Of a DNA stretch of 64,000 nt, positions 1-64,000 are shown one piece after another (the stretch's first letter is position 1; every line of letters begins with the position of its first letter). Source of the DNA: Anaeromyxobacter sp. Fw109-5 (GTDB taxonomy: Bacteria > Myxococcota > Myxococcia > Myxococcales > Anaeromyxobacteraceae); NCBI RefSeq assembly GCF_000017505.1, contig NC_009675.1, forward strand, positions 2,170,001 through 2,234,000. Reading direction: 5' to 3'. A program made the position numbers and the translations under genes. The notes beneath the pieces were generated by a model, which did not search any database, was not told where the DNA came from, and saw only the letters and a list, made by a program, of their open reading frames with translations.

Positions 1-348
1 CAGCTCGCCAAGTCGATGGCCGAGGCCATCAACAAGCGCGGCTTCCGCTTCATCGAGATCGCGGCGCCGTGCCCCACGCTGTACCTCCGCCGCAACAAGC
101 TCGGCGAGGGGCTCGACGAGATGAAGTTCTACAAGGAGAAGAGCGTCATCCGGAACGGCGTCGACACGCGCGAGGTCGCGCTCGACTACCGCAAGGAGAT
201 CACGGTCGGCAAGTTCGTCGACCGCGAGCGGCCGACGCTCGAGGACGCGATGGAGCAGCGCTACAAGGAGGCGCTCGGCGCGAAGTACGTGCCGTACGTC
301 TCGCCCGGCGCGAAGGCGCCCGCCACGGCCGAGAAGCCGGCCGCGTAG
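1..348 (+). CDS. korB: 2-oxoacid:ferredoxin oxidoreductase beta subunit, C-terminal part
   Basis: The frame is open at the left edge and codes for the last 115 residues. The segment FIEIAAPCPT followed by GKFVDRERPTLEDAMEQRYK resembles the C-terminal end of the TPP-binding beta subunit of 2-oxoglutarate-type ferredoxin oxidoreductases, which decarboxylate 2-oxoacids to acyl-CoA and reduce ferredoxin in the cytoplasm. The gamma subunit follows 17 bases after the stop, as in KorAB-C style operons. The TPP site itself lies outside the window, so substrate (2-oxoglutarate, pyruvate or branched-chain) cannot be decided. The Ala/Lys-rich tail after about residue 100 is probably disordered. Confidence 0.8.
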   Translation, partial: QLAKSMAEAINKRGFRFIEIAAPCPTLYLRRNKLGEGLDEMKFYKEKSVIRNGVDTREVALDYRKEITVGKFVDRERPTLEDAMEQRYKEALGAKYVPYVSPGAKAPATAEKPAA

Positions 349-365
349 CTCAGGAGAACAAGGAC

Positions 366-917
366 ATGGGTCCCACGGAGATCAAGATCGGCGGGCTGGG
401 CGGCCAGGGCGTCATCCTGGGCGGCATCATCATCGGCAAGGCGGCGGCGCTGTTCGACAGCAAGCACTCGTGCCTCACGCAGGCCTTCGGCCCCGAGGCG
501 CGCGGGTCTGCCTGCAGCGCACAGGTGGTCGTCGACAGCGAGCCGATCCTCTACCCGTACGTGCAGAAGCCGCACATCATGGTGGCGATGTCGCAGGACG
601 CGTTCGCGAAGTTCTCGCCCGAGCTCCGGCCGGACGGGACGCTCCTCATCGAGGAGGAGCTCGTCAAGCCCAACGGCCTGCCGAGCACGGTGAAGGTGTT
701 CTCGGTCCCGGCGACGCGCATCGCCGAGGAGCTCGGCAGGAAGATGGTGATGAACATCGTCATGGTCGGGTTCTTCACCGCCGTGACGGGCCTCGTGAGC
801 GAGGAGGCGGCGCGGGAGGCGGTCAAGGACTCCGTCCCGCCGGCCACCATCGACCTGAACATGAAGGCGTTCCAGCGCGGCTTCGATCACGGCAAGAAGC
901 TCGTCGCCAAGGCGTAA
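366..917 (+). CDS. korC: 2-oxoacid:ferredoxin oxidoreductase gamma subunit
   Basis: A 183-aa protein whose start is the ATG preceded by AGGAGAACAAGGAC. The glycine-rich GGLGGQG at residues 9-15 and the QAFGPEARGSACSA segment near residues 39-52 are typical of the gamma subunit of 2-oxoacid:acceptor oxidoreductases (POR/KOR gamma domain), which helps bind CoA and completes the complex. Length matches the family. It is last in its operon; a strong terminator starts 21 bases after the stop codon. Whether the enzyme acts on 2-oxoglutarate or another 2-oxoacid is inferred from the beta-subunit fragment and is uncertain. Confidence 0.9.
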   Translation: MGPTEIKIGGLGGQGVILGGIIIGKAAALFDSKHSCLTQAFGPEARGSACSAQVVVDSEPILYPYVQKPHIMVAMSQDAFAKFSPELRPDGTLLIEEELVKPNGLPSTVKVFSVPATRIAEELGRKMVMNIVMVGFFTAVTGLVSEEAAREAVKDSVPPATIDLNMKAFQRGFDHGKKLVAKA

Positions 918-938
918 GCCACCGCCTCTCACGTCTCG

Positions 939-975
939 CGGCCGCACCGGGCGCTCCGGTGCGGCCGTTTCACTT
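939..975 (+). terminator. Intrinsic terminator after korC (convergent junction)
   Basis: A perfect 12-bp stem, CGGCCGCACCGG (939-950) with CCGGTGCGGCCG (956-967), has a 5-base loop and is followed by TTTCACTTTC. It lies between korC and the convergent TPR lipoprotein gene and could stop transcription from either side, though the T-rich tract favours the plus strand. Confidence 0.85.
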
Positions 976-992
976 TCTCTATCGGCGCGCCC

Positions 993-1799
993 TCACTCGC
1001 AGGCGCGGGCGCCGCGCAGGCTCGTCCGGCAGGCGTCCGCGCCGGGCGACACCTCCAGGCAACGCTCGCACGCCCGGACCGCCTCGTCGCATCGCGCGAG
1101 CCGCACGAGCGAGACGCAGAGCCCGTGCAGCGCCTCGTGCGAGCCGGGCTCCAGCTCCGCGGCGCGCCGGTAGCCCGCCTCCGCCCGTTCGAAGCGCCCC
1201 TCCACGTAGTCCATGAAGGCGAGGTCGTGGTGCGCCGCGGCGCGATCGGGCGCCGCCTCGAGCAGGTGCAGGTACTCGCGGCGGGCCTCGGCCCAGCGCG
1301 CGCCGCGATCGGGCGAGTCCAGGCCGTGGCGGAGGAGGGCGCGGGCGAGGTTCTGGCGGGCGTCGGCGAGGTCGGGATCGATGCGCAACGCGGCGCGGAG
1401 CGCGTCGGTGCCGCCACCCTCGCGCCCCGCCGCGAGCAGCGTCTCTCCCAGGTTCGCGTGCCCCTCGGCGAAGTCGGGCGCGAGCCGCACCGCCCGCTCG
1501 AACCGCCGCCGCGCGGTGTCGAGGTCTCCCTCGCGGCGAGCGACGATCCCGAGGCCGTTCAGCGCCTCCGGGAAGTCGGGATCGAACTCCAGCGCGTGCG
1601 AGAAGGCGACGGTCGCGCGCTCCGGGTCGGCCGCCTCCAGGTACGCGTAGCCGCGCCGGACCTCCTCCGCCGCGCGCGGGTGCACGGCGGCGCGCCCGGC
1701 GCACGCGGCGGCGCAGCCGAGGACGAGTACGAGAGGGAGACGGAGAGCGAAGGGCCGGGACGAGGGGAGGGGGGCGTCGGGCGGGCGAGGCGCGGGCAT
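993..1799 (-). CDS. TPR-repeat lipoprotein
   Basis: A 268-aa protein. After a Pro-rich start there is a hydrophobic stretch (about residues 17-33) ending in LVLGCAAAC, which offers a lipobox cysteine. The rest is a run of about five or six tetratricopeptide repeats: motifs such as ALEFDPDFPEALNGLGIV, RLAPDFAEGHANLGETL and AELEPGSHEALHGLCVSL show the 34-residue helix-turn-helix spacing with conserved A/G/P positions. Such proteins usually scaffold complexes at the cell envelope. The C-terminal part has four cysteines that could form disulphides. The ATG at 1799 has a GGAAGG site 6-10 bases upstream. No partner is suggested by the neighbours; exact function unknown. Confidence 0.8.
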   Translation of the reverse strand: MPAPRPPDAPLPSSRPFALRLPLVLVLGCAAACAGRAAVHPRAAEEVRRGYAYLEAADPERATVAFSHALEFDPDFPEALNGLGIVARREGDLDTARRRFERAVRLAPDFAEGHANLGETLLAAGREGGGTDALRAALRIDPDLADARQNLARALLRHGLDSPDRGARWAEARREYLHLLEAAPDRAAAHHDLAFMDYVEGRFERAEAGYRRAAELEPGSHEALHGLCVSLVRLARCDEAVRACERCLEVSPGADACRTSLRGARACE

Positions 1800-1928
1800 G
1801 TCCGCCTTCCTTGCCGCGCGCGTGCCGCACGAAACGCCGGCGGCACAGTCGCCCGCGCCGTGCGCGCCGGCCGTGGCCGAGCCGTCCGGCCGCGCGACGG
1901 CCGTCCGCGGGCTCGGGGCGTCATGGGC

Positions 1929-2423
1929 TCAGCGCTCCGGCGCGCCGGCCTCGACCCCGTCCGGCCTGCCGTCACGGTCGGTGTCGCGCTCGACGCTCAC
2001 GAGGGAGCCGCGTGCGTAGCGCTCCCAGACGTCGGGCCGCCCATCCCCGTCCGTGTCTCGCTCCTTGCGGACGAGCTCACCTCCCTCGAAGACGCTCCAG
2101 GTCGGAGGCACGCCCTCCACGCGGTGGACGAGCTCCTTCCTGGCGAGCGCGCCGCCCTCGAACACGAGCACGACGTCCGGCTCCCCGTCGCGATCGAGGT
2201 CGTAGGCGAGGCGGGAGATCGCGCCGTCGGCGCCCCGCGTCACCCACGCGTCGGTACGCCCATCTCCGTCCTGGTCCTGGGGCGTCCCGGTCGGCGCCCC
2301 GGCCGGCTCCGAGGTGAAGGGTCGGCCGGAGCTCGCCGGGGAGGAGGCGGTGGGCCGGGCTTGACGGGGCGTCGAGCAAGCGAGCCCCGACAGGGCGGCG
2401 ATGAGAGCGAGGAGCTTCCGCAT
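1929..2423 (-). CDS. Lipoprotein with Asp-rich calcium-binding-like repeats
   Basis: A 164-aa protein starting at MRKLLALIAALSGLACS, a clean lipoprotein signal with LSGLAC lipobox. The upstream in-frame ATG at 2453 would add ten residues before the signal and is less likely. The mature part repeats the D-x-D-x-D-G loop (DQDGDGRTD, DLDRDGEPD, DTDGDGRPD, DTDRDGRPD), each followed by a Trp/Tyr-containing beta-like segment. This spacing is like thrombospondin type-3 or EF-hand-style Ca-binding loops found in envelope proteins of many myxobacteria. Calcium binding is inferred. It is divergent from the ribbon-helix-helix gene and shares an AT-rich 50-base control region with it. Confidence 0.75.
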   Translation of the reverse strand: MRKLLALIAALSGLACSTPRQARPTASSPASSGRPFTSEPAGAPTGTPQDQDGDGRTDAWVTRGADGAISRLAYDLDRDGEPDVVLVFEGGALARKELVHRVEGVPPTWSVFEGGELVRKERDTDGDGRPDVWERYARGSLVSVERDTDRDGRPDGVEAGAPER

Positions 2424-2431
2424 GACGTTAT

Positions 2432-2460
2432 TTGACACTATATAGATGGTCACATAGGTT
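2432..2460 (+). promoter_or_regulatory. Sigma70-type promoter of the RHH-SDR operon with operator-like dyad
   Basis: TTGACA (2432-2437), a 17-base spacer and TAGGTT (2455-2460) form a near-consensus housekeeping promoter, in an island of AT-rich sequence that stands out from its surroundings. The spacer overlaps an imperfect palindrome centred on TATATA (2434-2451, arms GACACTATA and TAGATGGTC, 6 of 9 positions paired). Because the first downstream gene codes for a ribbon-helix-helix protein, the dyad is a plausible autoregulatory operator (inference). Confidence 0.65.
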
Positions 2461-2473
2461 CGCCGTAGCCGCC

Positions 2474-2665
2474 ATGGCCCGGAAAAAGCTCTCGACGACC
2501 GTCTACATCACGCCCGAGCAGGACGAGCGCCTCAAGCTCCTGCACGAGCGCACGCGTGTGCCCGTCGCCGAGTACATCCGGCAAGGCATCGACCTCGTGC
2601 TGGAGAAGTATCGCCAGGCGCTCCCCGGCCAGCTGACGCTCGATGACATGGGCGCCAAGAAGTAG
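2474..2665 (+). CDS. Ribbon-helix-helix (CopG-like) DNA-binding protein
   Basis: A 63-aa protein. Residues 5-12 (KLSTTVYI) fit the N-terminal beta-ribbon, followed by [15 protein letters not shown] and [16 protein letters not shown] as the two helices of a MetJ/Arc/CopG fold. The chosen ATG at 2474 leaves exactly this fold; the longer frame from 2432 adds a non-conserved head that overlaps the promoter. It is first in a likely operon with two sugar-nucleotide SDR genes (11 bases to the next start). It has no toxin-like partner, so an antitoxin role is not supported; autoregulator of the sugar genes is my inference. Confidence 0.8.
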
Positions 2666-2676
2666 ATTGCACGAGA

Positions 2677-3618
2677 ATGAGCGAAAAGCGCGCGGTCGTC
2701 CTCGGGGCGGCAGGGTTCATCGGGAGTCACCTCAGCGATCGCTTCCTGGCGGAGGGGTGGCGCGTCACGGGGGTGGACAACCTCATCACGGGCAACCGGC
2801 GGAACCTCGACCACCTCGCGCGCGACCCGCGCTTCGACTTCGTCGAGGCGGACATCTGCGAGCCGCTGGACCGGATCACGGGTCGCGTCGACGCGGTGCT
2901 CGACTTCGCGTCGCCCGCCTCGCCCATCGACTATCTGAAGCACCCGTTCGAGACGCTCCGCGTCGGCTCGCACGGCGTGGAGAACGCGCTGAAGCTCGCG
3001 AAGCGCGCGGGCGCTCCCTTCCTGCTGTCCTCGACGTCCGAGGTGTACGGCGATCCCCTGGTGCACCCGCAGCGCGAGTCGTACTGGGGCAACGTGAATC
3101 CCGTCGGTCCGCGCGCGGTGTACGACGAGGCGAAGCGCTTCGCCGAGGCGATCACGGTCGCGTACCGCCGCTACGAGAAGGTCGACGTGCGGATCGCCCG
3201 CATCTTCAACACGTACGGCCCTCGTATGCGGTTGGACGACGGGCGGGTCGTGCCCACCTTCGTTGCGCAGGCGCTCCGCGGCGAGCCGCTCACCGTGTTC
3301 GGCGACGGCACCCAGACGCGGAGCTTCTGCTACGTGGACGACAACGTGGAGGGGATCTGGCGGTTGCTGCACTCCCGCTTCCAGGATCCCGTGAACATCG
3401 GCAATCCGAACGAGATGACGGTGCTGCAGTTCGCCGAGGCGGTGCAGCGGCTCGTCGGGAGCCACTGCCCCGTGATCCACGAGGCGCTCCCCGAGGACGA
3501 CCCGCGCGTGCGACGGCCGGACATCTCGCGCGCGAAGGAGCTCCTCGGGTGGGAGCCGAAGGTGGGATTCGATGACGGCATGCGGCGGACCATCGGGTGG
3601 TTCCGCGAGCGCGTGTGA
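2677..3618 (+). CDS. UDP-glucuronate decarboxylase / UDP-xylose synthase-like SDR
   Basis: A 313-aa extended short-chain dehydrogenase. The NAD-binding GAAGFIG is at residues 10-16, and the catalytic Tyr149-x3-Lys153 lies in YDEAK. Segments [22 protein letters not shown] and [16 protein letters not shown] are characteristic of UDP-xylose synthase (UXS), which oxidises, decarboxylates and reduces UDP-glucuronate to UDP-xylose for surface polysaccharides. Length matches bacterial soluble UXS. It sits between the RHH regulator and a GalE-like epimerase, in the same direction with short gaps, suggesting one operon for sugar-nucleotide supply. dTDP-glucose 4,6-dehydratase-like activity is a less likely alternative. 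Confidence 0.8.
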
Positions 3619-3645
3619 ACGGTTGGTGAAACGAGGGGAGGCGGG

Positions 3646-4584
3646 GTGGCGAAGCGGATTCTCATCACGGGCGGGGCGGGGTTCATCGGGTCCACCATCG
3701 CGGACCTGTTCCTCGAGGCGGGGTGGGACGTCGCGGTCCTCGACGATCTCTCGTCGGGGAAGCGCGAGAGCGTGCCGCCCGCCGCCCGCTTCTACCCGGT
3801 GGACGTTCGCAGCGCGGCGGCGCTCGAGGTGCTGAAGAAGGAGCGCCCGCAGGTGATCTGCCATCAGGCCGCCCAGATCGACGTGCGCCGCTCGATGGCG
3901 GAGCCTCGCTTCGACGCGGACGTGAACGTCGGCGGCCTGCTGAACCTCATGCAGGGCGCGGTCGAGGCGAAGAGCGTCGAGCACGTGCTCTTCGCCTCCT
4001 CCGGCGGCGCCACCTACGGCGACACCGACCGCGTGCCGACGCCCGAGGATCACCCGCAGCTGCCGGTCTCCCACTACGGGGCGGCGAAGGCCGCGAGCGA
4101 GCTGTACCTCAACGTCTACCGCGCCAACTACGGCATCCCGTTCACCGCGCTCCGCTACTCCAACGTGTACGGCCCGCGCCAGGATCCGCACGGCGAGGCC
4201 GGGGTGGTGGCGATCTTCTGCGGGCGCCTCCTCGAGGGCCGGCCCTGCACGATCTTCGGGGACGGCTCGCAGACCCGCGACTACGTCTTCGCGGGCGACG
4301 TCGCGCGGGCGAACCTGCTCGCCGCCGAGAAGCGGTACGACGGGCCGCTCAACGTCGGGACCGGGGTCGAGACCGACGTGAACGAGCTGTACGCCCACCT
4401 CGCCCGGGCGGCCGGCTCCGACCGTCCGGCGGAGCACGCCCCGGCGCGGCTCGGCGAGCAGAAGCGCTCGTGCATCGACCCCTCGCGCGCCGGCGCGGCC
4501 GTCGGCTGGAGGCCGGAGGTGAGGCTCGCCGACGGGCTCCGGCGCACCTTCGAGTGGTTCGCGGCGCGGCGCCGGGCAGCCTGA
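3646..4584 (+). CDS. NAD-dependent epimerase, UDP-glucose 4-epimerase-like
   Basis: A 312-aa extended SDR starting at GTG, with GAGGGGAGGCGGG just upstream as ribosome site. It shows GGAGFIG (residues 9-15), an SSGGATYGD active-site segment, and catalytic Tyr144-x3-Lys148 in HYGAAK. The YSNVYGPRQDPHGEAGVV and FGDGSQTRDYVF segments are common in UDP-glucose/UDP-galacturonate 4-epimerases. The product likely interconverts UDP-hexoses or UDP-hexuronates for polysaccharide synthesis, next to a UXS-like enzyme 27 bases upstream. The exact sugar cannot be fixed from sequence alone. Confidence 0.8.
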   Translation: MAKRILITGGAGFIGSTIADLFLEAGWDVAVLDDLSSGKRESVPPAARFYPVDVRSAAALEVLKKERPQVICHQAAQIDVRRSMAEPRFDADVNVGGLLNLMQGAVEAKSVEHVLFASSGGATYGDTDRVPTPEDHPQLPVSHYGAAKAASELYLNVYRANYGIPFTALRYSNVYGPRQDPHGEAGVVAIFCGRLLEGRPCTIFGDGSQTRDYVFAGDVARANLLAAEKRYDGPLNVGTGVETDVNELYAHLARAAGSDRPAEHAPARLGEQKRSCIDPSRAGAAVGWRPEVRLADGLRRTFEWFAARRRAA

Positions 4585-4684
4585 GCTCCGCCCTCGCGCC
4601 CACATCGGCGCCTTCCCTGCCACCTGCGCGCGCTGGCATGCTCCGGCGCCGATCGGGGCTGTCGCCCCAGTGGCAGGAGGAGCG

Positions 4685-5638
4685 ATGAGGACGACGCTGG
4701 CGCTCGCCGTCGTGCTCCTCGCCGCGTGCGCGGCCGAGGTGCGGACCGACGTGGAGGGCCTGCGCGCGGCGCTGCCGGACGAGGCGGCGATCCGGATCGG
4801 GAGCCCCGCGCCCCCGCCCTCGCCGGAGGCCACCACCGCCGAGGTCATCGCGGCCGCCCCGGCGTTCGGCTCCGGCTACGCCCGGACCACCTTCTGGAGC
4901 GCCGCCACCGTGAACGCCGGGCTGGCGTGGAGTCTCGGCCGCCTCCGCCTCGTCGTCTCGCTCCCGCCGACCTCCTGTGACGAGCTGGCGTGCTCGTGGG
5001 GCCCGTGGATCGATCGGGAGGGGCTGAACGTGTGGCGGCTCGTCGCCCGCCACGACGGCGGCGGTTGGGCCTTCAACCTCGACGCGCGGCCGGGCTCGGC
5101 GCCCTCCACCCCGTTCGCGCCCATCGTCGCGGGGGTGATCCAGCGCGGCGCGCTGCCGGGGCGCGGACACGGCTCGCTCCAGATGGACTTCGAGGCAGCC
5201 GCCGCCCTCGATCACCCGCCCGGCTGGCAGCAGGAGGACTTCGGTCGCCTCGAGATCCAGTACGACGCGCGCGCGGCGCTGCGGGTGGACGCGACCGCGG
5301 TCGGGGTGAGGAGCCGGGATCCCGAGGCCCCCGAGCCCGTGAACGCGGTGTACGCTTTCCGCGCCGCGGAGGGGGGCGGGGGCGGGGAGCTGCAGCTCGC
5401 CGTCGAGACGCTGGAGGCCGCGCCGACGACCCTGTCGCTCCGCTCCCGCTGGGACGGCGCCGGCGCTGGGCGCGGAGACGCCGTCTCCTCCGCCGAGCCC
5501 GCGAGCGAGAGCGAGTGCTGGGGTGACGCCGCCTCGAGCTTCGCGCTCGTCTACGACAGCGGCGCGAGCCCGCTCGTCGGCTCCGAGGGCGCCTGCGCCT
5601 TCCTGCCGGCGCTGGCGGCCACGCTCACGCTCCCGTAG
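4685..5638 (+). CDS. Hypothetical lipoprotein
   Basis: A 317-aa protein with signal MRTTLALAVVLLAACAAE (lipobox LAAC, Cys at about residue 15). The chosen ATG has AGGAGG directly upstream; an ATG five codons earlier is inside the ribosome site. The mature part has no family I recognise: a Pro-rich linker near residues 37-50, an extended beta-rich body with several Trp residues, a pair CDELAC near residue 98, and a Gly-rich run near residue 235. Two more cysteines flank the C-terminus and could pair. It converges on mtgA with only 16 bases between stops. Function unknown. Confidence 0.65.
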   Translation: MRTTLALAVVLLAACAAEVRTDVEGLRAALPDEAAIRIGSPAPPPSPEATTAEVIAAAPAFGSGYARTTFWSAATVNAGLAWSLGRLRLVVSLPPTSCDELACSWGPWIDREGLNVWRLVARHDGGGWAFNLDARPGSAPSTPFAPIVAGVIQRGALPGRGHGSLQMDFEAAAALDHPPGWQQEDFGRLEIQYDARAALRVDATAVGVRSRDPEAPEPVNAVYAFRAAEGGGGGELQLAVETLEAAPTTLSLRSRWDGAGAGRGDAVSSAEPASESECWGDAASSFALVYDSGASPLVGSEGACAFLPALAATLTLP

Positions 5639-5654
5639 TCCCCGCGGATCGCCG

Positions 5655-6530
5655 TCAGCCCGCCGCGACCTCGCCACCCGCCGCCGGGGACGGGGGGGAC
5701 GTCGTCGCCTCGTCTTCCGGGGGCTCGTCGCGATCGTCCGCCGGCGCTGGCCCTGCGAGGATCCGCTCCAGCTCCGCGCTCGCGTGCAGGTGCTCGTCGG
5801 CGGAGATGCGCCCGGCCGCGCGCATGCGGTCGAGGAGGCGTCTGCTGCGGCGCCTCAGCCAGGAGGAGGGATGGTCGAGGTCCACCTTCCGCGGCGCGGG
5901 GAGGATGGACGCCAGCACCACCGCCTGCGCGGTCGTGAGCGCGGCGGCGGAGACGCCGAACCTCGCGCGGGCGCCCGCCTCGACGCCGAACACGCCGTCG
6001 TCCCACTCCGCGACGTTCAGGTAGAGCGCGAGGATCCGGCGCTTCGAGAGCTCGCGCTCGAGCTTCGCAGCGAGCACCGCCTCCCTGGCCTTGCGCAGGA
6101 GGCTCTTCTCGGTCCCGAGCCACAGGTTCTTCGCGAGCTGCTGGGTGAGGGTGGAGGCGCCGCGCGCGAACCGGCGGGTCTTGAGGTCGTGCTCGGCGGC
6201 GAGGCGGATCGCCTCCCAGTCCAGCCCGTCGTGCCCGAAGAAGTTCGCGTCCTCCGAGAGCAGCACCGCCTCGACGAGCCGCGGCGACACGCGGTCGAGG
6301 CTCACCCACACCTGCCGCGCGTGGAAGGGGCGGCGCCTCGCCTTCGCCTCCGCCTGGCGCTGCGCGATGAGGGCGGTGGTGCGCGGGTTCGTGCGCGCGA
6401 GCCGCGCGACGTCGGGCGTGGCGAGCCAGAGCCCCGCGATCGAGGCGACCGCGAGGAGGACGACGACGAGGAGGACGAGGGCGATCCGGAGGAGGCGGCG
6501 GCGCCCGGGGGGGCGAACCCGGGATGGCAT
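5655..6530 (-). CDS. mtgA: Monofunctional peptidoglycan glycosyltransferase
   Basis: A 291-aa member of glycosyltransferase family 51 that polymerises lipid II into glycan strands at the outer face of the inner membrane. A single N-terminal membrane anchor spans about residues 14-36. The catalytic motif LLSEDANFFGHDG places the general base at Glu93, and RGASTLTQQLAKNLWL (about 123-138) is the second hallmark motif. No transpeptidase domain follows, so it is MtgA rather than a bifunctional PBP. After residue 255 comes an acidic, Pro-rich tail. A TATAGG hexamer ends 8 bases before the ATG, so the transcript may be leaderless. Confidence 0.92.
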   Translation of the reverse strand: MPSRVRPPGRRRLLRIALVLLVVVLLAVASIAGLWLATPDVARLARTNPRTTALIAQRQAEAKARRRPFHARQVWVSLDRVSPRLVEAVLLSEDANFFGHDGLDWEAIRLAAEHDLKTRRFARGASTLTQQLAKNLWLGTEKSLLRKAREAVLAAKLERELSKRRILALYLNVAEWDDGVFGVEAGARARFGVSAAALTTAQAVVLASILPAPRKVDLDHPSSWLRRRSRRLLDRMRAAGRISADEHLHASAELERILAGPAPADDRDEPPEDEATTSPPSPAAGGEVAAG

Positions 6531-6599
6531 GCGCGGGACCTATAGCACGCGGGACGGACGAGCGTCCGGGCGCGGCGTCCGCTCCTCCGGCGTGCGGCC

Positions 6600-6700
6600 G
6601 ATCCAGGCTACGGGCTGCGGGCTACGGGCTACGGGGCCACGGCGACGGGCTCCAGCAAGGTTCGGGATCGAGGGGCGCTTCTCCTGAAGCCCAAAGCCTG
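6600..6700 (+). repeat. Short direct repeats in the mtgA-sodB intergenic region
   Basis: The 322-base gap between mtgA and sodB holds GGCTACGGGCT-type repeats at about 6607-6637 (GGCTACGGGCTGC, GGGCTACGGGC and GGCTACGGGGC in a row), followed near 6670-6705 by AAGCCCAAAGCCTGAAGCC units. A related CCTGAAGTCCGGAGCCTGTAGCC string occurs near 39286-39312. No gene with convincing codon usage lies here; the remaining part holds the sodB promoter. Confidence 0.5.
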
Positions 6701-6763
6701 AAGCCGATGCCGAGCATTGCCTGACCGTGAATGGTGGTCCCGTCCGGGCCCCCGTTCGGCCCC

Positions 6764-6792
6764 TTGACGCATCCGGGGCGCGAAACTACTTC
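6764..6792 (+). promoter_or_regulatory. Sigma70-type promoter of sodB
   Basis: TTGACG (6764-6769), a 17-base spacer and TACTTC (6787-6792). The predicted start lies near 6799, giving a leader of about 54 bases before the sodB ATG. No Fur-like inverted repeat is evident. Confidence 0.55.
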
Positions 6793-6852
6793 CCGCTCAC
6801 CGAAACGGCACCGCATCGCCGCTCACCGGCTCTCGAGCCCACCGGAGGGAAC

Positions 6853-7458
6853 ATGGCTGACGTGAAGCGATACACCCCGCGCGACTTCTCCAAGGTCCGG
6901 GGGCTGAACGGCATCTCGGACAAGCAGCTCGAGGAGCACCTGAAGCTCTACGAGGGGTACGTGAAGCGCACCAACGCGCTCACGGAGAAGCTCCAGGCCA
7001 TCTGCGCCGACGGCAAGGCCTCGGGCGCCGATCCGGTGTTCGCCGAGCTGACCCGCCGCCTGGGCTTCGAGTACAGCGGCATGGTGAACCACGAGTACTA
7101 CTTCGACAACATGGCGCCCGGCGCGCAGGCCGAGCCTCCGTCCGGCGGCAAGCTCCGCAAGGCGCTCGAGGCGTCGTTCGGCAAGTACGAGACGTGGCTC
7201 GCCGACTTCCGCGCCATCGCCACCATGCCGGGCATCGGCTGGGCGATGACGTTCCAGGACCCCACGACCGGCTGGCTCTCGAACCACTGGATCAACCTGC
7301 ACCAGGACAACGTGCCGGTCGGCTTCAAGCCGGTGCTGGTGATGGACGGCTGGGAGCACGCGTACATGCGCGACTACCTCGCGACGGAGCGAGCGAAGTA
7401 CGTGGACGCGTTCTTCAAGAACGTGAGCTGGGAGGCGGTCGAGAAGCGCATCGCGTAG
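6853..7458 (+). CDS. Superoxide dismutase, Fe/Mn family
   Basis: A 201-aa cytoplasmic enzyme that dismutates superoxide. Metal ligands are visible as His80 (NHEYYFDN), Asp165 and His169 (DGWEHAYMRDY). The first ligand region reads QLEEHLKLYEGYV with His29, one place away from the usual HHxxHHxxYV alignment, as seen from counting back from the conserved Tyr-Val. The WINLHQDNVPVG segment is also family-typical. ATG at 6853 follows GGAGGGAAC. It is a single gene with its own promoter and a terminator downstream. Iron versus manganese cannot be told reliably from these residues. Confidence 0.9.
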   Translation: MADVKRYTPRDFSKVRGLNGISDKQLEEHLKLYEGYVKRTNALTEKLQAICADGKASGADPVFAELTRRLGFEYSGMVNHEYYFDNMAPGAQAEPPSGGKLRKALEASFGKYETWLADFRAIATMPGIGWAMTFQDPTTGWLSNHWINLHQDNVPVGFKPVLVMDGWEHAYMRDYLATERAKYVDAFFKNVSWEAVEKRIA

Positions 7459-7481
7459 CCGGCCGGCCCGCGCACGGACCT

Positions 7482-7516
7482 CGGCCCGGACCGCGCCGGT
7501 TCGGGCCGTTTCTCGT
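7482..7516 (+). terminator. Intrinsic terminator after sodB
   Basis: CGGCCCG (7482-7488) pairs with CGGGCCG (7502-7508) around a GC-rich loop and is followed by TTTCTCGTC. It separates sodB from the convergent DUF1206 gene. Confidence 0.65.
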
Positions 7517-7547
7517 CTCGGGACGCGACGTGGGGGGGAGGGGGACC

Positions 7548-8402
7548 TCAGCCGCCGCGGATGCGGCGGTAGCGACCCTCCACGACGGCGAAGGCCGCGT
7601 AGGCGAGCAGGCCGAGCGCCGCGAGGCCGAGCAGCACCTGCCCGAACGGCTGCCGCGCCAGGGTCTCCAGCGCGCCGTCGAGCCCGGTCGCCTCGCGCGG
7701 GTCGCGCTCGAACGCCGCCTGCCCGAAGAAGAGGCCGACGAGCACGAACACCAAGCCCTGCGTGACGAAGCCGATCGCGCCCAGGCGCGGCGCCCACCGG
7801 CGCACCCAGCGCCCGGCGGAGGTCAGCTCCACGTGCTTCAGGAACTTCCCGCCGACGGCGTTCCAGATCTGCCGCGCGCCCAGGAAGATCACGATGGCCG
7901 CGCCCGCGAAGACCAGCGCGCGTCCGGCGGGGAGCTCGAGCACGCGAGCGGTCCAGCTTCGCGCCGCGGCGTCGCCTCCCCGGCCGGCGCCCTCCCCGAA
8001 CGCGAGCCGCACCGCGGCGAGCGCCAGCGACGCGTAGCCCAGCCCCGCGATCCCCTGGCCGACGCGCGACAGGATCGCCCAGGCACCCTGGCGCCGCTCG
8101 CCGTCGGGATCCGCGAACGCCTGGACCTCGAACCAGAGGGCCATGCCCACGAGGCCGAGCGCCAGGGCCGCGACGAGGGCGCCGCCGAGGGGCGCCTGGG
8201 CGACGGTGGCGAGCGCGCCCTTCGTGTCGGTGGTGCGCCCTCCCTCGCCGAGCGCGAGGCGGAGCGCGAGCACCCCGATGACGGCGTACACCGCCCCCTT
8301 CGCGACGTACCCCGCGCGCGCGAGCGTCCCGACCCACGGGTGCCGCACCGAACGGCCGCCCGCCCGCTCCAGCTCCGACCACGCCTCGCTCGCTCCTCGC
8401 AT
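7548..8402 (-). CDS. DUF1206 six-TM membrane protein
   Basis: A 284-aa integral membrane protein. It contains three repeats of a two-helix unit, each opening with a G-x-x-A/T-x-G motif ([47 protein letters not shown]) and closing with a Gly/Ala-rich helix ([36 protein letters not shown]). This triple arrangement and length are those of the DUF1206 family, of unknown biochemical role. The start chosen is [11 protein letters not shown]; the open frame runs much further upstream but that part is antisense to mutY. It is divergent from mutY with 90 bases between. Confidence 0.85.
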
Positions 8403-8455
8403 CGACTTCAACGTGGGCACCCCGCCGCCCGGCTGCCCGCGGACGCCCCCGCCGT

Positions 8456-8485
8456 TTGACCGCTCCCGGGAGCGGACCCTACGCT
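8456..8485 (+). promoter_or_regulatory. Promoter of mutY, leaderless type
   Basis: TTGACC (8456-8461), an 18-base spacer and TACGCT (8480-8485) end 7 bases before the GTG start at 8493. The spacing leaves essentially no 5' leader and no Shine-Dalgarno site is present, so the transcript probably begins at or next to the start codon. Confidence 0.6.
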
Positions 8486-8492
8486 GCGCGGC

Positions 8493-9593
8493 GTGATCGT
8501 CCCGTCCGGCCGCCGGGCCGCGCTGCGCCGCCGCCTCCTCGCCTGGTACGACGCCGAGCGCCGCGCCCTCCCCTGGCGCTTCGCGCAGCGCGGGGCGGAT
8601 CCGTACCGCGTGTGGATCTCGGAGGTGATGCTGCAGCAGACCCAGGTCGCGACCGTGGTGCCGTACTTCGAGCGGTTCGTCGCGCGGTTCCCGACGCTCG
8701 AGGCGCTGGCGGCGGCCCCCGAGGACGAGGTGCTCGCGCGGTGGAGAGGCCTCGGCTACTACGCCCGCGCCCGCAACCTCCACGCGGCCGCGCGCGCGGC
8801 GCTCGCGCGCCACGGCGCGCTGCCGTCCGCGGTCGACGCGCTGCGCGCGCTCCCCGGCTTCGGCCCCTACACCGCGGGTGCCGTCGCGAGCATCGCCTTC
8901 GCGCGGCCAGCCCCCGCCGTGGACGGCAACGTGGCGCGCGTGCTCGCGCGGCTCTTCTGCGTCGAGGGGAGCCTCGCCGCGCCGGCGACGCAGCGCCGCC
9001 TGTGGGACCTCGCCGGCGAGCTCGTCCCGCCCGATCGCCCCGGCGACTTCAACCAGGCGCTCATGGAGCTCGGGGCGATGGTGTGCCGCAAGGCCGCCCC
9101 TGGCTGCGCGCGCTGTCCGCTGCGGACGAGCTGCGCGGCGCGGAGGCTGGGACGCGCCGAGCAGGTGCCGCCCGCGCGACGGAGAGGCGCTCGCCGGGCG
9201 GTGACCATGGCGTGCGCGGTGGCGGAGGTGGGCGGCGCGCTCGTCCTGGTGCGCCGGGCCCCGGGCGGCCTTCTGGGCGGCCTGTGGGATCTCCCCGCGG
9301 TGGACTCGACCGGCGCGACGGAGGCGCACGCCGCGGCGGCCCTCCTCCGCGAGCTGCGCGGGCGCTTCGGCGCGCGCGTCGCCGTCGGAGCTCCGCGGGG
9401 CGAGGTGACGCGGACGCTCACCCATCGGACCTTGACGCTGCGCGCGCACGCGTGCGTGGTGCCGGCGCGGCGTGCGCACGGGGAGGGCGTCCGGCTCGTG
9501 CCCCCGGAGGCGCTCGCCGAGGTCGGGATGTCGGCCGCGACGCGCGCGCTCCTCGCCGCGGCCGGCTGGCCGGGCCGCTCTTCGCGCCGCTGA
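8493..9593 (+). CDS. mutY: A/G-specific adenine DNA glycosylase
   Basis: A 366-aa base-excision repair enzyme that removes adenine mispaired with 8-oxoguanine. The catalytic Glu44 is in [11 protein letters not shown], the helix-hairpin-helix is [14 protein letters not shown] (about 120-133), and the catalytic Asp144 is in AVDGNVARV. The [4Fe-4S] loop is complete: Cys198-x6-Cys205-x2-Cys208-x5-Cys214. The C-terminal third (from about residue 227) is a NUDIX-like 8-oxoG recognition domain without a NUDIX box. The GTG start at 8493 begins just before the first conserved helix and follows a -10-like hexamer at leaderless distance. Confidence 0.93.
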
Positions 9594-9671
9594 GGCCTCC
9601 ACGCTTCCCTGCGGCGGCGCGCGGCGGCGGCGCTCGCGGCCCGCGGGCGAGCGCCTCGTCGAGGGGCCAGC

Positions 9672-9912
9672 GTGTTCGTCTACGGGGACGGTCGATCGCG
9701 CTGGTTCTCGTCCCGGGAGGCGCTCGCCCGCCAGCTCGATCGGAGCGGCTTCGAGATCCGCTACCCACGAGCTGCACGAGCCCTGGCGCGACAGCGTGCA
9801 CGGCAGGAGGGACGTCTTCCACTGCGTCCGTTGTTCTCCCCGCGCGGGCGATCGAGCCGCGCTCCAGACGCGGTCCGGAGGGCGCCGCGCGCAAACGCGC
9901 GGAAGGGCTTGA
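9672..9912 (+). pseudogene. Small protein gene split by an apparent +1 frameshift
   Basis: From GTG 9672 the frame codes for [19 protein letters not shown]... up to EIRY near 9764 with G/C at nearly every third position. In the same frame the third positions then become random, while the +1 frame from 9766 takes over with high GC3 and reads [23 protein letters not shown], ending at TGA 9910-9912. Dropping one C in TACCCAC (9762-9768) joins the two halves into one protein of about 80 aa with a C-terminal CxxC. I do not recognise the family. It may be a recent pseudogene, a sequencing error, or a programmed shift. Confidence 0.5.
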
Positions 9913-9936
9913 CTCCGGAACGCGCACCCGTATAAT
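9909..9936 (+). promoter_or_regulatory. Strong sigma70 promoter of the str operon
   Basis: TTGACT (9909-9914), a 16-base spacer and a perfect TATAAT (9931-9936). This is the best -10 box in the window. Predicted start is near 9943, leaving an approximately 80-base leader before rpsL that contains a terminator-like hairpin. Confidence 0.85.
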
Positions 9937-9965
9937 CCGCCGCCCTTACGACGGGATTTGTCCAT

Positions 9966-9998
9966 CGCGCCCGGGTCCCACGATTCCGGCGCGTTTTT
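9966..9998 (+). terminator. Terminator-like hairpin inside the rpsL leader (possible attenuator)
   Basis: CGCGCCCGG (9966-9974) pairs with CCGGCGCG (9986-9993) with one bulged C, and is followed at once by TTTTTGC. It lies 30 bases downstream of the -10 box and 24 bases before the rpsL ATG, so it would act on the str-operon transcript itself. Regulation by a ribosomal protein or by RNA-polymerase state is inference. Confidence 0.6.
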
Positions 9999-10021
9999 GC
10001 TGGGAAAAGAGCTCGCTCAAG

Positions 10022-10393
10022 ATGCCGACGATCAGCCAGCTGGTGCGCAAGGGGCGCGAGAAGCTCCTCACGAAGAAGAAGGCGCCCGCGCTCAAGGAGT
10101 CGCCGCAGAAGCGCGGCGTCTGCACGCGCGTGTACACCACGACGCCCAAGAAGCCGAACTCGGCGCTCCGCAAGGTCGCCCGCGTCCGCCTCACGAACGG
10201 CTTCGAGGTGACGAGCTACATCCCTGGCGTCGGCCACAACCTGCAGGAGCACTCGGTGGTGCTCATCCGCGGGGGCCGCGTGAAGGACCTCCCGGGCGTC
10301 CGCTACCACATCGTCCGCGGGACCCTCGACGCCGTCGGCGTGCAGGGCCGCAAGCAGGGTCGCTCGAAGTACGGCGCCAAGCGCCCGAGCTAG
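10022..10393 (+). CDS. rpsL: 30S ribosomal protein S12
   Basis: A 123-aa decoding-centre protein. [18 protein letters not shown] and [17 protein letters not shown] are invariant S12 segments. Lys43 and Lys88, the classical streptomycin-resistance positions, are both lysine, so the wild-type sensitive state is expected. The ATG at 10022 is preceded by GGGAAAAGAGC. It opens the str operon (rpsL-rpsG-fusA-tuf) with its own strong promoter; rpoC is not upstream, since mutY and a broken small gene lie there instead. Confidence 0.98.
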
Positions 10394-10413
10394 CCCGAGA
10401 AGGATAAGGTCCG

Positions 10414-10884
10414 ATGCCTCGTCGTCGCGAAGTCGAGAAGCGCAAGATTCTGCCCGATCCGAAGTTCCAGGACCGGATCGTGGCGAAGTTCGTCAACAAC
10501 CTGATGCGCGAGGGGAAGAAGTCCACCGGCGAGCGCATCATCTACGGCGCGTTCGACCAGGTCGAGCAGAAGCTCAAGGACGATCCGCTCAAGATCTTCA
10601 AGAAGGCGCTCGACAACGTGAAGCCGGTCGTCGAGGTGAAGAGCCGCCGCGTCGGTGGCGCCACGTACCAGGTGCCCGTCGAGGTCCGCCAGGATCGTCG
10701 CACCGCGCTTGCAATGCGCTGGCTGATCGACTACTCGAAGGCCCGCGGCGAGAAGACGATGCAGGAGAAGCTCGCCGGCGAGATCATCGACGCCGCGAAC
10801 AACCGCGGGAACGCGGTGAAGAAGCGCGAGGACACGCACAAGATGGCCGAGGCCAACAAGGCCTTCGCGCACTACCGGTGGTAA
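10414..10884 (+). CDS. rpsG: 30S ribosomal protein S7
   Basis: A 156-aa primary 16S rRNA-binding protein that nucleates the 30S head. The start [18 protein letters not shown] and the [15 protein letters not shown] and [10 protein letters not shown] segments are diagnostic. It begins 20 bases after rpsL with GAGAAGGATAAGG as ribosome site. In E. coli S7 represses its own operon; no comparable structure was identified here between rpsL and rpsG. Confidence 0.98.
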
Positions 10885-11097
10885 TCGCTCGGGCTCGCGG
10901 CGGGCGGCCTTCGGGTCGCTCGCGGTGAGCGGGAAGGGTCGAGGGAGGATCGACGGAGAGCAGGGTCGGCTGTGCCGGCCGGGGTTTCGGTAGACGGGCC
11001 CGCTTCGCTCTTTGACAGCTCGGTCGGTTTGGCGGTGTCGCCGGAGCTCCGGCGCACCGGTCTTGCGCACGCACGAAGGATTCGAAGGAACGATCAG
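10885..11097 (+). other. rpsG-fusA spacer, no gene
   Basis: This 213-base spacer is unusually long inside a str operon. It contains TTTGACAG at 11011-11018, but I see no good -10 box at the right distance, and a perfect 14-bp palindrome GCCGGAGCTCCGGC (11040-11053). A weak internal promoter or RNA structure for fusA-tuf is possible but not established. Confidence 0.35.
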
Positions 11098-13191
<2,094 letters not shown>

Positions 13192-13224
13192 CCGCCAGAC
13201 ACTCCGAGAGGAAGAGAGGAAGCC

Positions 13225-14415
<1,191 letters not shown>

Positions 14416-14429
14416 GTAGCACCGCCGGC

Positions 14430-14476
14430 GAACGGCGGAGCCTGACCCTGCAGCTCGGGGGGCAGGCTCCGCGCCG
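14430..14476 (+). promoter_or_regulatory. Hairpin between tuf and rpsJ
   Basis: GGAGCCTG (14437-14444) pairs perfectly with CAGGCTCC (14463-14470), and flanking GGC/GCC bases can extend the stem. No T-run follows, so it is not a standard terminator. It could be a processing site or ribosomal-protein binding leader at the str/S10 boundary. Confidence 0.45.
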
Positions 14477-14504
14477 CGCCGAGCGACGGAGAGAAGGCTT
14501 TCCG

Positions 14505-14810
14505 ATGGCGACTCAGAAGATTCGGATCCGGCTCAAGGCCTACGACTACAAGCTGCTCGACCAGTCGGCCGGGGAGATCGTCGAGACCGCGAAGCGCACC
14601 GGCGCGAAGGTGGCCGGTCCGATTCCGCTCCCCACACGGATCAACAAGTTCACCGTTCTCCGCAGCCCGCACGTCGACAAGAAGTCGCGGGAGCAGTTCG
14701 AGATTCGGACGCACAAGCGGCTGCTCGACATCCTCGAGCCCACGCCGCAGACGCTCGATGCGCTCATGAAGCTCGACCTCTCCGCCGGCGTCGACGTGGA
14801 GATCAAGTAG
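14505..14810 (+). CDS. rpsJ: 30S ribosomal protein S10
   Basis: A 101-aa protein of the 30S head, also NusE in antitermination complexes. [52 protein letters not shown] and the C-terminal AGVDVEIK are diagnostic. It opens the S10 cluster. Unusually, the next gene, only 12 bases downstream, is rplD (L4) rather than rplC (L3). Confidence 0.98.
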
Positions 14811-14822
14811 TCGAGGGACATC

Positions 14823-15443
14823 ATGGCCAAGTTCGACGTCTACGACCTCGACAAGAAGAAGGTGGGCGAGATCGAGCTCGCCGACGCCGTCTTCGCGGGC
14901 GAGGTGAACGAGCACCTCTTCTACGAGGTGGTGAAGGCGAAGCTCGCCTCCGATCGCTCGGGCACCCACGCCGTGAAGAACCGGTCCCTCGTGTCCGGCG
15001 GCGGCAAGAAGCCCTGGAAGCAGAAGCACACCGGTCGCGCCCGTCAGGGCTCGACGCGGGCGTCGCAGTGGGTGGGCGGCGGCAAGGCCATGGGGCCGAA
15101 GCCGCGCGACTACTCCTACGACGTTCCGAAGAAGGTCCGGAAGGCGGCCCTGCGCTCGGCGCTCGCGCTCCGCAGCCAGGAGCAGAAGCTCGTCATCGTG
15201 CAGGAGTGGAAGCCGGCCGAGCCGAAGACCTCCGCCGCGGCGAAGGTGCTCGCGAAGCTCGGCGCGAGGAAGGCGCTCGTGGTGGACGCGGCCGCGAACG
15301 CCGCGCTCGCGAGGAGCGTGCGGAACCTCGACGGCTCGGACTTCCTCGCGGCCGAGGGGCTCAACGTCTACGACATCCTGAAGCACGACGCGCTCGTGCT
15401 GACGGCCGAGACCGCGAAGATGCTGGAGGCCAGCCTGTCATGA
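14823..15443 (+). CDS. rplD: 50S ribosomal protein L4
   Basis: A 206-aa protein whose extended loop lines the peptide exit tunnel. [22 protein letters not shown] and [31 protein letters not shown] are the conserved loop, and [18 protein letters not shown] is near the C-terminus. In many bacteria L4 represses the S10 operon. GAGGGACATC precedes the ATG. It directly follows rpsJ with no rplC between, and its stop overlaps the rplW start (ATGA). Confidence 0.97.
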
Positions 15444-15733
15444 ACCTCGCCATCCAGGACGTGGTGAAGCGCCCGCTCATCACCGAGAAGGCCGAGCGGA
15501 ACCGGGAGGCGAACCGTCAGTTCGCCTTCGAGGTCCACCGGGACGCGACGAAGATCCAGGTGAAGCAGGCGGTGGAGAAGCTCTTCAACGTGCACGTCCT
15601 CGACGTGCGCACCGCCATCGCGCGCGGGAAGAACAAGCGCGTCGGCCGGAACGTCGGCCGCCGCCCCAACTGGAAGAAGGCCTTCGTGACCCTCAAGGAA
15701 GGCGAGACGATCGCCCTCTTCGAGGGGACGTAG
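15440..15733 (+). CDS. rplW: 50S ribosomal protein L23
   Basis: A 97-aa protein at the tunnel exit, docking site for trigger factor and [16 protein letters not shown] near the N-terminus and [15 protein letters not shown] are diagnostic. The ATG overlaps the rplD stop by four bases, so translation is likely coupled. Confidence 0.97.
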
Positions 15734-15755
15734 AGGCGAGGGGACGGAGACCAAC

Positions 15756-16604
15756 ATGGCCCTCAAACAGTACAAGCCGACGAGCCCTGCCCGACGGGGC
15801 ATGACGGTGTCGGACTTCGCGGAGATCACGAAGTCCAAGCCGGAGAAGAAGCTCACGAAGCCGGTCCGCAAGTCCGGCGGCCGCAACGCGCACGGCCACA
15901 TCACGACCCGCCACATCGGCGGCGGCCACAAGCGTCGCTACCGCGTGATCGACTGGCGGCGCGACAAGGACGGCGTGCCGGCGAAGGTCGCGGCGATCGA
16001 GTACGACCCGAACCGCACGGCGCGTATCGCGCTGCTGAACTACGCGGACGGCGAGAAGCGCTACATCCTCGCGCCCGTCGGCGTGAACGTGGGCGACACG
16101 CTCGTCTCCGGCGAGACGGTCGACATCCGCCCGGGGAACGCGCTGCCGATCAAGGCGATCCCGCTCGGCACCGTGATCCACAACGTCGAGGCCCAGCCCG
16201 GCTCCGGCGGGAAGATGATCCGCTCCGCGGGCTCCTTCGGCCAGCTCATGGCGAAGGAGGGGCTGTACGCCCAGATCCGCATGCCGTCCGGCGAGGTCCG
16301 CAAGGTCCTGCAGGACTGCAAGGCGACCATCGGCCAGCTCTCCAACGTCGAGAACTCGACCGTCCGCCTCGGCAAGGCGGGCAAGAGCCGCTACCTCGGC
16401 CGCCGTCCGACCGTGCGCGGCCTCGCGATGAACCCGGTCGATCACCCGCACGGCGGCGGCGAGGGCAAGTCCGGTCAGGGCAACCCGCACCCGGTCTCGC
16501 CGTGGGGCCAGAAGACCAAGGGCCAGAAGACTCGCAACAACCGCCGCACTGACAAGTTCATCGTCTCGCGCCGCAAGCCGGGCCCGCGCAACACGCCCCA
16601 GTAG
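15756..16604 (+). CDS. rplB: 50S ribosomal protein L2
   Basis: A 282-aa core protein near the peptidyl transferase centre. [36 protein letters not shown] and the conserved [18 protein letters not shown] (the histidine in this stretch is the well-studied functional residue) are present. Length is standard. Confidence 0.98.
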
Positions 16605-16627
16605 CGAGCGAGAAGGGACAGCGACTC

Positions 16628-16918
16628 ATGGCGCGTTCGATCAAGAAGGGCCCGTTCGCGGACAAGCACCTCACGAAGAAGGTCGAGGACGCGAACAAGG
16701 GCAACAAGAAGTCGGTCATCAAGACCTGGTCGCGGCGGAGCACGATCCTGCCGGACTTCGTCGGCCACACGTTCGCGGTCCACAACGGGCGCAAGTTCGT
16801 CCCGGTGTTCGTGACCGAGAACATGGTCGGCCACAAGCTCGGCGAGTTCGCCCCGACCCGCACCTTCCACGGCCACTCGGCCGAGAAGAAGGCGGCGGCT
16901 GCGCCCGCCAGGAAGTAG
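16628..16918 (+). CDS. rpsS: 30S ribosomal protein S19
   Basis: A 96-aa 30S head protein that pairs with S13. [31 protein letters not shown] and [14 protein letters not shown] are diagnostic. AGAAGGGACAGCGACTC precedes the start. Confidence 0.98.
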
Positions 16919-16931
16919 CGAGGGAACGGAA

Positions 16932-17366
16932 ATGGCCGAGACCCAGACCACGAAGAAGGGCGCCAAGCGCGTGCGCCAGCCGGTGCCCGCGCGCCGCTCC
17001 AAGCCGAACCGGCCCGCGAAGGCGGCGCCGGGCCCGCACGCCTCGCTGAGCTTCCTCCGCGTCGCGCCGCGCAAGGTGCGGCTCGTCGCGGACGAGGTGC
17101 GCGGGATGCCGGTCGGCGACGCGCTCGCGGTGCTGAAGTACACGCCGCAGGCGGCCGCGAAGCACCTCTCGAAGCTCATCCGCTCGGCGGTGGCGAACGC
17201 CGAGCAGAAGGGCGGCCGCGTGGACGTGGACGTCCTCGTCGTGAAGACCCTCACGGTCGACCAGGGCCCCAAGATGCGGCGCTTCATGCCCCGCGCGATG
17301 GGCCGGGCCTTCCGCATCGAGAAGAAGACGAGCCACGTCTACGTCGAGCTCGGGACCGCGCAGTAG
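16932..17366 (+). CDS. rplV: 50S ribosomal protein L22
   Basis: A 144-aa tunnel-wall protein. The core ([20 protein letters not shown] ... [17 protein letters not shown]) is canonical, but about 35 extra N-terminal residues rich in Lys, Arg and Pro precede it. The neighbouring rpsS stop is 13 bases upstream, and GAGGGAACGGAA serves the ATG used, so the extension is translated. Confidence 0.97.
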
Positions 17367-17386
17367 CCAGGAATCGAGGAGAGCAC

Positions 17387-18061
17387 ATGGGACAGAAAGT
17401 CCATCCGATCGGGTTCCGGCTCGGCGTCATCCGGTCCTGGGATTCGAAGTGGTACGAAGAGAAGAACTACGCCAAGTGGCTGCACGAGGACATCCACCTC
17501 CGCGAGTACGTGAAGGAGAAGCTCGGCCAGGCCGGCATCTCCCGCATCGAGATCGAGCGCGCCGCGAACAAGGTGAAGATCAACGTGCACACGGCGCGGC
17601 CGGGCATCGTGATCGGCAAGCGCGGCGCGGGCATCGAGACGATCAAGAAGGAGCTGCAGGGTAAGACCGACAACGAGGTCTACCTGAACGTCGTCGAGGT
17701 CCGTAAGGCCGAGACGGACGCGCAGCTCGTCGCCGAGAACATCGCGACCCAGCTCGAGCGCCGCATCGCGTTCCGCCGCGCCATGAAGAAGTCCGTCCAG
17801 ACGGCCCTCAAGTTCGGCGCGAAGGGGATCCGCGTGGCCTGCTCCGGCCGCCTCGGCGGCTCGGAGATGGCGCGGTACGAGTGGTACCGCGAGGGCCGCG
17901 TGCCGCTGCACACGCTGCGCGCGGACATCGACTACGGGTTCGCCGAGGCGAAGACCACCTACGGGAAGATCGGCTGCAAGGTCTGGATCATGCGGGGCGA
18001 GGTGCTGCCCCAGTCCGCCAGCGCGCGCCCGCCGCGCAGCGCCGGCGGCGCCCGGCCCTGA
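17387..18061 (+). CDS. rpsC: 30S ribosomal protein S3
   Basis: A 224-aa protein at the mRNA entry tunnel. [15 protein letters not shown], the KH-domain segment [18 protein letters not shown] and [33 protein letters not shown] are diagnostic. The tail ends in a short Ala/Arg/Pro-rich stretch. Confidence 0.98.
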
Positions 18062-18093
18062 TGCCGCGCCCAGCACACCTCTAGGAGACGCAC

Positions 18094-18510
18094 ATGCTTC
18101 AGCCGGCGCGAACGAAGTACCGCAAGATGATGAAGGGCCGCATGCGGGGCAAGGCCTACCGCGGCTCGGACCTGAACCAGGGCGAGTACGGCCTGCAGGC
18201 CACCGAGTGCGGCTGGCTCACCGCGCGCCAGATCGAGGCCGCCCGCGTGGCGATCACCCGCTACGTCAAGCGGGGCGGCAAGCTCTGGATCCGGGTCTTC
18301 CCGGACAAGCCGATCACCAAGAAGCCCGCCGAGACGCGCATGGGCACCGGCAAGGGCAACGTGGAGTACTACGTGGCCGTCGTGAAGCCCGGCCGCGTGC
18401 TCTACGAGCTGGCGGGCGTCGACGACGAGTCGGCGAAGAAGGCTTTCCACCTCGCCGCCCACAAGCTGCCCGTCGCGACGAAGCTCGTGAAGCGCGGCAG
18501 CACGCTGTAG
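18094..18510 (+). CDS. rplP: 50S ribosomal protein L16
   Basis: A 138-aa protein near the A site. [19 protein letters not shown] and [21 protein letters not shown] are diagnostic. Arg in GYK-equivalent and other contacts look normal. The start has CTAGGAGACGCAC upstream. Confidence 0.98.
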
Positions 18511-18523
18511 GAGGGAACGAGCG

Positions 18524-18799
18524 ATGGCGACCGTCAAGGAGCTGCGCGAGCTGGAGCGGAACGAGCTTCTCGCACGCGCGGCGGAGCTGAAGCAGACGCT
18601 CTTCGATCTCAAGAACAAGCACTCGACCGGCGTGCTCGACTCGACCGCCGATCTCGCCAAGACCAAGCGCGAAGTCGCGCGGATCCTCATGGTCGCCCGC
18701 GAGAAGGAGATCTCCGCGGCCAAGGCCGCGACCCCCCAGGGGGCCCCGAAGATGAAGGCGGCTACGCCGCGTCGAACCGATCTCGAGGCGAAGGAGTGA
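18524..18799 (+). CDS. rpmC: 50S ribosomal protein L29 with C-terminal extension
   Basis: A 91-aa protein; the two-helix L29 core (residues 1-65, [24 protein letters not shown] ... [16 protein letters not shown] split by a loop) is followed by about 25 residues rich in Ala, Lys and Pro that most L29 proteins lack. Its stop lies just before the rpsQ start, in a stretch that doubles as the rpsQ ribosome-binding site. Confidence 0.95.
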
Positions 18800-18804
18800 G
18801 CGAC

Positions 18805-19062
18805 ATGGAGCGCGGCAACCGCAAGTCCCGTATCGGCGTGGTCGTCTCGAACAAGATGGCGAAGACCGTCGTCGTCAAGGTCGAGCGCCGGGTCGCCGAT
18901 CCGAAGTACGGGAAGATCGTGAAGCGCGCCGAGAAGTACAAGGCGCACGACGAGAACAACGCCTGCCAGATCGGCGACAAGGTCCGGATCGTCGAGACCC
19001 GCCCGATGTCGAAGGACAAGCGCTGGCGCATCGCCGAGACCCTCGAGAAGGCGGAGGTCTAG
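18805..19062 (+). CDS. rpsQ: 30S ribosomal protein S17
   Basis: An 85-aa protein. [49 protein letters not shown] are diagnostic when split across the OB fold. I chose ATG 18805 because AAGGAG (18791-18796) lies 8 bases before it; the GTG at 18796 would sit inside that site and would add three residues. Confidence 0.96.
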
Positions 19063-19065
19063 GTC

Positions 19066-19434
19066 ATGATCCAGCAGCAGACCATGCTCGACGTCGCCGA
19101 CAACTCCGGCGCGAAGAAGGTCCAGTGCATCAAGGTGCTCGGGGGTAGCCGCCGCAGGTACGCCTCGATCGGCGACGTGATCGTCGTCTCGGTCAAGGAG
19201 GCGATCCCCCAGGCCAAGGTGAAGAAGGGCGAGGTCGCCCGCGCCGTCATCGTGCGCACGAGCCGCGAGGTCAAGCGGCCGGACGGCAGCTACATCCGCT
19301 TCGACGGGAACTCCGCGGTCCTCATCAACAAGGACCTCGAGCCCATCGGCACGCGCATCTTCGGGCCGGTGGCGCGCGAGCTCCGCGCCCGGAAGTTCAT
19401 GAAGATCATCAGCCTCGCGCCGGAGGTTCTGTAG
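19066..19434 (+). CDS. rplN: 50S ribosomal protein L14
   Basis: A 122-aa protein at the subunit interface. [19 protein letters not shown] and [29 protein letters not shown] are diagnostic. It starts 3 bases after rpsQ and is followed within 2 bases by rplX. Confidence 0.98.
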
Positions 19435-19436
19435 CC

Positions 19437-19751
19437 ATGCCGGGCATCCGCAAGGGCGACACGGTCAAGATCATCTCCGGCAAGGAGAAGGGGAAGCAGG
19501 GCAAGGTCCTCGAGCTCCTCCCGGAGAAGGGTCGCGTCCGGATCGAGAAGCTGATGCTGGTGAAGCGCCACCAGAAGAAGGGGCGCAGCCAGGCCACGCC
19601 GGAGGGCGGGATCATCGAGAAGGAGGGCACCGTCGCCATCTCCAACGTGATGGTGCTCGTGGGCGACAAGCCCGTCCGTCGCGAGAAGATCAAGCGCGAG
19701 CTCGGCGCGAAGGAGAAGGCCAGGGCCGACCGGCGCAAGACCGCGAAGTAG
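19437..19751 (+). CDS. rplX: 50S ribosomal protein L24
   Basis: A 104-aa assembly-initiator protein with an N-terminal KOW motif ([21 protein letters not shown]) and the central [17 protein letters not shown]. Length is normal. A 100-base spacer without a gene follows before rplE. Confidence 0.97.
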
Positions 19752-19851
19752 GCGCGGGCTCGCCAGTCGGGATTTGGACGGCAGGGGTGGTTCGTAGGAA
19801 AACGCATCGCCCGGCACGCGAAGAGGCCGGCCGAAGGCAAGGGAGAGAACG

Positions 19852-20394
<543 letters not shown>

Positions 20395-20405
20395 AAGGAG
20401 ATCCC

Positions 20406-20591
20406 ATGGCGAAGCTTTCGAAGATGGCGCAGGCCAAGCGCAAGCTGAAGTTTCCGGTCCGGCAGTACAACCGCTGCCCCCTCTGCGGCCGGCCGCGCGC
20501 GTTCCTGCGCAAGTTCCAGATGTGCCGTCTCTGCTTCCGCAAGCGCGCGCTGCAGGGCGAGATCACCGGCGTCATCAAGTCGAGCTGGTAA
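20406..20591 (+). CDS. rpsN: 30S ribosomal protein S14, zinc-binding (type Z)
   Basis: A 61-aa short S14 with two CxxC pairs (CPLC at 24-27 and CRLC at 40-43) that bind zinc, and the C-terminal [13 protein letters not shown]. This is the zinc-dependent C+ form; whether a zinc-free paralog exists elsewhere is unknown. It starts 11 bases after rplE behind AAAAGGAGATCCC. Confidence 0.98.
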
Positions 20592-20603
20592 GGGAGACGC
20601 GAG

Positions 20604-21002
20604 ATGAGCTTCACCGATCCCATTGGCGACATGCTGACGCGCATCCGCAACGCGTCGAACGCGCGTCACGAGAAGGTCCTGGTCCCCGCCTCCCGGTTGA
20701 AGGTCCGGATCGCGGAGGTCCTCCGCGACGAGGGCTTCATCAAGGACTTCGTCCGGCACGAGGACGGGCCCCAGGGCGCGATCACCATCGTCCTCAAGTA
20801 CAGCGGCGACCGCGAGCCGGCCATCAGCGACATCAAGCGGGTGTCGAAGCCGGGCCTGCGGCGCTACGTGCCGACCGACTCCATCCCGCGCGTGCTCAAC
20901 GGCATGGGCATCGCGATCCTCTCCACGTCCAAGGGCGTGATGGTCGATCGCGAGGCGCGCAAGCAGAAGGTCGGCGGCGAGCTGATCTGCACCGTCTGGT
21001 AA
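20604..21002 (+). CDS. rpsH: 30S ribosomal protein S8
   Basis: A 132-aa 16S rRNA-binding protein. [20 protein letters not shown] and the C-terminal [22 protein letters not shown] are diagnostic. In E. coli S8 represses the spc operon at the rplE start; no such mRNA mimic was looked for by computation here. Confidence 0.98.
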
Positions 21003-21015
21003 GGGAGCGACCGAG

Positions 21016-21558
21016 ATGTCTCGCATCGGCAAGCTGCCCGTGAAGATCCCGGAGAAGGTGAAGGTCTCCGTGGACGGCAACCTCGTGAAGGTCGAGGGGC
21101 CCAAGGGCAAGATGTCCTTCCCCACGAATCCGCGCGTGAAGGTCGCGGTGGACAAGGGCGAGGTGCAGGTCACGCGCCCCGACGACTCCCCCGAGTCGAA
21201 GGGCTTGCACGGCCTCACCCGCACGCTGGTCAAGAACGCGCTCGACGGCGTCGTGAAGGGCTACGAGCGTGGCCTCGAGATCAACGGCGTCGGCTTCAAG
21301 GCCGAGGTGAAGGGGAAGGAGATCCACTTCGCCCTCGGCTTCTCCCACCCGGTGGTGTTCAAGCTGCCGGAGGGCGTGACCGCCGAGGTCGACGCGAAGC
21401 AGACGAAGCTCACGGTGAAGGGCGTGGACAAGCACGTCCTCGGCCTCACCGCCGCGAAGATCCGCGCGCTGCGCCCCCCCGAGCCGTACAAGGGCAAGGG
21501 CATCAAGTACGCGGAGGAGATCATCCGCCGCAAGGAAGGCAAGACCGGCGCCGCCTAG
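21016..21558 (+). CDS. rplF: 50S ribosomal protein L6
   Basis: A 180-aa protein with two duplicated L6 domains. [19 protein letters not shown] opens it and [19 protein letters not shown] near the C-terminus is invariant. A 60-base spacer with GCCGCCGCAAGGAGGAACGTC leads to rplR. Confidence 0.98.
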
Positions 21559-21618
21559 GCCCGGCAACCACCCCGCTCATGCGGCGGCTGTTCCCTCGCC
21601 GCCGCAAGGAGGAACGTC

Positions 21619-21978
21619 ATGGCGAAGCACGTCACGCCGCGCGAGAAGCGCCGGGCCCGCATCCGCCGGAAGATCTCCGGCACGGCCGCCCGCCCGAGGC
21701 TCACCATCTACAAGAGCCTCAAGCACATGTACGCCCAGCTCGTGGACGACACGACGGGCACCACCATCGTCTCGATCGCGACGAACGCGAAGGCGCTCAG
21801 GGACGAGGTCAAGGACGACGACAAGACCGCCGCAGCGAAGCGCGTGGGCGAGGCCCTCGCGAAGGCGGCCATGGCGAAGGGGATCGAGGCGGTCGTGTTC
21901 GACCGCAACGGGTTCGACTACCACGGGCGCGTCGAGGCGGTGGCCGCAGCCGCGCGCGAGGCTGGGCTCAAGTTCTAG
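21619..21978 (+). CDS. rplR: 50S ribosomal protein L18
   Basis: A 119-aa 5S rRNA-binding protein. [31 protein letters not shown] and [24 protein letters not shown] are diagnostic. It has a near-consensus AAGGAGGAAC ribosome site. Confidence 0.98.
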
Positions 21979-21989
21979 GAAGGTAACGA

Positions 21990-22496
21990 ATGGCTACTCC
22001 CATCAACGCGAACGAGCTCGAGCTCCAGGACAAGGTCGTCCACATCAACCGCGTGGCGAAGGTCGTGAAGGGCGGCCGCCGGTTCAGCTTCTCGGCGCTC
22101 GTCGTCGTCGGCGACGGCAACGGCTACGTCGGCGTGGGCCTCGGGAAGGCGAACGAGGTCCCGGAGGCGATCCGCAAGGGCGGCGACCAGGCGAAGAAGA
22201 ACCTCTTCAAGGTTCCGCTCGTCGGGACGACCATCCCCCACGAGGTGCTCGGCCACTTCGGCGCGGGCTGGGTGCTGCTCAAGCCCGCGGGCGAGGGCAC
22301 CGGCGTCATCGCCGGCGGCACCGTGCGCGCGGTCCTCGAGGCGGCGGGCATCCGGAACGTCCTCACGAAGTGCCAGGGCTCGCGCAACCCGCACAACGTC
22401 CTCAAGGCGACCGTGGCGGGCCTGAAGCGCCTGCGCTCGGCGGACGACGCCGCCCGCGCGCGCGGCAAGCAGGCCGGCGAGCTCGGCGGGGCGTAA
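21990..22496 (+). CDS. rpsE: 30S ribosomal protein S5
   Basis: A 168-aa protein involved in decoding accuracy. [21 protein letters not shown] (double-stranded RNA-binding domain) and [20 protein letters not shown] are diagnostic. It starts 11 bases after rplR. Confidence 0.98.
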
Positions 22497-22505
22497 GGAG
22501 ACATC

Positions 22506-22745
22506 ATGGCTGCCATCCAGGTGAAGCTCGTCCGCGGGCTCGCGGGTTGCCCCGCGGCCCACCGGACCATCGTCGCGGGCCTCGGCCTCAAGAAGCGCGA
22601 CTCCACGAAGATCCTGCCCGACACGCCGCAGACGATGGGGATGATCGCGAAGGTCTCCTACCTCGTCGAGTGGGAGCGGGTGGACCAGCCTGCGCCCGAG
22701 GGGCGGAAGGCCAGGAAGGCGAAGGCGGCGGCCCGGCAGGGTTAG
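22506..22745 (+). CDS. rpmD: 50S ribosomal protein L30
   Basis: A 79-aa protein; the core (VKLVRGLAGCPAAHRTIVAGLG ... TPQTMGMIAKVSYLVEWE when read in two parts) is complete, followed by about 18 extra Lys/Ala-rich residues not usual in L30. GTAAGGAGACATC precedes the ATG. Confidence 0.95.
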   Translation: MAAIQVKLVRGLAGCPAAHRTIVAGLGLKKRDSTKILPDTPQTMGMIAKVSYLVEWERVDQPAPEGRKARKAKAAARQG

Positions 22746-22781
22746 ACAGCCGCGCGCCCCGTGTTAAAAGGAGACTGTTCC

Positions 22782-23276
22782 ATGTCGCTTTCCAAGCTCA
22801 AGGCGCCCAAGGGCGCGAACCGCGAGCGCACGCGCGTCGGCCGTGGCCAGGGATCTGGCCTCGGCAAGACCGCGGGCCGCGGCGGCAAGGGCCAGAAGGC
22901 CCGCTCCGGCAACATGCACTTCGAGGGGTTCGAGGGCGGCCAGATGCCGCTCCAGCGCCGCCTCCCGAAGTTCGGCTTCAAGAACGTCTTCCGGCGTGAG
23001 TTCGAGGAGGTGAAGGTCGGCGACCTCGACGGCCTCTCGGGCGTCGTGGACCCGGCCGCGCTGAAGGGCGCGGGCCTGGTGCGCGGGAACCGGGACGGCG
23101 TGGTCGTCCTCGGCGGCGGCGAGCTCAAGAGCGCCGTCACCGTGAAGGTGCACCGCGTCACCGCCGGCGCGCGCGCGGCCATCGAGAAGGCGGGCGGCAC
23201 GGTGGAGCTCATCCCCGCGCCCGTCACGATGTACGAGAAGGCCAAGGCCGCCAGGAAGGCGCAGGCGAAGAAGTAG
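22782..23276 (+). CDS. rplO: 50S ribosomal protein L15
   Basis: A 164-aa protein. LSKLKAPKGANRERTRVGRG and GKTAGRGGKGQKARSG are the Gly-rich N-terminal signature. I chose ATG 22782 because AAAAGGAG (22766-22773) lies just upstream; the frame opens earlier at a GTG/ATG-like codon within the gap. Confidence 0.97.
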   Translation: MSLSKLKAPKGANRERTRVGRGQGSGLGKTAGRGGKGQKARSGNMHFEGFEGGQMPLQRRLPKFGFKNVFRREFEEVKVGDLDGLSGVVDPAALKGAGLVRGNRDGVVVLGGGELKSAVTVKVHRVTAGARAAIEKAGGTVELIPAPVTMYEKAKAARKAQAKK

Positions 23277-23348
23277 GGCGGGACGTCGCACGGCGGCGGC
23301 GTGCCCGCGTGGCGCGCCGCCCGCCGAGCGCAGGTGAAAGGGAAGCGC

Positions 23349-24686
<1,338 letters not shown>

Positions 24687-24738
24687 CGCGCCGCTGGGCG
24701 CCGCTCGGCGCGGGACCCAGGGCGTCTCGGAGATCGCG

Positions 24739-25383
24739 ATGATCCTCATCCTCCTCGGCCCCCCGGGGGCCGGCAAGGGCACGCAGGCGAAGCTCCTCGC
24801 GGCCGAGTACGGCGTCCCTCACATCTCGACCGGCGACATGTTCCGCGACCACAAGGCGCGCGGGACGGAGCTCGGCAAGACCGTCCAGGCGATCATGGAC
24901 GCCGGCGGGCTCGTGACCGACGACATCACGAACGAGATGGTGAAGGACCGGCTCTCCCGCCCCGACGTGGCGAAGGGCTTCATCCTCGACGGCTATCCGC
25001 GGACGAGCGCGCAGGCGGAGTACCTCGACGGCCTGCTCGCCTCGGCGGGCCGGGCCATCTCCCGCGTCCTCTCCTACGAGGTCGCCGAGGAGGCGGTCGT
25101 GGAGCGGATCAGCGGCCGGCGCAGCTGCCCGAAGTGCGGCGCCGTCTACCACGTCTCCGCCAACCCGCCGCGGCGCATGGGCTACTGCGACCGCGACGAC
25201 GCTGGCCTCGTGCAGCGCGACGACGACAAGCCGGAGAACGTGAAGAAGCGCATGGCCGAGTACGCCGCGAAGACCGAGCCGCTGAAGCGCTTCTACTCGG
25301 CGCGCGGGCTGCTCGCGACCGTCGAGGGCATCGGCACGCCCGAGGGCATCCTCGCGGTCACCAAGCGGGTCCTGGCGAGCTAG
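24739..25383 (+). CDS. adk: Adenylate kinase, zinc-lid type
   Basis: A 214-aa enzyme that equilibrates ATP, ADP and AMP. The P-loop is GPPGAGKGT (7-15), followed by HISTGDMFR and DGYPRTSAQAE. The LID carries CPKC and a later CDRDD, so zinc is bound by three Cys and one Asp, the form seen in Gram-positive and some proteobacterial long-form kinases. It lies between secY and map, a frequent spc arrangement. Confidence 0.96.
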   Translation: MILILLGPPGAGKGTQAKLLAAEYGVPHISTGDMFRDHKARGTELGKTVQAIMDAGGLVTDDITNEMVKDRLSRPDVAKGFILDGYPRTSAQAEYLDGLLASAGRAISRVLSYEVAEEAVVERISGRRSCPKCGAVYHVSANPPRRMGYCDRDDAGLVQRDDDKPENVKKRMAEYAAKTEPLKRFYSARGLLATVEGIGTPEGILAVTKRVLAS

Positions 25384-25406
25384 CGCCGGCCCTCGCCGGA
25401 CCGGTC

Positions 25407-26216
25407 ATGGACGGGCGCGCGCGCGACCGCATCGAGCTGCGGACCCCCGGGGAGATCGCGCGTATCCGCGAGGCCTGCCTCGTGGTGAGCGACGTCCTCG
25501 ACGAGGTGGCCGCGGCGACCGTGCCCGGGGTGACGACGGCGGAGCTCGATCGGCTGGCCCGGACGCGCGCGCGGGAGCGGGGCGCCCAGCCGGCGTTCCT
25601 CGGCTACCACGGCTTCCCGGCGTCGCTCTGCGTCTCGGTGAACGACGAGGTCGTGCACGGGATCCCGTCGGAGGGGCGCGTCCTGCGCGACGGCGACGTG
25701 GTCGGCCTGGACTTCGGCGTCGTGCTGGACGGCTGGTTCGGCGACTCCGCGCGGACCGTGCCGGTGGGGAGGGTGGGCGCGGGTGCGGCGGGCCTGCTCC
25801 AGGCCACGCGCGAGGCGCTCTCACGCGCGATCGCCGCGGCGGTGCCGGGCGGACGGCTGGGCGACCTCGGCGCAGCCGTCCAGGCGCACGTCGAGCCGCG
25901 CGGCTTCTCGGTGGTGCGCGACTTCGTCGGGCACGGCATCGGGCGCAGGCTGCACGAGCCGCCGCAGATCCCGAACTTCGGGGTACGCGGCACGGGGCCT
26001 GCCCTCCGTCCGGGGATGGTCCTCGCCATCGAGCCGATGGTGAACGCCGGCGACCACGGCGTGGAGACGCTCGAGGACGGCTGGACGGCGGTGACCTCCG
26101 ACGGGAGCCTGTCGGCTCACTTCGAGCACACCGTGGCCATCACCGCCGCGGGGCCGGAGATCCTGTCCTCGCGCGAGGGGCTGCGAGCGGGCGCCGGGAC
26201 GGGCGGGGGAGGCTAG
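25407..26216 (+). CDS. map: Methionine aminopeptidase, type I
   Basis: A 269-aa metalloprotease that removes the initiator Met. The five metal ligands are visible: Asp in LDFGVVLDGWFGDSA (two), His in GHGIGRRLHEPP, Glu in LAIEPMVN, and Glu in SAHFEHTVAI. The N-terminal IELRTPGEIARIREACLVV is typical. It ends the spc cluster; infA is not found in the following 222-base spacer, which instead contains the alpha-operon promoter and leader. Confidence 0.96.
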   Translation: MDGRARDRIELRTPGEIARIREACLVVSDVLDEVAAATVPGVTTAELDRLARTRARERGAQPAFLGYHGFPASLCVSVNDEVVHGIPSEGRVLRDGDVVGLDFGVVLDGWFGDSARTVPVGRVGAGAAGLLQATREALSRAIAAAVPGGRLGDLGAAVQAHVEPRGFSVVRDFVGHGIGRRLHEPPQIPNFGVRGTGPALRPGMVLAIEPMVNAGDHGVETLEDGWTAVTSDGSLSAHFEHTVAITAAGPEILSSREGLRAGAGTGGGG

Positions 26217-26255
26217 GAGAGGCGGTGGCGGCCGCCGCGAGTCTGCACGACCCGC

Positions 26256-26284
26256 TTGCAGCCGCGATTCCGCTATGTTATAGG
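26256..26284 (+). promoter_or_regulatory. Possible promoter of the alpha operon
   Basis: TTGCAG (26256-26261), a 17-base spacer and TATAGG (26279-26284), in the only AT-richer patch of the map-rpmJ spacer. The -35 is weak. Predicted start near 26291 would give a leader of about 148 bases. Confidence 0.45.
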
Positions 26285-26290
26285 GCCGCC

Positions 26291-26438
26291 TTCGCGAAGC
26301 CGCTCCCGTGGGGCGGCCTTCCGGGAAAGCCCGGAGAATACGGGCGGCTAGGACGGGGGTGCGATGGAGCGCTCCCGGGCCGCCAGTCCCGCCGGCCGTA
26401 GCGGCGGGGTTTTTCGTCTTTAGGGAAAGGCGTCGGTC
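26291..26438 (+). ncRNA. Structured leader of the alpha operon (unclassified)
   Basis: Between the putative promoter and rpmJ are several stem-loops: TCCGGGAAAGCCCGGA (26331-26336 region, 6-bp stem with AAAG loop), GGCGGC (26343-26348) with GCCGCC (26379-26384), and the terminator stem. The GCCGC of the second stem can also pair with GCGGC (26401-26405) of the terminator, which would allow mutually exclusive folds. I do not recognise it as a known riboswitch or r-protein leader. Confidence 0.45.
26388..26418 (+). terminator. Intrinsic terminator upstream of rpmJ (attenuator candidate)
   Basis: CCCGCCG (26388-26394) pairs perfectly with CGGCGGG (26402-26408) over a 7-base loop and is followed by GTTTTTCGTCTTT. 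It could terminate the spc-operon transcript coming from map, but because a promoter-like sequence lies upstream of it, it may also attenuate the alpha operon. Confidence 0.8.
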
Positions 26439-26555
26439 ATGAAGGTCCGCGCGTCGGTCAAGAAGATTTGCGACAAGTGCAAGGTCATCAAGCGCAAGGG
26501 CACCGTGCGGATCATCTGCCCGGCCAACCCCCGCCACAAGCAGCGCCAGGGCTAG
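26439..26555 (+). CDS. rpmJ: 50S ribosomal protein L36, zinc-binding
   Basis: A 38-aa protein: [20 protein letters not shown] then [18 protein letters not shown]. The zinc ligands CxxC, a third Cys and a His are all present (C+ form). AGGGAAAGG lies upstream of the ATG. First gene of the alpha operon here. Confidence 0.98.
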
Positions 26556-26581
26556 GGCCCGGCGAGTAACGGAGAGACGGA

Positions 26582-26965
26582 ATGGCTCGTATCGCCGGCG
26601 TCGACCTTCCCCGCGAGAAGCGGATCGAGGTCGCCCTCCAGTACATCTACGGCATCGGCAAGACGACCGCGCAGGCCATCTGCCACCGCGCCAACGTGGA
26701 TGTCACGACGCGCACGAAGGACCTCACCGACGACGAGGTCCGCCGCATCCGCGAGACCATCGAGCAGGCGGTGAAGGTCGAGGGCGATCTCCGCCGCGAG
26801 ATCTCGCTCAACATCAAGCGGCTCATGGACCTCGGCTGCTACCGGGGCCTCCGCCACCGCAAGGGCCTTCCGGTCCGCGGGCAGCGGACCCACACGAACG
26901 CGCGCACGCGCAAGGGGCCGAAGAAGGGCCTCGTGCGCAAGGCGGCCGCGCCGGCGCCGAAGTAA
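26582..26965 (+). CDS. rpsM: 30S ribosomal protein S13
   Basis: A 127-aa 30S head protein contacting the 50S subunit. [33 protein letters not shown] and [26 protein letters not shown] are diagnostic. ACGGAGAGACGG precedes the ATG. Confidence 0.98.
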
Positions 26966-26995
26966 CCGCTACGTCCTCAGACCGGAGATCTCAGA

Positions 26996-27475
26996 GTGGC
27001 TGACGAGAAGCAGCAGACGAAGAAGCCGGAGGAGGCCGCGGCCCCCTCGGCGCCGAACCTCGGCGGCATCGAGCCGGTGACCGCCTCCCCCGTGACCCCG
27101 AAGAAGGGGAAGAAGCGGGTCAAGAAGAACATCGCGACGGGCATCGTCCACATCGCGTCGACCTTCAACAACACGATGATCACGATCTGCGACGCGTCCG
27201 GGAACGTGATCTCCTGGTCGAGCGCGGGCGCGCGCGGCTTCAAGGGCTCGCGCAAGTCGACCCCGTTCGCCGCGCAGGTCGCCGCCGGCGACGCCGCCGC
27301 CAAGGCGATGGAGCACGGCCTCAAGACCGTCTCGGTGGTCGTGAAGGGCCCCGGCGCGGGTCGTGAGTCGGCGCTCCGCGCCCTCTCGGCCGCCGGGCTC
27401 AAGATCACGCTCATCCGGGACGTGACCCCGATCCCGCACAACGGCTGCCGGCCGCCGAAGCGCCGCCGCGTCTAA
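26996..27475 (+). CDS. rpsK: 30S ribosomal protein S11 with N-terminal extension
   Basis: A 159-aa platform protein starting at GTG 26996. The S11 core ([21 protein letters not shown] ... [19 protein letters not shown], then [18 protein letters not shown]) starts at about residue 48; the first 45 residues are a Lys/Ala/Pro-rich extension. The NG of PHNGC is the usual isoaspartate site. Ribosome site is CGGAGATCTCAGA. Confidence 0.97.
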
Positions 27476-27492
27476 TCGAGGAGAACCACCAC

Positions 27493-28119
27493 GTGGCTCG
27501 CTACAACGAAAGCGTCTGCCGGCTCTGCCGCCGGGAGAACCTCAAGATGTACCTGAAGGGCGACCGGTGCTACACCGACAAGTGCGCCATCGAGCGCCGC
27601 CCTTATCCCCCGGGCCAGCACGGCCAGGGGCGCGTGAAGTTCTCGGAGTACGGCGTCCAGCTCCGTGAGAAGCAGAAGGTGAAGCGGATGTACGGCCTCC
27701 TCGAGGCCGGCTTCCGCCACGCGTACCAGAACGCCGCCGCCGCGAAGGGCAAGACCGGCGAGAACCTGCTGCAGACGCTCGAGCTCCGGCTCGACAACGT
27801 CGTGTTCCGCCTCGGCTTCGCCGACACCCGCAACGAGGCGCGGCAGCTCGTCCGCCACGGCCACTTCAAGGTGAACGGCCGCAAGGTCAACATCCCGAGC
27901 TACCTCTGCCGCGCGGGCGACAAGGTCGAGCTGCGGGATCGCTCGAGGAAGGTCGTCCGCATCAGCGAGGCGCTCGAGGCGGTGGACCGCCGCGGCGTCC
28001 CGGGCTGGCTCGAGCTGGACAAGGGCGGCTTCAAGGGCACGGTGAGGACCCAGCCTTCGCGCGAGGACATCACCATGCCGATCCAGGAGCAGCTCATCGT
28101 CGAGCTGTACTCGAAGTAA
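27493..28119 (+). CDS. rpsD: 30S ribosomal protein S4, zinc-binding type
   Basis: A 208-aa primary assembly protein and, in E. coli, repressor of the alpha operon. It begins with GTG. The N-terminal region contains [18 protein letters not shown] and a later Cys, giving the C+ zinc knuckle; the S4 RNA-binding domain includes [21 protein letters not shown]. It ends in [13 protein letters not shown] 247-base spacer follows before rpoA. Confidence 0.97.
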
Positions 28120-28366
28120 CGGCACGCACCCTCAGGCCCGCCCAGGCTCCTCGGAGCCTCGGCGGGCTCGGGCGCGGGCCAGCCACGGCTCGGGCTCGCC
28201 GGTCCTGCGACGGGGCACGGGGCGAGCGGACCGATGGCGGAGTCACCGGGCGGGCCGGGCACGAGGGGCCGGCCCGCTCATCACACAAGCAGTCGCGCGT
28301 CCCACGGATCCCCGACCGCATGGCTGAGCGGAAGCGGGGAGGGGGCGGCGGCGGAGGAGACAGCCC
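28120..28366 (+). other. rpsD-rpoA spacer, no gene
   Basis: No reading frame with credible codon usage. It carries a nested hairpin at 28136-28168: inner GGCTCC/GGAGCC and outer GCCCGCC/GGCGGGC. No T-run follows. This is a candidate RNA element for processing or S4-dependent control between rpsD and rpoA. Confidence 0.4.
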
Positions 28367-29386
28367 ATGGTCGATCCCATCGTCACGAAGAACTGGCGCG
28401 ACCTCATCAAGCCGCGCGGCCTGGTCGTGGACCAGGAGAGCCTCTCCAACACCTACGGGAAGTTCGTCGCCGAGCCGCTGGAGCGCGGCTTCGGCATCAC
28501 GCTCGGCAACTCGCTGCGCCGCGTGCTCCTCTCGAGCCTGCAGGGCGCCGCCATCACCTCGGTGAAGATCGAGGGCGTCGAGCACGAGTTCATGACGATC
28601 CCGGAGGTGGCCGAGGACGTCACCGACATCATCCTCAACCTGAAGGAAGTCCTCCTCCAGATCCACACGAACGAGGTGAAGACCCTCCGGATCGAGGCGG
28701 ACGGTCCCCGCGAGATCAAGGCGGGCGACATCATCGCCGACGGTCAGGTGGAGATCCTGAACCCCGGCCACCACATCCTCACCATCAGCGAGGGTGGTCG
28801 GGTGCGGATGGAGATGACCGCGCGCCGCGGCCGTGGCTACGTCCCGGCCGACAAGAACAAGGTGCCGGGCCAGCCCATCGGGACCATCCCCATCGACGCG
28901 CTGTTCAGCCCGATCCGGAAGGTCAACTACCAGGTCACCAACGCCCGCGTCGGCCAGCAGACCGACTACGACAAGCTGTCGCTCGAGGTCTGGACCGACG
29001 GGTCGGTGGCGCCGAACGACGCCGTCGCCTACGCGGCGAAGATCGTGAAGGAGCAGCTCTCCATCTTCATCAACTTCGACGAGGCCGAGGAGCCCGCCGA
29101 GGAGGTGAAGCCGGTCGAGGAGCAGAAGCTCAACGAGAACCTCTTCCGGTCGGTGGACGAGCTCGAGCTCTCCGTGCGGAGCGCGAACTGCCTCCAGAAC
29201 GCCAACATCAAGACGATCGGCGATCTCGTCCAGAAGACGGAGGCCGAGATGCTGAAGACGAAGAACTTCGGCCGGAAGTCGCTCAAGGAGATCAAGGAGA
29301 TCCTGGCCGAGATGGGCCTCTCGCTCGGGATGAAGCTCGAGAACTGGCCGCCCAAGGCGGCCCCGCAGGGCGCGCCCAAGGTCTAG
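28367..29386 (+). CDS. rpoA: RNA polymerase alpha subunit
   Basis: A 339-aa subunit that dimerises to nucleate the polymerase. The N-terminal domain has [22 protein letters not shown] with [13 protein letters not shown] and the C-terminal domain has [24 protein letters not shown] and [19 protein letters not shown]. The ATG follows GGAGGAGACAGCCC. Position between rpsD and rplQ is canonical. Confidence 0.98.
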
Positions 29387-29415
29387 CGCACCTGGACCGA
29401 TAGGAGACACCCAAG

Positions 29416-29922
29416 ATGAAGCACCGCGTCGTCGGCCGCAGGCTCGATCGCACCACAGAGCACCGCACGGCCATGCTGAGGAACATGGTGACCTCGCTGC
29501 TCCGCCACGAGCGGATCGTCACCACCACGCCGAAGGCGAAGGAGCTGAAGCGCTTCGCCGACAAGGTCATCACGCTCGCCAAGCGCGGCTCCGCGCACCA
29601 CCGGCGGCTCGCGAACCGCGAGGTGAAGGACGTCGAGGTGCTGAACAAGCTCTTCGACTCCATCGCCGGGCGCTTCAAGGCGCGGCCGGGCGGCTACACG
29701 CGCATCGTCCGGGTCGGGCGCCGCGCGGGCGACAACGCCGACATGTCCGTGATCGAGCTCGTCGACCGCGCCGCCGCCGAGGCAGAGGGCGGCGAGGAGA
29801 AGGCCGAGCAGAAGACGGAGAAGAAGGCCGCCAAGGCGAAGGAGCCCAAGGCCGCGAAGGCGCCGAAGAAGGCCGCCGCGAAGCCGAAGGCGAAGGCCGA
29901 GAAGAAGGGCGCCGAGGAGTAG
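29416..29922 (+). CDS. rplQ: 50S ribosomal protein L17 with basic C-terminal tail
   Basis: A 168-aa protein. The core, [20 protein letters not shown] to the region [19 protein letters not shown], ends near residue 120; the remaining roughly 48 residues are a Lys/Ala/Glu-rich tail ([18 protein letters not shown] style) absent from most L17. Last gene of the alpha operon, followed by a terminator. Confidence 0.97.
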
Positions 29923-29945
29923 CCTCGGGCAGCCCCGACGGTCGA

Positions 29946-29988
29946 GAGGGCCGCGCGCGACTCGCTCGCGTGCGGCCCTCCTCGTTTC
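29946..29988 (+). terminator. Terminator of the alpha operon
   Basis: GAGGGCCGC (29946-29954) pairs with GCGGCCCTC (29972-29980); the stem is extended by GCG/CGC inside. It is followed by CTCGTTTCG. Located 23 bases after the rplQ stop. Confidence 0.75.
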
Positions 29989-30043
29989 GGGCGGGGCGCG
30001 ACCTTCCGCGCGCCAGCCTGCGCTGGTAAAACGGACCGCCCAG

Positions 30044-30667
30044 ATGCCGCCGCTCTACGCCCAGGACCCGCTCGGCGCGGCGAACGCGGCGCTGCAGTCG
30101 CGCGCGCTCGACCTGCCCGCGGCGGCGCTGCTCGTCGCGTGCGAGCCGTGGATGCTCGTGCTGGTCGCGCTCGCCCTCTACTCCTGGCTGGACGGAGAGG
30201 TGCGCGGCGCGCTGAAGGCCTTCGCCCCCGCCGCCGCCGCCATCCTCGCGGCGGTGGCCGTGGCGCTCGTCGCGCGGGGGGCAGGCGCCGCGCCCCGGCC
30301 GCTCGAGGCGAGCGGGGTCGCGCAGCTGCTCCGGGCGGCCTTCCCCGCGCCTCACGCCGCCGGGGTCTCAGCGCTGGCGGTCTTCTCGCTCCTCGCCTAT
30401 GGCCGCCGCGCGCTGCCGGTCCTCGCGCTCGCCGGGGTCTGCGCCTGGGTGCGCGTGCGGGCCGGAGCCCACTGGCCGGTCGACCTGGCGGCCGGGGGGA
30501 TGCTCGGCGCCTTTTGCGCGGCGCTCACCTACGCGATCGCCCTCCGCTCGTTTCCGGCGGGCCACCTCGCCGCGCTGCGCCAGGGCCGTCTCCGGCGGGG
30601 GGAGTCCGGCGAGCCGCGCGCCGACGGCCCGCAGGAAGACGCGGGCTCGGACGCCGGCGCGGCTTGA
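30044..30667 (+). CDS. PAP2-family membrane phosphatase
   Basis: A 207-aa membrane protein with about five or six hydrophobic helices. The PAP2 motifs are recognisable though worn: an R-G-x4-RP-like ARGAGAAPRP (about 76-85), PAPHAAG (about 105-111) in place of PSGH, and R-x4-HWPVD (about 143-152) with the catalytic His and Asp. Such enzymes dephosphorylate lipid phosphates such as undecaprenyl pyrophosphate or phosphatidate at the periplasmic face. The missing Ser-Gly-His core makes activity uncertain. TAAAAC lies 11 bases before the ATG. Confidence 0.75.
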   Translation: MPPLYAQDPLGAANAALQSRALDLPAAALLVACEPWMLVLVALALYSWLDGEVRGALKAFAPAAAAILAAVAVALVARGAGAAPRPLEASGVAQLLRAAFPAPHAAGVSALAVFSLLAYGRRALPVLALAGVCAWVRVRAGAHWPVDLAAGGMLGAFCAALTYAIALRSFPAGHLAALRQGRLRRGESGEPRADGPQEDAGSDAGAA

Positions 30668-30692
30668 CACCCGACCTAAGTTGGCGTAAAGA
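30664..30692 (+). promoter_or_regulatory. Sigma70-type promoter of the rpsP-rplS operon
   Basis: Perfect TTGACA (30664-30669), 17-base spacer, TAAAGA (30687-30692). The first T of the -35 box is also in the stop codon (TGA) region of the PAP2 gene. Leader of about 73 bases to rpsP. Confidence 0.8.
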
Positions 30693-30771
30693 AACCCACT
30701 TTTCGTGGAGCCCCCGCCGCCCCTGGCCGGGGAAAACGCTCCGCGTTCCAAGGATTTAGGAGGCGGAACTC

Positions 30772-31038
30772 ATGGCGGTTGTTCTTCGGCTCTCGCGCGC
30801 GGGCACGCACAAGGCGCCCTTCTATCACGTGGTCGCCACCGACTCGCGCAACGCCCGCGACGGCAAGTACATCGAGGACGTGGGCATCTACGATCCGACG
30901 CAGCAGCCGGAGCGGATCGAGCTCAAGGCCGAGCGCATCGAGCACTGGCTCAAGGTCGGGGCCACGCCCAGCCAGACGGTCGCGATGATCCTCAAGCGGG
31001 CGAAGAAGACGGCCCAGCCCGCGGAGAAGAAGGCGTAG
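30772..31038 (+). CDS. rpsP: 30S ribosomal protein S16
   Basis: An 88-aa protein. VVLRLSRAGTHKAPFYHVVATDSR (as two adjoining segments) and GKYIEDVGIYDPTQQP are diagnostic. It opens the conserved rpsP-khpA-rimM-trmD-rplS operon and has TTAGGAGGCGGAACTC upstream. Confidence 0.98.
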   Translation: MAVVLRLSRAGTHKAPFYHVVATDSRNARDGKYIEDVGIYDPTQQPERIELKAERIEHWLKVGATPSQTVAMILKRAKKTAQPAEKKA

Positions 31039-31045
31039 GCTCGCG

Positions 31046-31276
31046 ATGCGCGACCTCGTCCTCTGGCTCGCCCGCGAGCTCGTCGAGAGGAAGGACGGCG
31101 TGAAGGTCGAGGTGCTCGAGCGCGATCGCTCGACGGTCCTCGAGCTCTCCGTCGCCCCCGACGATCTCGGGCGCGTCATCGGCCGGGGCGGCCGCACCGC
31201 GAAGGCGCTGCGGACCGTGCTCGACGCCGCCGCACGCCGGGAGGGACGGCGCGCGGTGCTCGACATCCTCGACTGA
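31046..31276 (+). CDS. khpA: KH-domain RNA-binding protein KhpA
   Basis: A 76-aa single KH domain. The GxxG loop lies in VIGRGGRTAKALRTVL (about residues 47-62) and the start MRDLVLWLARELVERKDGVKV fits the family. KhpA binds RNA with KhpB and in other bacteria links cell division and elongation to sRNA-type control. It starts 7 bases after rpsP and is followed after 1 base by rimM. Confidence 0.93.
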   Translation: MRDLVLWLARELVERKDGVKVEVLERDRSTVLELSVAPDDLGRVIGRGGRTAKALRTVLDAAARREGRRAVLDILD

Positions 31277-31277
31277 C

Positions 31278-31775
31278 GTGGCGCGCATCCGGCTCGGCAA
31301 GGTCGTCCGGGCCGTCGGCCTGAAGGGCCACCTCGGGGTGGCCGGGAGCGAGGGCGCGCTCGCGACGGTGCGCAGGATCGCGCTGAGGCGCGAGGGCGAG
31401 CCGGAGCCGCCGCTGCAGGAGGTGCTCGAGGCGCGCCCGCAGGGACGCCTCTGGGCGGTGAGGATCGAGGGGGTCTCCGACCGAACGTCGGCGGAGGCGT
31501 GGGTGGGGGCGGAGGTGCTCGCGCTTCGGGAGGATCTTCCGGAGGCGGGCGAGGCGCGGCACTACTGGGCCGACCTCGAGGGGCTTCCGGTGGTGACGGT
31601 CGCGGGGGCGGCGATCGGCACGGTGACCGGGCTGTACGAGACGGGCGGCGTGGACGTGCTGGTGGTGACGACGGAGGAGGGCGGAGAGAAGCTCGTGCCG
31701 CTCGCCCCGTACGTCGAGGTGGACGTCGCGGGGCGGCGCGTGGTGGTGGATCCGCCCGAGGGGCTTCTGGACTGA
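31278..31775 (+). CDS. rimM: 16S rRNA processing protein RimM
   Basis: A 165-aa assembly factor for the 30S head that binds S19. [17 protein letters not shown] starts the RimM domain and the PRC-barrel part contains [21 protein letters not shown] and [27 protein letters not shown] in separate segments. GTG start right behind khpA, overlapping transcription unit. Confidence 0.95.
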
Positions 31776-31854
31776 TCGAAGGGAAGGAGGCCGCAGGAGA
31801 CGAGGACGTGCGGTTCGGCAGGTTCACGACGGGCGGGGATCCCGCGGAGGCGCG

Positions 31855-32601
31855 ATGAGCGCGCGGCTCGAGGTGGAGATCCTGACGCTGTTCCCGCGGA
31901 TGTGCGAGGGCTACCTCGCGGAGAGCATCCTCGGGAAGGCCCGCGAGGCGGGGATCGTCTCGGTGAGCGTGTCGGACGTCCGGGAGCATGCCCGGGGCAA
32001 GCACCGCGTGGCCGACGACGCGCCCTACGGCGGCGGCGCCGGCATGGTGATGAAGCCCGAGCCGCTCACGGAGGCCATCGAGGCGGCGCGGGCGCGGCTG
32101 CCCGGGGCGCTCGTGGCGCTGACGAGCCCGCGGGGCGCCCGGCTCGACCAGGCCCTGGCGCGGCGGCTCGCGACGCACGGCAGGCTCGTGCTGGTCTGCG
32201 GCAGGTACGAAGGGGTGGATGAACGGGTGCTGGCGGCGGTTGACATGGAGGTCTCGATCGGAGACTTCGTCCTGACGGGCGGCGAGCTCGCGGCGCTGTG
32301 CGTCGTGGACGCCGCCGCGCGGCTCGTGCCGGGCGTGCTCGGCAACGAGGCGTCCGCCGGCGCCGAGAGCTTCGCGGGCGAGGACACGCTCCTCGAGTAC
32401 CCGCAGTACACGAGGCCCCCGGACTTCCGGGGGATGAAGGTCCCGGAGGTCCTCCTCTCTGGAGACCACCGGCGCATCGAGCGGTGGCGGCGTCGCGAGG
32501 CGCTGCGGGTCACGCGCGAGCGTAGGCCGGACCTCCTCGAGAGGGCGCGCCTCACTGAGAACGACCTCCGGCTCATCGACGCCGGAGACGACGAGCTGTA
32601 A
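31855..32601 (+). CDS. trmD: tRNA (guanine-N1)-methyltransferase
   Basis: A 248-aa SPOUT-fold enzyme that methylates G37 of tRNAs. The signature [23 protein letters not shown] forms the knot, with [13 protein letters not shown] and YPQYTRP also typical. The N-terminal [13 protein letters not shown] is conserved. A 79-base spacer separates it from rimM; rplS follows 15 bases later. Confidence 0.96.
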
Positions 32602-32616
32602 AGGAGAGCATCGATC

Positions 32617-33021
32617 ATGCTGCGCAAGGCGATTGCCGACATCCAGGCGAAGTACGTGCGGAAGGACGTCCCCGAGCTCCGCTCCGGGGACAGCGTCCGC
32701 GTCCACACGAAGATCAAGGAGGGCGACAAGGAGCGCATCCAGGTCTTCGAGGGCGTGGTCATCGCCTACCGGCGGGGCACCCCGGGCTCCTCGATGTTCA
32801 CCGTGCGGAAGATGAGCTACGGCGTGGGCGTCGAGCGCATGTTCCCGGTCCACAGCCCGCGGATCGACCGGATCGAGGTCACGGGCCACGGCGAGGTCCG
32901 CCGCTCGCGCCTCTACTACCTGCGCGGTCTGCAGGGGAAGGCCGCCCGCCTCCACCAGGAGGAGGGCCCTTCGTCCGCCGCCCCCGCCTCGACGCCGCCT
33001 GCGGCCGCGCCGCAGGCGTGA
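32617..33021 (+). CDS. rplS: 50S ribosomal protein L19
   Basis: A 134-aa protein at the 30S-50S interface. FRSGDSV-like [34 protein letters not shown] and [33 protein letters not shown] in parts are diagnostic. A short Pro/Ala tail is extra. Its stop is followed 18 bases later by a dispersed intergenic repeat. Confidence 0.97.
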
Positions 33022-33039
33022 GGTCGTGAGTCGATCTCC

Positions 33040-33180
33040 GGACCGAGCCAGGCCGACGAGACGCGAGCAGCGCGAGGCGCGACGACCGAGCATGCCCGCA
33101 GGGTGTGCGAGGGAGGAGCGACGAAGCGATGCGACGCGCATCGCCGGCCGCGGCGACGGAGGGGATCGCTTCACGGCCTC
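33040..33180 (+). repeat. Bipartite intergenic repeat, copy A (after rplS)
   Basis: Block 1 (33040-33077) opens GGACCGAGCCAGGCCGACGA and matches 49316-49353 with two mismatches in 38 bases. Block 2 (33151-33180), CGGCGACGGAGGGG to TTCACGGCCTC, matches 49366-49398. Between them copy A has about 73 bases and copy B 12. The 279-base rplS to 33301 spacer holds this element and no credible gene. Confidence 0.7.
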
Positions 33181-33300
33181 CTGGGTCTACCTCGGCGACG
33201 TGGTGGGAGCGCGCCCCCGGTCAGCGCTCTCGCCCTGCTCGTTCGCGCGCGTGCGCGCCTTCCCGGGCACTGCGCCGGGCGCTAACATGCGCCCCCGAGC

Positions 33301-35139
33301 GTGATCCTCCTCGAGTTCGCAGCGCAGGGGGTGCGTGGCGTGGCGCCGTCGGGCGGCCGCGCGACGCTCCGCCCTGGCTACAACGTCGTGGCCGCGGACG
33401 GGCCGGTCCTGCGGCGCCTGTTCGAGGCGCTGCTGTACCCGGACCCGCGCGACGCGGAGGCGCTCCCGCGCGCGAACGCGGGGCCAGCCGGCGCGCCCAT
33501 GCGCGCCGGGCTCACGCTCGTCGGCGATGATCGCGTCACCTACCGGCTCGTGCGTGACTTCGCCGCCGGCTGCCAGCTGCACCGGTTCGACGCCGAGCGG
33601 CGGGCGTTCGCGCTCGTCTCGCAGGACCTCGCCGAGATCCGCGAGCTCTTCCGCTCCAGCGTCGGCGTGCCCACCCCTGGACGCCTCTCCGCGCTGCTCG
33701 CCCTCTCCGCCGCGGAGCTCCCCTCGCGGCAGGGAACGGGCGAGCTCTCGCGCGCGCCCGCGAGGGCCGCGCTCTCCCCGGACCAGGCGCGGCGCCGCAT
33801 CGCGCAGCTCGAGGCGGAGCTCGTGCAGGCGCGGGCCGCGGAGGCCCTGCAGGAGCGCGTGGACGCTCTGCAGGCTCGGCTCGCGGCCGCCGGCGAGGGC
33901 CTGCGGGGCGGTGACCGGATCCGCGAGGGGCTCGAGCGCGCGCTCGCCGCGCGCGGCGAGCTCGACGGGGCCGCGCGGGCGGCCGCCGCGCTCGGCGACG
34001 CGGAGGCGAAGCTCTCCCTCTACGAGCGTGCCAGCGCGAGGCGCGCCGAGGTGCTCGCGCGCACCGCCGCGGAGCGCTCGTCGCTCGACGAGGTGGACGC
34101 GCGCGGCGCGCCGGGCGCGCCGTGGCGCGCCGCGCCGTTCTGGGGCGCCGGCGCGGCCGGCGTCGCCCTGGCGATCGCGGGCGCGGCCGCCGCCGCGGCG
34201 GGCTCGGAGCTGCGGCACGCCGCGCTGCTCGCCGTGCCCGCCTTCGGGACCGCCGCGTGGTTCGCCTGGGACTGGATCGGCCGGCTCGAGGCCTGGGAAC
34301 GCGCGGCGCGCCGCCGGCGCGTGGTGGACGACTGGGAGCGCAAGGCGGTGGACTCGTTCGAGCGCGACGCCGCCGAGGTCCGCGCGGCGATCGCGGCCGC
34401 GGGCGTACCGGGGGTGGCCGAGCTGCGGGAGGCCGTCGGGCGCGTGGCCGACGCCGACGCCGTGGTGGCGGAGTGGCGCCGCCGCATGGCCGAGTGGCAG
34501 GCCTCGCCGGAGGCGATCGAGGCGGCCGCGGAGCGGCAGCGCCTGGAGGCGGAGCTGCGCCAGGCGGAGGGTAGGCTCGCCGAGCAGGTCGGCGGGTTCA
34601 CGCGGGACCCGCAGTCGATCGAGAGCGAGCTCCGGCGGCTCGAGGCCGACGCCAAGGGCTCGGGCGGCGCCGCGCCGGCCCCCCTCCCGCGCGCCACCCC
34701 CGCGCCGGGAGGCGACCCCCTGCGCGCGCTCCTCGAGCGGGCGGGCGCCGAGCTCGGAGCAGCGCCGGCGGCGCTCGCGCGCGGGCTCTCCGGGAGGGCC
34801 TCCCAGGCGCTCGCCGGGCTCTCGTTCCAGCGGCTGCAGGCCCTCGCCGTCGACGACCGCGTCCAGCTCGCGGTCCAGACCGGTGGCCGCGCCGCGCCGG
34901 TGGCCTCGCTCCCACCCGCCGATCGCGATCTCGTGTACCTGGCGCTGAAGCTCGCGCTCCTCGAGCAGGCGCTCGCGGGCGGGAAGGCCGTGGCGATCCT
35001 GGACGAGGCGTTCGGGGGGCTGTCGGACGGCGCGCGCCGCTTCGCGGCGCGCCTGCTGAAGCAGCTCGCTCGCCCGGGGCAGGTCCTGCACGCGACGGCC
35101 GATCCGGCCTTCCGGGAGGCGGCGGATCACGCCGCCTGA
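33301..35139 (+). CDS. SMC/YhaN-like coiled-coil ATPase with membrane segments, Walker A missing
   Basis: A 612-aa protein. The N-terminal MILLEFAAQGVRGV is like the RecF/SbcC/YhaN strand start, but where a P-loop is expected the sequence reads VVAADGPVLRRLFEAL with no GKS/T. Residues about 165-275 are Ala/Glu/Arg-rich coiled coil; about 279-327 hold two hydrophobic helices (GVALAIAGAAAAAAG and LLAVPAFGTAAWFAW); a second coiled coil follows. The C-terminal lobe is well kept: LPPADRDLVYLALKLALLE in signature position and Walker B VAILDEAFGGLSDG. ATP binding is thus doubtful unless supplied in another way. It lies between rplS and yraN; function unknown. Confidence 0.65.
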   Translation: MILLEFAAQGVRGVAPSGGRATLRPGYNVVAADGPVLRRLFEALLYPDPRDAEALPRANAGPAGAPMRAGLTLVGDDRVTYRLVRDFAAGCQLHRFDAERRAFALVSQDLAEIRELFRSSVGVPTPGRLSALLALSAAELPSRQGTGELSRAPARAALSPDQARRRIAQLEAELVQARAAEALQERVDALQARLAAAGEGLRGGDRIREGLERALAARGELDGAARAAAALGDAEAKLSLYERASARRAEVLARTAAERSSLDEVDARGAPGAPWRAAPFWGAGAAGVALAIAGAAAAAAGSELRHAALLAVPAFGTAAWFAWDWIGRLEAWERAARRRRVVDDWERKAVDSFERDAAEVRAAIAAAGVPGVAELREAVGRVADADAVVAEWRRRMAEWQASPEAIEAAAERQRLEAELRQAEGRLAEQVGGFTRDPQSIESELRRLEADAKGSGGAAPAPLPRATPAPGGDPLRALLERAGAELGAAPAALARGLSGRASQALAGLSFQRLQALAVDDRVQLAVQTGGRAAPVASLPPADRDLVYLALKLALLEQALAGGKAVAILDEAFGGLSDGARRFAARLLKQLARPGQVLHATADPAFREAADHAA

Positions 35140-35143
35140 GCGC

Positions 35144-35545
35144 ATGACGGACGGAGAGGGAGAGGCCGGCGATCGCCGCGCCCGCGGACGCGAGGCCGAG
35201 CGCATCGCGGAGGCGTTCCTCTCGCGCGCGGGCTTCGAGATCCTGGACCGCAACCACGCCACGCGCCGGGGAGAGGTGGACCTCGTCTGCCGCGAGGGCA
35301 GCGTCGTCTGCTTCGTCGAGGTGCGGAGCCGCACCTCGACCGCCCAGGGCGGCCCCGAGGAGACGGTGGGGCGCGGCAAGGCGCGGAGGGTCGTGGCGGC
35401 CGCCACCGACTGGGCGCTCCGGAACGGCGGCCTCGAGCAGGAGATGCGCTTCGACGTGGTCGCGGTCACCTTCGAGGAGGCCGGACCGCGCGTGGCGCTC
35501 TACCGCGGGGCGTTCGACGGCGAGGGGAAGCCGGGGCTGTGGTGA
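35144..35545 (+). CDS. YraN/UPF0102 family nuclease-fold protein
   Basis: A 133-aa protein. RGREAERIAEAFLSRAGFEILDRN, then GEVDLVCREGSVVCFVEVRSR matches the UPF0102 pattern, with the E-x-D ... ExR residues of a restriction-endonuclease-like core. Function in most bacteria is not established. It starts 4 bases after the SMC-like gene and overlaps rsmI, so the three are probably cotranscribed. Confidence 0.9.
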   Translation: MTDGEGEAGDRRARGREAERIAEAFLSRAGFEILDRNHATRRGEVDLVCREGSVVCFVEVRSRTSTAQGGPEETVGRGKARRVVAAATDWALRNGGLEQEMRFDVVAVTFEEAGPRVALYRGAFDGEGKPGLW

Positions 35546-36414
35546 GCGAGCGGGGAGAGCGGCGAGCGGCGGGGCCGGGCACGCTGTACGTGGTGGCCAC
35601 GCCCATCGGGAACCTCGGGGACCTCTCGCCGCGCGCGGCCGAGGTGCTCCGGGGCGTGCGGGCCGTCGCCGCCGAGGACACCCGGCGCACGCTGAAGCTG
35701 TTCGCGCACCTCGGCGCGCCCGCGCCGGCGCTCGTCTCGCTGCCGGCGTTCGACGAGCGCGGCCGCGTCGCGACGATCGTGGAGCGGCTGCTCGCGGGAG
35801 AGTCCGTGGCGCTGTGCACGGACGCGGGGACGCCGGGCGTGTCGGACCCGGGCGCCGCGCTCGTCGCGGCGGCGTGGGCGGCGGGCGCGAGGGTCGTCCC
35901 CGTCCCGGGGCCGAGCGCGGCGCTCGCCGCGCTCGCCGCGTCCGGGTTCCCTGCCGACCGGTTCCTCTTCGCCGGCTTCCTGCCGCGGAAGGGCGCCGGG
36001 CGCGCCGAGGCGCTGGGCCTCCTCGCCGCCACCCCCGCCACGCTCGTGCTGTACGAGGCCGGCAACCGGACGAGGGAGACGCTCGCGGACCTCGGCGCGG
36101 CGCTCGGCGATCGCGAAGCCCTCGTCGCGCGCGAGCTGACGAAGCTGCACGAGGAGCTGCTGCGCGGGCGGCTGTCGGCGCTCGCGGCGCGGCTCGAGGG
36201 CGAGGTCCGCGGCGAGGTGACGCTCGTCGTCTCCGGCGAGGGCGCCGCGCCGCGCGCGAGCGCAGCCCCGGAGATCCCGCTGGAGGAGGAGCTCGCGCGC
36301 CGGCTCGCCGCGGGCGAGGCGCCGTCCGCGATCGCCCGCGAGGTCGCCCGCGCGCGCGGGCTGAAGCGCGCGGACGTGTACTCCGCGCTCGAGCGGCTGA
36401 AGAAGGGCGGGTAG
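35542..36414 (+). CDS. rsmI: 16S rRNA (cytidine-1402-2'-O)-methyltransferase
   Basis: A 290-aa tetrapyrrole-methylase-fold enzyme that modifies C1402 in the decoding centre. LYVVATPIGNLGDLSPRA, VAAEDTRRTLKL, CTDAGTPGVSDPG and GPSAALAALAASGFPADRFLF mark the SAM-binding lobe. Start is GTG 35542 (overlapping the yraN stop) or GTG 35539; both give nearly the same protein. Together with RimM, TrmD and KhpA it extends the RNA-modification theme of the operon. Confidence 0.95.
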   Translation: MSERGERRAAGPGTLYVVATPIGNLGDLSPRAAEVLRGVRAVAAEDTRRTLKLFAHLGAPAPALVSLPAFDERGRVATIVERLLAGESVALCTDAGTPGVSDPGAALVAAAWAAGARVVPVPGPSAALAALAASGFPADRFLFAGFLPRKGAGRAEALGLLAATPATLVLYEAGNRTRETLADLGAALGDREALVARELTKLHEELLRGRLSALAARLEGEVRGEVTLVVSGEGAAPRASAAPEIPLEEELARRLAAGEAPSAIAREVARARGLKRADVYSALERLKKGG

Positions 36415-36436
36415 CGCGCCGCCGGCGGGAACGACC

Positions 36437-37522
36437 TCACTCCTCGCTTCGCGGCGCGGGAGCGCGCCCGGCGGCGGCGGCGCGGTGGAGCACCATCTCC
36501 GTGGAGGGGCCGGAGCGGGGGCGGCTGGCGGCGTCCACGAACCCGAGCCCGGCGTAGAGGCCCTGCGCCTCGCGCGTCACGAGGCGCACGACCCCGGCAT
36601 GGCGCACCGCCGGGTGGTCGAGGAGGAGCTCCGTCACGCGCCTGCCGAGGCCGCGTCCGCGCCAGGGCGGGGCCACCACGACGTCGTAGAGCCAGGCGCA
36701 CCTCCGGTCCGCCAGCGCCCGCCCCGAGGCGATCAGCGTGCCGTCCGGCGCGCGCGCGCCGACCCACGCCGTCGCCTCGCGGTGAACGGAGGCGATGAGC
36801 GCTCGCGGATGTCCTTCCCACCAGTACTCTCCGGCCAGGAGGGCCTCCACCGCCGGGCCGTCCTCCGGCGCGAGCGCGGCGTGGAGCGTCACCCCCTCGG
36901 CGGCGAGGAAGGGCGGGTCGGCGACGCCGGGGTTCGCCTCCCGGATGGCCTCGATCGCCTCCGCGTCCCCCGGCGCGCCGCGCTCCCACAGGCCGCGCAG
37001 GACCCGCCCGATCTCCTTCGGGCCGAGGTTCTGCAGGAGCTTGAACTTGCCCTCCACCCGCTCGAAGGGCACGGCGAAGACGAGCACGCCGGCGATCGGC
37101 CCGCCGTAGAGGGGGTCCCCGGCCGCGAGGGGCCGGTAGCGGCCCTCGGGCTGCCACCGCCTCATGAGCGCCTCGAGCGCGCGGGCCTTCGCGGCGGGCT
37201 CCTCGATCTCGGTGAGCGTCCCGTGCACCTGCACGCTCCGGAACAGCGTCGTGGCGGGGCATGCGCGCACCGGATCCCGCATCCAGCTCGGGACGCGGGT
37301 CACGACCTCCTCGGCGGAGACGACCGCGGGCCGCCCGAGGCAGGCCGCCTTCTCTCCGGCGCGCGCGCCGTGGAAGTAGACGCCGTCCTCGAGCACCGCC
37401 GCGTCGAGGGCCCGCAGCACGGGAGCGCCGGCGGGGGTGGTGGTGGCGAGGTGCACGACCGGGGCGCGCGCGAGGAGCGGGAGCGCGCGGCGGGCGTCGA
37501 CCCGGAACTCCGCTCGTCTCAT
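36437..37522 (-). CDS. Flavin-dependent oxidase-like/GNAT acetyltransferase fusion
   Basis: A 361-aa protein of two domains. Residues about 10-160 resemble the FMN-binding split barrel of pyridoxamine-phosphate-oxidase-like proteins (VVHLATTTPAGAPVLRALDAAV, GEKAACLGRPAVV, LFRSVQVHGTLTEIE, AVPFERVEGKFKLLQNL). Residues about 215-345 are a GNAT fold with the acetyl-CoA loop VVAPPWRGRGLGRRVTELLL and a closing LYAGLGFVDA. Such fusions may acetylate or detoxify small molecules; the substrate is unknown. The ATG is preceded at 6 bases by TACGCT, so a leaderless transcript is possible. A palindromic repeat element lies directly upstream. Confidence 0.8.
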   Translation of the reverse strand: MRRAEFRVDARRALPLLARAPVVHLATTTPAGAPVLRALDAAVLEDGVYFHGARAGEKAACLGRPAVVSAEEVVTRVPSWMRDPVRACPATTLFRSVQVHGTLTEIEEPAAKARALEALMRRWQPEGRYRPLAAGDPLYGGPIAGVLVFAVPFERVEGKFKLLQNLGPKEIGRVLRGLWERGAPGDAEAIEAIREANPGVADPPFLAAEGVTLHAALAPEDGPAVEALLAGEYWWEGHPRALIASVHREATAWVGARAPDGTLIASGRALADRRCAWLYDVVVAPPWRGRGLGRRVTELLLDHPAVRHAGVVRLVTREAQGLYAGLGFVDAASRPRSGPSTEMVLHRAAAAGRAPAPRSEE

Positions 37523-37538
37523 GCCCGCAGCGTATCAG

Positions 37539-37750
37539 CCCACCGGCTTTGCCGGTGGGGAGGGACGCGGCCGATGGTCCACTGCTGATCGTGCCGTGGG
37601 AGGGCCCCGCGCGAAGCGCGGGAGGGGCGAAGCCCCTCCGGCGGGGAACCTGCGCGCACCCGCGCCAGCGGGCGCGCAGGTTCACGGGCCCCGCCGAGCA
37701 GGGGAGGGGCCCCACCGGCTTTGCCGGTGGGGAGGGGGACGCAGTCCCCC
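37539..37750 (+). repeat. Composite palindromic (REP/MITE-like) element
   Basis: A 212-base gene-free stretch made almost wholly of hairpins: CCCACCGGC-TTT-GCCGGTGGG (37539-37559) and a second copy (37710-37732); CCCGCGC-GAA-GCGCGGG (37606-37622); GGAGGGGC-GAA-GCCCCTCC (37621-37639); a long stem of CGGCGGGG plus AACCTGCGCGC (37639-37657) with GCGCGCAGGTT plus CCCCGCCG (37672-37696); and GGGGGAC-GCA-GTCCCCC (37734-37750). The two outer CCGGCTTTGCCGG copies flank the inner ones. Confidence 0.85.
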
Positions 37751-37756
37751 GTGAGA

Positions 37757-39109
37757 TCAGAACTGCAGCACCCCGGCGACGGACAGCGCGAAGACGCTCG
37801 TCTCGCTGAAGCGGAACCGCCGCCCGGGCGCATCGTAGCGCCAGTCGAAGTTCGGGTTGAGGGCGGCGTTCGGCGTCAGGCCGGTGACGTCCCCGGCTTC
37901 GACGCCGGCGCGGCCGAGGGACTCGCCGCTCAGGAAGTGGGCGGTCTGCGTCGCGAGCGAGCCGCTCGCGTGCAGCGACACGAAGCGGGACGCGCGGAGA
38001 TACAGGCCGAACAGTCCGCCCATGGTGAGGTAAGGCTCGGTGGCGTGGAGCTTGCCGCTCATGTCGCTGAGCGGGTTGTAGAAGCGCTGCGACGAGGTGT
38101 AGTCCGCGAAGGCGCGCACGTCGATCGAGACCTTCTGATCCGCGGAGCGGTTCTCGTAGGGCACGAGCTCGGTGCCGAAGGTGACGCCCGCGATCCACGG
38201 CAGCCGGGCGGCCGAGTCGTCCTCCCAGCCCTGGTCGGCGCAGTTCGCCGCGCCCGCCGGGGTGGCCTCGCCGAGCGCGGGGTCCGCGAGCGCGGCCATG
38301 CGATCGCAGTTGGAGTACGTGCCGCTCGAGCGGCGCATGCCGGTGACGTGCGCCTTGAAGTACGGATCGATGGGCCCGAGCCGCCGCGAGAGCACGGTGT
38401 AGAGGTCGTACTTCCACACCTTGTCCCCGAAGGGCGCGGGGTTGCCCGACGAGACGTGAGGCGACGCCCAGCCGGCGGACCTCGGCCCGGCCGCGGGGTC
38501 GTACATGGACGCCGTCGGGAAGGTGAGGTCGGCGCCCACGAGCCAGAACGGCTTCGTGTCGTCTCTGGCGTCGCTGAAGATCCCCCACGCGAAGCCGGCC
38601 TTCACGTCCCCGGCGCGACCGCCGTGGTAGACGGTCGTGCCCGATCCGACCGGGAAGAGGGGACAGGCGGCCCCGCTCGGATCGCACAGCTGGCCCGTCG
38701 CGTCGATGTCGTTGTTCGCGATGGTGGAGTCGCGCTCCACCGAGAACCCGTTCACGATCGCGTAGCGCCAGGAGTGATCGTCCGCGAGCACGTAGGGCAG
38801 CTCGACGTGGAACTCCACGTCGCGGTGCAGCCCCACCGCGAAGCGCGGGACGAGCGCGTTCGTCACGCGCGTGTAGCGGAGCTCGTCCACGTCCACGACC
38901 GCGCCGAAGGGCGGGTTGAGCGACGGATCGGCCTGCTCGCGGGTGATCTTCCCGCGGAGCTGGGTGCGGTCCCAGCGCAGCGACACGTGCAGGTCGAAGA
39001 GGTTCCCGCCCTCGCTCGTGGCCACGCGGGCGATCTCGGCAGCCCCGGCGGGGCCGGCGAGCGCGACGAGGGTGCAGGCCGCGAGGGCGCGCAGGCGAAG
39101 CCGCCGCAT
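37757..39109 (-). CDS. Outer-membrane beta-barrel protein (hypothetical)
   Basis: A 450-aa secreted protein. Signal peptide about residues 1-23 (LRALAACTLVALAGPAGAAE). The body has alternating beta-strand patterns with many aromatic residues (FAVGLHRDVEFHVELPYVLAD, KVSIDVRAFADYTS, TMGGLFGLYLRASRFVSLHASG) and ends with SVFALSVAGVLQF, a terminal-Phe beta-signal of outer-membrane proteins. Two cysteine pairs (CDPSGAAC and a CDRM...NCADQ loop) lie in loops. I do not recognise the family; a transport or adhesin role is open. A TTGACC-17-TAGCGT promoter lies 55 bases upstream. Confidence 0.7.
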   Translation of the reverse strand: MRRLRLRALAACTLVALAGPAGAAEIARVATSEGGNLFDLHVSLRWDRTQLRGKITREQADPSLNPPFGAVVDVDELRYTRVTNALVPRFAVGLHRDVEFHVELPYVLADDHSWRYAIVNGFSVERDSTIANNDIDATGQLCDPSGAACPLFPVGSGTTVYHGGRAGDVKAGFAWGIFSDARDDTKPFWLVGADLTFPTASMYDPAAGPRSAGWASPHVSSGNPAPFGDKVWKYDLYTVLSRRLGPIDPYFKAHVTGMRRSSGTYSNCDRMAALADPALGEATPAGAANCADQGWEDDSAARLPWIAGVTFGTELVPYENRSADQKVSIDVRAFADYTSSQRFYNPLSDMSGKLHATEPYLTMGGLFGLYLRASRFVSLHASGSLATQTAHFLSGESLGRAGVEAGDVTGLTPNAALNPNFDWRYDAPGRRFRFSETSVFALSVAGVLQF

Positions 39110-39163
39110 GTCTCTCCTCCGTGAGGCGAGCGAAGGCCGCGAAAACGCGGCAAAACCGCGCCG

Positions 39164-39192
39164 ACGCTAGCAGCGGCCCCCTGGACGGTCAA
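39164..39192 (-). promoter_or_regulatory. Promoter of the beta-barrel gene
   Basis: On the minus strand TTGACC (39192-39187), 17-base spacer, TAGCGT (39169-39164). Leader of about 48 bases to the ATG at 39109. Confidence 0.65.
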
Positions 39193-39321
39193 GTTGGCAA
39201 GCCCCTGCCTGGTGCGTGCGAGTGCGCTCCCGGCGTCAGGCCACCGGCTCACGCCGAAGCGTTCGCTCCGGGCGGCGCCTCTCCTCGAGCCTGAAGTCCG
39301 GAGCCTGTAGCCCTGGAGCGA

Positions 39322-40734
39322 CTACTCGTCGCCGTCCGTCGGCTCGCGGAGCCCGAGCTCCTTCATCTTGACCTGGAGCGACTTGCGGCTGATCTGGAGC
39401 CGCTTCGCCGCGCGGGTGACGTTCCCGCCGGTCTCCTCGAGGGCGCGCGTGATGAGCTCGCGCTCCAGCTCGGCCTGGGCGTGGCGCACGATCTCCTTCA
39501 TCGACGCGCCGCTCGGCGCGGCGATGGCGCCGAGCGGGCCCATCGCCGCGATCGGCACCGGCGGCTGGGGGCCCCGCTCGCGCAGGGCGTCGGGCAGCGC
39601 GCTCGCCTGGATGAGCGGCCCGTCGGCGAAGAGCACCGAGCGCTCCATCAGGTTCTCGAGCTCGCGGATGTTCCCCGGCCAGGCGTAGCCGAGGAGCACC
39701 TGCAGCGCCTCGTCCTCGATCCCCTCGACCTTCTTGCCGAGCCGCTGGTCGTACTTCTCGATGAAGTGGCGCACCAGCAGCGGGATGTCCTCCCTGCGCT
39801 CGCGCAGCGGGGGCAGGGCGATGGGGACGACCGCGAGGCGGTAGTAGAGGTCCTCGCGGAACCTGCCCTCGGAGATCATCTGCTTCAGGTCGCGGTTCGT
39901 CGCAGCGATGAGCCGGACGTCCACGCGGAGGGTCCGGATGCCGCCGACGCGCTCGAACTCCTGCTCCTGGATGGCCCGGAGCAGCTTCACCTGCATCTCG
40001 ACGGGGATCTCGCCGATCTCGTCGAGGAAGAGGGTGCCGCCGTCGGCGAGCTCGAACCGCCCCGGCTTCGCGCCCACCGCGCCGGTGAACGCGCCGCGCT
40101 CGTAGCCGAACAGCTCGCTCTCGACGAGGTCCTTCGGGATGGCCGCGCAGTTCACCTTGATGAGCGGCTTGTCGCGGCGCGACGAGCCGCGGTGGAGCGC
40201 CTTCGCGATGAGCTCCTTGCCGGTGCCGCTCTCGCCCGTCACCAGCACGGTCGACGGCGAGTCGGCGACGCGCGCGACCATGTCGTAGATGGCGCGCATG
40301 CACGCGGACTCGCCGACGAGCGGCGGGCGATCGCCCTCGCCGAAGCTCGAGTGCACGTTCTGGCGCTCGAGGTCGTGGGCCCGGGCCGCCTTGGCGATGA
40401 CCTTCTTCAGCTCGTCCTGCTCGAACGGCTTCGTGATGTAGTCGAAGGCGCCCGCCTTGAGCGCCCCGACGGCGCTGTCCACCGAGCCGTGCGCGGTGAT
40501 CATGATCACGGGCACGTCGGGGAAGTCGGCGCCGACGCGGCGGAGGAGCTCCATCCCGCCGACCTTCGGCATGACGAGGTCGGTGACCACCACGTGCACC
40601 GGCGTCTTGTGGAGGACGCCGAGGGCCTGCTCGCCGTCAGCGGCGGTGGTCACCTCGTAGCCCTCGCGCTTCAGCATGGCCGCGAGGACCCGCCGGATGT
40701 TCACCTCGTCGTCGACGATGAGGACGTGGGGCAC
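39322..40734 (-). CDS. Sigma54-dependent response regulator, NtrC family
   Basis: A 470-aa transcription activator. Receiver domain residues 3-115 with DDE (8-10), phosphoacceptor Asp52 and Lys102. The AAA+ domain has Walker A GESGTGKE (167-174), the sigma54-contacting GAFTGA (214-219) and Walker B-type LFLDEIGE. A Fis-type helix-turn-helix ends the protein ([36 protein letters not shown] in parts). It starts at GTG 54 bases after the sensor kinase, so the pair forms a two-component system acting with sigma54. Targets unknown; no sigma54 promoter was found nearby. Confidence 0.93.
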
Positions 40735-40787
40735 GGAGGTGCGTTACCACAGGTGGGCCGTCTCCGCACGCGCGGCGGAGGCCGCCG

Positions 40788-43046
40788 TCAGGCCTGCTGC
40801 TTCCTGCGCCGCTTGCGCCGCCGGCGCAGCCGTGCCTCGGCGCTCTTGCGCCGCTGCTCGCGGACGCGCTGCCGCTCCTCCTCGTCCACCGGCGGCTTCG
40901 GCGCGTCCGGGGGGCGCTCCTCGCGGAGCCCCGGGAGCGAGACGAGGAACTCGGCCCCCTCGCCCGCCGGCGCGGGTCGCACCTGGATCGTGCCCTGGTG
41001 GGCCTTCACGAGCCGCTGGCAGATGGCGAGGCCGAGCCCGGTGCCCTTCTCCTTCGTGGTGTAGAAGGGGACGAAGATCCGGTCGCGGGCCTCCTCCGGG
41101 ACGCCCGGGCCGCTGTCGCGGAAGCGCACCTCGACGAGGTCGGCCTTGCGCGACCCCTCCCGCCAGAACGCGAGCTCGTCGCGGGTGAGCCGGGTCGACA
41201 CCACCAGGCGCCCTCCCGCGGGCATCGCCTGGAACGCGTTCAAGGCCAGGTTCAGGAACACCTGCTTCAGCTGCTCCGCGTCCGCGTTCACGCGCGGGAG
41301 CCACTCCGCGAGGGCCAGCTCGACCGAGATGGACTGGGGGACCTCGGCCTGGAGCAGCCTGAACGTCCGCTCGAGCACGTCGTTCACGTCGGTGGGGGCG
41401 AGCGCGGGCTTCAGCGGGCGGGAGTAGTCGAGGAACTGGGTCACCACCCCGTTCAGCCGGTTCACCTCCTCGATGACGATCTCGAGGAACTCGCGGTCGT
41501 CGCCGGGCAGCTTCGACGGATCCAGGAACTGCACGGCGCCCTTGATGGCGGCGAGCGGGTTGCGGATCTCGTGCGCGAGGCCGGCCGACATCTCGCCGAG
41601 GGCGGCGAGGCGGTCGCGCTCCTTCATGTGCTGGTAGAGCTTGGAGTTCTCGATGACGAGCGCGCAGCGGTCGGCCACCTCGATGAGGGCGGCGATCTCG
41701 TCCGACGCGAAGGCCTCGGGCACGCGCTCGTCCCAGCAGGCGAGGAACCCGACCGCCCGGTCGCCGGCGAGGAGCGGCATGCAGATGCCGGCGCGCATCG
41801 AGCTCATCACCGCCCGGGCGTCGCTGAGCCGCTTCAGCTCCTCCGCGACGGCCGCCGGCGCGCCGCGACCGCCGCGGGTCTCGTGCTCCGCCGGGCCGGG
41901 AGGAAGGAGCGCGCGCAGCTCCGCCACGCGCCGGTCGATGTTCTCGAGCAGGATGGCCTTCTGCGTCGAGGCGGAGGCGCCGAGGAGGGCGCGCGCCGTC
42001 GCGGGCTCGAGGAAGGGGACGGGCGGCGGGCCCCGGAAATCGAGGAGCCGGTACCCGGGCCGGTCGTCGGCGACGAGCCACAGGGAGGCGTGGGTCACCC
42101 GGCGCGTCTCGACGAGCCCGTCGAGGACGACCTCGGCGAGCCCGGCGGGCTCGATGACGTTCCCCGTCCGGTGGCGCAGCAGCTCGAGCTTCCGCACGAG
42201 CTCGTAGCGCTCGTGGAACAGCGTCGCCACCACCCACTCCTCGACCCGCTCCCGCAGCGGCTCGAACAGCGACAGGATCACGAACGAGGCCACGATGGTG
42301 TTGAAGTAGAAGAGCTCCGGCCTGTCGCCCACCCAGGACACGAGCCCGCCGTAGATGGCGACGAGCACCAGCCCGAGGGCGGTGACGACCACGATCTTCC
42401 CGAGGAACTCGTGCAGATCGAGCAGGCGGTGGCGCTGCAGCGTCTGCGACAGGAAGAACATGAAGACGGTGAGGGTGATCGAGCCGAGCCCCTCGGGCGG
42501 GTAGGGCAGCCCGAGGCGCGGCAGCATGTCGAGCGTCGACAGGAGCACCGCGACGAGCGCGCCGACGAAGAGGTACTGCAGGCGCGCGCGCTCGACCCGC
42601 GTCTGCGAGGCGTGCATCTTGCCCCACAGGGTCGAGAGCACCGCGGCGAGGCCGCCGACGACGTAGGCGGCGACGAGGAGCTTCGCGACCTTCACCTGCA
42701 CGAGCGGCGTGGCGGCCACCACGATGCCGGTGAGCGAGCCCGCGAGCATGGTGTTCCGGGCGCGCCGGGCGGGGCGGCGCGCCACGCCGAGGAACTCCAG
42801 AAAGAAGGCGAGCGCCGCGGCGGGGACGAGGGCGCCGGAGGCGACCGCGAGCCGCTCCCACCAGCCCACCCCGAACGCCTCCGACCAGCGGAGGAAGAAG
42901 CTCGAGAGCGAGAACAGGAAGAGGTCCGCCGCGAACACCGCGAACAGCGTGAACACCCGGGAGCGGTTGTCGCGCAGGAGCGCGGCCACCGAGAGGGCGA
43001 GCGTCACGATCGCGGCGAGGAGCGCCGCCTGGGTACGGATGTCCAC
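40788..43046 (-). CDS. Membrane sensor histidine kinase with GAF domain
   Basis: A 752-aa kinase. About the first 300 residues carry eight or so hydrophobic helices, arranged as in PrsK-type kinases. A GAF-like region (about 330-470) follows, then HisKA with His492 in GLAHEIRNPLAAIKGA and a HATPase domain (NLALNAFQAM, DSGPGVPEEARDRIF, FYTTKEKGTGLGLAIC). The C-terminus is a run of Arg/Lys (RRRRKRRRKQQA), unusual for this family. GTG start follows TAGGAT by 8 bases. It is the likely partner of the downstream NtrC-type regulator. The signal is unknown. Confidence 0.9.
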   Translation of the reverse strand: MDIRTQAALLAAIVTLALSVAALLRDNRSRVFTLFAVFAADLFLFSLSSFFLRWSEAFGVGWWERLAVASGALVPAAALAFFLEFLGVARRPARRARNTMLAGSLTGIVVAATPLVQVKVAKLLVAAYVVGGLAAVLSTLWGKMHASQTRVERARLQYLFVGALVAVLLSTLDMLPRLGLPYPPEGLGSITLTVFMFFLSQTLQRHRLLDLHEFLGKIVVVTALGLVLVAIYGGLVSWVGDRPELFYFNTIVASFVILSLFEPLRERVEEWVVATLFHERYELVRKLELLRHRTGNVIEPAGLAEVVLDGLVETRRVTHASLWLVADDRPGYRLLDFRGPPPVPFLEPATARALLGASASTQKAILLENIDRRVAELRALLPPGPAEHETRGGRGAPAAVAEELKRLSDARAVMSSMRAGICMPLLAGDRAVGFLACWDERVPEAFASDEIAALIEVADRCALVIENSKLYQHMKERDRLAALGEMSAGLAHEIRNPLAAIKGAVQFLDPSKLPGDDREFLEIVIEEVNRLNGVVTQFLDYSRPLKPALAPTDVNDVLERTFRLLQAEVPQSISVELALAEWLPRVNADAEQLKQVFLNLALNAFQAMPAGGRLVVSTRLTRDELAFWREGSRKADLVEVRFRDSGPGVPEEARDRIFVPFYTTKEKGTGLGLAICQRLVKAHQGTIQVRPAPAGEGAEFLVSLPGLREERPPDAPKPPVDEEERQRVREQRRKSAEARLRRRRKRRRKQQA

Positions 43047-43202
43047 TCCGGGAGATCCTAGACGGTTTCGGCGCCGGTTGCCCGCCCTGGAATCGCCTGG
43101 CCGTCTCGGTGGATGCCGGCGGCGACGTGCCCTCCGGAGCGCCGCGAACGGGCGGGCCCTTGACTCGACCCCGGCGCGATCCGCACTCTGCTCCGGCCCC
43201 CC

Positions 43203-45473
43203 ATGATCGCCGCAGCGCTCGCCGCCGTCCTCGCCGCATCGGTCAGCCCGTCCGACGCCGCCCTCGATCTCACCCCCTACTTCCGGAGCGGCCCGGCCGC
43301 CCAGGCGAAGACCGCGTTCGACGCCGGACGGTACGCCGAGGCCGCGGCGAAGCTCGCGCGCGAGGGGACGCCCGAGGCGCGGCTCCTCCGCGCGATGGCG
43401 CTCGTCGAGGCGGGCAGGGCGGCCGAGGCGGTCGAGCCGCTCGCGGCGCTGGAGGCGCGCCTCCCCGACGCCGCGGACCGGATCGCGCTGCTGCGCGGCC
43501 GCGCGCTCGAGGCGGCGGGAGCGGCGCGCGAGGCCCTGGCGTCGTTCGCGGCGGTGCCGGACGGCTCGCTCGTGTCCGGCGAGGCGAGGCTCGCGCGGGC
43601 ACGGCTCGCGCGGCGGCTCGGGGAGCGCGCCCTCGCGCTCGACGCCCTCGCGCCGCTCGTCTCCTCCCCGCCGCCGGAGGCGGGCGCGGCCGACCTGGGC
43701 GCGGCGGCCCTGCTGCTCGCGGGACGGATCGCCGGCGAGGGCGAGCGCCCCGATCCCGCCGCGGCGCGGCGCGCCTTCTCGTCCTGCTGGGCGGACCACC
43801 CGCTGGCGCGCGAGGCCGGAGAGTGCCTCGCGGCGCTGCGAGGCCTGCCCGCGCCTCACGGCGGCGAGCCGGGCGTGGCCGAGCAGGTTCGGCGCGCCGA
43901 GGCGCTCCTCGAGGCGAACCTCAACGAGGCGGCGGCGGAGCTCCTCCGCCGGGCGGTGCCGGAGCTCGCCGCGGCCGCGCCAGGAGAGGACCTCGCGTGC
44001 CGTGCCCGCGCCGCCCTCGGCCGCGCGCACCGCAAGACGCGCAGCTACGCGGACGCGGTGGAGGCCCTCCGGCCGGTCGTCGAGAGCTGCGACGATCCCT
44101 CCGTGCGCGTGCGCGCGCTGTATCTCGTGGCCGGGGCGACCGCGAACACGGGGGACAAGGAGGGGGCGGTCGCCCTCTACCGGCGCCTCGCCCGCGACTA
44201 CCCGCGCCACACCCTCGCGGACGACGCGCTCTTCTTCGCCGCCGACCTCCTCCTGCGCGCGGAGCGCGAGGGGGAGGCGCGCGAGGCGCTCGCCGCGATC
44301 GTCCGCGACCACCGGGGCGGCGACCACTGGGACGAGGCGCGGTTCCGGCTCGCGTGGCTCGCGCGCCGCGCGGGCGATCACGACGGCGCCGTCGCGCAGC
44401 TCCTCGCCATCGAGGAGAGCGAGCGCGAGCTCGATCCGTACGAGCACGCGCGCGCGGCGTACTGGCGGGCGCGGATCCTCTCCGCGCGCGGCGAGGCGGG
44501 CGCCCGTGCCGCGCAGGCGATCTGGGCGGACCTCTCCGCGCGCTACCCGGGCGACTACTACGGGCTGCTCGCCCGCGCGCGCCTCGCCGGCGGCGCGGAC
44601 GGCGCCGACGTCGGCGCCCGCGCCGTGCCCGCGAGCGCGCAGCCGCGCGCCGGCGCGCCCTCGATCGTCCCGGCGGTGATCGGTCCCCAGCCGGCGTGGC
44701 GCGCCGGCCCGCTGGCGGCGGACGCGCACTTCCGCGCCGGCGTCCTGCTGCTGCGCATGGGCTTCCCGCGCGAGGCGAGCGCGGAGCTCGCGGCCGTCGA
44801 GCCGCTCCGCCTCGCCGATCCCGACGCGCCCGACGCCGCGCTCGTGGTCGCGGATCTGCTCGACCGCGCCGGCGACCACCGCAACGCGCACCAGCTCCTC
44901 CGCACGCGGGCCCGCGTCGCGCTCCGCCAGGTGCCCTCGTCCGAGAACCTCCGCGCCTGGCGCATCGCCTACCCGCCGGCGTTCCGGGACCACGTGCAGC
45001 GCTGGGCGCCCCCGGCGGGGGTCCCGGTGGAGCTGCTTCAGGCGCTGATGCGCGAGGAGAGTGCGCTCGATCCGCGCGCGGTCTCCCCGGTGGGCGCGGT
45101 CGGCCTCACGCAGCTCATGCTGCCGACCGCGCGAGAGGTCGCCCGGCAGCTGAAGCTCCGGCGCCCCTCGCGCGCCGACCTGATGGACGGCGCGCTCAAC
45201 ATCCGCATCGGCGCGCGCTACCTCGGCCAGCTGCTCCGCCGCTTCGACGGGCGCGTGGCGCTGGCGCTCGCAGCCTACAACGCCGGGGGCGGCGCGGTGT
45301 CGCGCTGGCTCGAGGCCCGGGGCGACCTCGAGCTCGACGAGTTCGTCGAGGAGATCCCCTACGAGGAGACCCGGGGCTACGTGAAGCGCGTGCTGCGCTC
45401 CTATGCGGCGTACCGGCTCCTCTACGGCGATGGAGCGCCCGCCGAGGGGTTGTTCCGCGTGGCCGGCCGCTAG
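43203..45473 (+). CDS. Soluble lytic murein transglycosylase (GH23) with TPR-like region
   Basis: A 756-aa periplasmic enzyme. A short signal (MIAAALAAVLAASVSPSDA) precedes an all-helical, TPR-like superhelix of about 550 residues rich in AxLxxA patterns, as in Slt70. The SLT catalytic domain at about 595-735 has Glu619 in MREESALDPRAVSPVGAVGLTQLM, followed by LNIRIGARYLGQLL and ALAAYNAGGGAVSRWL. It cleaves peptidoglycan between MurNAc and GlcNAc with anhydro-bond formation. TTGACT lies about 40 bases upstream of the ATG. Confidence 0.92.
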   Translation: MIAAALAAVLAASVSPSDAALDLTPYFRSGPAAQAKTAFDAGRYAEAAAKLAREGTPEARLLRAMALVEAGRAAEAVEPLAALEARLPDAADRIALLRGRALEAAGAAREALASFAAVPDGSLVSGEARLARARLARRLGERALALDALAPLVSSPPPEAGAADLGAAALLLAGRIAGEGERPDPAAARRAFSSCWADHPLAREAGECLAALRGLPAPHGGEPGVAEQVRRAEALLEANLNEAAAELLRRAVPELAAAAPGEDLACRARAALGRAHRKTRSYADAVEALRPVVESCDDPSVRVRALYLVAGATANTGDKEGAVALYRRLARDYPRHTLADDALFFAADLLLRAEREGEAREALAAIVRDHRGGDHWDEARFRLAWLARRAGDHDGAVAQLLAIEESERELDPYEHARAAYWRARILSARGEAGARAAQAIWADLSARYPGDYYGLLARARLAGGADGADVGARAVPASAQPRAGAPSIVPAVIGPQPAWRAGPLAADAHFRAGVLLLRMGFPREASAELAAVEPLRLADPDAPDAALVVADLLDRAGDHRNAHQLLRTRARVALRQVPSSENLRAWRIAYPPAFRDHVQRWAPPAGVPVELLQALMREESALDPRAVSPVGAVGLTQLMLPTAREVARQLKLRRPSRADLMDGALNIRIGARYLGQLLRRFDGRVALALAAYNAGGGAVSRWLEARGDLELDEFVEEIPYEETRGYVKRVLRSYAAYRLLYGDGAPAEGLFRVAGR

Positions 45474-45559
45474 CTGCGCGGCGCGCGCCCGGACGGCGCC
45501 AGGCGGGCGTGGGCAGCCCCGACGTGCGGGGGCGGGAGCGCGGCGCTAGGTTACGCAGG

Positions 45560-46153
45560 ATGCTCGACACCGGGGTGCTCGTCCTCAACCGGGTGTACCA
45601 GCCGGTCCACGTGACCTCGGTCCGCCGCGCCTTCACGCTCCTGTACCAGGGCGTCGCGCGCGCCATCGACGAGCAGTTCCAGCTCTTCGACTTCGCGAGC
45701 TGGAGCGAGCTCGCAGCCGCCGAGCACGACTCCGTCGGCACCGTGACCCGGCGCATCCGCGTGCCGCGCGTGATCGTGCTCCTCGCCTACGATCATCTGC
45801 CCAAGGGCCGGGTGCGCTTCTCGCGGTTCAACATCTACGCCCGCGACGACAACACCTGCCAGTACTGCGGGGGTCGCTTCCGGCGGGCCGAGCTGAACCT
45901 CGACCACGTGGTGCCGCGCTCCCGCGGCGGCTCCACCACGTGGGAGAACGTCGTCTGCTCCTGCGTGTCGTGCAACCTGCGCAAGGGCGGGCGCACACCG
46001 GAGGAGGCGCGCATGCGCCTGCTCCGCGCACCCACACGTCCGCGCTGGACGCCGGTGTTCCGCTCCGCGGCGCGCCGGGCGCTGTACCGGGAGTGGCGGC
46101 CGTTCCTGTCGCTCGCGGACGCCGCCTACTGGAACGCCGAGCTTTTGGAGTAG
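45560..46153 (+). CDS. HNH endonuclease family protein
   Basis: A 197-aa protein. The HNH fold is clear: CQYCGGRF then LNLDHVVPRSRGGSTTWENVV and CSCVSCNLRKGGRT, giving four zinc cysteines and the catalytic His of LDH. The first 95 residues (VLVLNRVYQPVHVTSVRRAF) form a separate N-terminal part common to a widespread group of housekeeping-looking HNH proteins of unknown target. The ATG follows TAGGTT by 7 bases and no ribosome site is seen. A MinD-like gene follows. Confidence 0.88.
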   Translation: MLDTGVLVLNRVYQPVHVTSVRRAFTLLYQGVARAIDEQFQLFDFASWSELAAAEHDSVGTVTRRIRVPRVIVLLAYDHLPKGRVRFSRFNIYARDDNTCQYCGGRFRRAELNLDHVVPRSRGGSTTWENVVCSCVSCNLRKGGRTPEEARMRLLRAPTRPRWTPVFRSAARRALYREWRPFLSLADAAYWNAELLE

Positions 46154-46181
46154 GGGCGGGCGTTCGGCTAGGATGCGCGCG

Positions 46182-47168
46182 ATGGGCGACGCGCCGACGC
46201 TCAAGCTGGTGAAGACCGTCCCGGAGCCGCGCCGCCACGCAGCGCCGGCGCCCGTCCGCGCGCGCCGGCTCATCTCGGTCGGCGGCGGCAAGGGGGGCAT
46301 CGGCAAGAGCCTCATCTCCGCCAACCTCGGCATCGCGCTCGCGCGGCGGGGCAAGAAGGTCGTGCTCGTCGACGTGGATCTCGGCGGCGCCAACCTCCAC
46401 ACGACCCTCGGGATCGACGTCCCGAAGCGCACGCTCTCCGACTTCATCGATCGGAAGGTCGAGCGCATCGACGACGTCATCACCCCTGCCGGCATCGAGA
46501 ACCTCGGCCTCGTCTCGGGAGCGCTCGACCAGCTCGACGTGGCGAACCCGCGCCACGCCCAGAAGATGCGGCTCCTGCGCCACGTGCAGCAGCTCGACGT
46601 CGACTACGCCATCCTGGACCTGGGCGCCGGTACCCACACGAACGTCCTCGACTTCTTCCTGGTCTCGGATCACGGCCTGCTCGTGCTCGTCCCGGAGCCC
46701 ACGGCGGTGGAGAACGCCTACCGGTTCGTGAAGGCGGCGTTCTGGCGGCGCATGCGCACCGTCGCGCAGGTCTTCGGCTACGACGCGCTGCTCCGCTCGG
46801 TGATGGGCAGCGGCACCTTCAAGAGCCCCGTGGAGCTGGTGGCCACCGTCACGCAGCGCGACCCGGAGGCGGGCCGGAACCTCGCCCGGCAGCTCGCCTC
46901 GTTCCGGCCGCGCCTGGTGGTGAACCAGGCGCGCACCGGGCAGGACGCCGACGTGGGCAAGGCGGTGGTCGCCGCCTGGCGGAAGTACTTCGGGCTCGAG
47001 ATGGACTACCTCGGCTTCATCCACTACGACGACGAGATGTGGCGGGCGGTGCGCGCGCGGAAGCCGCTCCTCGTCGAGCGGCCGGACGTGCCCGCCGCGC
47101 GTGCGTTCGCGGGGATCGCGGACGGATTGCTCGCGCTCGACGCCGCAGACCCGGGAGCCAGGAAGTGA
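46182..47168 (+). CDS. MinD/FlhG-like P-loop ATPase
   Basis: A 328-aa ATPase with the deviant Walker A GGKGGIGKSLISANLG near residues 35-50 and the VDVDLGGANLHTTLG segment. The middle DLGAGTHTNVLDFF is a Walker A-prime/switch region; the C-terminal half (FVKAAFWRRMRTVAQVF, FGLEMDYLGFIHYDDEM) resembles FlhG/MinD relatives, which place structures at poles or regulate flagellar number. I start at ATG 46182, 7 bases after TAGGAT; an ATG at 46173 lies inside that box. Its stop overlaps the next start (GTGA). No flagellar genes are nearby, so its job is open. Confidence 0.87.
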   Translation: MGDAPTLKLVKTVPEPRRHAAPAPVRARRLISVGGGKGGIGKSLISANLGIALARRGKKVVLVDVDLGGANLHTTLGIDVPKRTLSDFIDRKVERIDDVITPAGIENLGLVSGALDQLDVANPRHAQKMRLLRHVQQLDVDYAILDLGAGTHTNVLDFFLVSDHGLLVLVPEPTAVENAYRFVKAAFWRRMRTVAQVFGYDALLRSVMGSGTFKSPVELVATVTQRDPEAGRNLARQLASFRPRLVVNQARTGQDADVGKAVVAAWRKYFGLEMDYLGFIHYDDEMWRAVRARKPLLVERPDVPAARAFAGIADGLLALDAADPGARK

Positions 47169-48004
47169 AGCCGCTCGCGCAGCAGTCCCTCTACGAGATC
47201 CTGGAGGTCGCCCCGGACTCCTCCGTGGGCGAGATCGAGGCCGCCTACGCGCGAGCGCGCGAGACGTACGCGCCGGGCTCCATCGTCACCTACACGCTCA
47301 TGTCGCCGGAGGACGCCGAGCTCCTCGCGGCGCGCCTCGACGAGGCGCGGACGACGCTGCTCGACCCGGCGGCGCGCGCCGCCTACGACTCCCGCCTCGG
47401 GTCGCAGGAGGAGCCCGCGCCGAGCCCCTGGCCGCCGGCGTTCCCGCCGGTCATCCCCGCGCTCGTGCTCGCGCCCTCCAGCCCGGACGACGAGGACGAC
47501 GAGGACGACGCCCCCGCCGGCGACGCGGTCGGGCGAGACGGCCCGGCCCCGGCGGAGGCGCCCCCGGTTGCGCGGCCGGAGCCGATGGCACGCCCGACGC
47601 CGCTCCCCATCCGCCTCGAGCGCGAGATCCCCGCGCCGGCGCGCACGCCGCCACCGGTCCGGGCTCCGATCCCGCTCCACACGCCGGTGCCGGTCGCGTC
47701 GCCGCCGGTGGCGCGCGAGGCCGCCGTGCCCGACGGCACCGCCTGGACGGGCGAGGTGCTCCGCCAGCTCCGGGAGGCCCGGGGGATCTCCATCCAGCAG
47801 ATCTCCGAGCGCACCAAGGTCACGCGGCACCACATCGAGAACATCGAGGCGGACCGCTACGGGCATCTCCCCGCGCCCGTGTACCTGCGCGGCATCCTCC
47901 TCGGGATCGCCCGCGAGCTGCGGCTCGACGGCCAGAAGGTCGCGCGCTCGTACCTGGAGCGGATGGCCGCGGCGGCGGGCAACGCGCCCGGGGCGCGTCG
48001 CTGA
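47165..48004 (+). CDS. J-domain-like/RodZ-like HTH fusion protein
   Basis: A 279-aa protein, GTG start overlapping the MinD-like stop. Residues about 5-78 have the helical pattern of a J domain (LYEILEVAPDSSVGEIEAAY ... LLDPAARAAYDSRL) but the HPD loop is replaced (RETYAPGSIV), so Hsp70 stimulation is unlikely. A long Pro/Ala/Asp linker (about 80-190) leads to an HTH of the RodZ N-terminal type (LRQLREARGISIQQISERTKVTRHHIENIEADRYGHLPAPVYLRGI in parts). No membrane segment follows, unlike RodZ. The overlap with an ATPase suggests they act together. Confidence 0.75.
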   Translation: MKPLAQQSLYEILEVAPDSSVGEIEAAYARARETYAPGSIVTYTLMSPEDAELLAARLDEARTTLLDPAARAAYDSRLGSQEEPAPSPWPPAFPPVIPALVLAPSSPDDEDDEDDAPAGDAVGRDGPAPAEAPPVARPEPMARPTPLPIRLEREIPAPARTPPPVRAPIPLHTPVPVASPPVAREAAVPDGTAWTGEVLRQLREARGISIQQISERTKVTRHHIENIEADRYGHLPAPVYLRGILLGIARELRLDGQKVARSYLERMAAAAGNAPGARR

Positions 48005-48017
48005 AGCGGCTCGTTCG

Positions 48018-48046
48018 TTGACCACCACCGGGTCGTCACGTACGAT
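48018..48046 (+). promoter_or_regulatory. Promoter of the 88-aa gene, leaderless type
   Basis: TTGACC (48018-48023), 17-base spacer, TACGAT (48041-48046), then 8 bases to ATG 48055. This is the clearest case in the window of promoter and start codon placed for a leaderless transcript. Confidence 0.7.
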
Positions 48047-48054
48047 CCCGGTCC

Positions 48055-48321
48055 ATGGCCCTCATCGACTCACCCGAGGCAGCGATGCGCCTGGCGCGGG
48101 CCATCTGCTCGGACGTGTCGCTCTACAACGAGGAGAAGATCGTCCGGGGGATCGAGCAGGACCGGTTCTTCGACGCGCTCCAGGACGAGCTGGAGGAGGG
48201 GCGAGAGCTGTACCGCTCCCGCGTCTCGCCCGAGCTGTTCGCGCGCACGAACTTCTACGACCGGGCCATCGTCGACGTGATCCTCCGCTCCAAGGGGCAC
48301 GTGAAGTCGAAGATCTGGTAG
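48055..48321 (+). CDS. Conserved-looking small protein, 88 aa
   Basis: An 88-aa, charge-rich protein without signal or membrane segment: mostly helical (AMRLARAICSDVSLYNEEKI, FFDALQDELEEGRELYRSRV) ending FYDRAIVDVILRSKGHVKSKIW. Third-position GC is high, so coding is well supported. I do not recognise a family. It sits between the J-like/HTH gene and an RluD-type synthase and has its own promoter. Confidence 0.7.
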   Translation: MALIDSPEAAMRLARAICSDVSLYNEEKIVRGIEQDRFFDALQDELEEGRELYRSRVSPELFARTNFYDRAIVDVILRSKGHVKSKIW

Positions 48322-48335
48322 CCGGAGACGCTCGC

Positions 48336-49313
48336 ATCGACCGCAGGACCTTCGTCGCTCCTCCCGAGGTCGCCGGCGCGCGCCTCGACGTCGCGCTCGC
48401 GCGTCTCGCGCCCGAGCTCTCTCGCGCCCGCGTGCAGCGCCTCGTCGAGGAGGGACGCGTCCGGGTGGACGGCCGCGCGGCGAAGGCGTCGGCGCGGTTG
48501 CGCGGGGGCGAGACGGTCGACGTCGAGATCCCGCCCCCCGAGCCGAGCGGCCTCGTCGCGCAGGAGCTGCCCCTCGCGGTGCTGTACGAGGACGCCGACC
48601 TCCTCGTGCTCGACAAGGCCGCCGGCATGGTGGTGCACCCGGCCCGCGGCGCGCCCCACTCCACGGTGGTGAACGCGCTGCTCCACCGCCTCGGCGTGGG
48701 GGCCGCCGCGCCCGCCGAGGGGCTCCGCCTCGGCCTCGTGCACCGGCTCGACAAGGACACCTCCGGCTGCCTCGTGGTGGCGAAGACGGAGCCCGCGCTC
48801 GCCGCCCTCCAGGCGCAGTTCAAGGGGCGGACCGTGGAGAAGCGCTACCTCGCGCTGTGCCACGGGCTGCTCGCGCCCGAGGGGCGGCTCGACACGCCGT
48901 ACGGCCGTCACCCGCGAGACCGGATTCGCTTCACGACCCGGGTGAAGAGCGCGCGGCGCGCGGTGACCGAGTGGCGCGCGCTGGAGTCGTTCCCGGCGGG
49001 AGCCACGCTCGCCGAGGTGACGCTGCTCACCGGCCGCACGCACCAGATCCGCGTCCACCTCGCGGAGGCGGGCCACCCGCTCCTCGCCGACGCCGTCTAC
49101 GGGGGCACCCGCCGCGAGGCCCGGCTCCCGCCCGAGCACCCCGTGCGCCTCGCCGCCGGCGCGATCGGTCGCCAGGCGCTGCACGCCGCGCGCCTCGCCT
49201 TCGATCACCCCCGCACTGGCCGGCGCCTCGCGCTCGAGGCGCCGCTGCCCGACGACCTCCGCCGCGGCCTGCAGGTGCTCCGCGGCGCGGCGGCGACGGC
49301 GCGGCCTCGCTGA
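48336..49313 (+). CDS. rluD: RluD-type ribosomal large subunit pseudouridine synthase
   Basis: About 325 aa. An S4 RNA-binding domain (ARLDVALARLAPELSRARVQRLVEEGRVRVDG in parts) precedes the catalytic domain with HRLDKDTSGCLVVAKT (catalytic Asp) and LTGRTHQIRVHLAEAGHPLLAD. It makes pseudouridines in 23S rRNA, probably at helix 69. No ATG, GTG or TTG lies in frame between the preceding gene and the S4 domain. I placed the start at ATC 48336, 7 bases after a GGAGA site; CTG 48315 is an alternative. Start choice is therefore low-confidence, the function is not. Confidence 0.88.
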   Translation: MDRRTFVAPPEVAGARLDVALARLAPELSRARVQRLVEEGRVRVDGRAAKASARLRGGETVDVEIPPPEPSGLVAQELPLAVLYEDADLLVLDKAAGMVVHPARGAPHSTVVNALLHRLGVGAAAPAEGLRLGLVHRLDKDTSGCLVVAKTEPALAALQAQFKGRTVEKRYLALCHGLLAPEGRLDTPYGRHPRDRIRFTTRVKSARRAVTEWRALESFPAGATLAEVTLLTGRTHQIRVHLAEAGHPLLADAVYGGTRREARLPPEHPVRLAAGAIGRQALHAARLAFDHPRTGRRLALEAPLPDDLRRGLQVLRGAAATARPR

Positions 49314-49315
49314 GA

Positions 49316-49398
49316 GGACCGAGCCAGGCCGGCGAGACCCGAGCAGCGCGAGGTCCGGCGACGGGCGGCGACGGCAAGGGGTTGTGTTTCACGGCCTC
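49316..49398 (+). repeat. Bipartite intergenic repeat, copy B (after rluD)
   Basis: Starts 2 bases after the rluD stop. Block 1 (49316-49353) differs from copy A at 33040-33077 at two positions; block 2 (49366-49398) matches 33151-33180 with small insertions. The element ends 10 bases before the stop of the convergent lipoprotein gene. Confidence 0.7.
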
Positions 49399-49408
49399 GC
49401 GGGGCCCG

Positions 49409-50875
49409 TCACGGGCGCGGGGAGCCGGACGCGAGCCGGCACTGCCGCGCGTAGGCGTCGAGCCGGACCGCGAGCTCGCGCCGTGCCTCCGGCGGCGCGC
49501 GCTCGGGCAGCGCGTCGATGGCGCGCTGCTGCACGGGCATGGCGGCGGCGCACTGACCGAGGTCCGACAGCACCGCAGCGAAGCCGGCCAGGATCGCGGG
49601 GCTCCACGGCGCCACGTGGACCGCGCGGCGCGCGACCGGGAGGGCCTCGCCCGAGCGGCCCTGCGCCAGCAGCTCGGAGGCGAGGTTGTGCAGCGCGGCG
49701 GCGTTGGCGGGCGCGAGGTCCGCGGCGCGGCGCAGCGCGTCCTCCCGCTCCTCGGCGCGCGGCGGGCCCCGGAGCGAGAACGCGAGGAAGGTCCAGGCGC
49801 GCGGGTCGAGCGGGTGGGCGTCGACCGCCGCGCGCGCGAGGCGCACGGGATCCTCCCCCCACAGCGCGGCGCGGTACTGGAGCGCGATGGGGTGGGCGCG
49901 GTCCTCCGCCAGGGTCTCCTCCACCTCCGCGCGCAGCGCGTCGAGCGGCTTCGCGGGCCCGTGCTGCCACAGGGCGAGGCGGATCGCGTGGACCTCCGTC
50001 GAGGGGATGCGCTGCTCGTAGTAGCCGATCGCCGCCGGCACCGGGATCTCTCGCGCGTCCGCCTCGAGCGGGCGGCGCGCGTGCGCCGCGAGCGCCGCGT
50101 CGAGCTCCTCGAGCGCGCCGGGCCGGGCCGGGTCGAGCTCGGGGAGCGCGGAGCGCCAGGCCTCCCCGGGTGAATCGCCGGAGGCGAGCCGGCGCTGGAG
50201 CGCGGTGAACGCCTCCGCGCGCTCGGACGAGAGGTAGCTCACGAGGAGCCAGCTCGCGGCGTACCAGTCGAGCACGTCGCGGGCGCCGGCGGTCCCGTCC
50301 CACGCGAGCAGCTCACGCGAGGGGACGGGGAATCGCCGCGCGCGCGCCAGCCGCGCCGCGGGGGGCGTGCCCGGCGCGGGGGCGTCGTCGCCGAGCGCCT
50401 CCATGGCGACCGCCAGCCCCTCGGCGAACCAGCGCGGCTGCCGCCGGAAGGTCCCCGCGAGGAAGTGGTGAGCGATCTCGTGCGCGAGGAGGGCGCGCTG
50501 GTCCGGGCGCAGCGTGCCAGCGAGCACGATCCGCGGCGGACCGCCCTCGCTGCGGAGGTAATAGCCCTCCGCGCCCTCGGGCGCGAACGGCGCGTACTCC
50601 GCGGCGGTGCGGAAGGCGATGACCTCGACGCGTCCCGGGGCGGGCGGCGCGGCCGGGAGCGACGCCGCCACGGCCGCGTGCATTCGCTCGAAGCGCCCGA
50701 TCAGCGCCCCGGCCCCGGCGGCGTCGAGGTCGGTGCGCAGCACGAAGTGGTCGCTCGCGAGCTCGCGCCACTGCGCGCCACCTCGGTCGGGACAGCGGAA
50801 CGGCCGTGGTCCACCGGCGCAGGCGCCGAGGAGCGCGAGCGAGCCGAGGACGACGAGCGCGACGCGAGGCCGCAC
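49409..50875 (-). CDS. Peptidase MA-like lipoprotein with TPR region
   Basis: A 488-aa lipoprotein (signal to LLGAC, Cys19). Residues about 36-230 are a gluzincin-like metalloprotease domain: HEIAHH (132-137) and 15 residues later FAEGLA with Glu152 as third ligand, as in the peptidase MA family/DUF1570. Residues about 330-470 hold tetratricopeptide-like helices (ALHNLASELLAQGRSGEALPVARRAVHV in parts). A cell-envelope protease or protease-like scaffold is likely; substrate unknown. The GTG start follows TACGAT by 6 bases. Confidence 0.8.
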   Translation of the reverse strand: MRPRVALVVLGSLALLGACAGGPRPFRCPDRGGAQWRELASDHFVLRTDLDAAGAGALIGRFERMHAAVAASLPAAPPAPGRVEVIAFRTAAEYAPFAPEGAEGYYLRSEGGPPRIVLAGTLRPDQRALLAHEIAHHFLAGTFRRQPRWFAEGLAVAMEALGDDAPAPGTPPAARLARARRFPVPSRELLAWDGTAGARDVLDWYAASWLLVSYLSSERAEAFTALQRRLASGDSPGEAWRSALPELDPARPGALEELDAALAAHARRPLEADAREIPVPAAIGYYEQRIPSTEVHAIRLALWQHGPAKPLDALRAEVEETLAEDRAHPIALQYRAALWGEDPVRLARAAVDAHPLDPRAWTFLAFSLRGPPRAEEREDALRRAADLAPANAAALHNLASELLAQGRSGEALPVARRAVHVAPWSPAILAGFAAVLSDLGQCAAAMPVQQRAIDALPERAPPEARRELAVRLDAYARQCRLASGSPRP

Positions 50876-51039
50876 GGAGGGATCGTAGCTCCGCCGCGGG
50901 ACGCCGGCGCAAGAGGGGGCGGCCGAGCGTTACGGGGCCCCGAACGAGCTCCGGACGTCACTGCAGGCATCGATCGTCTCGAAGCCGAGGGCCACGCGGT
51001 CGTTCATGGCGGCGTGCGTCACCGCTGCGCGCGCGGCCC

Positions 51040-52305
51040 TCACCCCGCCGCGTCCGCCCCGGCCGGCTCGGCGGGCGGGTCCGCAGGCTCGTCCGACTCG
51101 TCCTGCTCCGCTGCAGCGGGGGGCTTCTGCGGCGAGCTGCCGGCGTCCCATCCCCTGAACTGCACCTCGACCCGGAACGTGACCGCGTACTGCGGCGCGC
51201 GGCCAGCCTCCGGAGTCCACGGCCAGAACACCTCGGGCTCGGCCTCCACGAAGAGCCAGCGCCGGTACACGTCCGTCCGGAGGCGGGTGGCCACGCGGTA
51301 GCGATCGATCTCGGGCCGCAGATCCGTGGCGCCCCTCATCCCGACGCCCACGGAGCCGAACACGGTGCGGGTGAACGCACGCAGCGCCATGAGCTCGGTG
51401 GACCACTCCACCCCGGGGCTGACCTCCGTGAGCTGGGCCGAGCCGCTGAGGCGGAGCAGCGCCGCGCGCTTGATGCCGCGCTCGAGGTGCGCGTCCACGG
51501 AGGTCCCGAAGTGCGTGTCGGTCCGCCAGAACCCGGTCGTCGCGAGCCGGGTGAGGAAGAGGTCGCCGACGGGGATGGCCCAGCGCAGGCGCGCCCGCGC
51601 GAACCCGCCGGGAGGCAGCTGCAGCAGGACGCCGGCGCCCAGATCGCCGTGCGCGATGAGCCCCTCCCAGAACCTGAGCCGTAGCTCCGCGCCGCCGGAT
51701 CCGGCCGGCTCGGGCTCCTCCGTGTCCTCGCCGAACATGGTGGTGAACGCGTCGCGGGTCTGCCCCTCCACCACCAGGCGCAGCCGCCGCAACAGGCGGT
51801 TGAAGCCGGGCAAGCGGAGGTCGGCGCGCAGCGCGGTGGTGTAGGTGGGCACGCGCCCTTCCTCGAGGCGAAGCTCGTTGCGCCAGCGGAAGAACGACGT
51901 CGATCGCTCCGCGTCCAGGGCGGTCTCGTCGGAGAAGAATCGGTCGAACACCAGCACCGGCGCGAAGAGCTGCTCGGCGACGAAGGCGTGGGTCGCGTCG
52001 AGCCAGTTGTCCTCGAGGGCGGCCCGCTCCCGCGCCCGTTCCTCCGGTTGCTCCTCGGGGATGGCCGGGGGGGCGCCGGGCGCCTCCGGCGCCTCCTTGC
52101 GCGGGAGCTTCAGCCCGAACCGGGCCCTCGGGGCCGACGGGGCGACCTCTTCCACGGGGGAGACCAGCGCCGGCGGGGGTGGCGTCGCGGGCTCGACCGC
52201 GCCGGCCCTCGCCCCCGGCTGGGCGAACGCCAGCCGAGGCGCGACGATGGTGAGGGGGGCGAGGGCGGCGAGGAGGGGCAGGCGACTCGGCACGGTCGCC
52301 TGCAC
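51040..52305 (-). CDS. Secreted beta-rich envelope protein (hypothetical)
   Basis: A 421-aa protein starting at GTG with the signal LPLLAALAPLTIVAPRLAFAQ. Residues about 25-95 are Pro/Glu-rich. The rest (about 105-390) has amphipathic beta-strands with alternating aromatic residues (FFRWRNELRLEEGRVPTYTT, RLRLVVEGQTRDAF, LRWAIPVGDLFLTRLATTGFW) typical of outer-membrane barrels, and then an acidic Ala/Pro tail, so no terminal-Phe beta-signal. I do not recognise the family. It is followed in the same direction by the next barrel gene upstream and may be cotranscribed. Confidence 0.65.
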   Translation of the reverse strand: MQATVPSRLPLLAALAPLTIVAPRLAFAQPGARAGAVEPATPPPPALVSPVEEVAPSAPRARFGLKLPRKEAPEAPGAPPAIPEEQPEERARERAALEDNWLDATHAFVAEQLFAPVLVFDRFFSDETALDAERSTSFFRWRNELRLEEGRVPTYTTALRADLRLPGFNRLLRRLRLVVEGQTRDAFTTMFGEDTEEPEPAGSGGAELRLRFWEGLIAHGDLGAGVLLQLPPGGFARARLRWAIPVGDLFLTRLATTGFWRTDTHFGTSVDAHLERGIKRAALLRLSGSAQLTEVSPGVEWSTELMALRAFTRTVFGSVGVGMRGATDLRPEIDRYRVATRLRTDVYRRWLFVEAEPEVFWPWTPEAGRAPQYAVTFRVEVQFRGWDAGSSPQKPPAAAEQDESDEPADPPAEPAGADAAG

Positions 52306-52376
52306 GTTAACCCGCGCGGGCCCCGCCGGACAGTGGAGCACCCGACCGTCGCGGCGGGACGGAGGAGGGGCACGCG

Positions 52377-53270
52377 CTACAGGAACAGGCGAGCGTAGAC
52401 GGAGAGGAAGCGCTCGTCGCCGCGGCTGCGATTCTCGGCGAGGAGGCCGCGGGAGCGGGGGAAGCGCTCGAGCGGCAGGAATCCGGAGCTCGTCCCGTCG
52501 TCCTTCCCGACCAGGTTCGAGAACTTCACGTCGGCGCCCACCGTCACGTTGTGGACCGGGGTGAGCTCGAGCCCGGCGCTCACCGGCCCGGCCATGCGGG
52601 CGTCGAAGTCGGAGCGCTCGTTCAGGGGGATGTCCACGCCGACGTTCCCGAACGCGGAGAGGCCGGGGAAGATCTGGAGCTGCAGCCCGAGCGCGGCGGC
52701 GACGGCGTCCGTGAACGCGACGGCGTCGCGATCGTTCAGGAACGAGGTCCAGTCGACGTCGGCGAGGACGGCGAGGCTCGGCCCGAGGGTGCGCTTGTAG
52801 AGCAGCCCCACCGCGCCGGTCCAGAGGGAGTCCGAGAAGTCGAACACGTTCACGCGGGCCTCGATCGCGACCTGGGCCTCGGAACCCATGCGCACGAACC
52901 CGAAGCGGGCGCGGCCGCCGATGTCGTCGTACGTCTCGTCGCAGTCGCCATCGTCGCCGGCGAAGCACAGGCCGGTGGAGTGGATGACGCCGAGCTGCAG
53001 GTCGTCCGAGACGCCGAAGTCGATGCTCGCAGGGAGGCTCCAGTCCGCCACCCGGGGATCGTTCCTGTCCGAGATCTCGAACCGCACCGGCACCCCGAGC
53101 TCGATGAGCCCCCGTGACAGGGTGAGCGGCTGACGGACGAGCTCCTGCGTCGGGTAGGAGTCCTTGGCGTACCGTGTGCCCGCCCCCTCGTCGAGCTGCG
53201 CGCGCGCGGGTGCGGCGGCGAGCAGGAGTCCGACGGCGGCGACGGCGAAGCGCAGGTTGGCGTTCTTCAC
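52377..53270 (-). CDS. Outer-membrane beta-barrel protein (hypothetical)
   Basis: A 297-aa protein. GTG 53270 gives signal MKNANLRFAVAAVGLLLAAAPARAQ, and GGGAGAAAGGGAGCACGCC precedes it. The mature part is beta-strand rich (LQLGVIHSTGLCFAG, QVAIEARVNVFDFSDSLW, VGLLYKRTLGPSLAVLADVDW, SVYARLFL at the end), with a Cys pair (CFAGDDGDC) in a loop. Family not recognised; a porin-like or surface barrel is inferred. The upstream in-frame ATG at 53345 adds a non-signal head and is rejected. Confidence 0.68.
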   Translation of the reverse strand: MKNANLRFAVAAVGLLLAAAPARAQLDEGAGTRYAKDSYPTQELVRQPLTLSRGLIELGVPVRFEISDRNDPRVADWSLPASIDFGVSDDLQLGVIHSTGLCFAGDDGDCDETYDDIGGRARFGFVRMGSEAQVAIEARVNVFDFSDSLWTGAVGLLYKRTLGPSLAVLADVDWTSFLNDRDAVAFTDAVAAALGLQLQIFPGLSAFGNVGVDIPLNERSDFDARMAGPVSAGLELTPVHNVTVGADVKFSNLVGKDDGTSSGFLPLERFPRSRGLLAENRSRGDERFLSVYARLFL

Positions 53271-53367
53271 GGCGTGCTCCCTTTCTCCCAGGGTCACTTC
53301 CACGCTCGTTCTATGAAGCCGCGCACGCCTGGTCCGCAACGGCATGCGGCCGCACCCCGGCGGGCAG

Positions 53368-53997
53368 TCACCTCACCGGCCGCGACGGCTCCGACGCAGG
53401 CGCGCTCGCCGAGCCCTCGGGCGGCCGCGCCTCGAGGCGGCGCATGACGCCCCGTGATCGGATTGACGCAGGGTCGATCTCGAAGCCTGCGTCGTGGAGG
53501 GCACGCTCCGTCTCCCGGTTCGGGTGGCAGCCCCCCGAGATCGTGGTCCAGGCGGGCTGCGTCCGATCCTGGAGCGCGCCCAGCGCGCCGCCGCCCCGCA
53601 CGTGCTCGAGCGCCCGCAGCGTGCCGGAGGGAGCGAGGACGCGGCGCACCTCGGCGAGCGCGCGCGGTACGTCCTCCACGCTGCAGAGCACGAGCCCCGA
53701 GACGACCGTGTCGAACGCGCCGTCGCGGAACGGCAGCGCCTCGGCGCGCGCGAGGACGAGGGGGACCCGGGGCGCGCGCCGCCGGGCGCGGGCCAGGTTC
53801 GCCCGGTGGGGATCGACCGCGATGGCCGCCGCGTCGCGCGGCAGGAGGGGGAGGTTCCGCCCGGTGCCCGTGCCGAGGTCGAGCACTCGGCCGCGCGCGC
53901 CGCCCGCGAGCCAGGCGCGCCACCGGCCGAGCCCCCCGCGCTCGAGGAGCGCCAGGCCGAGATCGTAGAGCCAGGGGATCTGCTCGAGGCCTCGCAT
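53368..53997 (-). CDS. Class I SAM-dependent methyltransferase
   Basis: A 209-aa methyltransferase. Motif I is VLDLGTGTGRNLPLL (about 39-53), with motif II Asp in AIAVDPHRANLARA and post-motif DGAFDTVVSGLVLCSV. LAEVRRVLAPSGTLRALEHV matches the methyltransferase_11/UbiE-like group. Substrate unknown. It is followed 35 bases upstream by the ABC transporter gene on the same strand, so the two may be cotranscribed. Confidence 0.85.
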   Translation of the reverse strand: MRGLEQIPWLYDLGLALLERGGLGRWRAWLAGGARGRVLDLGTGTGRNLPLLPRDAAAIAVDPHRANLARARRRAPRVPLVLARAEALPFRDGAFDTVVSGLVLCSVEDVPRALAEVRRVLAPSGTLRALEHVRGGGALGALQDRTQPAWTTISGGCHPNRETERALHDAGFEIDPASIRSRGVMRRLEARPPEGSASAPASEPSRPVR

Positions 53998-54032
53998 GTG
54001 GGACCGCTCGCGTGGGGCTGCCGTCCGGGACG

Positions 54033-55910
54033 TTACTCCAGGTAGCCCTGCGCCTGCAGCCGGAAGAGGTGGGCGTAGCGGCCATGGCGCGCCACGAGCT
54101 CGCGGTGGGTGCCGAGCTCCTCGAGCCGGCCCCCGTGGAGCACGGCGATCCGATCGGCGATGCGAACCGTGGAGAAGCGGTGCGAGATGACGATGGCGGT
54201 CCGGTCCGCCGCCAGCTCCTTGAAGCGCTGGAAGAGCTCGTGCTCGGCCTCCGCGTCGATGGCGGCGGTCGGCTCGTCGAGCACGAGCACCTCGGCGTCC
54301 TCGCGCATGAACGCGCGCGCCACGGCGAGCTTCTGCCACTGGCCGGAGGAGATCTCGTGCCCCGCCTCGAACCAGCCGCCGAGCACGGTGTCGTAGCCCT
54401 GCGGCAGCGCCTCGACGAGCGCCGCGGCGCCGCCCCGGCGCGCGGCCTCCGCGATGCGGGCGCGATCCTCGACGAAGGCCGGGTTCCCGAGCCCGATGTT
54501 CTCGGCGGCGGTGAACTGGTACCGCACGAAGTCCTGGAACACGGCGCCGATGCGCTGGCGCAGGTCGGCAGGATCCATGTCGCGCAGGTCCACGCCGCCG
54601 TAGCGGATCTCCCCCTCGGTCGGATCGTAGAGGCGGAGGAGCAGCTTCACGAGCGTGCTCTTCCCGGCGCCGTTCTCGCCCACGAGCCCGAGCTTCTCGC
54701 CCGGCGCCAAGGTCAGGCACAGATCCCGCAGGGCCCAGGCGGTCTTCCCCGGGTAGCGGAAGGAGACGTGCCGGAGCTCGATCTCCGCCGGCCGGCCCCG
54801 GGGCGGCCTCCGCGGCGGCCGCTCGCGTGGCTCCTCGCCGCCGGTCGGGATGTGCAGGTACCCGAAGAGATTGGACATGAAGAGCGCGTCCTCGTACATG
54901 CCGCCGACCGCCGAGAGGATCGCCTGCACCGATCCCTGCCCCTGCCGGAACACGGCGATGTAGAGGGTGAGGTCGCCGAGCGAGATGTCGCCGCGGGCCG
55001 CTCGCCCGGCCATGAGCGCGTACATCCCGTAGAACGCGAGGAGCGAGACGAGGCCGAAGGAGAGGCCGGCGCGGAGGCGCCGGACCGCGAGGCGCCGGTC
55101 CTCGTCGAAGAACTTCCGGAAGAGCGCGCGGTAGCGGTCGAGCACGAGCGGCCCCAGCCCGTAGAGCTTCACCTCCTTCACGTGGCTGTCGCGCGTCAGG
55201 ATCCACTCGAGGTAGTTGAGCCGCCGCCCCTCCGGGGCGCGCCAGGTCCAGAGCCGGAACGACTCGCCCGAGAGGCGCGCCTCGGCGAGGAAGGCCGGCA
55301 CGGACGCCGCCACGATGACGAGGACGCTCACGGGCGAGAGGCGGAGCAGGAGGCTGGAGAGCGCGACCAGGGTGACGGCGTTCTGCCCGATCGCGAACGC
55401 CTGCATGACGAGCGAGAGCGGCCGCGAGGACGCCTCGCGCCGCGCGTTCTGCATCCGGTCGTAGACCTCGGCGTCCTCGAAGTGGCGCAGCTCGAGCTCC
55501 AGCGCCTTCTCCAGGATCCGCTCGTTGATGCGGTTCCCGAGCGCGCCGCGCAGGAGCTCGCGGCGCAGGGCGAGGAGGCGCCCGGCCGCCATCTGCGCGG
55601 ACATGAGCCCGAGCTCGATGGCGACGAGCCACAGGACGCGCTCGCGGTCCGCGGCGAGGCCGCTGCGGGCCGCGGCGACCACCCCGTCGACGATGAGCTT
55701 CCCGGCCCAGGCGATGCCCGCGGGGAGCAGCGCGAGGACCAGCGTGAGCGCGCCGACGAGGAGCGCGCCGCGGCGATCCGCCTCCCACACGAGCCGCATG
55801 GTCCCCGGCACCTGGCGGAACACCACGCGCATCCCTTGCAGCCGCTCGCGGAGCGTCTCGCGGGTGGCGCGGGGCGGCGGCGGGAGAGGGTGGGAACGGG
55901 CGGCGGGCAC
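54033..55910 (-). CDS. ABC transporter, fused permease and ATP-binding domains
   Basis: A 625-aa half-transporter. The N-terminal 330 residues contain about six TM helices with EAKALELELRHFEDAEVYDRM-type coupling loop. The nucleotide-binding domain has Walker A GENGAGKST, signature ISSGQWQKLAVARAF (LSGGQ with a Ser), Walker B VLVLDEPTAA and the switch His in ISHRFSTVR. It likely exports a peptide, lipid or drug-like compound as a homodimer. I start at GTG 55910, 7 bases after TATAGC; an upstream ATG at 55952 lies before that box. Confidence 0.85.
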   Translation of the reverse strand: MPAARSHPLPPPPRATRETLRERLQGMRVVFRQVPGTMRLVWEADRRGALLVGALTLVLALLPAGIAWAGKLIVDGVVAAARSGLAADRERVLWLVAIELGLMSAQMAAGRLLALRRELLRGALGNRINERILEKALELELRHFEDAEVYDRMQNARREASSRPLSLVMQAFAIGQNAVTLVALSSLLLRLSPVSVLVIVAASVPAFLAEARLSGESFRLWTWRAPEGRRLNYLEWILTRDSHVKEVKLYGLGPLVLDRYRALFRKFFDEDRRLAVRRLRAGLSFGLVSLLAFYGMYALMAGRAARGDISLGDLTLYIAVFRQGQGSVQAILSAVGGMYEDALFMSNLFGYLHIPTGGEEPRERPPRRPPRGRPAEIELRHVSFRYPGKTAWALRDLCLTLAPGEKLGLVGENGAGKSTLVKLLLRLYDPTEGEIRYGGVDLRDMDPADLRQRIGAVFQDFVRYQFTAAENIGLGNPAFVEDRARIAEAARRGGAAALVEALPQGYDTVLGGWFEAGHEISSGQWQKLAVARAFMREDAEVLVLDEPTAAIDAEAEHELFQRFKELAADRTAIVISHRFSTVRIADRIAVLHGGRLEELGTHRELVARHGRYAHLFRLQAQGYLE

Positions 55911-55995
55911 GGCGCCCGCTATAACCCAGCCGACGAGCGAGATCGACGGCACACCCGCTCGATTTCTCCGGCGCGCTGTCGTAGATCAGCGGGCG

Positions 55996-57978
55996 ATGAA
56001 CATCCCGGAACGTCGGAGCGACGCGACGACGGCGATGGCACCAGCCGAATGGTCCATCGACCGCGCGACCCAGTTCTACAACATCGCCGGATGGGGGGCC
56101 GGCTTCTTCTCGGTCAACGAGAGGGGGCACGTCGTCGTCCACCCGATGGGCCAGCCCGGCCCCGTCATCGACCTGATGGACGTGGTCGAGGACATCCGCG
56201 AGCGCAAGATCGGCTTCCCCTGCGTGGTCCGCTTCCAGGACGTGCTCCGCGCGCGCGTGAAGCAGATCAACGAGGCCTTCGCGAAGGCCGTGGCGGAGAT
56301 GGGGTACGGCGCGCGCTACCTCGGCGTCTACCCGATCAAGGTGAACCAGATGCGCGAGGTGGTCGAGGAGATCCTCGACGCCGGCGCGCCGTACAACTAC
56401 GGCCTCGAGGCGGGCTCCAAGGGCGAGCTGCTCGTGGTCCTCGGGATGAACACCAACCCCGAGGCGCTCACCATCTGCAACGGGTACAAGGACGAGGAGT
56501 ACCTGCGCCTCGCGCTCCTCGGCCGCAAGCTCGGCCGCAAGGTCATCGTCGTCATCGAGAAGCTCTCCGAGCTGCCGCAGCTCCTCAAGCTCGGAGAGGA
56601 GATGGGCGTCGAGCCGATGATCGGGCTCCGCTCCAAGCTCACCACCCGCGGCACGGGGAAGTGGGAGGGCTCGTCCGGGGACTTCGCCAAGTTCGGGCTC
56701 ACCGTCCCCGAGCTCATCCACGCCGTACGGATCCTCAAGGACGCGAAGAAGGAGCACTGCGCGAAGCTGCTCCACTTCCACGTGGGCTCGCAGCTCACCG
56801 AGATCCGGGTGGTGAAGGACGCCGTGAACGAGGGCGCCCGCGTCTACGCGAAGCTCCGCAAGATGGGGCTGCCCATCGAGTACTTCGACGTCGGCGGCGG
56901 GATGGGCGTCGACTACGTCGGCGTCCAGACGAACGGGAACGCCCAGCCCGGCACCATCGCCTCTACGGTCAACTACACGCTCGACGAGTACGTCGGCGAC
57001 GTCGTCTACAACGTCCAGCGCGTCTGCGTGAACGAGGGCGTGCCCGAGCCGAACCTCGTCACGGAGTCCGGGCGGGCCATCACCGCCCACCACTCCTGCA
57101 TCATCATGAACGTCTTCGGCCACATCGAGATCGGGTCGGCGGAGGAGATCGCCGCCGCCTCGGCGCCGAAGCCGGACGAGCCGAAGCTCGTGCGGGAGAT
57201 GCGCGAGATCGTCTCCTCGATGACGCCGCGAAACCGGGCGGAGGCGTACCACGACGCCGCGGCCAAGAAGGAGGAGGCGCTCCAGATGTTCAAGCTCGGC
57301 ATCCTCGGCCTCGAGGAGCGGGCGGTCGTGGAGAGCCTCTTCTGGAAGCTGGTGCGCGGCATCGCCGACCTGAACCGCGGCAAGAAGCGGCTCCCGCGCG
57401 AGACCCGCGACCTGGCCGACAAGATCGCCGACCAGTACATGGCGAACTTCTCGCTCTTCCAGAGCGCGCCGGACCACTGGGCGTTCGACCAGCTCTTCCC
57501 CATCGTGCCCTTGCACCGGATGGGCGAGGTGCCGACGAAGGACTGCACCATCGTCGACATCACCTGCGACTCGGACGGAAAGATCGATCGCTTCATCGAG
57601 AACGACGGCGTCGACGAGACGCTCTCGCTCCACTCCCTGCGCCCCGGGGAGCCCTACTACCTCGGCATGTTCATGACCGGCGCCTACCAGGACATCATGG
57701 GCGACATGCACAACCTGTTCGGCCGGGTGAACGAGATCCACGTGTTCGTGGACGACGAGGACCCCGAGGACTTCTACATCGAGGAGGTCATCCCCGGCGA
57801 CACCATCGAGAAGGTGCTCTCGCGCCTGCAGTACGAGCCCGCCGAGCTGTCGCGCCGGGTGAAGGGCGCGCTCGACGGGAAGGTGAAGGAGGGCGCCATC
57901 CGGCCGAAGGAGGGCGTGTCGCTCGCCGACTTCTACGAGTCGGTGATGAAGGGCTACACGTACCTGGGGGGCGTGTGA
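55996..57978 (+). CDS. speA: Biosynthetic arginine decarboxylase
   Basis: A 660-aa PLP enzyme of the alanine-racemase fold that converts arginine to agmatine for polyamine synthesis. The PLP Lys is in YPIKVNQ (about residue 115 if the first ATG is used), with GLEAGSKGEL, LLHFHVGSQ, DVGGGMGVDYVG and ESGRAITAHH. The length and the C-terminal YEPAELSRRVKGALDG are of the SpeA (not inducible AdiA) type. An ATG at 56035 is the alternative start. It is divergent from the ABC transporter. Confidence 0.93.
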   Translation: MNIPERRSDATTAMAPAEWSIDRATQFYNIAGWGAGFFSVNERGHVVVHPMGQPGPVIDLMDVVEDIRERKIGFPCVVRFQDVLRARVKQINEAFAKAVAEMGYGARYLGVYPIKVNQMREVVEEILDAGAPYNYGLEAGSKGELLVVLGMNTNPEALTICNGYKDEEYLRLALLGRKLGRKVIVVIEKLSELPQLLKLGEEMGVEPMIGLRSKLTTRGTGKWEGSSGDFAKFGLTVPELIHAVRILKDAKKEHCAKLLHFHVGSQLTEIRVVKDAVNEGARVYAKLRKMGLPIEYFDVGGGMGVDYVGVQTNGNAQPGTIASTVNYTLDEYVGDVVYNVQRVCVNEGVPEPNLVTESGRAITAHHSCIIMNVFGHIEIGSAEEIAAASAPKPDEPKLVREMREIVSSMTPRNRAEAYHDAAAKKEEALQMFKLGILGLEERAVVESLFWKLVRGIADLNRGKKRLPRETRDLADKIADQYMANFSLFQSAPDHWAFDQLFPIVPLHRMGEVPTKDCTIVDITCDSDGKIDRFIENDGVDETLSLHSLRPGEPYYLGMFMTGAYQDIMGDMHNLFGRVNEIHVFVDDEDPEDFYIEEVIPGDTIEKVLSRLQYEPAELSRRVKGALDGKVKEGAIRPKEGVSLADFYESVMKGYTYLGGV

Positions 57979-58026
57979 CCCGCGCGATCGGTTGCGCCGC
58001 GGGCGTCCCGCGGTAATCGAAGCGAG

Positions 58027-58452
58027 GTGGCGGAGCGCTCCCGAAAGCCCGGGGAGACCTACGAGTCCTACGCCGAGCGCCTCATCCGCGAGGCGCAGGA
58101 GGAGGGCGCCTTCGACCGGCTCTCCGGGGCGGGCAAGCCGCTGCCGCTCTGCGGCGGGGCGCTCCCCGAGGCGTGGTGGATCAAGGAGAAGCTCCGGCGG
58201 GAGCAGCTGTCGAGCCTGCCGGACTCCATCGCCATCCGCCACGAGGCCGAGGCGGTGCTCGCCGCCGTGGCGCGCGAGGGCGACGAGCGGCTCGTCCGCG
58301 AGCGCCTCGAGGCGCTGAACGCCAGGATCCGCCGGCTGAACGCGACCTTCACCGGCTGGCCGCCCACCACGCTCGCGCCCCTCGACGTCGAGGAGGTCCT
58401 GCGACGCTGGCGAGCAGGGCGGCTCGACCCGGCCGCCGCGAGCGCGCCCTGA
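58027..58452 (+). CDS. DUF1992 family protein
   Basis: A 141-aa protein with GTG start. ESYAERLIREAQEEGAFDRLSGAGKPLPL then LPEAWWIKEKLRREQLSSLPDSIAI is the DUF1992 (DnaJ-homologue subfamily C member 28 conserved region) pattern; its role is unknown. It lies 49 bases after speA, in the same direction. A TTGCGC-16-TAATCG promoter-like pair precedes the GTG, but AAGCGAGG may also serve as ribosome site. Confidence 0.85.
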   Translation: MAERSRKPGETYESYAERLIREAQEEGAFDRLSGAGKPLPLCGGALPEAWWIKEKLRREQLSSLPDSIAIRHEAEAVLAAVAREGDERLVRERLEALNARIRRLNATFTGWPPTTLAPLDVEEVLRRWRAGRLDPAAASAP

Positions 58453-58471
58453 TCTCGGAGGAGCTCCTCGC

Positions 58472-58576
58472 GTGAAGGTCCCCGCCCTCGCCTCCTCGGT
58501 GCCTCGGCGGCGGCCGGACGACGAGCTCGAGGCGGCCCGGGAGAGCTCGCTGCGCGCGCTCGGCTCGTCGCGGTGA
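58472..58576 (+). CDS. Candidate small protein, 34 aa
   Basis: GTG 58472 follows GGAGGAG by 8 bases. All but one of its 34 sense codons end in G or C, far above what a random frame here would show. The product, MKVPALASSVPRRRPDDELE with an Ala/Ser/Arg-rich end, has no recognisable motif and no signal peptide. It follows the DUF1992 gene by 19 bases and could be coupled to it, or it may be a chance frame in GC-rich DNA. Confidence 0.3.
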   Translation: MKVPALASSVPRRRPDDELEAARESSLRALGSSR

Positions 58577-58676
58577 GTGCGGGTCGGGTCCCCCACAGGG
58601 CCGCGCGCGCAGGACGTGGCGGCGCCATGGTGGGCGGACCACCACGGGCGGCGCCGCGCCGCCACGAGGAGCGCGC

Positions 58677-58880
58677 ATGAGCGGGATCTACAAGAAGATC
58701 GAGATCGTCGGCACGTCGCCCACGAGCTTCGCCGAGGCCACGCGAATGGCCGTCGAGCAGGCGTCGAAGTCGATCCGGCACATGGCGTGGTTCGAGGTCG
58801 TCGAGCAGCGCGGGGCCATCAAGGATGGCAAGGTCTCGGAGTTCCAGGTCACGCTGCGCGTCGGGTTCAAGCTCGAGTGA
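58677..58880 (+). CDS. Dodecin
   Basis: A 67-aa flavin-binding, dodecameric storage protein. KKIEIVGTSPTSFAEATRMA and VEQASKSIRHMAWFEVVEQRG in parts, with the Trp-x-x-Val/Ile motif (AWFEV), are dodecin hallmarks; it binds riboflavin or FMN and may also bind CoA. GAGGAGCGCGC precedes the ATG. Confidence 0.93.
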   Translation: MSGIYKKIEIVGTSPTSFAEATRMAVEQASKSIRHMAWFEVVEQRGAIKDGKVSEFQVTLRVGFKLE

Positions 58881-59009
58881 GGGGATGAGCGCCGCGGGCG
58901 CCGGGAGCGCGGGCGTTCTCCCTCGGTGCATGAGGGACGTCCGCACGCGACTCTCGGTGAGCGGTGGGGGTGCTCACGCAGGGTGATCTCGGGTGGTCTC
59001 GGAGCCGAC

Positions 59010-59834
59010 ATGCCGACCCGGCCTCTGCCGCGCGACGTCTGGGCCGTAGGAGCGGCGTACGAGGCCTATGTCGGCCGCTGGAGCGAGCTCGTCGCGCGCG
59101 AGTTCGTGCGCTGGCTCGGCGTGCCCCCGCATCGCCGCTGGGTGGACGTCGGTTGCGGAGCGGGAGCGCTGGCGCGGGCGATCGTCGAGCTCGCCGCGCC
59201 CGAAACCGTGGTCGCGGTCGATCGCTCCAAGGGCTTCGTGACCCATGCACGCGCGGGCGCAGGCGATCCTCGGGTGGCGTTCCACGTCGGAGACGCGCAC
59301 TGGCTGGCGGTTCCGTCGAGCAGGTTCGACGTGGCCGTCTCGGGCCTGGTGCTCAACTTCGTGGCGGACCCGGGGAAGATGGTGTCCGAGATGGCGCGCG
59401 TGGGCCGGCCGGGGGCCACCGTCGGGCTGTACGTGTGGGACTACGCCAGCGGCGTGGAGCTGATGCGCCGGTTCTGGGACGCGGCGACGAGGCTGGACCC
59501 AGCGGCGGCAGCGCTCGACGAAGCCGTCCGCTTTCCGGGCTGCGCGCCCGCGCCGCTGGCGGCGCTCCTCGGCGCGGCGGGCCTGTCCGACGTCGAGACG
59601 CGCGCGATCGACGTGCCCACCCACTTCCGCGACTTCGACGACTACTGGTCGCCCTTTCTCGGCGGGCAGGGCCCCGCGCCGGCGTACGCCATGTCGCTGT
59701 CCGAGGACCGTCGCGTCGCGCTGCGCGAGGCCATCCGCGCGTCGTTGCCGGTGGCATCCGACGGGTCGATCGCGCTCACCGCACGCGCATGGGCGGTGCG
59801 CGGATCCAAGGCGCACGTCACGGCGCCGCCGTGA
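59010..59834 (+). CDS. Class I SAM-dependent methyltransferase
   Basis: A 274-aa methyltransferase. Motif I is WVDVGCGAGALARAIVE (about 43-59), motif II VVAVDRSKGFVTHARA, and post-I DVAVSGLVLNFVADPG with GRPGATVGLYVWDYASG. The fold is of the UbiE/methyltransferase_11 group. I start at ATG 59010 (GGAG five bases upstream); the frame from 58926 has an extra head that lacks conserved features. The target is unknown. Confidence 0.85.
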   Translation: MPTRPLPRDVWAVGAAYEAYVGRWSELVAREFVRWLGVPPHRRWVDVGCGAGALARAIVELAAPETVVAVDRSKGFVTHARAGAGDPRVAFHVGDAHWLAVPSSRFDVAVSGLVLNFVADPGKMVSEMARVGRPGATVGLYVWDYASGVELMRRFWDAATRLDPAAAALDEAVRFPGCAPAPLAALLGAAGLSDVETRAIDVPTHFRDFDDYWSPFLGGQGPAPAYAMSLSEDRRVALREAIRASLPVASDGSIALTARAWAVRGSKAHVTAPP

Positions 59835-60058
59835 GGTGAGACGGTGCGGTCCACGCGCCGAGGCCCGGACTGTGCGAGCCGGCGGGGTCGCGCTCCTCGT
59901 CGGTGGGACGCTGCGGCGCGCGTCCCGACACCCGCGCGCGCGCGGCGTTCGCGGAGTGTCATCGGCTCGCCGTTGCTGAAGCGGCGCACCACCACCACCT
60001 TCATGGAGCGGGGAGCCTTCCCGCGGCGAATCGAGCGACGTTGGAAGGGGGCGCGCGC

Positions 60059-60844
60059 ATGACGAAGTATCTTGCTGTGCTGGCGGGCGTGCTCGCGTTG
60101 GTGAGCTGTGCCTCTTCGAAGCCGTCGGAAAGACAGGAAGCCCCTACCACCGCGGCGGCCCCTTCGGCGACGCTGCCTCGGGCGAGCGCGCCGTCTCCCT
60201 CTCCCGGCGCGCCCGATCAGGCGAACGCTGACCTCGCGAGCGCGCAGGCGCGTCTCGAGGAGGCGCAACGTGAGCTGGAGCGGGCCAGGTCCGAGTGGGC
60301 CGCTGCGGACGCGGAGGCGCAGAGCGCGAAGAACCAGATGGACATGGCGAACAAGGGCGCGGACAGCGTGGCTCAGGCGCGCGCCGCCGAGCTCGCCCGC
60401 GCCGCCGAGGCGCACCAGCGCAGCGCCACCACGCACCTCGACTACGCGAACAAGCTCGTGGCAGCGCGCCGGGCCGACGTGGAGGTCGCGCAGCTCCACC
60501 TGCGCACCGTCGAGGCGGGAGGCGACGCCGCCGCGTCGACCTACCCGAGCCAGCAGACCGATCCGAAGCTGGTGGCCGCTCAGGACGCGGAGAAGGCCGC
60601 GCGCACCCGGGCATCGGAGCTCGGCCGGGCAGCGCTCGCCGCCCAGCGCGCGTGGGAGGACGCGGCCGGTCGCGCACGCGCCGGCGCCCCGACCGATGTG
60701 ACGACCAGCGGCACGGGGCTCGGTGACGCGACGGACACCGGCGGGCTCGGTGAAGGCACGGACACCGGCGGGCTCGGTGAAGGCACGGACACCGGCGCAG
60801 CCACTCCCGCGCCGAGCCCTCCGGCGCCGGAGCCGGGGCGCTGA
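60059..60844 (+). CDS. Coiled-coil lipoprotein with C-terminal 9-residue repeats
   Basis: A 261-aa lipoprotein (MTKYLAVLAGVLALVSCASS, Cys17). After a Pro/Ser/Ala linker, residues about 55-215 are heptad-patterned coiled coil rich in Ala, Glu, Arg and Gln, with two AAEAHQ-like stretches. The C-terminus has three 9-residue repeats, GEGTDTGGL-like, from a 27-bp tandem DNA repeat, then a Pro-rich end. It resembles envelope spacers such as OmpA- or Lpp-like linkers only in general character. No clear family. Confidence 0.7.
   Translation: MTKYLAVLAGVLALVSCASSKPSERQEAPTTAAAPSATLPRASAPSPSPGAPDQANADLASAQARLEEAQRELERARSEWAAADAEAQSAKNQMDMANKGADSVAQARAAELARAAEAHQRSATTHLDYANKLVAARRADVEVAQLHLRTVEAGGDAAASTYPSQQTDPKLVAAQDAEKAARTRASELGRAALAAQRAWEDAAGRARAGAPTDVTTSGTGLGDATDTGGLGEGTDTGGLGEGTDTGAATPAPSPPAPEPGR
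60722..60802 (+). repeat. 27-bp tandem repeat within the coiled-coil lipoprotein gene
   Basis: Three head-to-tail copies: 60722-60748 (diverged), 60749-60775 and 60776-60802, in phase, so each adds nine residues (Gly/Asp/Thr-rich). The last copy ends in GCGCAGCC instead of GCGGGCTC. Copy number could vary by slippage. Confidence 0.85.
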
Positions 60845-60994
60845 GCGGCATAGGGTTCCGACGTTCGTTGCGGCCGCACCAGCGGCGCGAGGCGGGCCGG
60901 CGCGGCCGGTAGAGCGAGACGAGCGCGGGCATGCGCGCTGCTCGCCTACGTCTGCGTAGCACAGCACGCTCGGGTCAGGTCGCGTCGGGATTGA

Positions 60995-61090
60995 CGGCAG
61001 AGCAGGGGAATCGAACCCCCCAACAGCGCCTCTCAGCACCATCCACCGGTTTTGAAGACCGGGCCCGGCACCAGCCTAGGACGCTCTGCC
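60995..61090 (-). tRNA. selC: tRNA-Sec (anticodon TCA)
   Basis: Read on the minus strand, an 8-bp acceptor stem (GGCAGAGC with GCTCTGCC) surrounds a D arm, the anticodon arm CCGGT-CTTCAAA-ACCGG with anticodon TCA, a long variable arm (GGTGCT-GAGA-GGCGCT) and a T arm GGGGG-TTCGATT-CCCCT. The 8-bp acceptor, long extra arm and TCA anticodon together identify selenocysteine tRNA. CCA is not encoded. It lies alone between the lipoprotein and HAD genes, without selA or selB nearby. Confidence 0.93.
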
Positions 61091-61139
61091 GCCCGTGGGT
61101 TTACGCGCGCCCCGCGGCAGCGTCAAGCGGCGGCGCGCC

Positions 61140-62789
61140 CTACTTCGACGCCTTCGACACGCGCGAGGGCCGGTCGCCGGCGACCGGGGCGGCGTGCTCG
61201 TCGCCCCACGGCGAGATGCGGGTGGGCGCGGCGCGCTCGTGCGGCATCGCGGCGCGGGGTGAGCGGAAGTACTGGATGGGCGAGTAGAAGACGAAGTTCG
61301 AGGCGCGGCTCGTGTACACGCAGGCGTAGTTCTCGACCTGCTCGGCGAAGCGCGAGTTCTCGTGCCCTTCCTTGAAGGTGAGCCCCCAGTAGGCGTTGAA
61401 GCCCTCCTCCACGGAGCGCTGCAGCTCGCGGATCCGGTCGTCGGCGTCCCGGCGGGCGTGCCGGAGCACCTCGAGCTCGGCCTTGTCGTGCCGCCGGGTC
61501 TCCTGAAGCCGCTCGCGCGCGCGGGGGTCGGGGGCGCGATCGATGCGCCGGTCGAGCGCGTTCAGCGCGGCCCGGTGCACCGAGATCTCGTCCTCGACCC
61601 GCACGCGCACCGCCTCGAGGCGCGCCAGCTCGGCCAGCGCGTCCTGGCTCTTCTCGAGCCAGGCCAGCTCCCGCTCGAGCTCCTCGACGACCATGCAGGT
61701 CCGCCAGAGCGAGCTCTTCTTCGACCGCAGGATGTCGCCGTAGATGTGGTCGCCGACGTACAGGATGCGGTCGCCGCCGATGCCGATGAGCCGCTCCAGC
61801 GTGGGCAGGTCGCCGCCCTCGTACCAGCGGCCGCGCTCGAGGGCGGTGGCCTCCCCCGCGCGCGAGCCGTCCGGCGCGAGCGCGTAGAGCGGCCGCCGGT
61901 CCGAGAAGAAGGCCGGCTTCGCCGCGCCGGTGATCACCGCGTCGAAGTAGTTCCGCCAGCTCGGGTACTCGGGCAGCACGCCGTCGAGGATGTACGACAT
62001 CACCGCGTCGGTGTAGTCCCACAGGGAGTTCGTGAGGACGAAGAGCTTCTTCCCGCCGGAGCGCAGCTTGTGCAGCGCCGGCCCGAGCTCGGGGTCCTTC
62101 AACAGGTATCGAGGCAGGTCCTTCTTCACCTCCGCCTTGAGCGTGCCGTCGCGGTGGACCGTGTCGATCGACTCGCGGATGTCGTCCCAGAGCTTCGAGT
62201 AGTCGACGCGCTGGCCGCCACCCTCGAGCAGCTCGATGATCTCGGCGAAGAGGCACGCCTCGGGGAGCGCGAAGAGCGTGTCGATCCAGGCGAAGCGGGG
62301 GGAGGAGAGGTGGACCTTCTCGTCGCGGTAGAGGCGCCGCTTCTCCTCGGGCGGCAGCGGCCGCCGCCCGTGGTAGCAGCGGCCCACGTGGTTGTGGCGA
62401 TCCATCTTGAAGATGTTGCCGTGCAGCTTGTCCATCACGAGCCCGCGGATCACGAAGACGGGGTCGTAGCGGAGCGCGCCGATCTGCGCGGGGTAGCCGA
62501 GCGCGGAGATCATGCGCGCGAGGGTCATCCCGAAGGCGAGCTCCTCGAGCCGCTGCAGGTGGTACATCGCGAGCGTGTAGTCCATGTCGAAGCCGACGAG
62601 CTCGATCTTGTCCATCCGGAGGTTCCGGTTGACGAAGATCTCCCGCGCGCGCGGCACCTCGCGGCCGGCGTGCGGCGTCTCGAGCAGCCTCAGGATCTCG
62701 GGCGCGTCGTACGCGCGCCCGCCGGCCGGCGCGACGGGCGCGTCCTGCAGGCCCGCGCCGGCGTGCGGCCCCCCTCTGGTGGTCGACAT
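61140..62789 (-). CDS. HAD-family 5'-nucleotidase (IMP/GMP-specific type)
   Basis: A 549-aa cytoplasmic enzyme. The HAD nucleophile motif is GFDMDYTLA with Asp68 and Asp70; KKLFVLTNSLWDYTDAVM holds the Thr motif and ILYVGDHIYGDILRSKK the acidic motif IV. The order and size match the HAD-IG 5'-nucleotidase family. A coiled region near residues 400-475 precedes the last domain (FNAYWGLTFKEGHENSRFAEQV in parts). TATCAC ends 8 bases before its ATG and a TTGAGC lies 17 bases further up, so a leaderless transcript is likely. Confidence 0.88.
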   Translation of the reverse strand: MSTTRGGPHAGAGLQDAPVAPAGGRAYDAPEILRLLETPHAGREVPRAREIFVNRNLRMDKIELVGFDMDYTLAMYHLQRLEELAFGMTLARMISALGYPAQIGALRYDPVFVIRGLVMDKLHGNIFKMDRHNHVGRCYHGRRPLPPEEKRRLYRDEKVHLSSPRFAWIDTLFALPEACLFAEIIELLEGGGQRVDYSKLWDDIRESIDTVHRDGTLKAEVKKDLPRYLLKDPELGPALHKLRSGGKKLFVLTNSLWDYTDAVMSYILDGVLPEYPSWRNYFDAVITGAAKPAFFSDRRPLYALAPDGSRAGEATALERGRWYEGGDLPTLERLIGIGGDRILYVGDHIYGDILRSKKSSLWRTCMVVEELERELAWLEKSQDALAELARLEAVRVRVEDEISVHRAALNALDRRIDRAPDPRARERLQETRRHDKAELEVLRHARRDADDRIRELQRSVEEGFNAYWGLTFKEGHENSRFAEQVENYACVYTSRASNFVFYSPIQYFRSPRAAMPHERAAPTRISPWGDEHAAPVAGDRPSRVSKASK

Positions 62790-62797
62790 GTGAGACC

Positions 62798-62826
62798 GTG
62801 ATAACCCGTCGCGGGCACCTGCTCAA
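62798..62826 (-). promoter_or_regulatory. Promoter of the HAD 5'-nucleotidase gene, leaderless type
   Basis: On the minus strand TTGAGC (62826-62821), 17-base spacer, TATCAC (62803-62798), then 8 bases to the ATG at 62789. Confidence 0.55.
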
Positions 62827-62902
62827 CGGCGGCGTTTCCCGGCGTCGCGCGGCGCGACCGGGAAAGTTGACCGCGCGGCCGCGCGTGGCAGCCTCGGACA
62901 CC

Positions 62903-63124
62903 GTGCCGAGGACGCGCCCCACGCTCGCCGAGCTTCTCGCCCGAGTGGAGGCGCTCGAGGATCGCGTCGCGCGGCTCGAGGCCGGGCGGGCACCGCCGGG
63001 CGACGGGCGCGCGGCCAAGGTGAAGCGGGAGCGCGAGGTGAAGCGCTGCCCCGGCTGCGGCCTGCCGCTGCGACGGCGCGCCGGCCGCTGCGCCGAGTGT
63101 GGCCGCCCGCTCGACTCCCTGTGA
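62903..63124 (+). CDS. Small coiled-coil/zinc-ribbon protein
   Basis: A 73-aa protein from GTG 62903. A short heptad segment (LAELLARVEALEDRVARLEAG) is followed by a basic linker and a zinc ribbon (CPGCGLPLRRRAGRCAECGR; CxxC x12 CxxC). TTGACC lies about 31 bases upstream and a CAGCCT hexamer 8 bases before the GTG. GTG 62885 is an alternative start. Function unknown; RNA or protein binding is possible. Confidence 0.6.
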   Translation: MPRTRPTLAELLARVEALEDRVARLEAGRAPPGDGRAAKVKREREVKRCPGCGLPLRRRAGRCAECGRPLDSL

Positions 63125-63130
63125 CGGACC

Positions 63131-63373
63131 CTAGTCGTCGGCGACGATGCTGGAGGCGGGGATCCCCAGCGCCCGCGCGATGGCGACCACGGTGGTGTAG
63201 GGCGGGTTCCGGCCGCCGCGCTCGATGAGGCTCACGTACGCCACGGACAGGTCGAGCGCCTCGGCGAGCGCCTCCTGCGTCAGCCCGCGCGTCCGGCGCT
63301 GCTCTCTGACGCGCTCCCCGAATCGGCGCAGCTCGTCGCGGCGGGGGTCTCGCTGTGACTTCGTCTTGGCCAT
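63131..63373 (-). CDS. XRE-family helix-turn-helix regulator
   Basis: An 80-aa protein with start MAKTKSQRDP. The HTH is clear: RRFGERVREQRRTRGLTQEALAEALDLSVAYVSLIERGGRNPPYTTVVAIARALGI in successive parts, the Cro/C1 type. No sensor domain follows. It probably binds an inverted repeat just upstream of its own gene. The reading frame continues upstream to 63547 but with no sensible start. Confidence 0.85.
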   Translation of the reverse strand: MAKTKSQRDPRRDELRRFGERVREQRRTRGLTQEALAEALDLSVAYVSLIERGGRNPPYTTVVAIARALGIPASSIVADD

Positions 63374-63393
63374 GCTGGGAGGCGATCTCCTGA

Positions 63394-63409
63394 GGTGTTG
63401 GGAAACACC
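63394..63409 (-). promoter_or_regulatory. Operator-like inverted repeat upstream of the XRE gene
   Basis: GGTGTT-GGGA-AACACC (63394-63409) is a perfect 6-bp inverted repeat 20 bases upstream of the XRE start. A second half-site, GATACACC (63420-63427), follows. This patch is AT-richer than the surroundings. Autoregulation is inferred. Confidence 0.55.
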
Positions 63410-63598
63410 ATAACGATCCGATACACCAACGGACCGCTCCTTTAGGGCCAGTTCCGGGCTGGCGTCCACGGACCCTCCGTTCAGCCTCCGCCGAGGTGCG
63501 CCACGTTCGGAGCGCCCCGCGCTCGCTCGATTTCGCCGCGGGTTCACGGCCTCTCGCGTGGACGCTGCGCCGCACGGCGGCTATGTTCGCGCGCGTAC

Positions 63599-64000
63599 AT
63601 GGCCACCCACCGCGCGCACACGCGCGTCCTCGACCTCGACAAGGTGAGGGCGCACACCCTCCCGAACGGCCTCCGCGTCCGGCTCCTTCCCGACCGGAGC
63701 GCACCCACCGCGAGCTACTACACCTTCTTCCAGGTCGGCTCGCGCAACGAGCGGCTCGGCACCACCGGCATCAGCCACCTCTTCGAGCACATGATGTTCA
63801 ACGGGGCGGCCAAGTACGGGCCGAAGGAGTTCGACCGCGTCCTCGAGTCGCGCGGCGGCCACTCGAACGCGTACACGTCGAACGACGTGACCGCGTACTA
63901 CGAGGACTTCGCGCCCGACGCGCTCGAGACGGTCATCGATCTCGAGGCGGACCGCATGCGGTCGCTCCGCCTCACCGCCGAGTCGCTGGAGCAGGAGCGC
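63599..64000 (+). CDS. M16 zinc metallopeptidase, N-terminal part
   Basis: The first 134 residues of a gene that runs off the right edge. The inverted zinc motif HxxEH is HLFEH (60-64) in GISHLFEHMMFNG, preceded by LPNGLRVRLLPD and followed by SNAYTSNDVTAYYEDF. This is a pitrilysin/insulinase-like peptidase or processing peptidase; signal peptide is not evident. TATGTT lies 11 bases before the ATG. Confidence 0.9.
   Translation, partial: MATHRAHTRVLDLDKVRAHTLPNGLRVRLLPDRSAPTASYYTFFQVGSRNERLGTTGISHLFEHMMFNGAAKYGPKEFDRVLESRGGHSNAYTSNDVTAYYEDFAPDALETVIDLEADRMRSLRLTAESLEQER

Follow-up and report, generated by a model that had tools for sequence, protein, structure and literature searches.

Related Elements

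The YPAL/RU-2 element of Yersinia reportedly inserts, according to its original description, close behind stop codons, and co-oriented insertion close behind stop codons is also what we found for an element of Anaeromyxobacter. YPAL/RU-2 is about 168 bp long, carries internal inverted repeats, occurs at sites known in both empty and filled states and has been suggested to influence upstream transcripts (PMC2229807). The two resemble each other in size, in having internal and not terminal inverted repeats, in a stable RNA fold, in empty and filled sites and in tens of copies per genome (PMC2229807, PMC2847712, PMC2267715). They differ in host, and their sequences appear unrelated as far as an Rfam search can tell. 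Unlike YPAL/RU-2, the Anaeromyxobacter element is made of five separate hairpins with stems of variable sequence, has a bulged third hairpin (H3) and is without established target duplications. Moreover, YPAL is reported to target places that contain or adjoin dyads, whereas the empty sites of the Anaeromyxobacter element show no local enrichment of hairpins.

Two further groups are comparable. REP, BIME and REPIN elements with their RAYT transposases share with it extragenic palindromes, paired-arm evolution and arrays, but it has a much longer unit, no GTAG/GTGG head and no linked RAYT. CIR (Caulobacter/Brucella), ERIC, RUP and Correia/NEMIS are likewise short repeats dispersed between genes, and their folds are conserved (PMC2229807); several of them have terminal inverted repeats with TA ends, whereas the two ends of the Anaeromyxobacter element are unlike. 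In published descriptions CIR consists of two arms plus a linker, compared with five hairpins here. For all of these repeats the sequence comparison was the Rfam search. By analogy, stop-codon-proximal miniature insertions of the YPAL/RU-2 type appear to be the closest known kind, and we claim membership neither in YPAL nor in REP/REPIN or MITEs with terminal inverted repeats. The hairpin cluster studied here is probably one copy of a non-coding, non-autonomous mobile element family of the Anaeromyxobacteraceae, about 155 bp long, with five GC-rich hairpins that would form a co-transcribed 3′UTR array. We found no published description of such an element in Anaeromyxobacter, and the family is apparently undescribed.

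Hairpin Cluster of the Analyzed Window

The window, i.e., the whole 64-kb stretch of Anaeromyxobacter sp. Fw109-5 DNA that was analyzed, contains a cluster of six hairpins at 37537-37756, at the place where the preliminary description had put six or more. Perfect stems of at least 7 bp with 3-nt loops number 27 in the window, five of them inside the 212 bp of the preliminary description (37539-37750), where 0.07 would be expected from the remaining window (Poisson P 1.6e-8). On either strand the cluster folds, as RNA, about 6 SD more stably than dinucleotide shuffles. Rfam searches of the cluster gave chance-level matches only and no known RNA family; neither an intrinsic terminator with a U-run nor a sigma-70 promoter was found in it, and viral, phage and plasmid searches were negative.

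The full element copy (H1-H5) occupies 37598-37752 on the minus strand and matches our covariance model CM R1 with 129.6 bits (E 2.1e-21), the window copy being one of the 23 copies from which the model was built. The covariation model supports H1 CCCGCGCGAAGCGCGGG (37606-37622) and H2 GGAGGGGCGAAGCCCCTCC (37621-37639), both on the minus strand and both with the GAA loops noted earlier. The interrupted stem that had been proposed at 37639-37696 is H3 (minus strand), in which an outer stem CGGCGGGG/CCCCGCCG encloses an inner long hairpin (37646-37683, with arms 37646-37657 and 37672-37683) and a conserved, asymmetric bulge CACGGG (37683-37688); the outer stem covaries among sub-families, and the inner stem covaries too. 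A conserved core GGGCCCCGCCGAGCAGGGG (37686-37704, plus strand), from which the genome counts given below derive, joins the 3′ arm of the outer stem to the unpaired AGCAGGGG. H4 CCCCACCGGCTTTGCCGGTGGGG (37710-37732, minus strand), with 10 bp and a TTT loop, is the most variable in stem and loop among copies, and the terminal H5 GGGGGACGCAGTCCCCC (37734-37750, minus strand), with a GCA loop, is the side of the element that adjoins stop codons. In the direction of the upstream gene, the stop codon is followed by H5, H4, CCCCTGCT, H3 (an outer stem with a CCCGTG bulge and the inner long hairpin), H2 and finally H1.

Next to the full copy lies a partial tandem copy (37537-37569, minus strand), composed of an H4 hairpin CCCACCGGCTTTGCCGGTGGG (37539-37559, 9-bp stem, TTT loop) and a truncated H5 (GAGGGACGC); 26 nt of it are identical to 37711-37736 at an offset of 172 bp. 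The spacer between partial and full copy (37570-37597) is free of hairpins. The layout of the partial tandem copy recurs in a 175-bp x3.3 array at positions 4436663-4437236 of the same genome (G000). The cluster had been described as bounded by two copies of the CCGGCTTTGCCGG hairpin. These enclose most of it, the first (37539-37559) being H4 of the partial unit, but H5 lies beyond the second copy, so the right end of the cluster falls at about 37752-37756.

Site in the Window and Flanking Genes

The upstream gene (37757-39109) is read from the minus strand; it encodes 450 AA without Pfam or NCBIfam match, and its 3′UTR would hold the element. The element stands 5 nt past the stop codon of this gene and starts with H5: in the junction TGATCTCA (gene sense; 37752-37759, minus strand) the stop codon TGA (37757-37759) is followed by TCTCA and then by CGGGGG. 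The downstream gene (36437-37522, minus strand) encodes a 361-AA fusion of Pyridox_ox_2 and GNAT domains, and the partial unit ends 16 nt ahead of its start codon. The earlier remark that the first hairpin overlaps the promoter region of this fusion is reasonable as geometry only; the family as a whole is linked chiefly to the stop codon of the opposite neighbour.

Both sister species (G005 and G008) retain a regulator gene between the 450-AA gene and the pyridoxamine-oxidase/GNAT fusion, and in G005 its product has a GntR and an aminotransferase domain, an arrangement of the MocR type. This MocR-type gene is missing from the window, and the element is found in its place, the spacer at 37570-37597 marking the position. 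Because the regulator gene separates both genes in both sister species, the window site itself has no clean empty orthologue.

Copy Number and Distribution

A genome search for the repeat units, as the preliminary description had proposed, revealed many copies in the own genome (5,277,990 bp, one contig) and in relatives. The own genome has seven long homologous places including the window copy, the six others at 84-93% identity, as well as many partial ones; three of the copies form the 175-bp array mentioned above. There are 22, 46 and 60 occurrences of the core GGGCCCCGSCGAGCRGGGG in G000, G005 and G008, respectively, against four or fewer in each of the six other genomes of the genus; a reversed-core control gave 0-2 matches. 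An extended core was found, among the GTDB genomes scanned, only in the sister species A. soli SG29 and A. terrae SG22, the own genome possibly being absent from that scan. The covariance model has a wider reach, with matches in 14 of 24 genomes and four of six genera of the family and with 15-64 matches in each of 8/9 Anaeromyxobacter genomes. Outside the family, the core pattern gave one stray match among 123 genomes of the class. These results add an apparently undescribed element family for the whole of the Anaeromyxobacteraceae.

In the draft assembly of A. terrae, G/C-run artefacts and N gaps were seen at hairpins (L084, L085, L086, L121, L122). Because of such artefacts and gaps, and since many copies stand at contig ends, the copy numbers in both draft genomes are lower bounds. 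A related sub-family in the own genome (G000:C1:3154790-3155535, L015-L018) forms a 208-bp x3.7 tandem array in which the stems differ while core and end are the same. Five element units with 129-bp spacing were seen in another Anaeromyxobacter genome (G001:C1:3535158-3535816). A further sub-family (L116-L119, L124-L128, L255) has the core GGGACCCGGCGAGCAGGGG; its H3 is different, and one more hairpin (GACAGCGTGATTCGCG...CGCGAATCACGCTGTC) adjoins it in some cases.

Relation to RAYT Transposases

The preliminary description had read the cluster as REPIN-like, in which case a RAYT enzyme (Y1 HUH transposase), cutting palindromes in single-stranded DNA, would move it as a REP/REPIN element. The GC-rich extragenic hairpins, their orientation and the tandem units fit such an origin, and the proposed RAYT search did find an ORF in the own genome, the sole one there, although its REP_Tyr_transpos match (54.7 bits) falls under the curated cut-offs. 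Y1/RAYT-like ORFs are present in 8/9 genomes of the genus irrespective of element copy number. Inverted REPs with GTAG/GTGG heads are described as invariably flanking RAYT genes (PMC2817692), whereas motif and covariance-model searches of 20 RAYT-like loci gave no element copy out to a distance of about 1.5 kb. A GTAG or GTGG head is found at neither end in the 23-copy alignment, where the conserved parts are the ACGGGG end, the CACGGG bulge and the GCCGAGCAGGGG core, and the unit is one of five hairpins and not a REP of 20-40 nt. Membership in REPIN/RAYT is not supported, because no RAYT-like gene stands near a copy and the head is absent. Replication-strand bias is absent as well: a lagging-strand insertion preference as in IS200/IS605 was rejected, with 53 vs. 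44 copies over four genomes (dnaA was seen at the start in three of them) and significance in none. We consider mobilization by RAYT very improbable. Behind the RAYT-like ORF at L031:1402-2349, the stretch L031:2510-2720 holds a number of roughly 30-bp repeats (CTCGCGGACCGGTTACTCTCGGCGGGGC).

Empty and Filled Sites

The other part of the earlier reading, a MITE-like non-autonomous mobile element, agrees with the many copies and with the comparison of orthologous sites in relatives. After ftsY there is a full element in the own genome and different element remnants in G005 and G008 directly after the same stop; in five species the next gene overlaps or nearly touches ftsY, leaving no room for an element. 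At rodA a full copy was found in the own genome, a half copy in G008, an apparent decayed remnant in G005 and none in the others. Fifteen further gene boundaries were compared, with sister species lacking the element at L082, L088, L080, L097, L100, L106, L116, L121 and L126; the insertion at L088 lies between two divergent genes. At ychF, another of the fifteen, four species carry the element and the own genome lacks it. These empty orthologous sites show the element to be inserted DNA. Nested insertions and stubs were also seen (L097, the L108 group, L273, L275). The ychF and L072 sites are common to distant species, so that part of the distribution is old, either vertically inherited or re-used.

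The element is thus multi-copy, short and non-coding, with both empty and filled sites, as in MITEs, and it has no terminal inverted repeats, its GGGAGGG side being unlike its CCCCCGT side. Clear target duplications were established at none of the sites compared; a 5-nt CGCGT repeat at L116 is a candidate that could arise by chance in GC-rich DNA. We found no transposase that can be linked to the element. Two opposite copies 2.2 kb apart in G001 were considered as an autonomous parent and rejected, as no transposase was apparent by eye among the intervening long ORFs. At the boundary 3′ of rodA where other species have the element, G003 and G004 carry CCCGTGCCCGTGACC-like repeats (L223, L224). 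A long GGGGTC-type microsatellite fills an intergenic region of the own genome (G000:C1:5007080-5007938, L292) in which A. soli has the element.

Position and Orientation at Gene Ends

Copies are oriented with respect to genes. The H5 end faces the stop codon of a converging gene in 43/51 copies from the three close species and in 29/43 from other species (combined 72/94, P 2e-7), with genes called by a simple codon-composition finder. A stop codon lies 0-12 nt from H5 in 35/51 copies of the close species, while the H1 end is placed less tightly, with broad left-end distances. Among these 35 close copies, TGATC starts at the stop in ten, vs. 10/202 background gene ends (P 9e-5), and the stop is TAA in seven, vs. 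5/202 (P 4e-4). The copies are not all independent sites, and these P values are optimistic because some orthologous sites were counted more than once. The bases at the junction look as if the element's own end (TGATCNNACGGGG or TAACGGGG) often supplied the stop codon. Terminator-like dyads were rejected as the insertion target, since empty sites are not enriched in hairpins: the folding energy just past the stop is -17.8 there and -17.7 at background gene ends.

The element makes a case, open to testing, of insertions that stand directly after stop codons in a single orientation. A more specific reading, which we put forward tentatively and regard as rather unlikely in full, is a lineage-specific element that recognizes gene ends. 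A putative enzyme would insert it in one orientation a few bases from the stop, the terminus might replace the stop (TGA, TAG or TAA before ACGGGG), and the folded five-hairpin DNA or RNA with its conserved bulge would serve as substrate. If an enzyme does target gene ends, this would be a useful and unusual insertion specificity.

Structure Kept by Paired Changes

The folded shape is held while the sequence changes, by paired changes in the stems. In close copies, a 57-pair model is 95.9% paired, and two-sided changes occupy 80 cells vs. 28 in shuffles and vs. three cells with one-sided changes. Among diverged copies from other species and genera, two-sided changes occur in 35 of 51 pairs (235 cells vs. 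54 in shuffles), in an alignment that was fitted to the model and hence leans towards it. The H3 outer stem, which is outside the 57-pair model, is complementary in 85/99 copies (shuffled mean 41, maximum 57) and takes the forms GGC/GCC, CGC/GCG, GCC/GGC or CGT/ACG. Swaps from G-C to C-G are frequent between copies. One-sided changes are few, unlike in RNA covariation by the G-U route, which suggests additional correction of one arm by the other at the DNA level.

Strong covariation, together with the fixed orientation and position after stop codons and the ychF and L072 sites common to distant species, would also be expected of a conserved structured 3′UTR or terminator RNA under selection, not mobile as such and only occasionally spread from one gene end to another through gene conversion or recombination. 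The many empty sites in sister species, the insertion between divergent genes at L088 and the tandem arrays and nested copies argue against such an RNA, as do the missing Rfam match and U-tract and a number of two-sided changes far above that of one-sided ones, unlike slow covariation by the G-U route; we judge this explanation improbable. The rarity of one-sided changes and the frequent G-C to C-G swaps fit concerted copying of arm onto arm. The palindromes might then be kept mainly by mutation, through template switching, and be functionless, with stop proximity reflecting the survival of harmless insertions, in line with broad left-end distances and ordinary flanking genes. Yet the conserved unpaired CACGGG bulge and AGCAGGGG are left unexplained by template switching, as is tight stop-codon spacing at the H5 end alone, and its probability seems to us similarly low.

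Under the preferred reading of a non-autonomous mobile element, the element would move as DNA with an enzyme supplied in trans, and insertion or survival would favour the first bases past a stop codon, which the element's own terminus TGATCNNACGGGG or TAGACGGGG could provide. Transcribed together with the upstream gene, it would then make up the 3′UTR, and its array of hairpins would probably serve as a barrier at the mRNA 3′ end or as a modulator of transcription or translation. If mRNA ends are modulated in this way, tens of genes per genome, ftsY, rodA and ychF included, would be re-tuned differently between sister species. Copies also duplicate in tandem, nest and decay. Other short palindromes are themselves nested in element copies, namely CCCTTCGGCAAGCTCAGGG and CTCGACTTCGC...CTACGCTCGGGGTGAGCG (L168, L177 and L179 in H4; L008, L020, L022).
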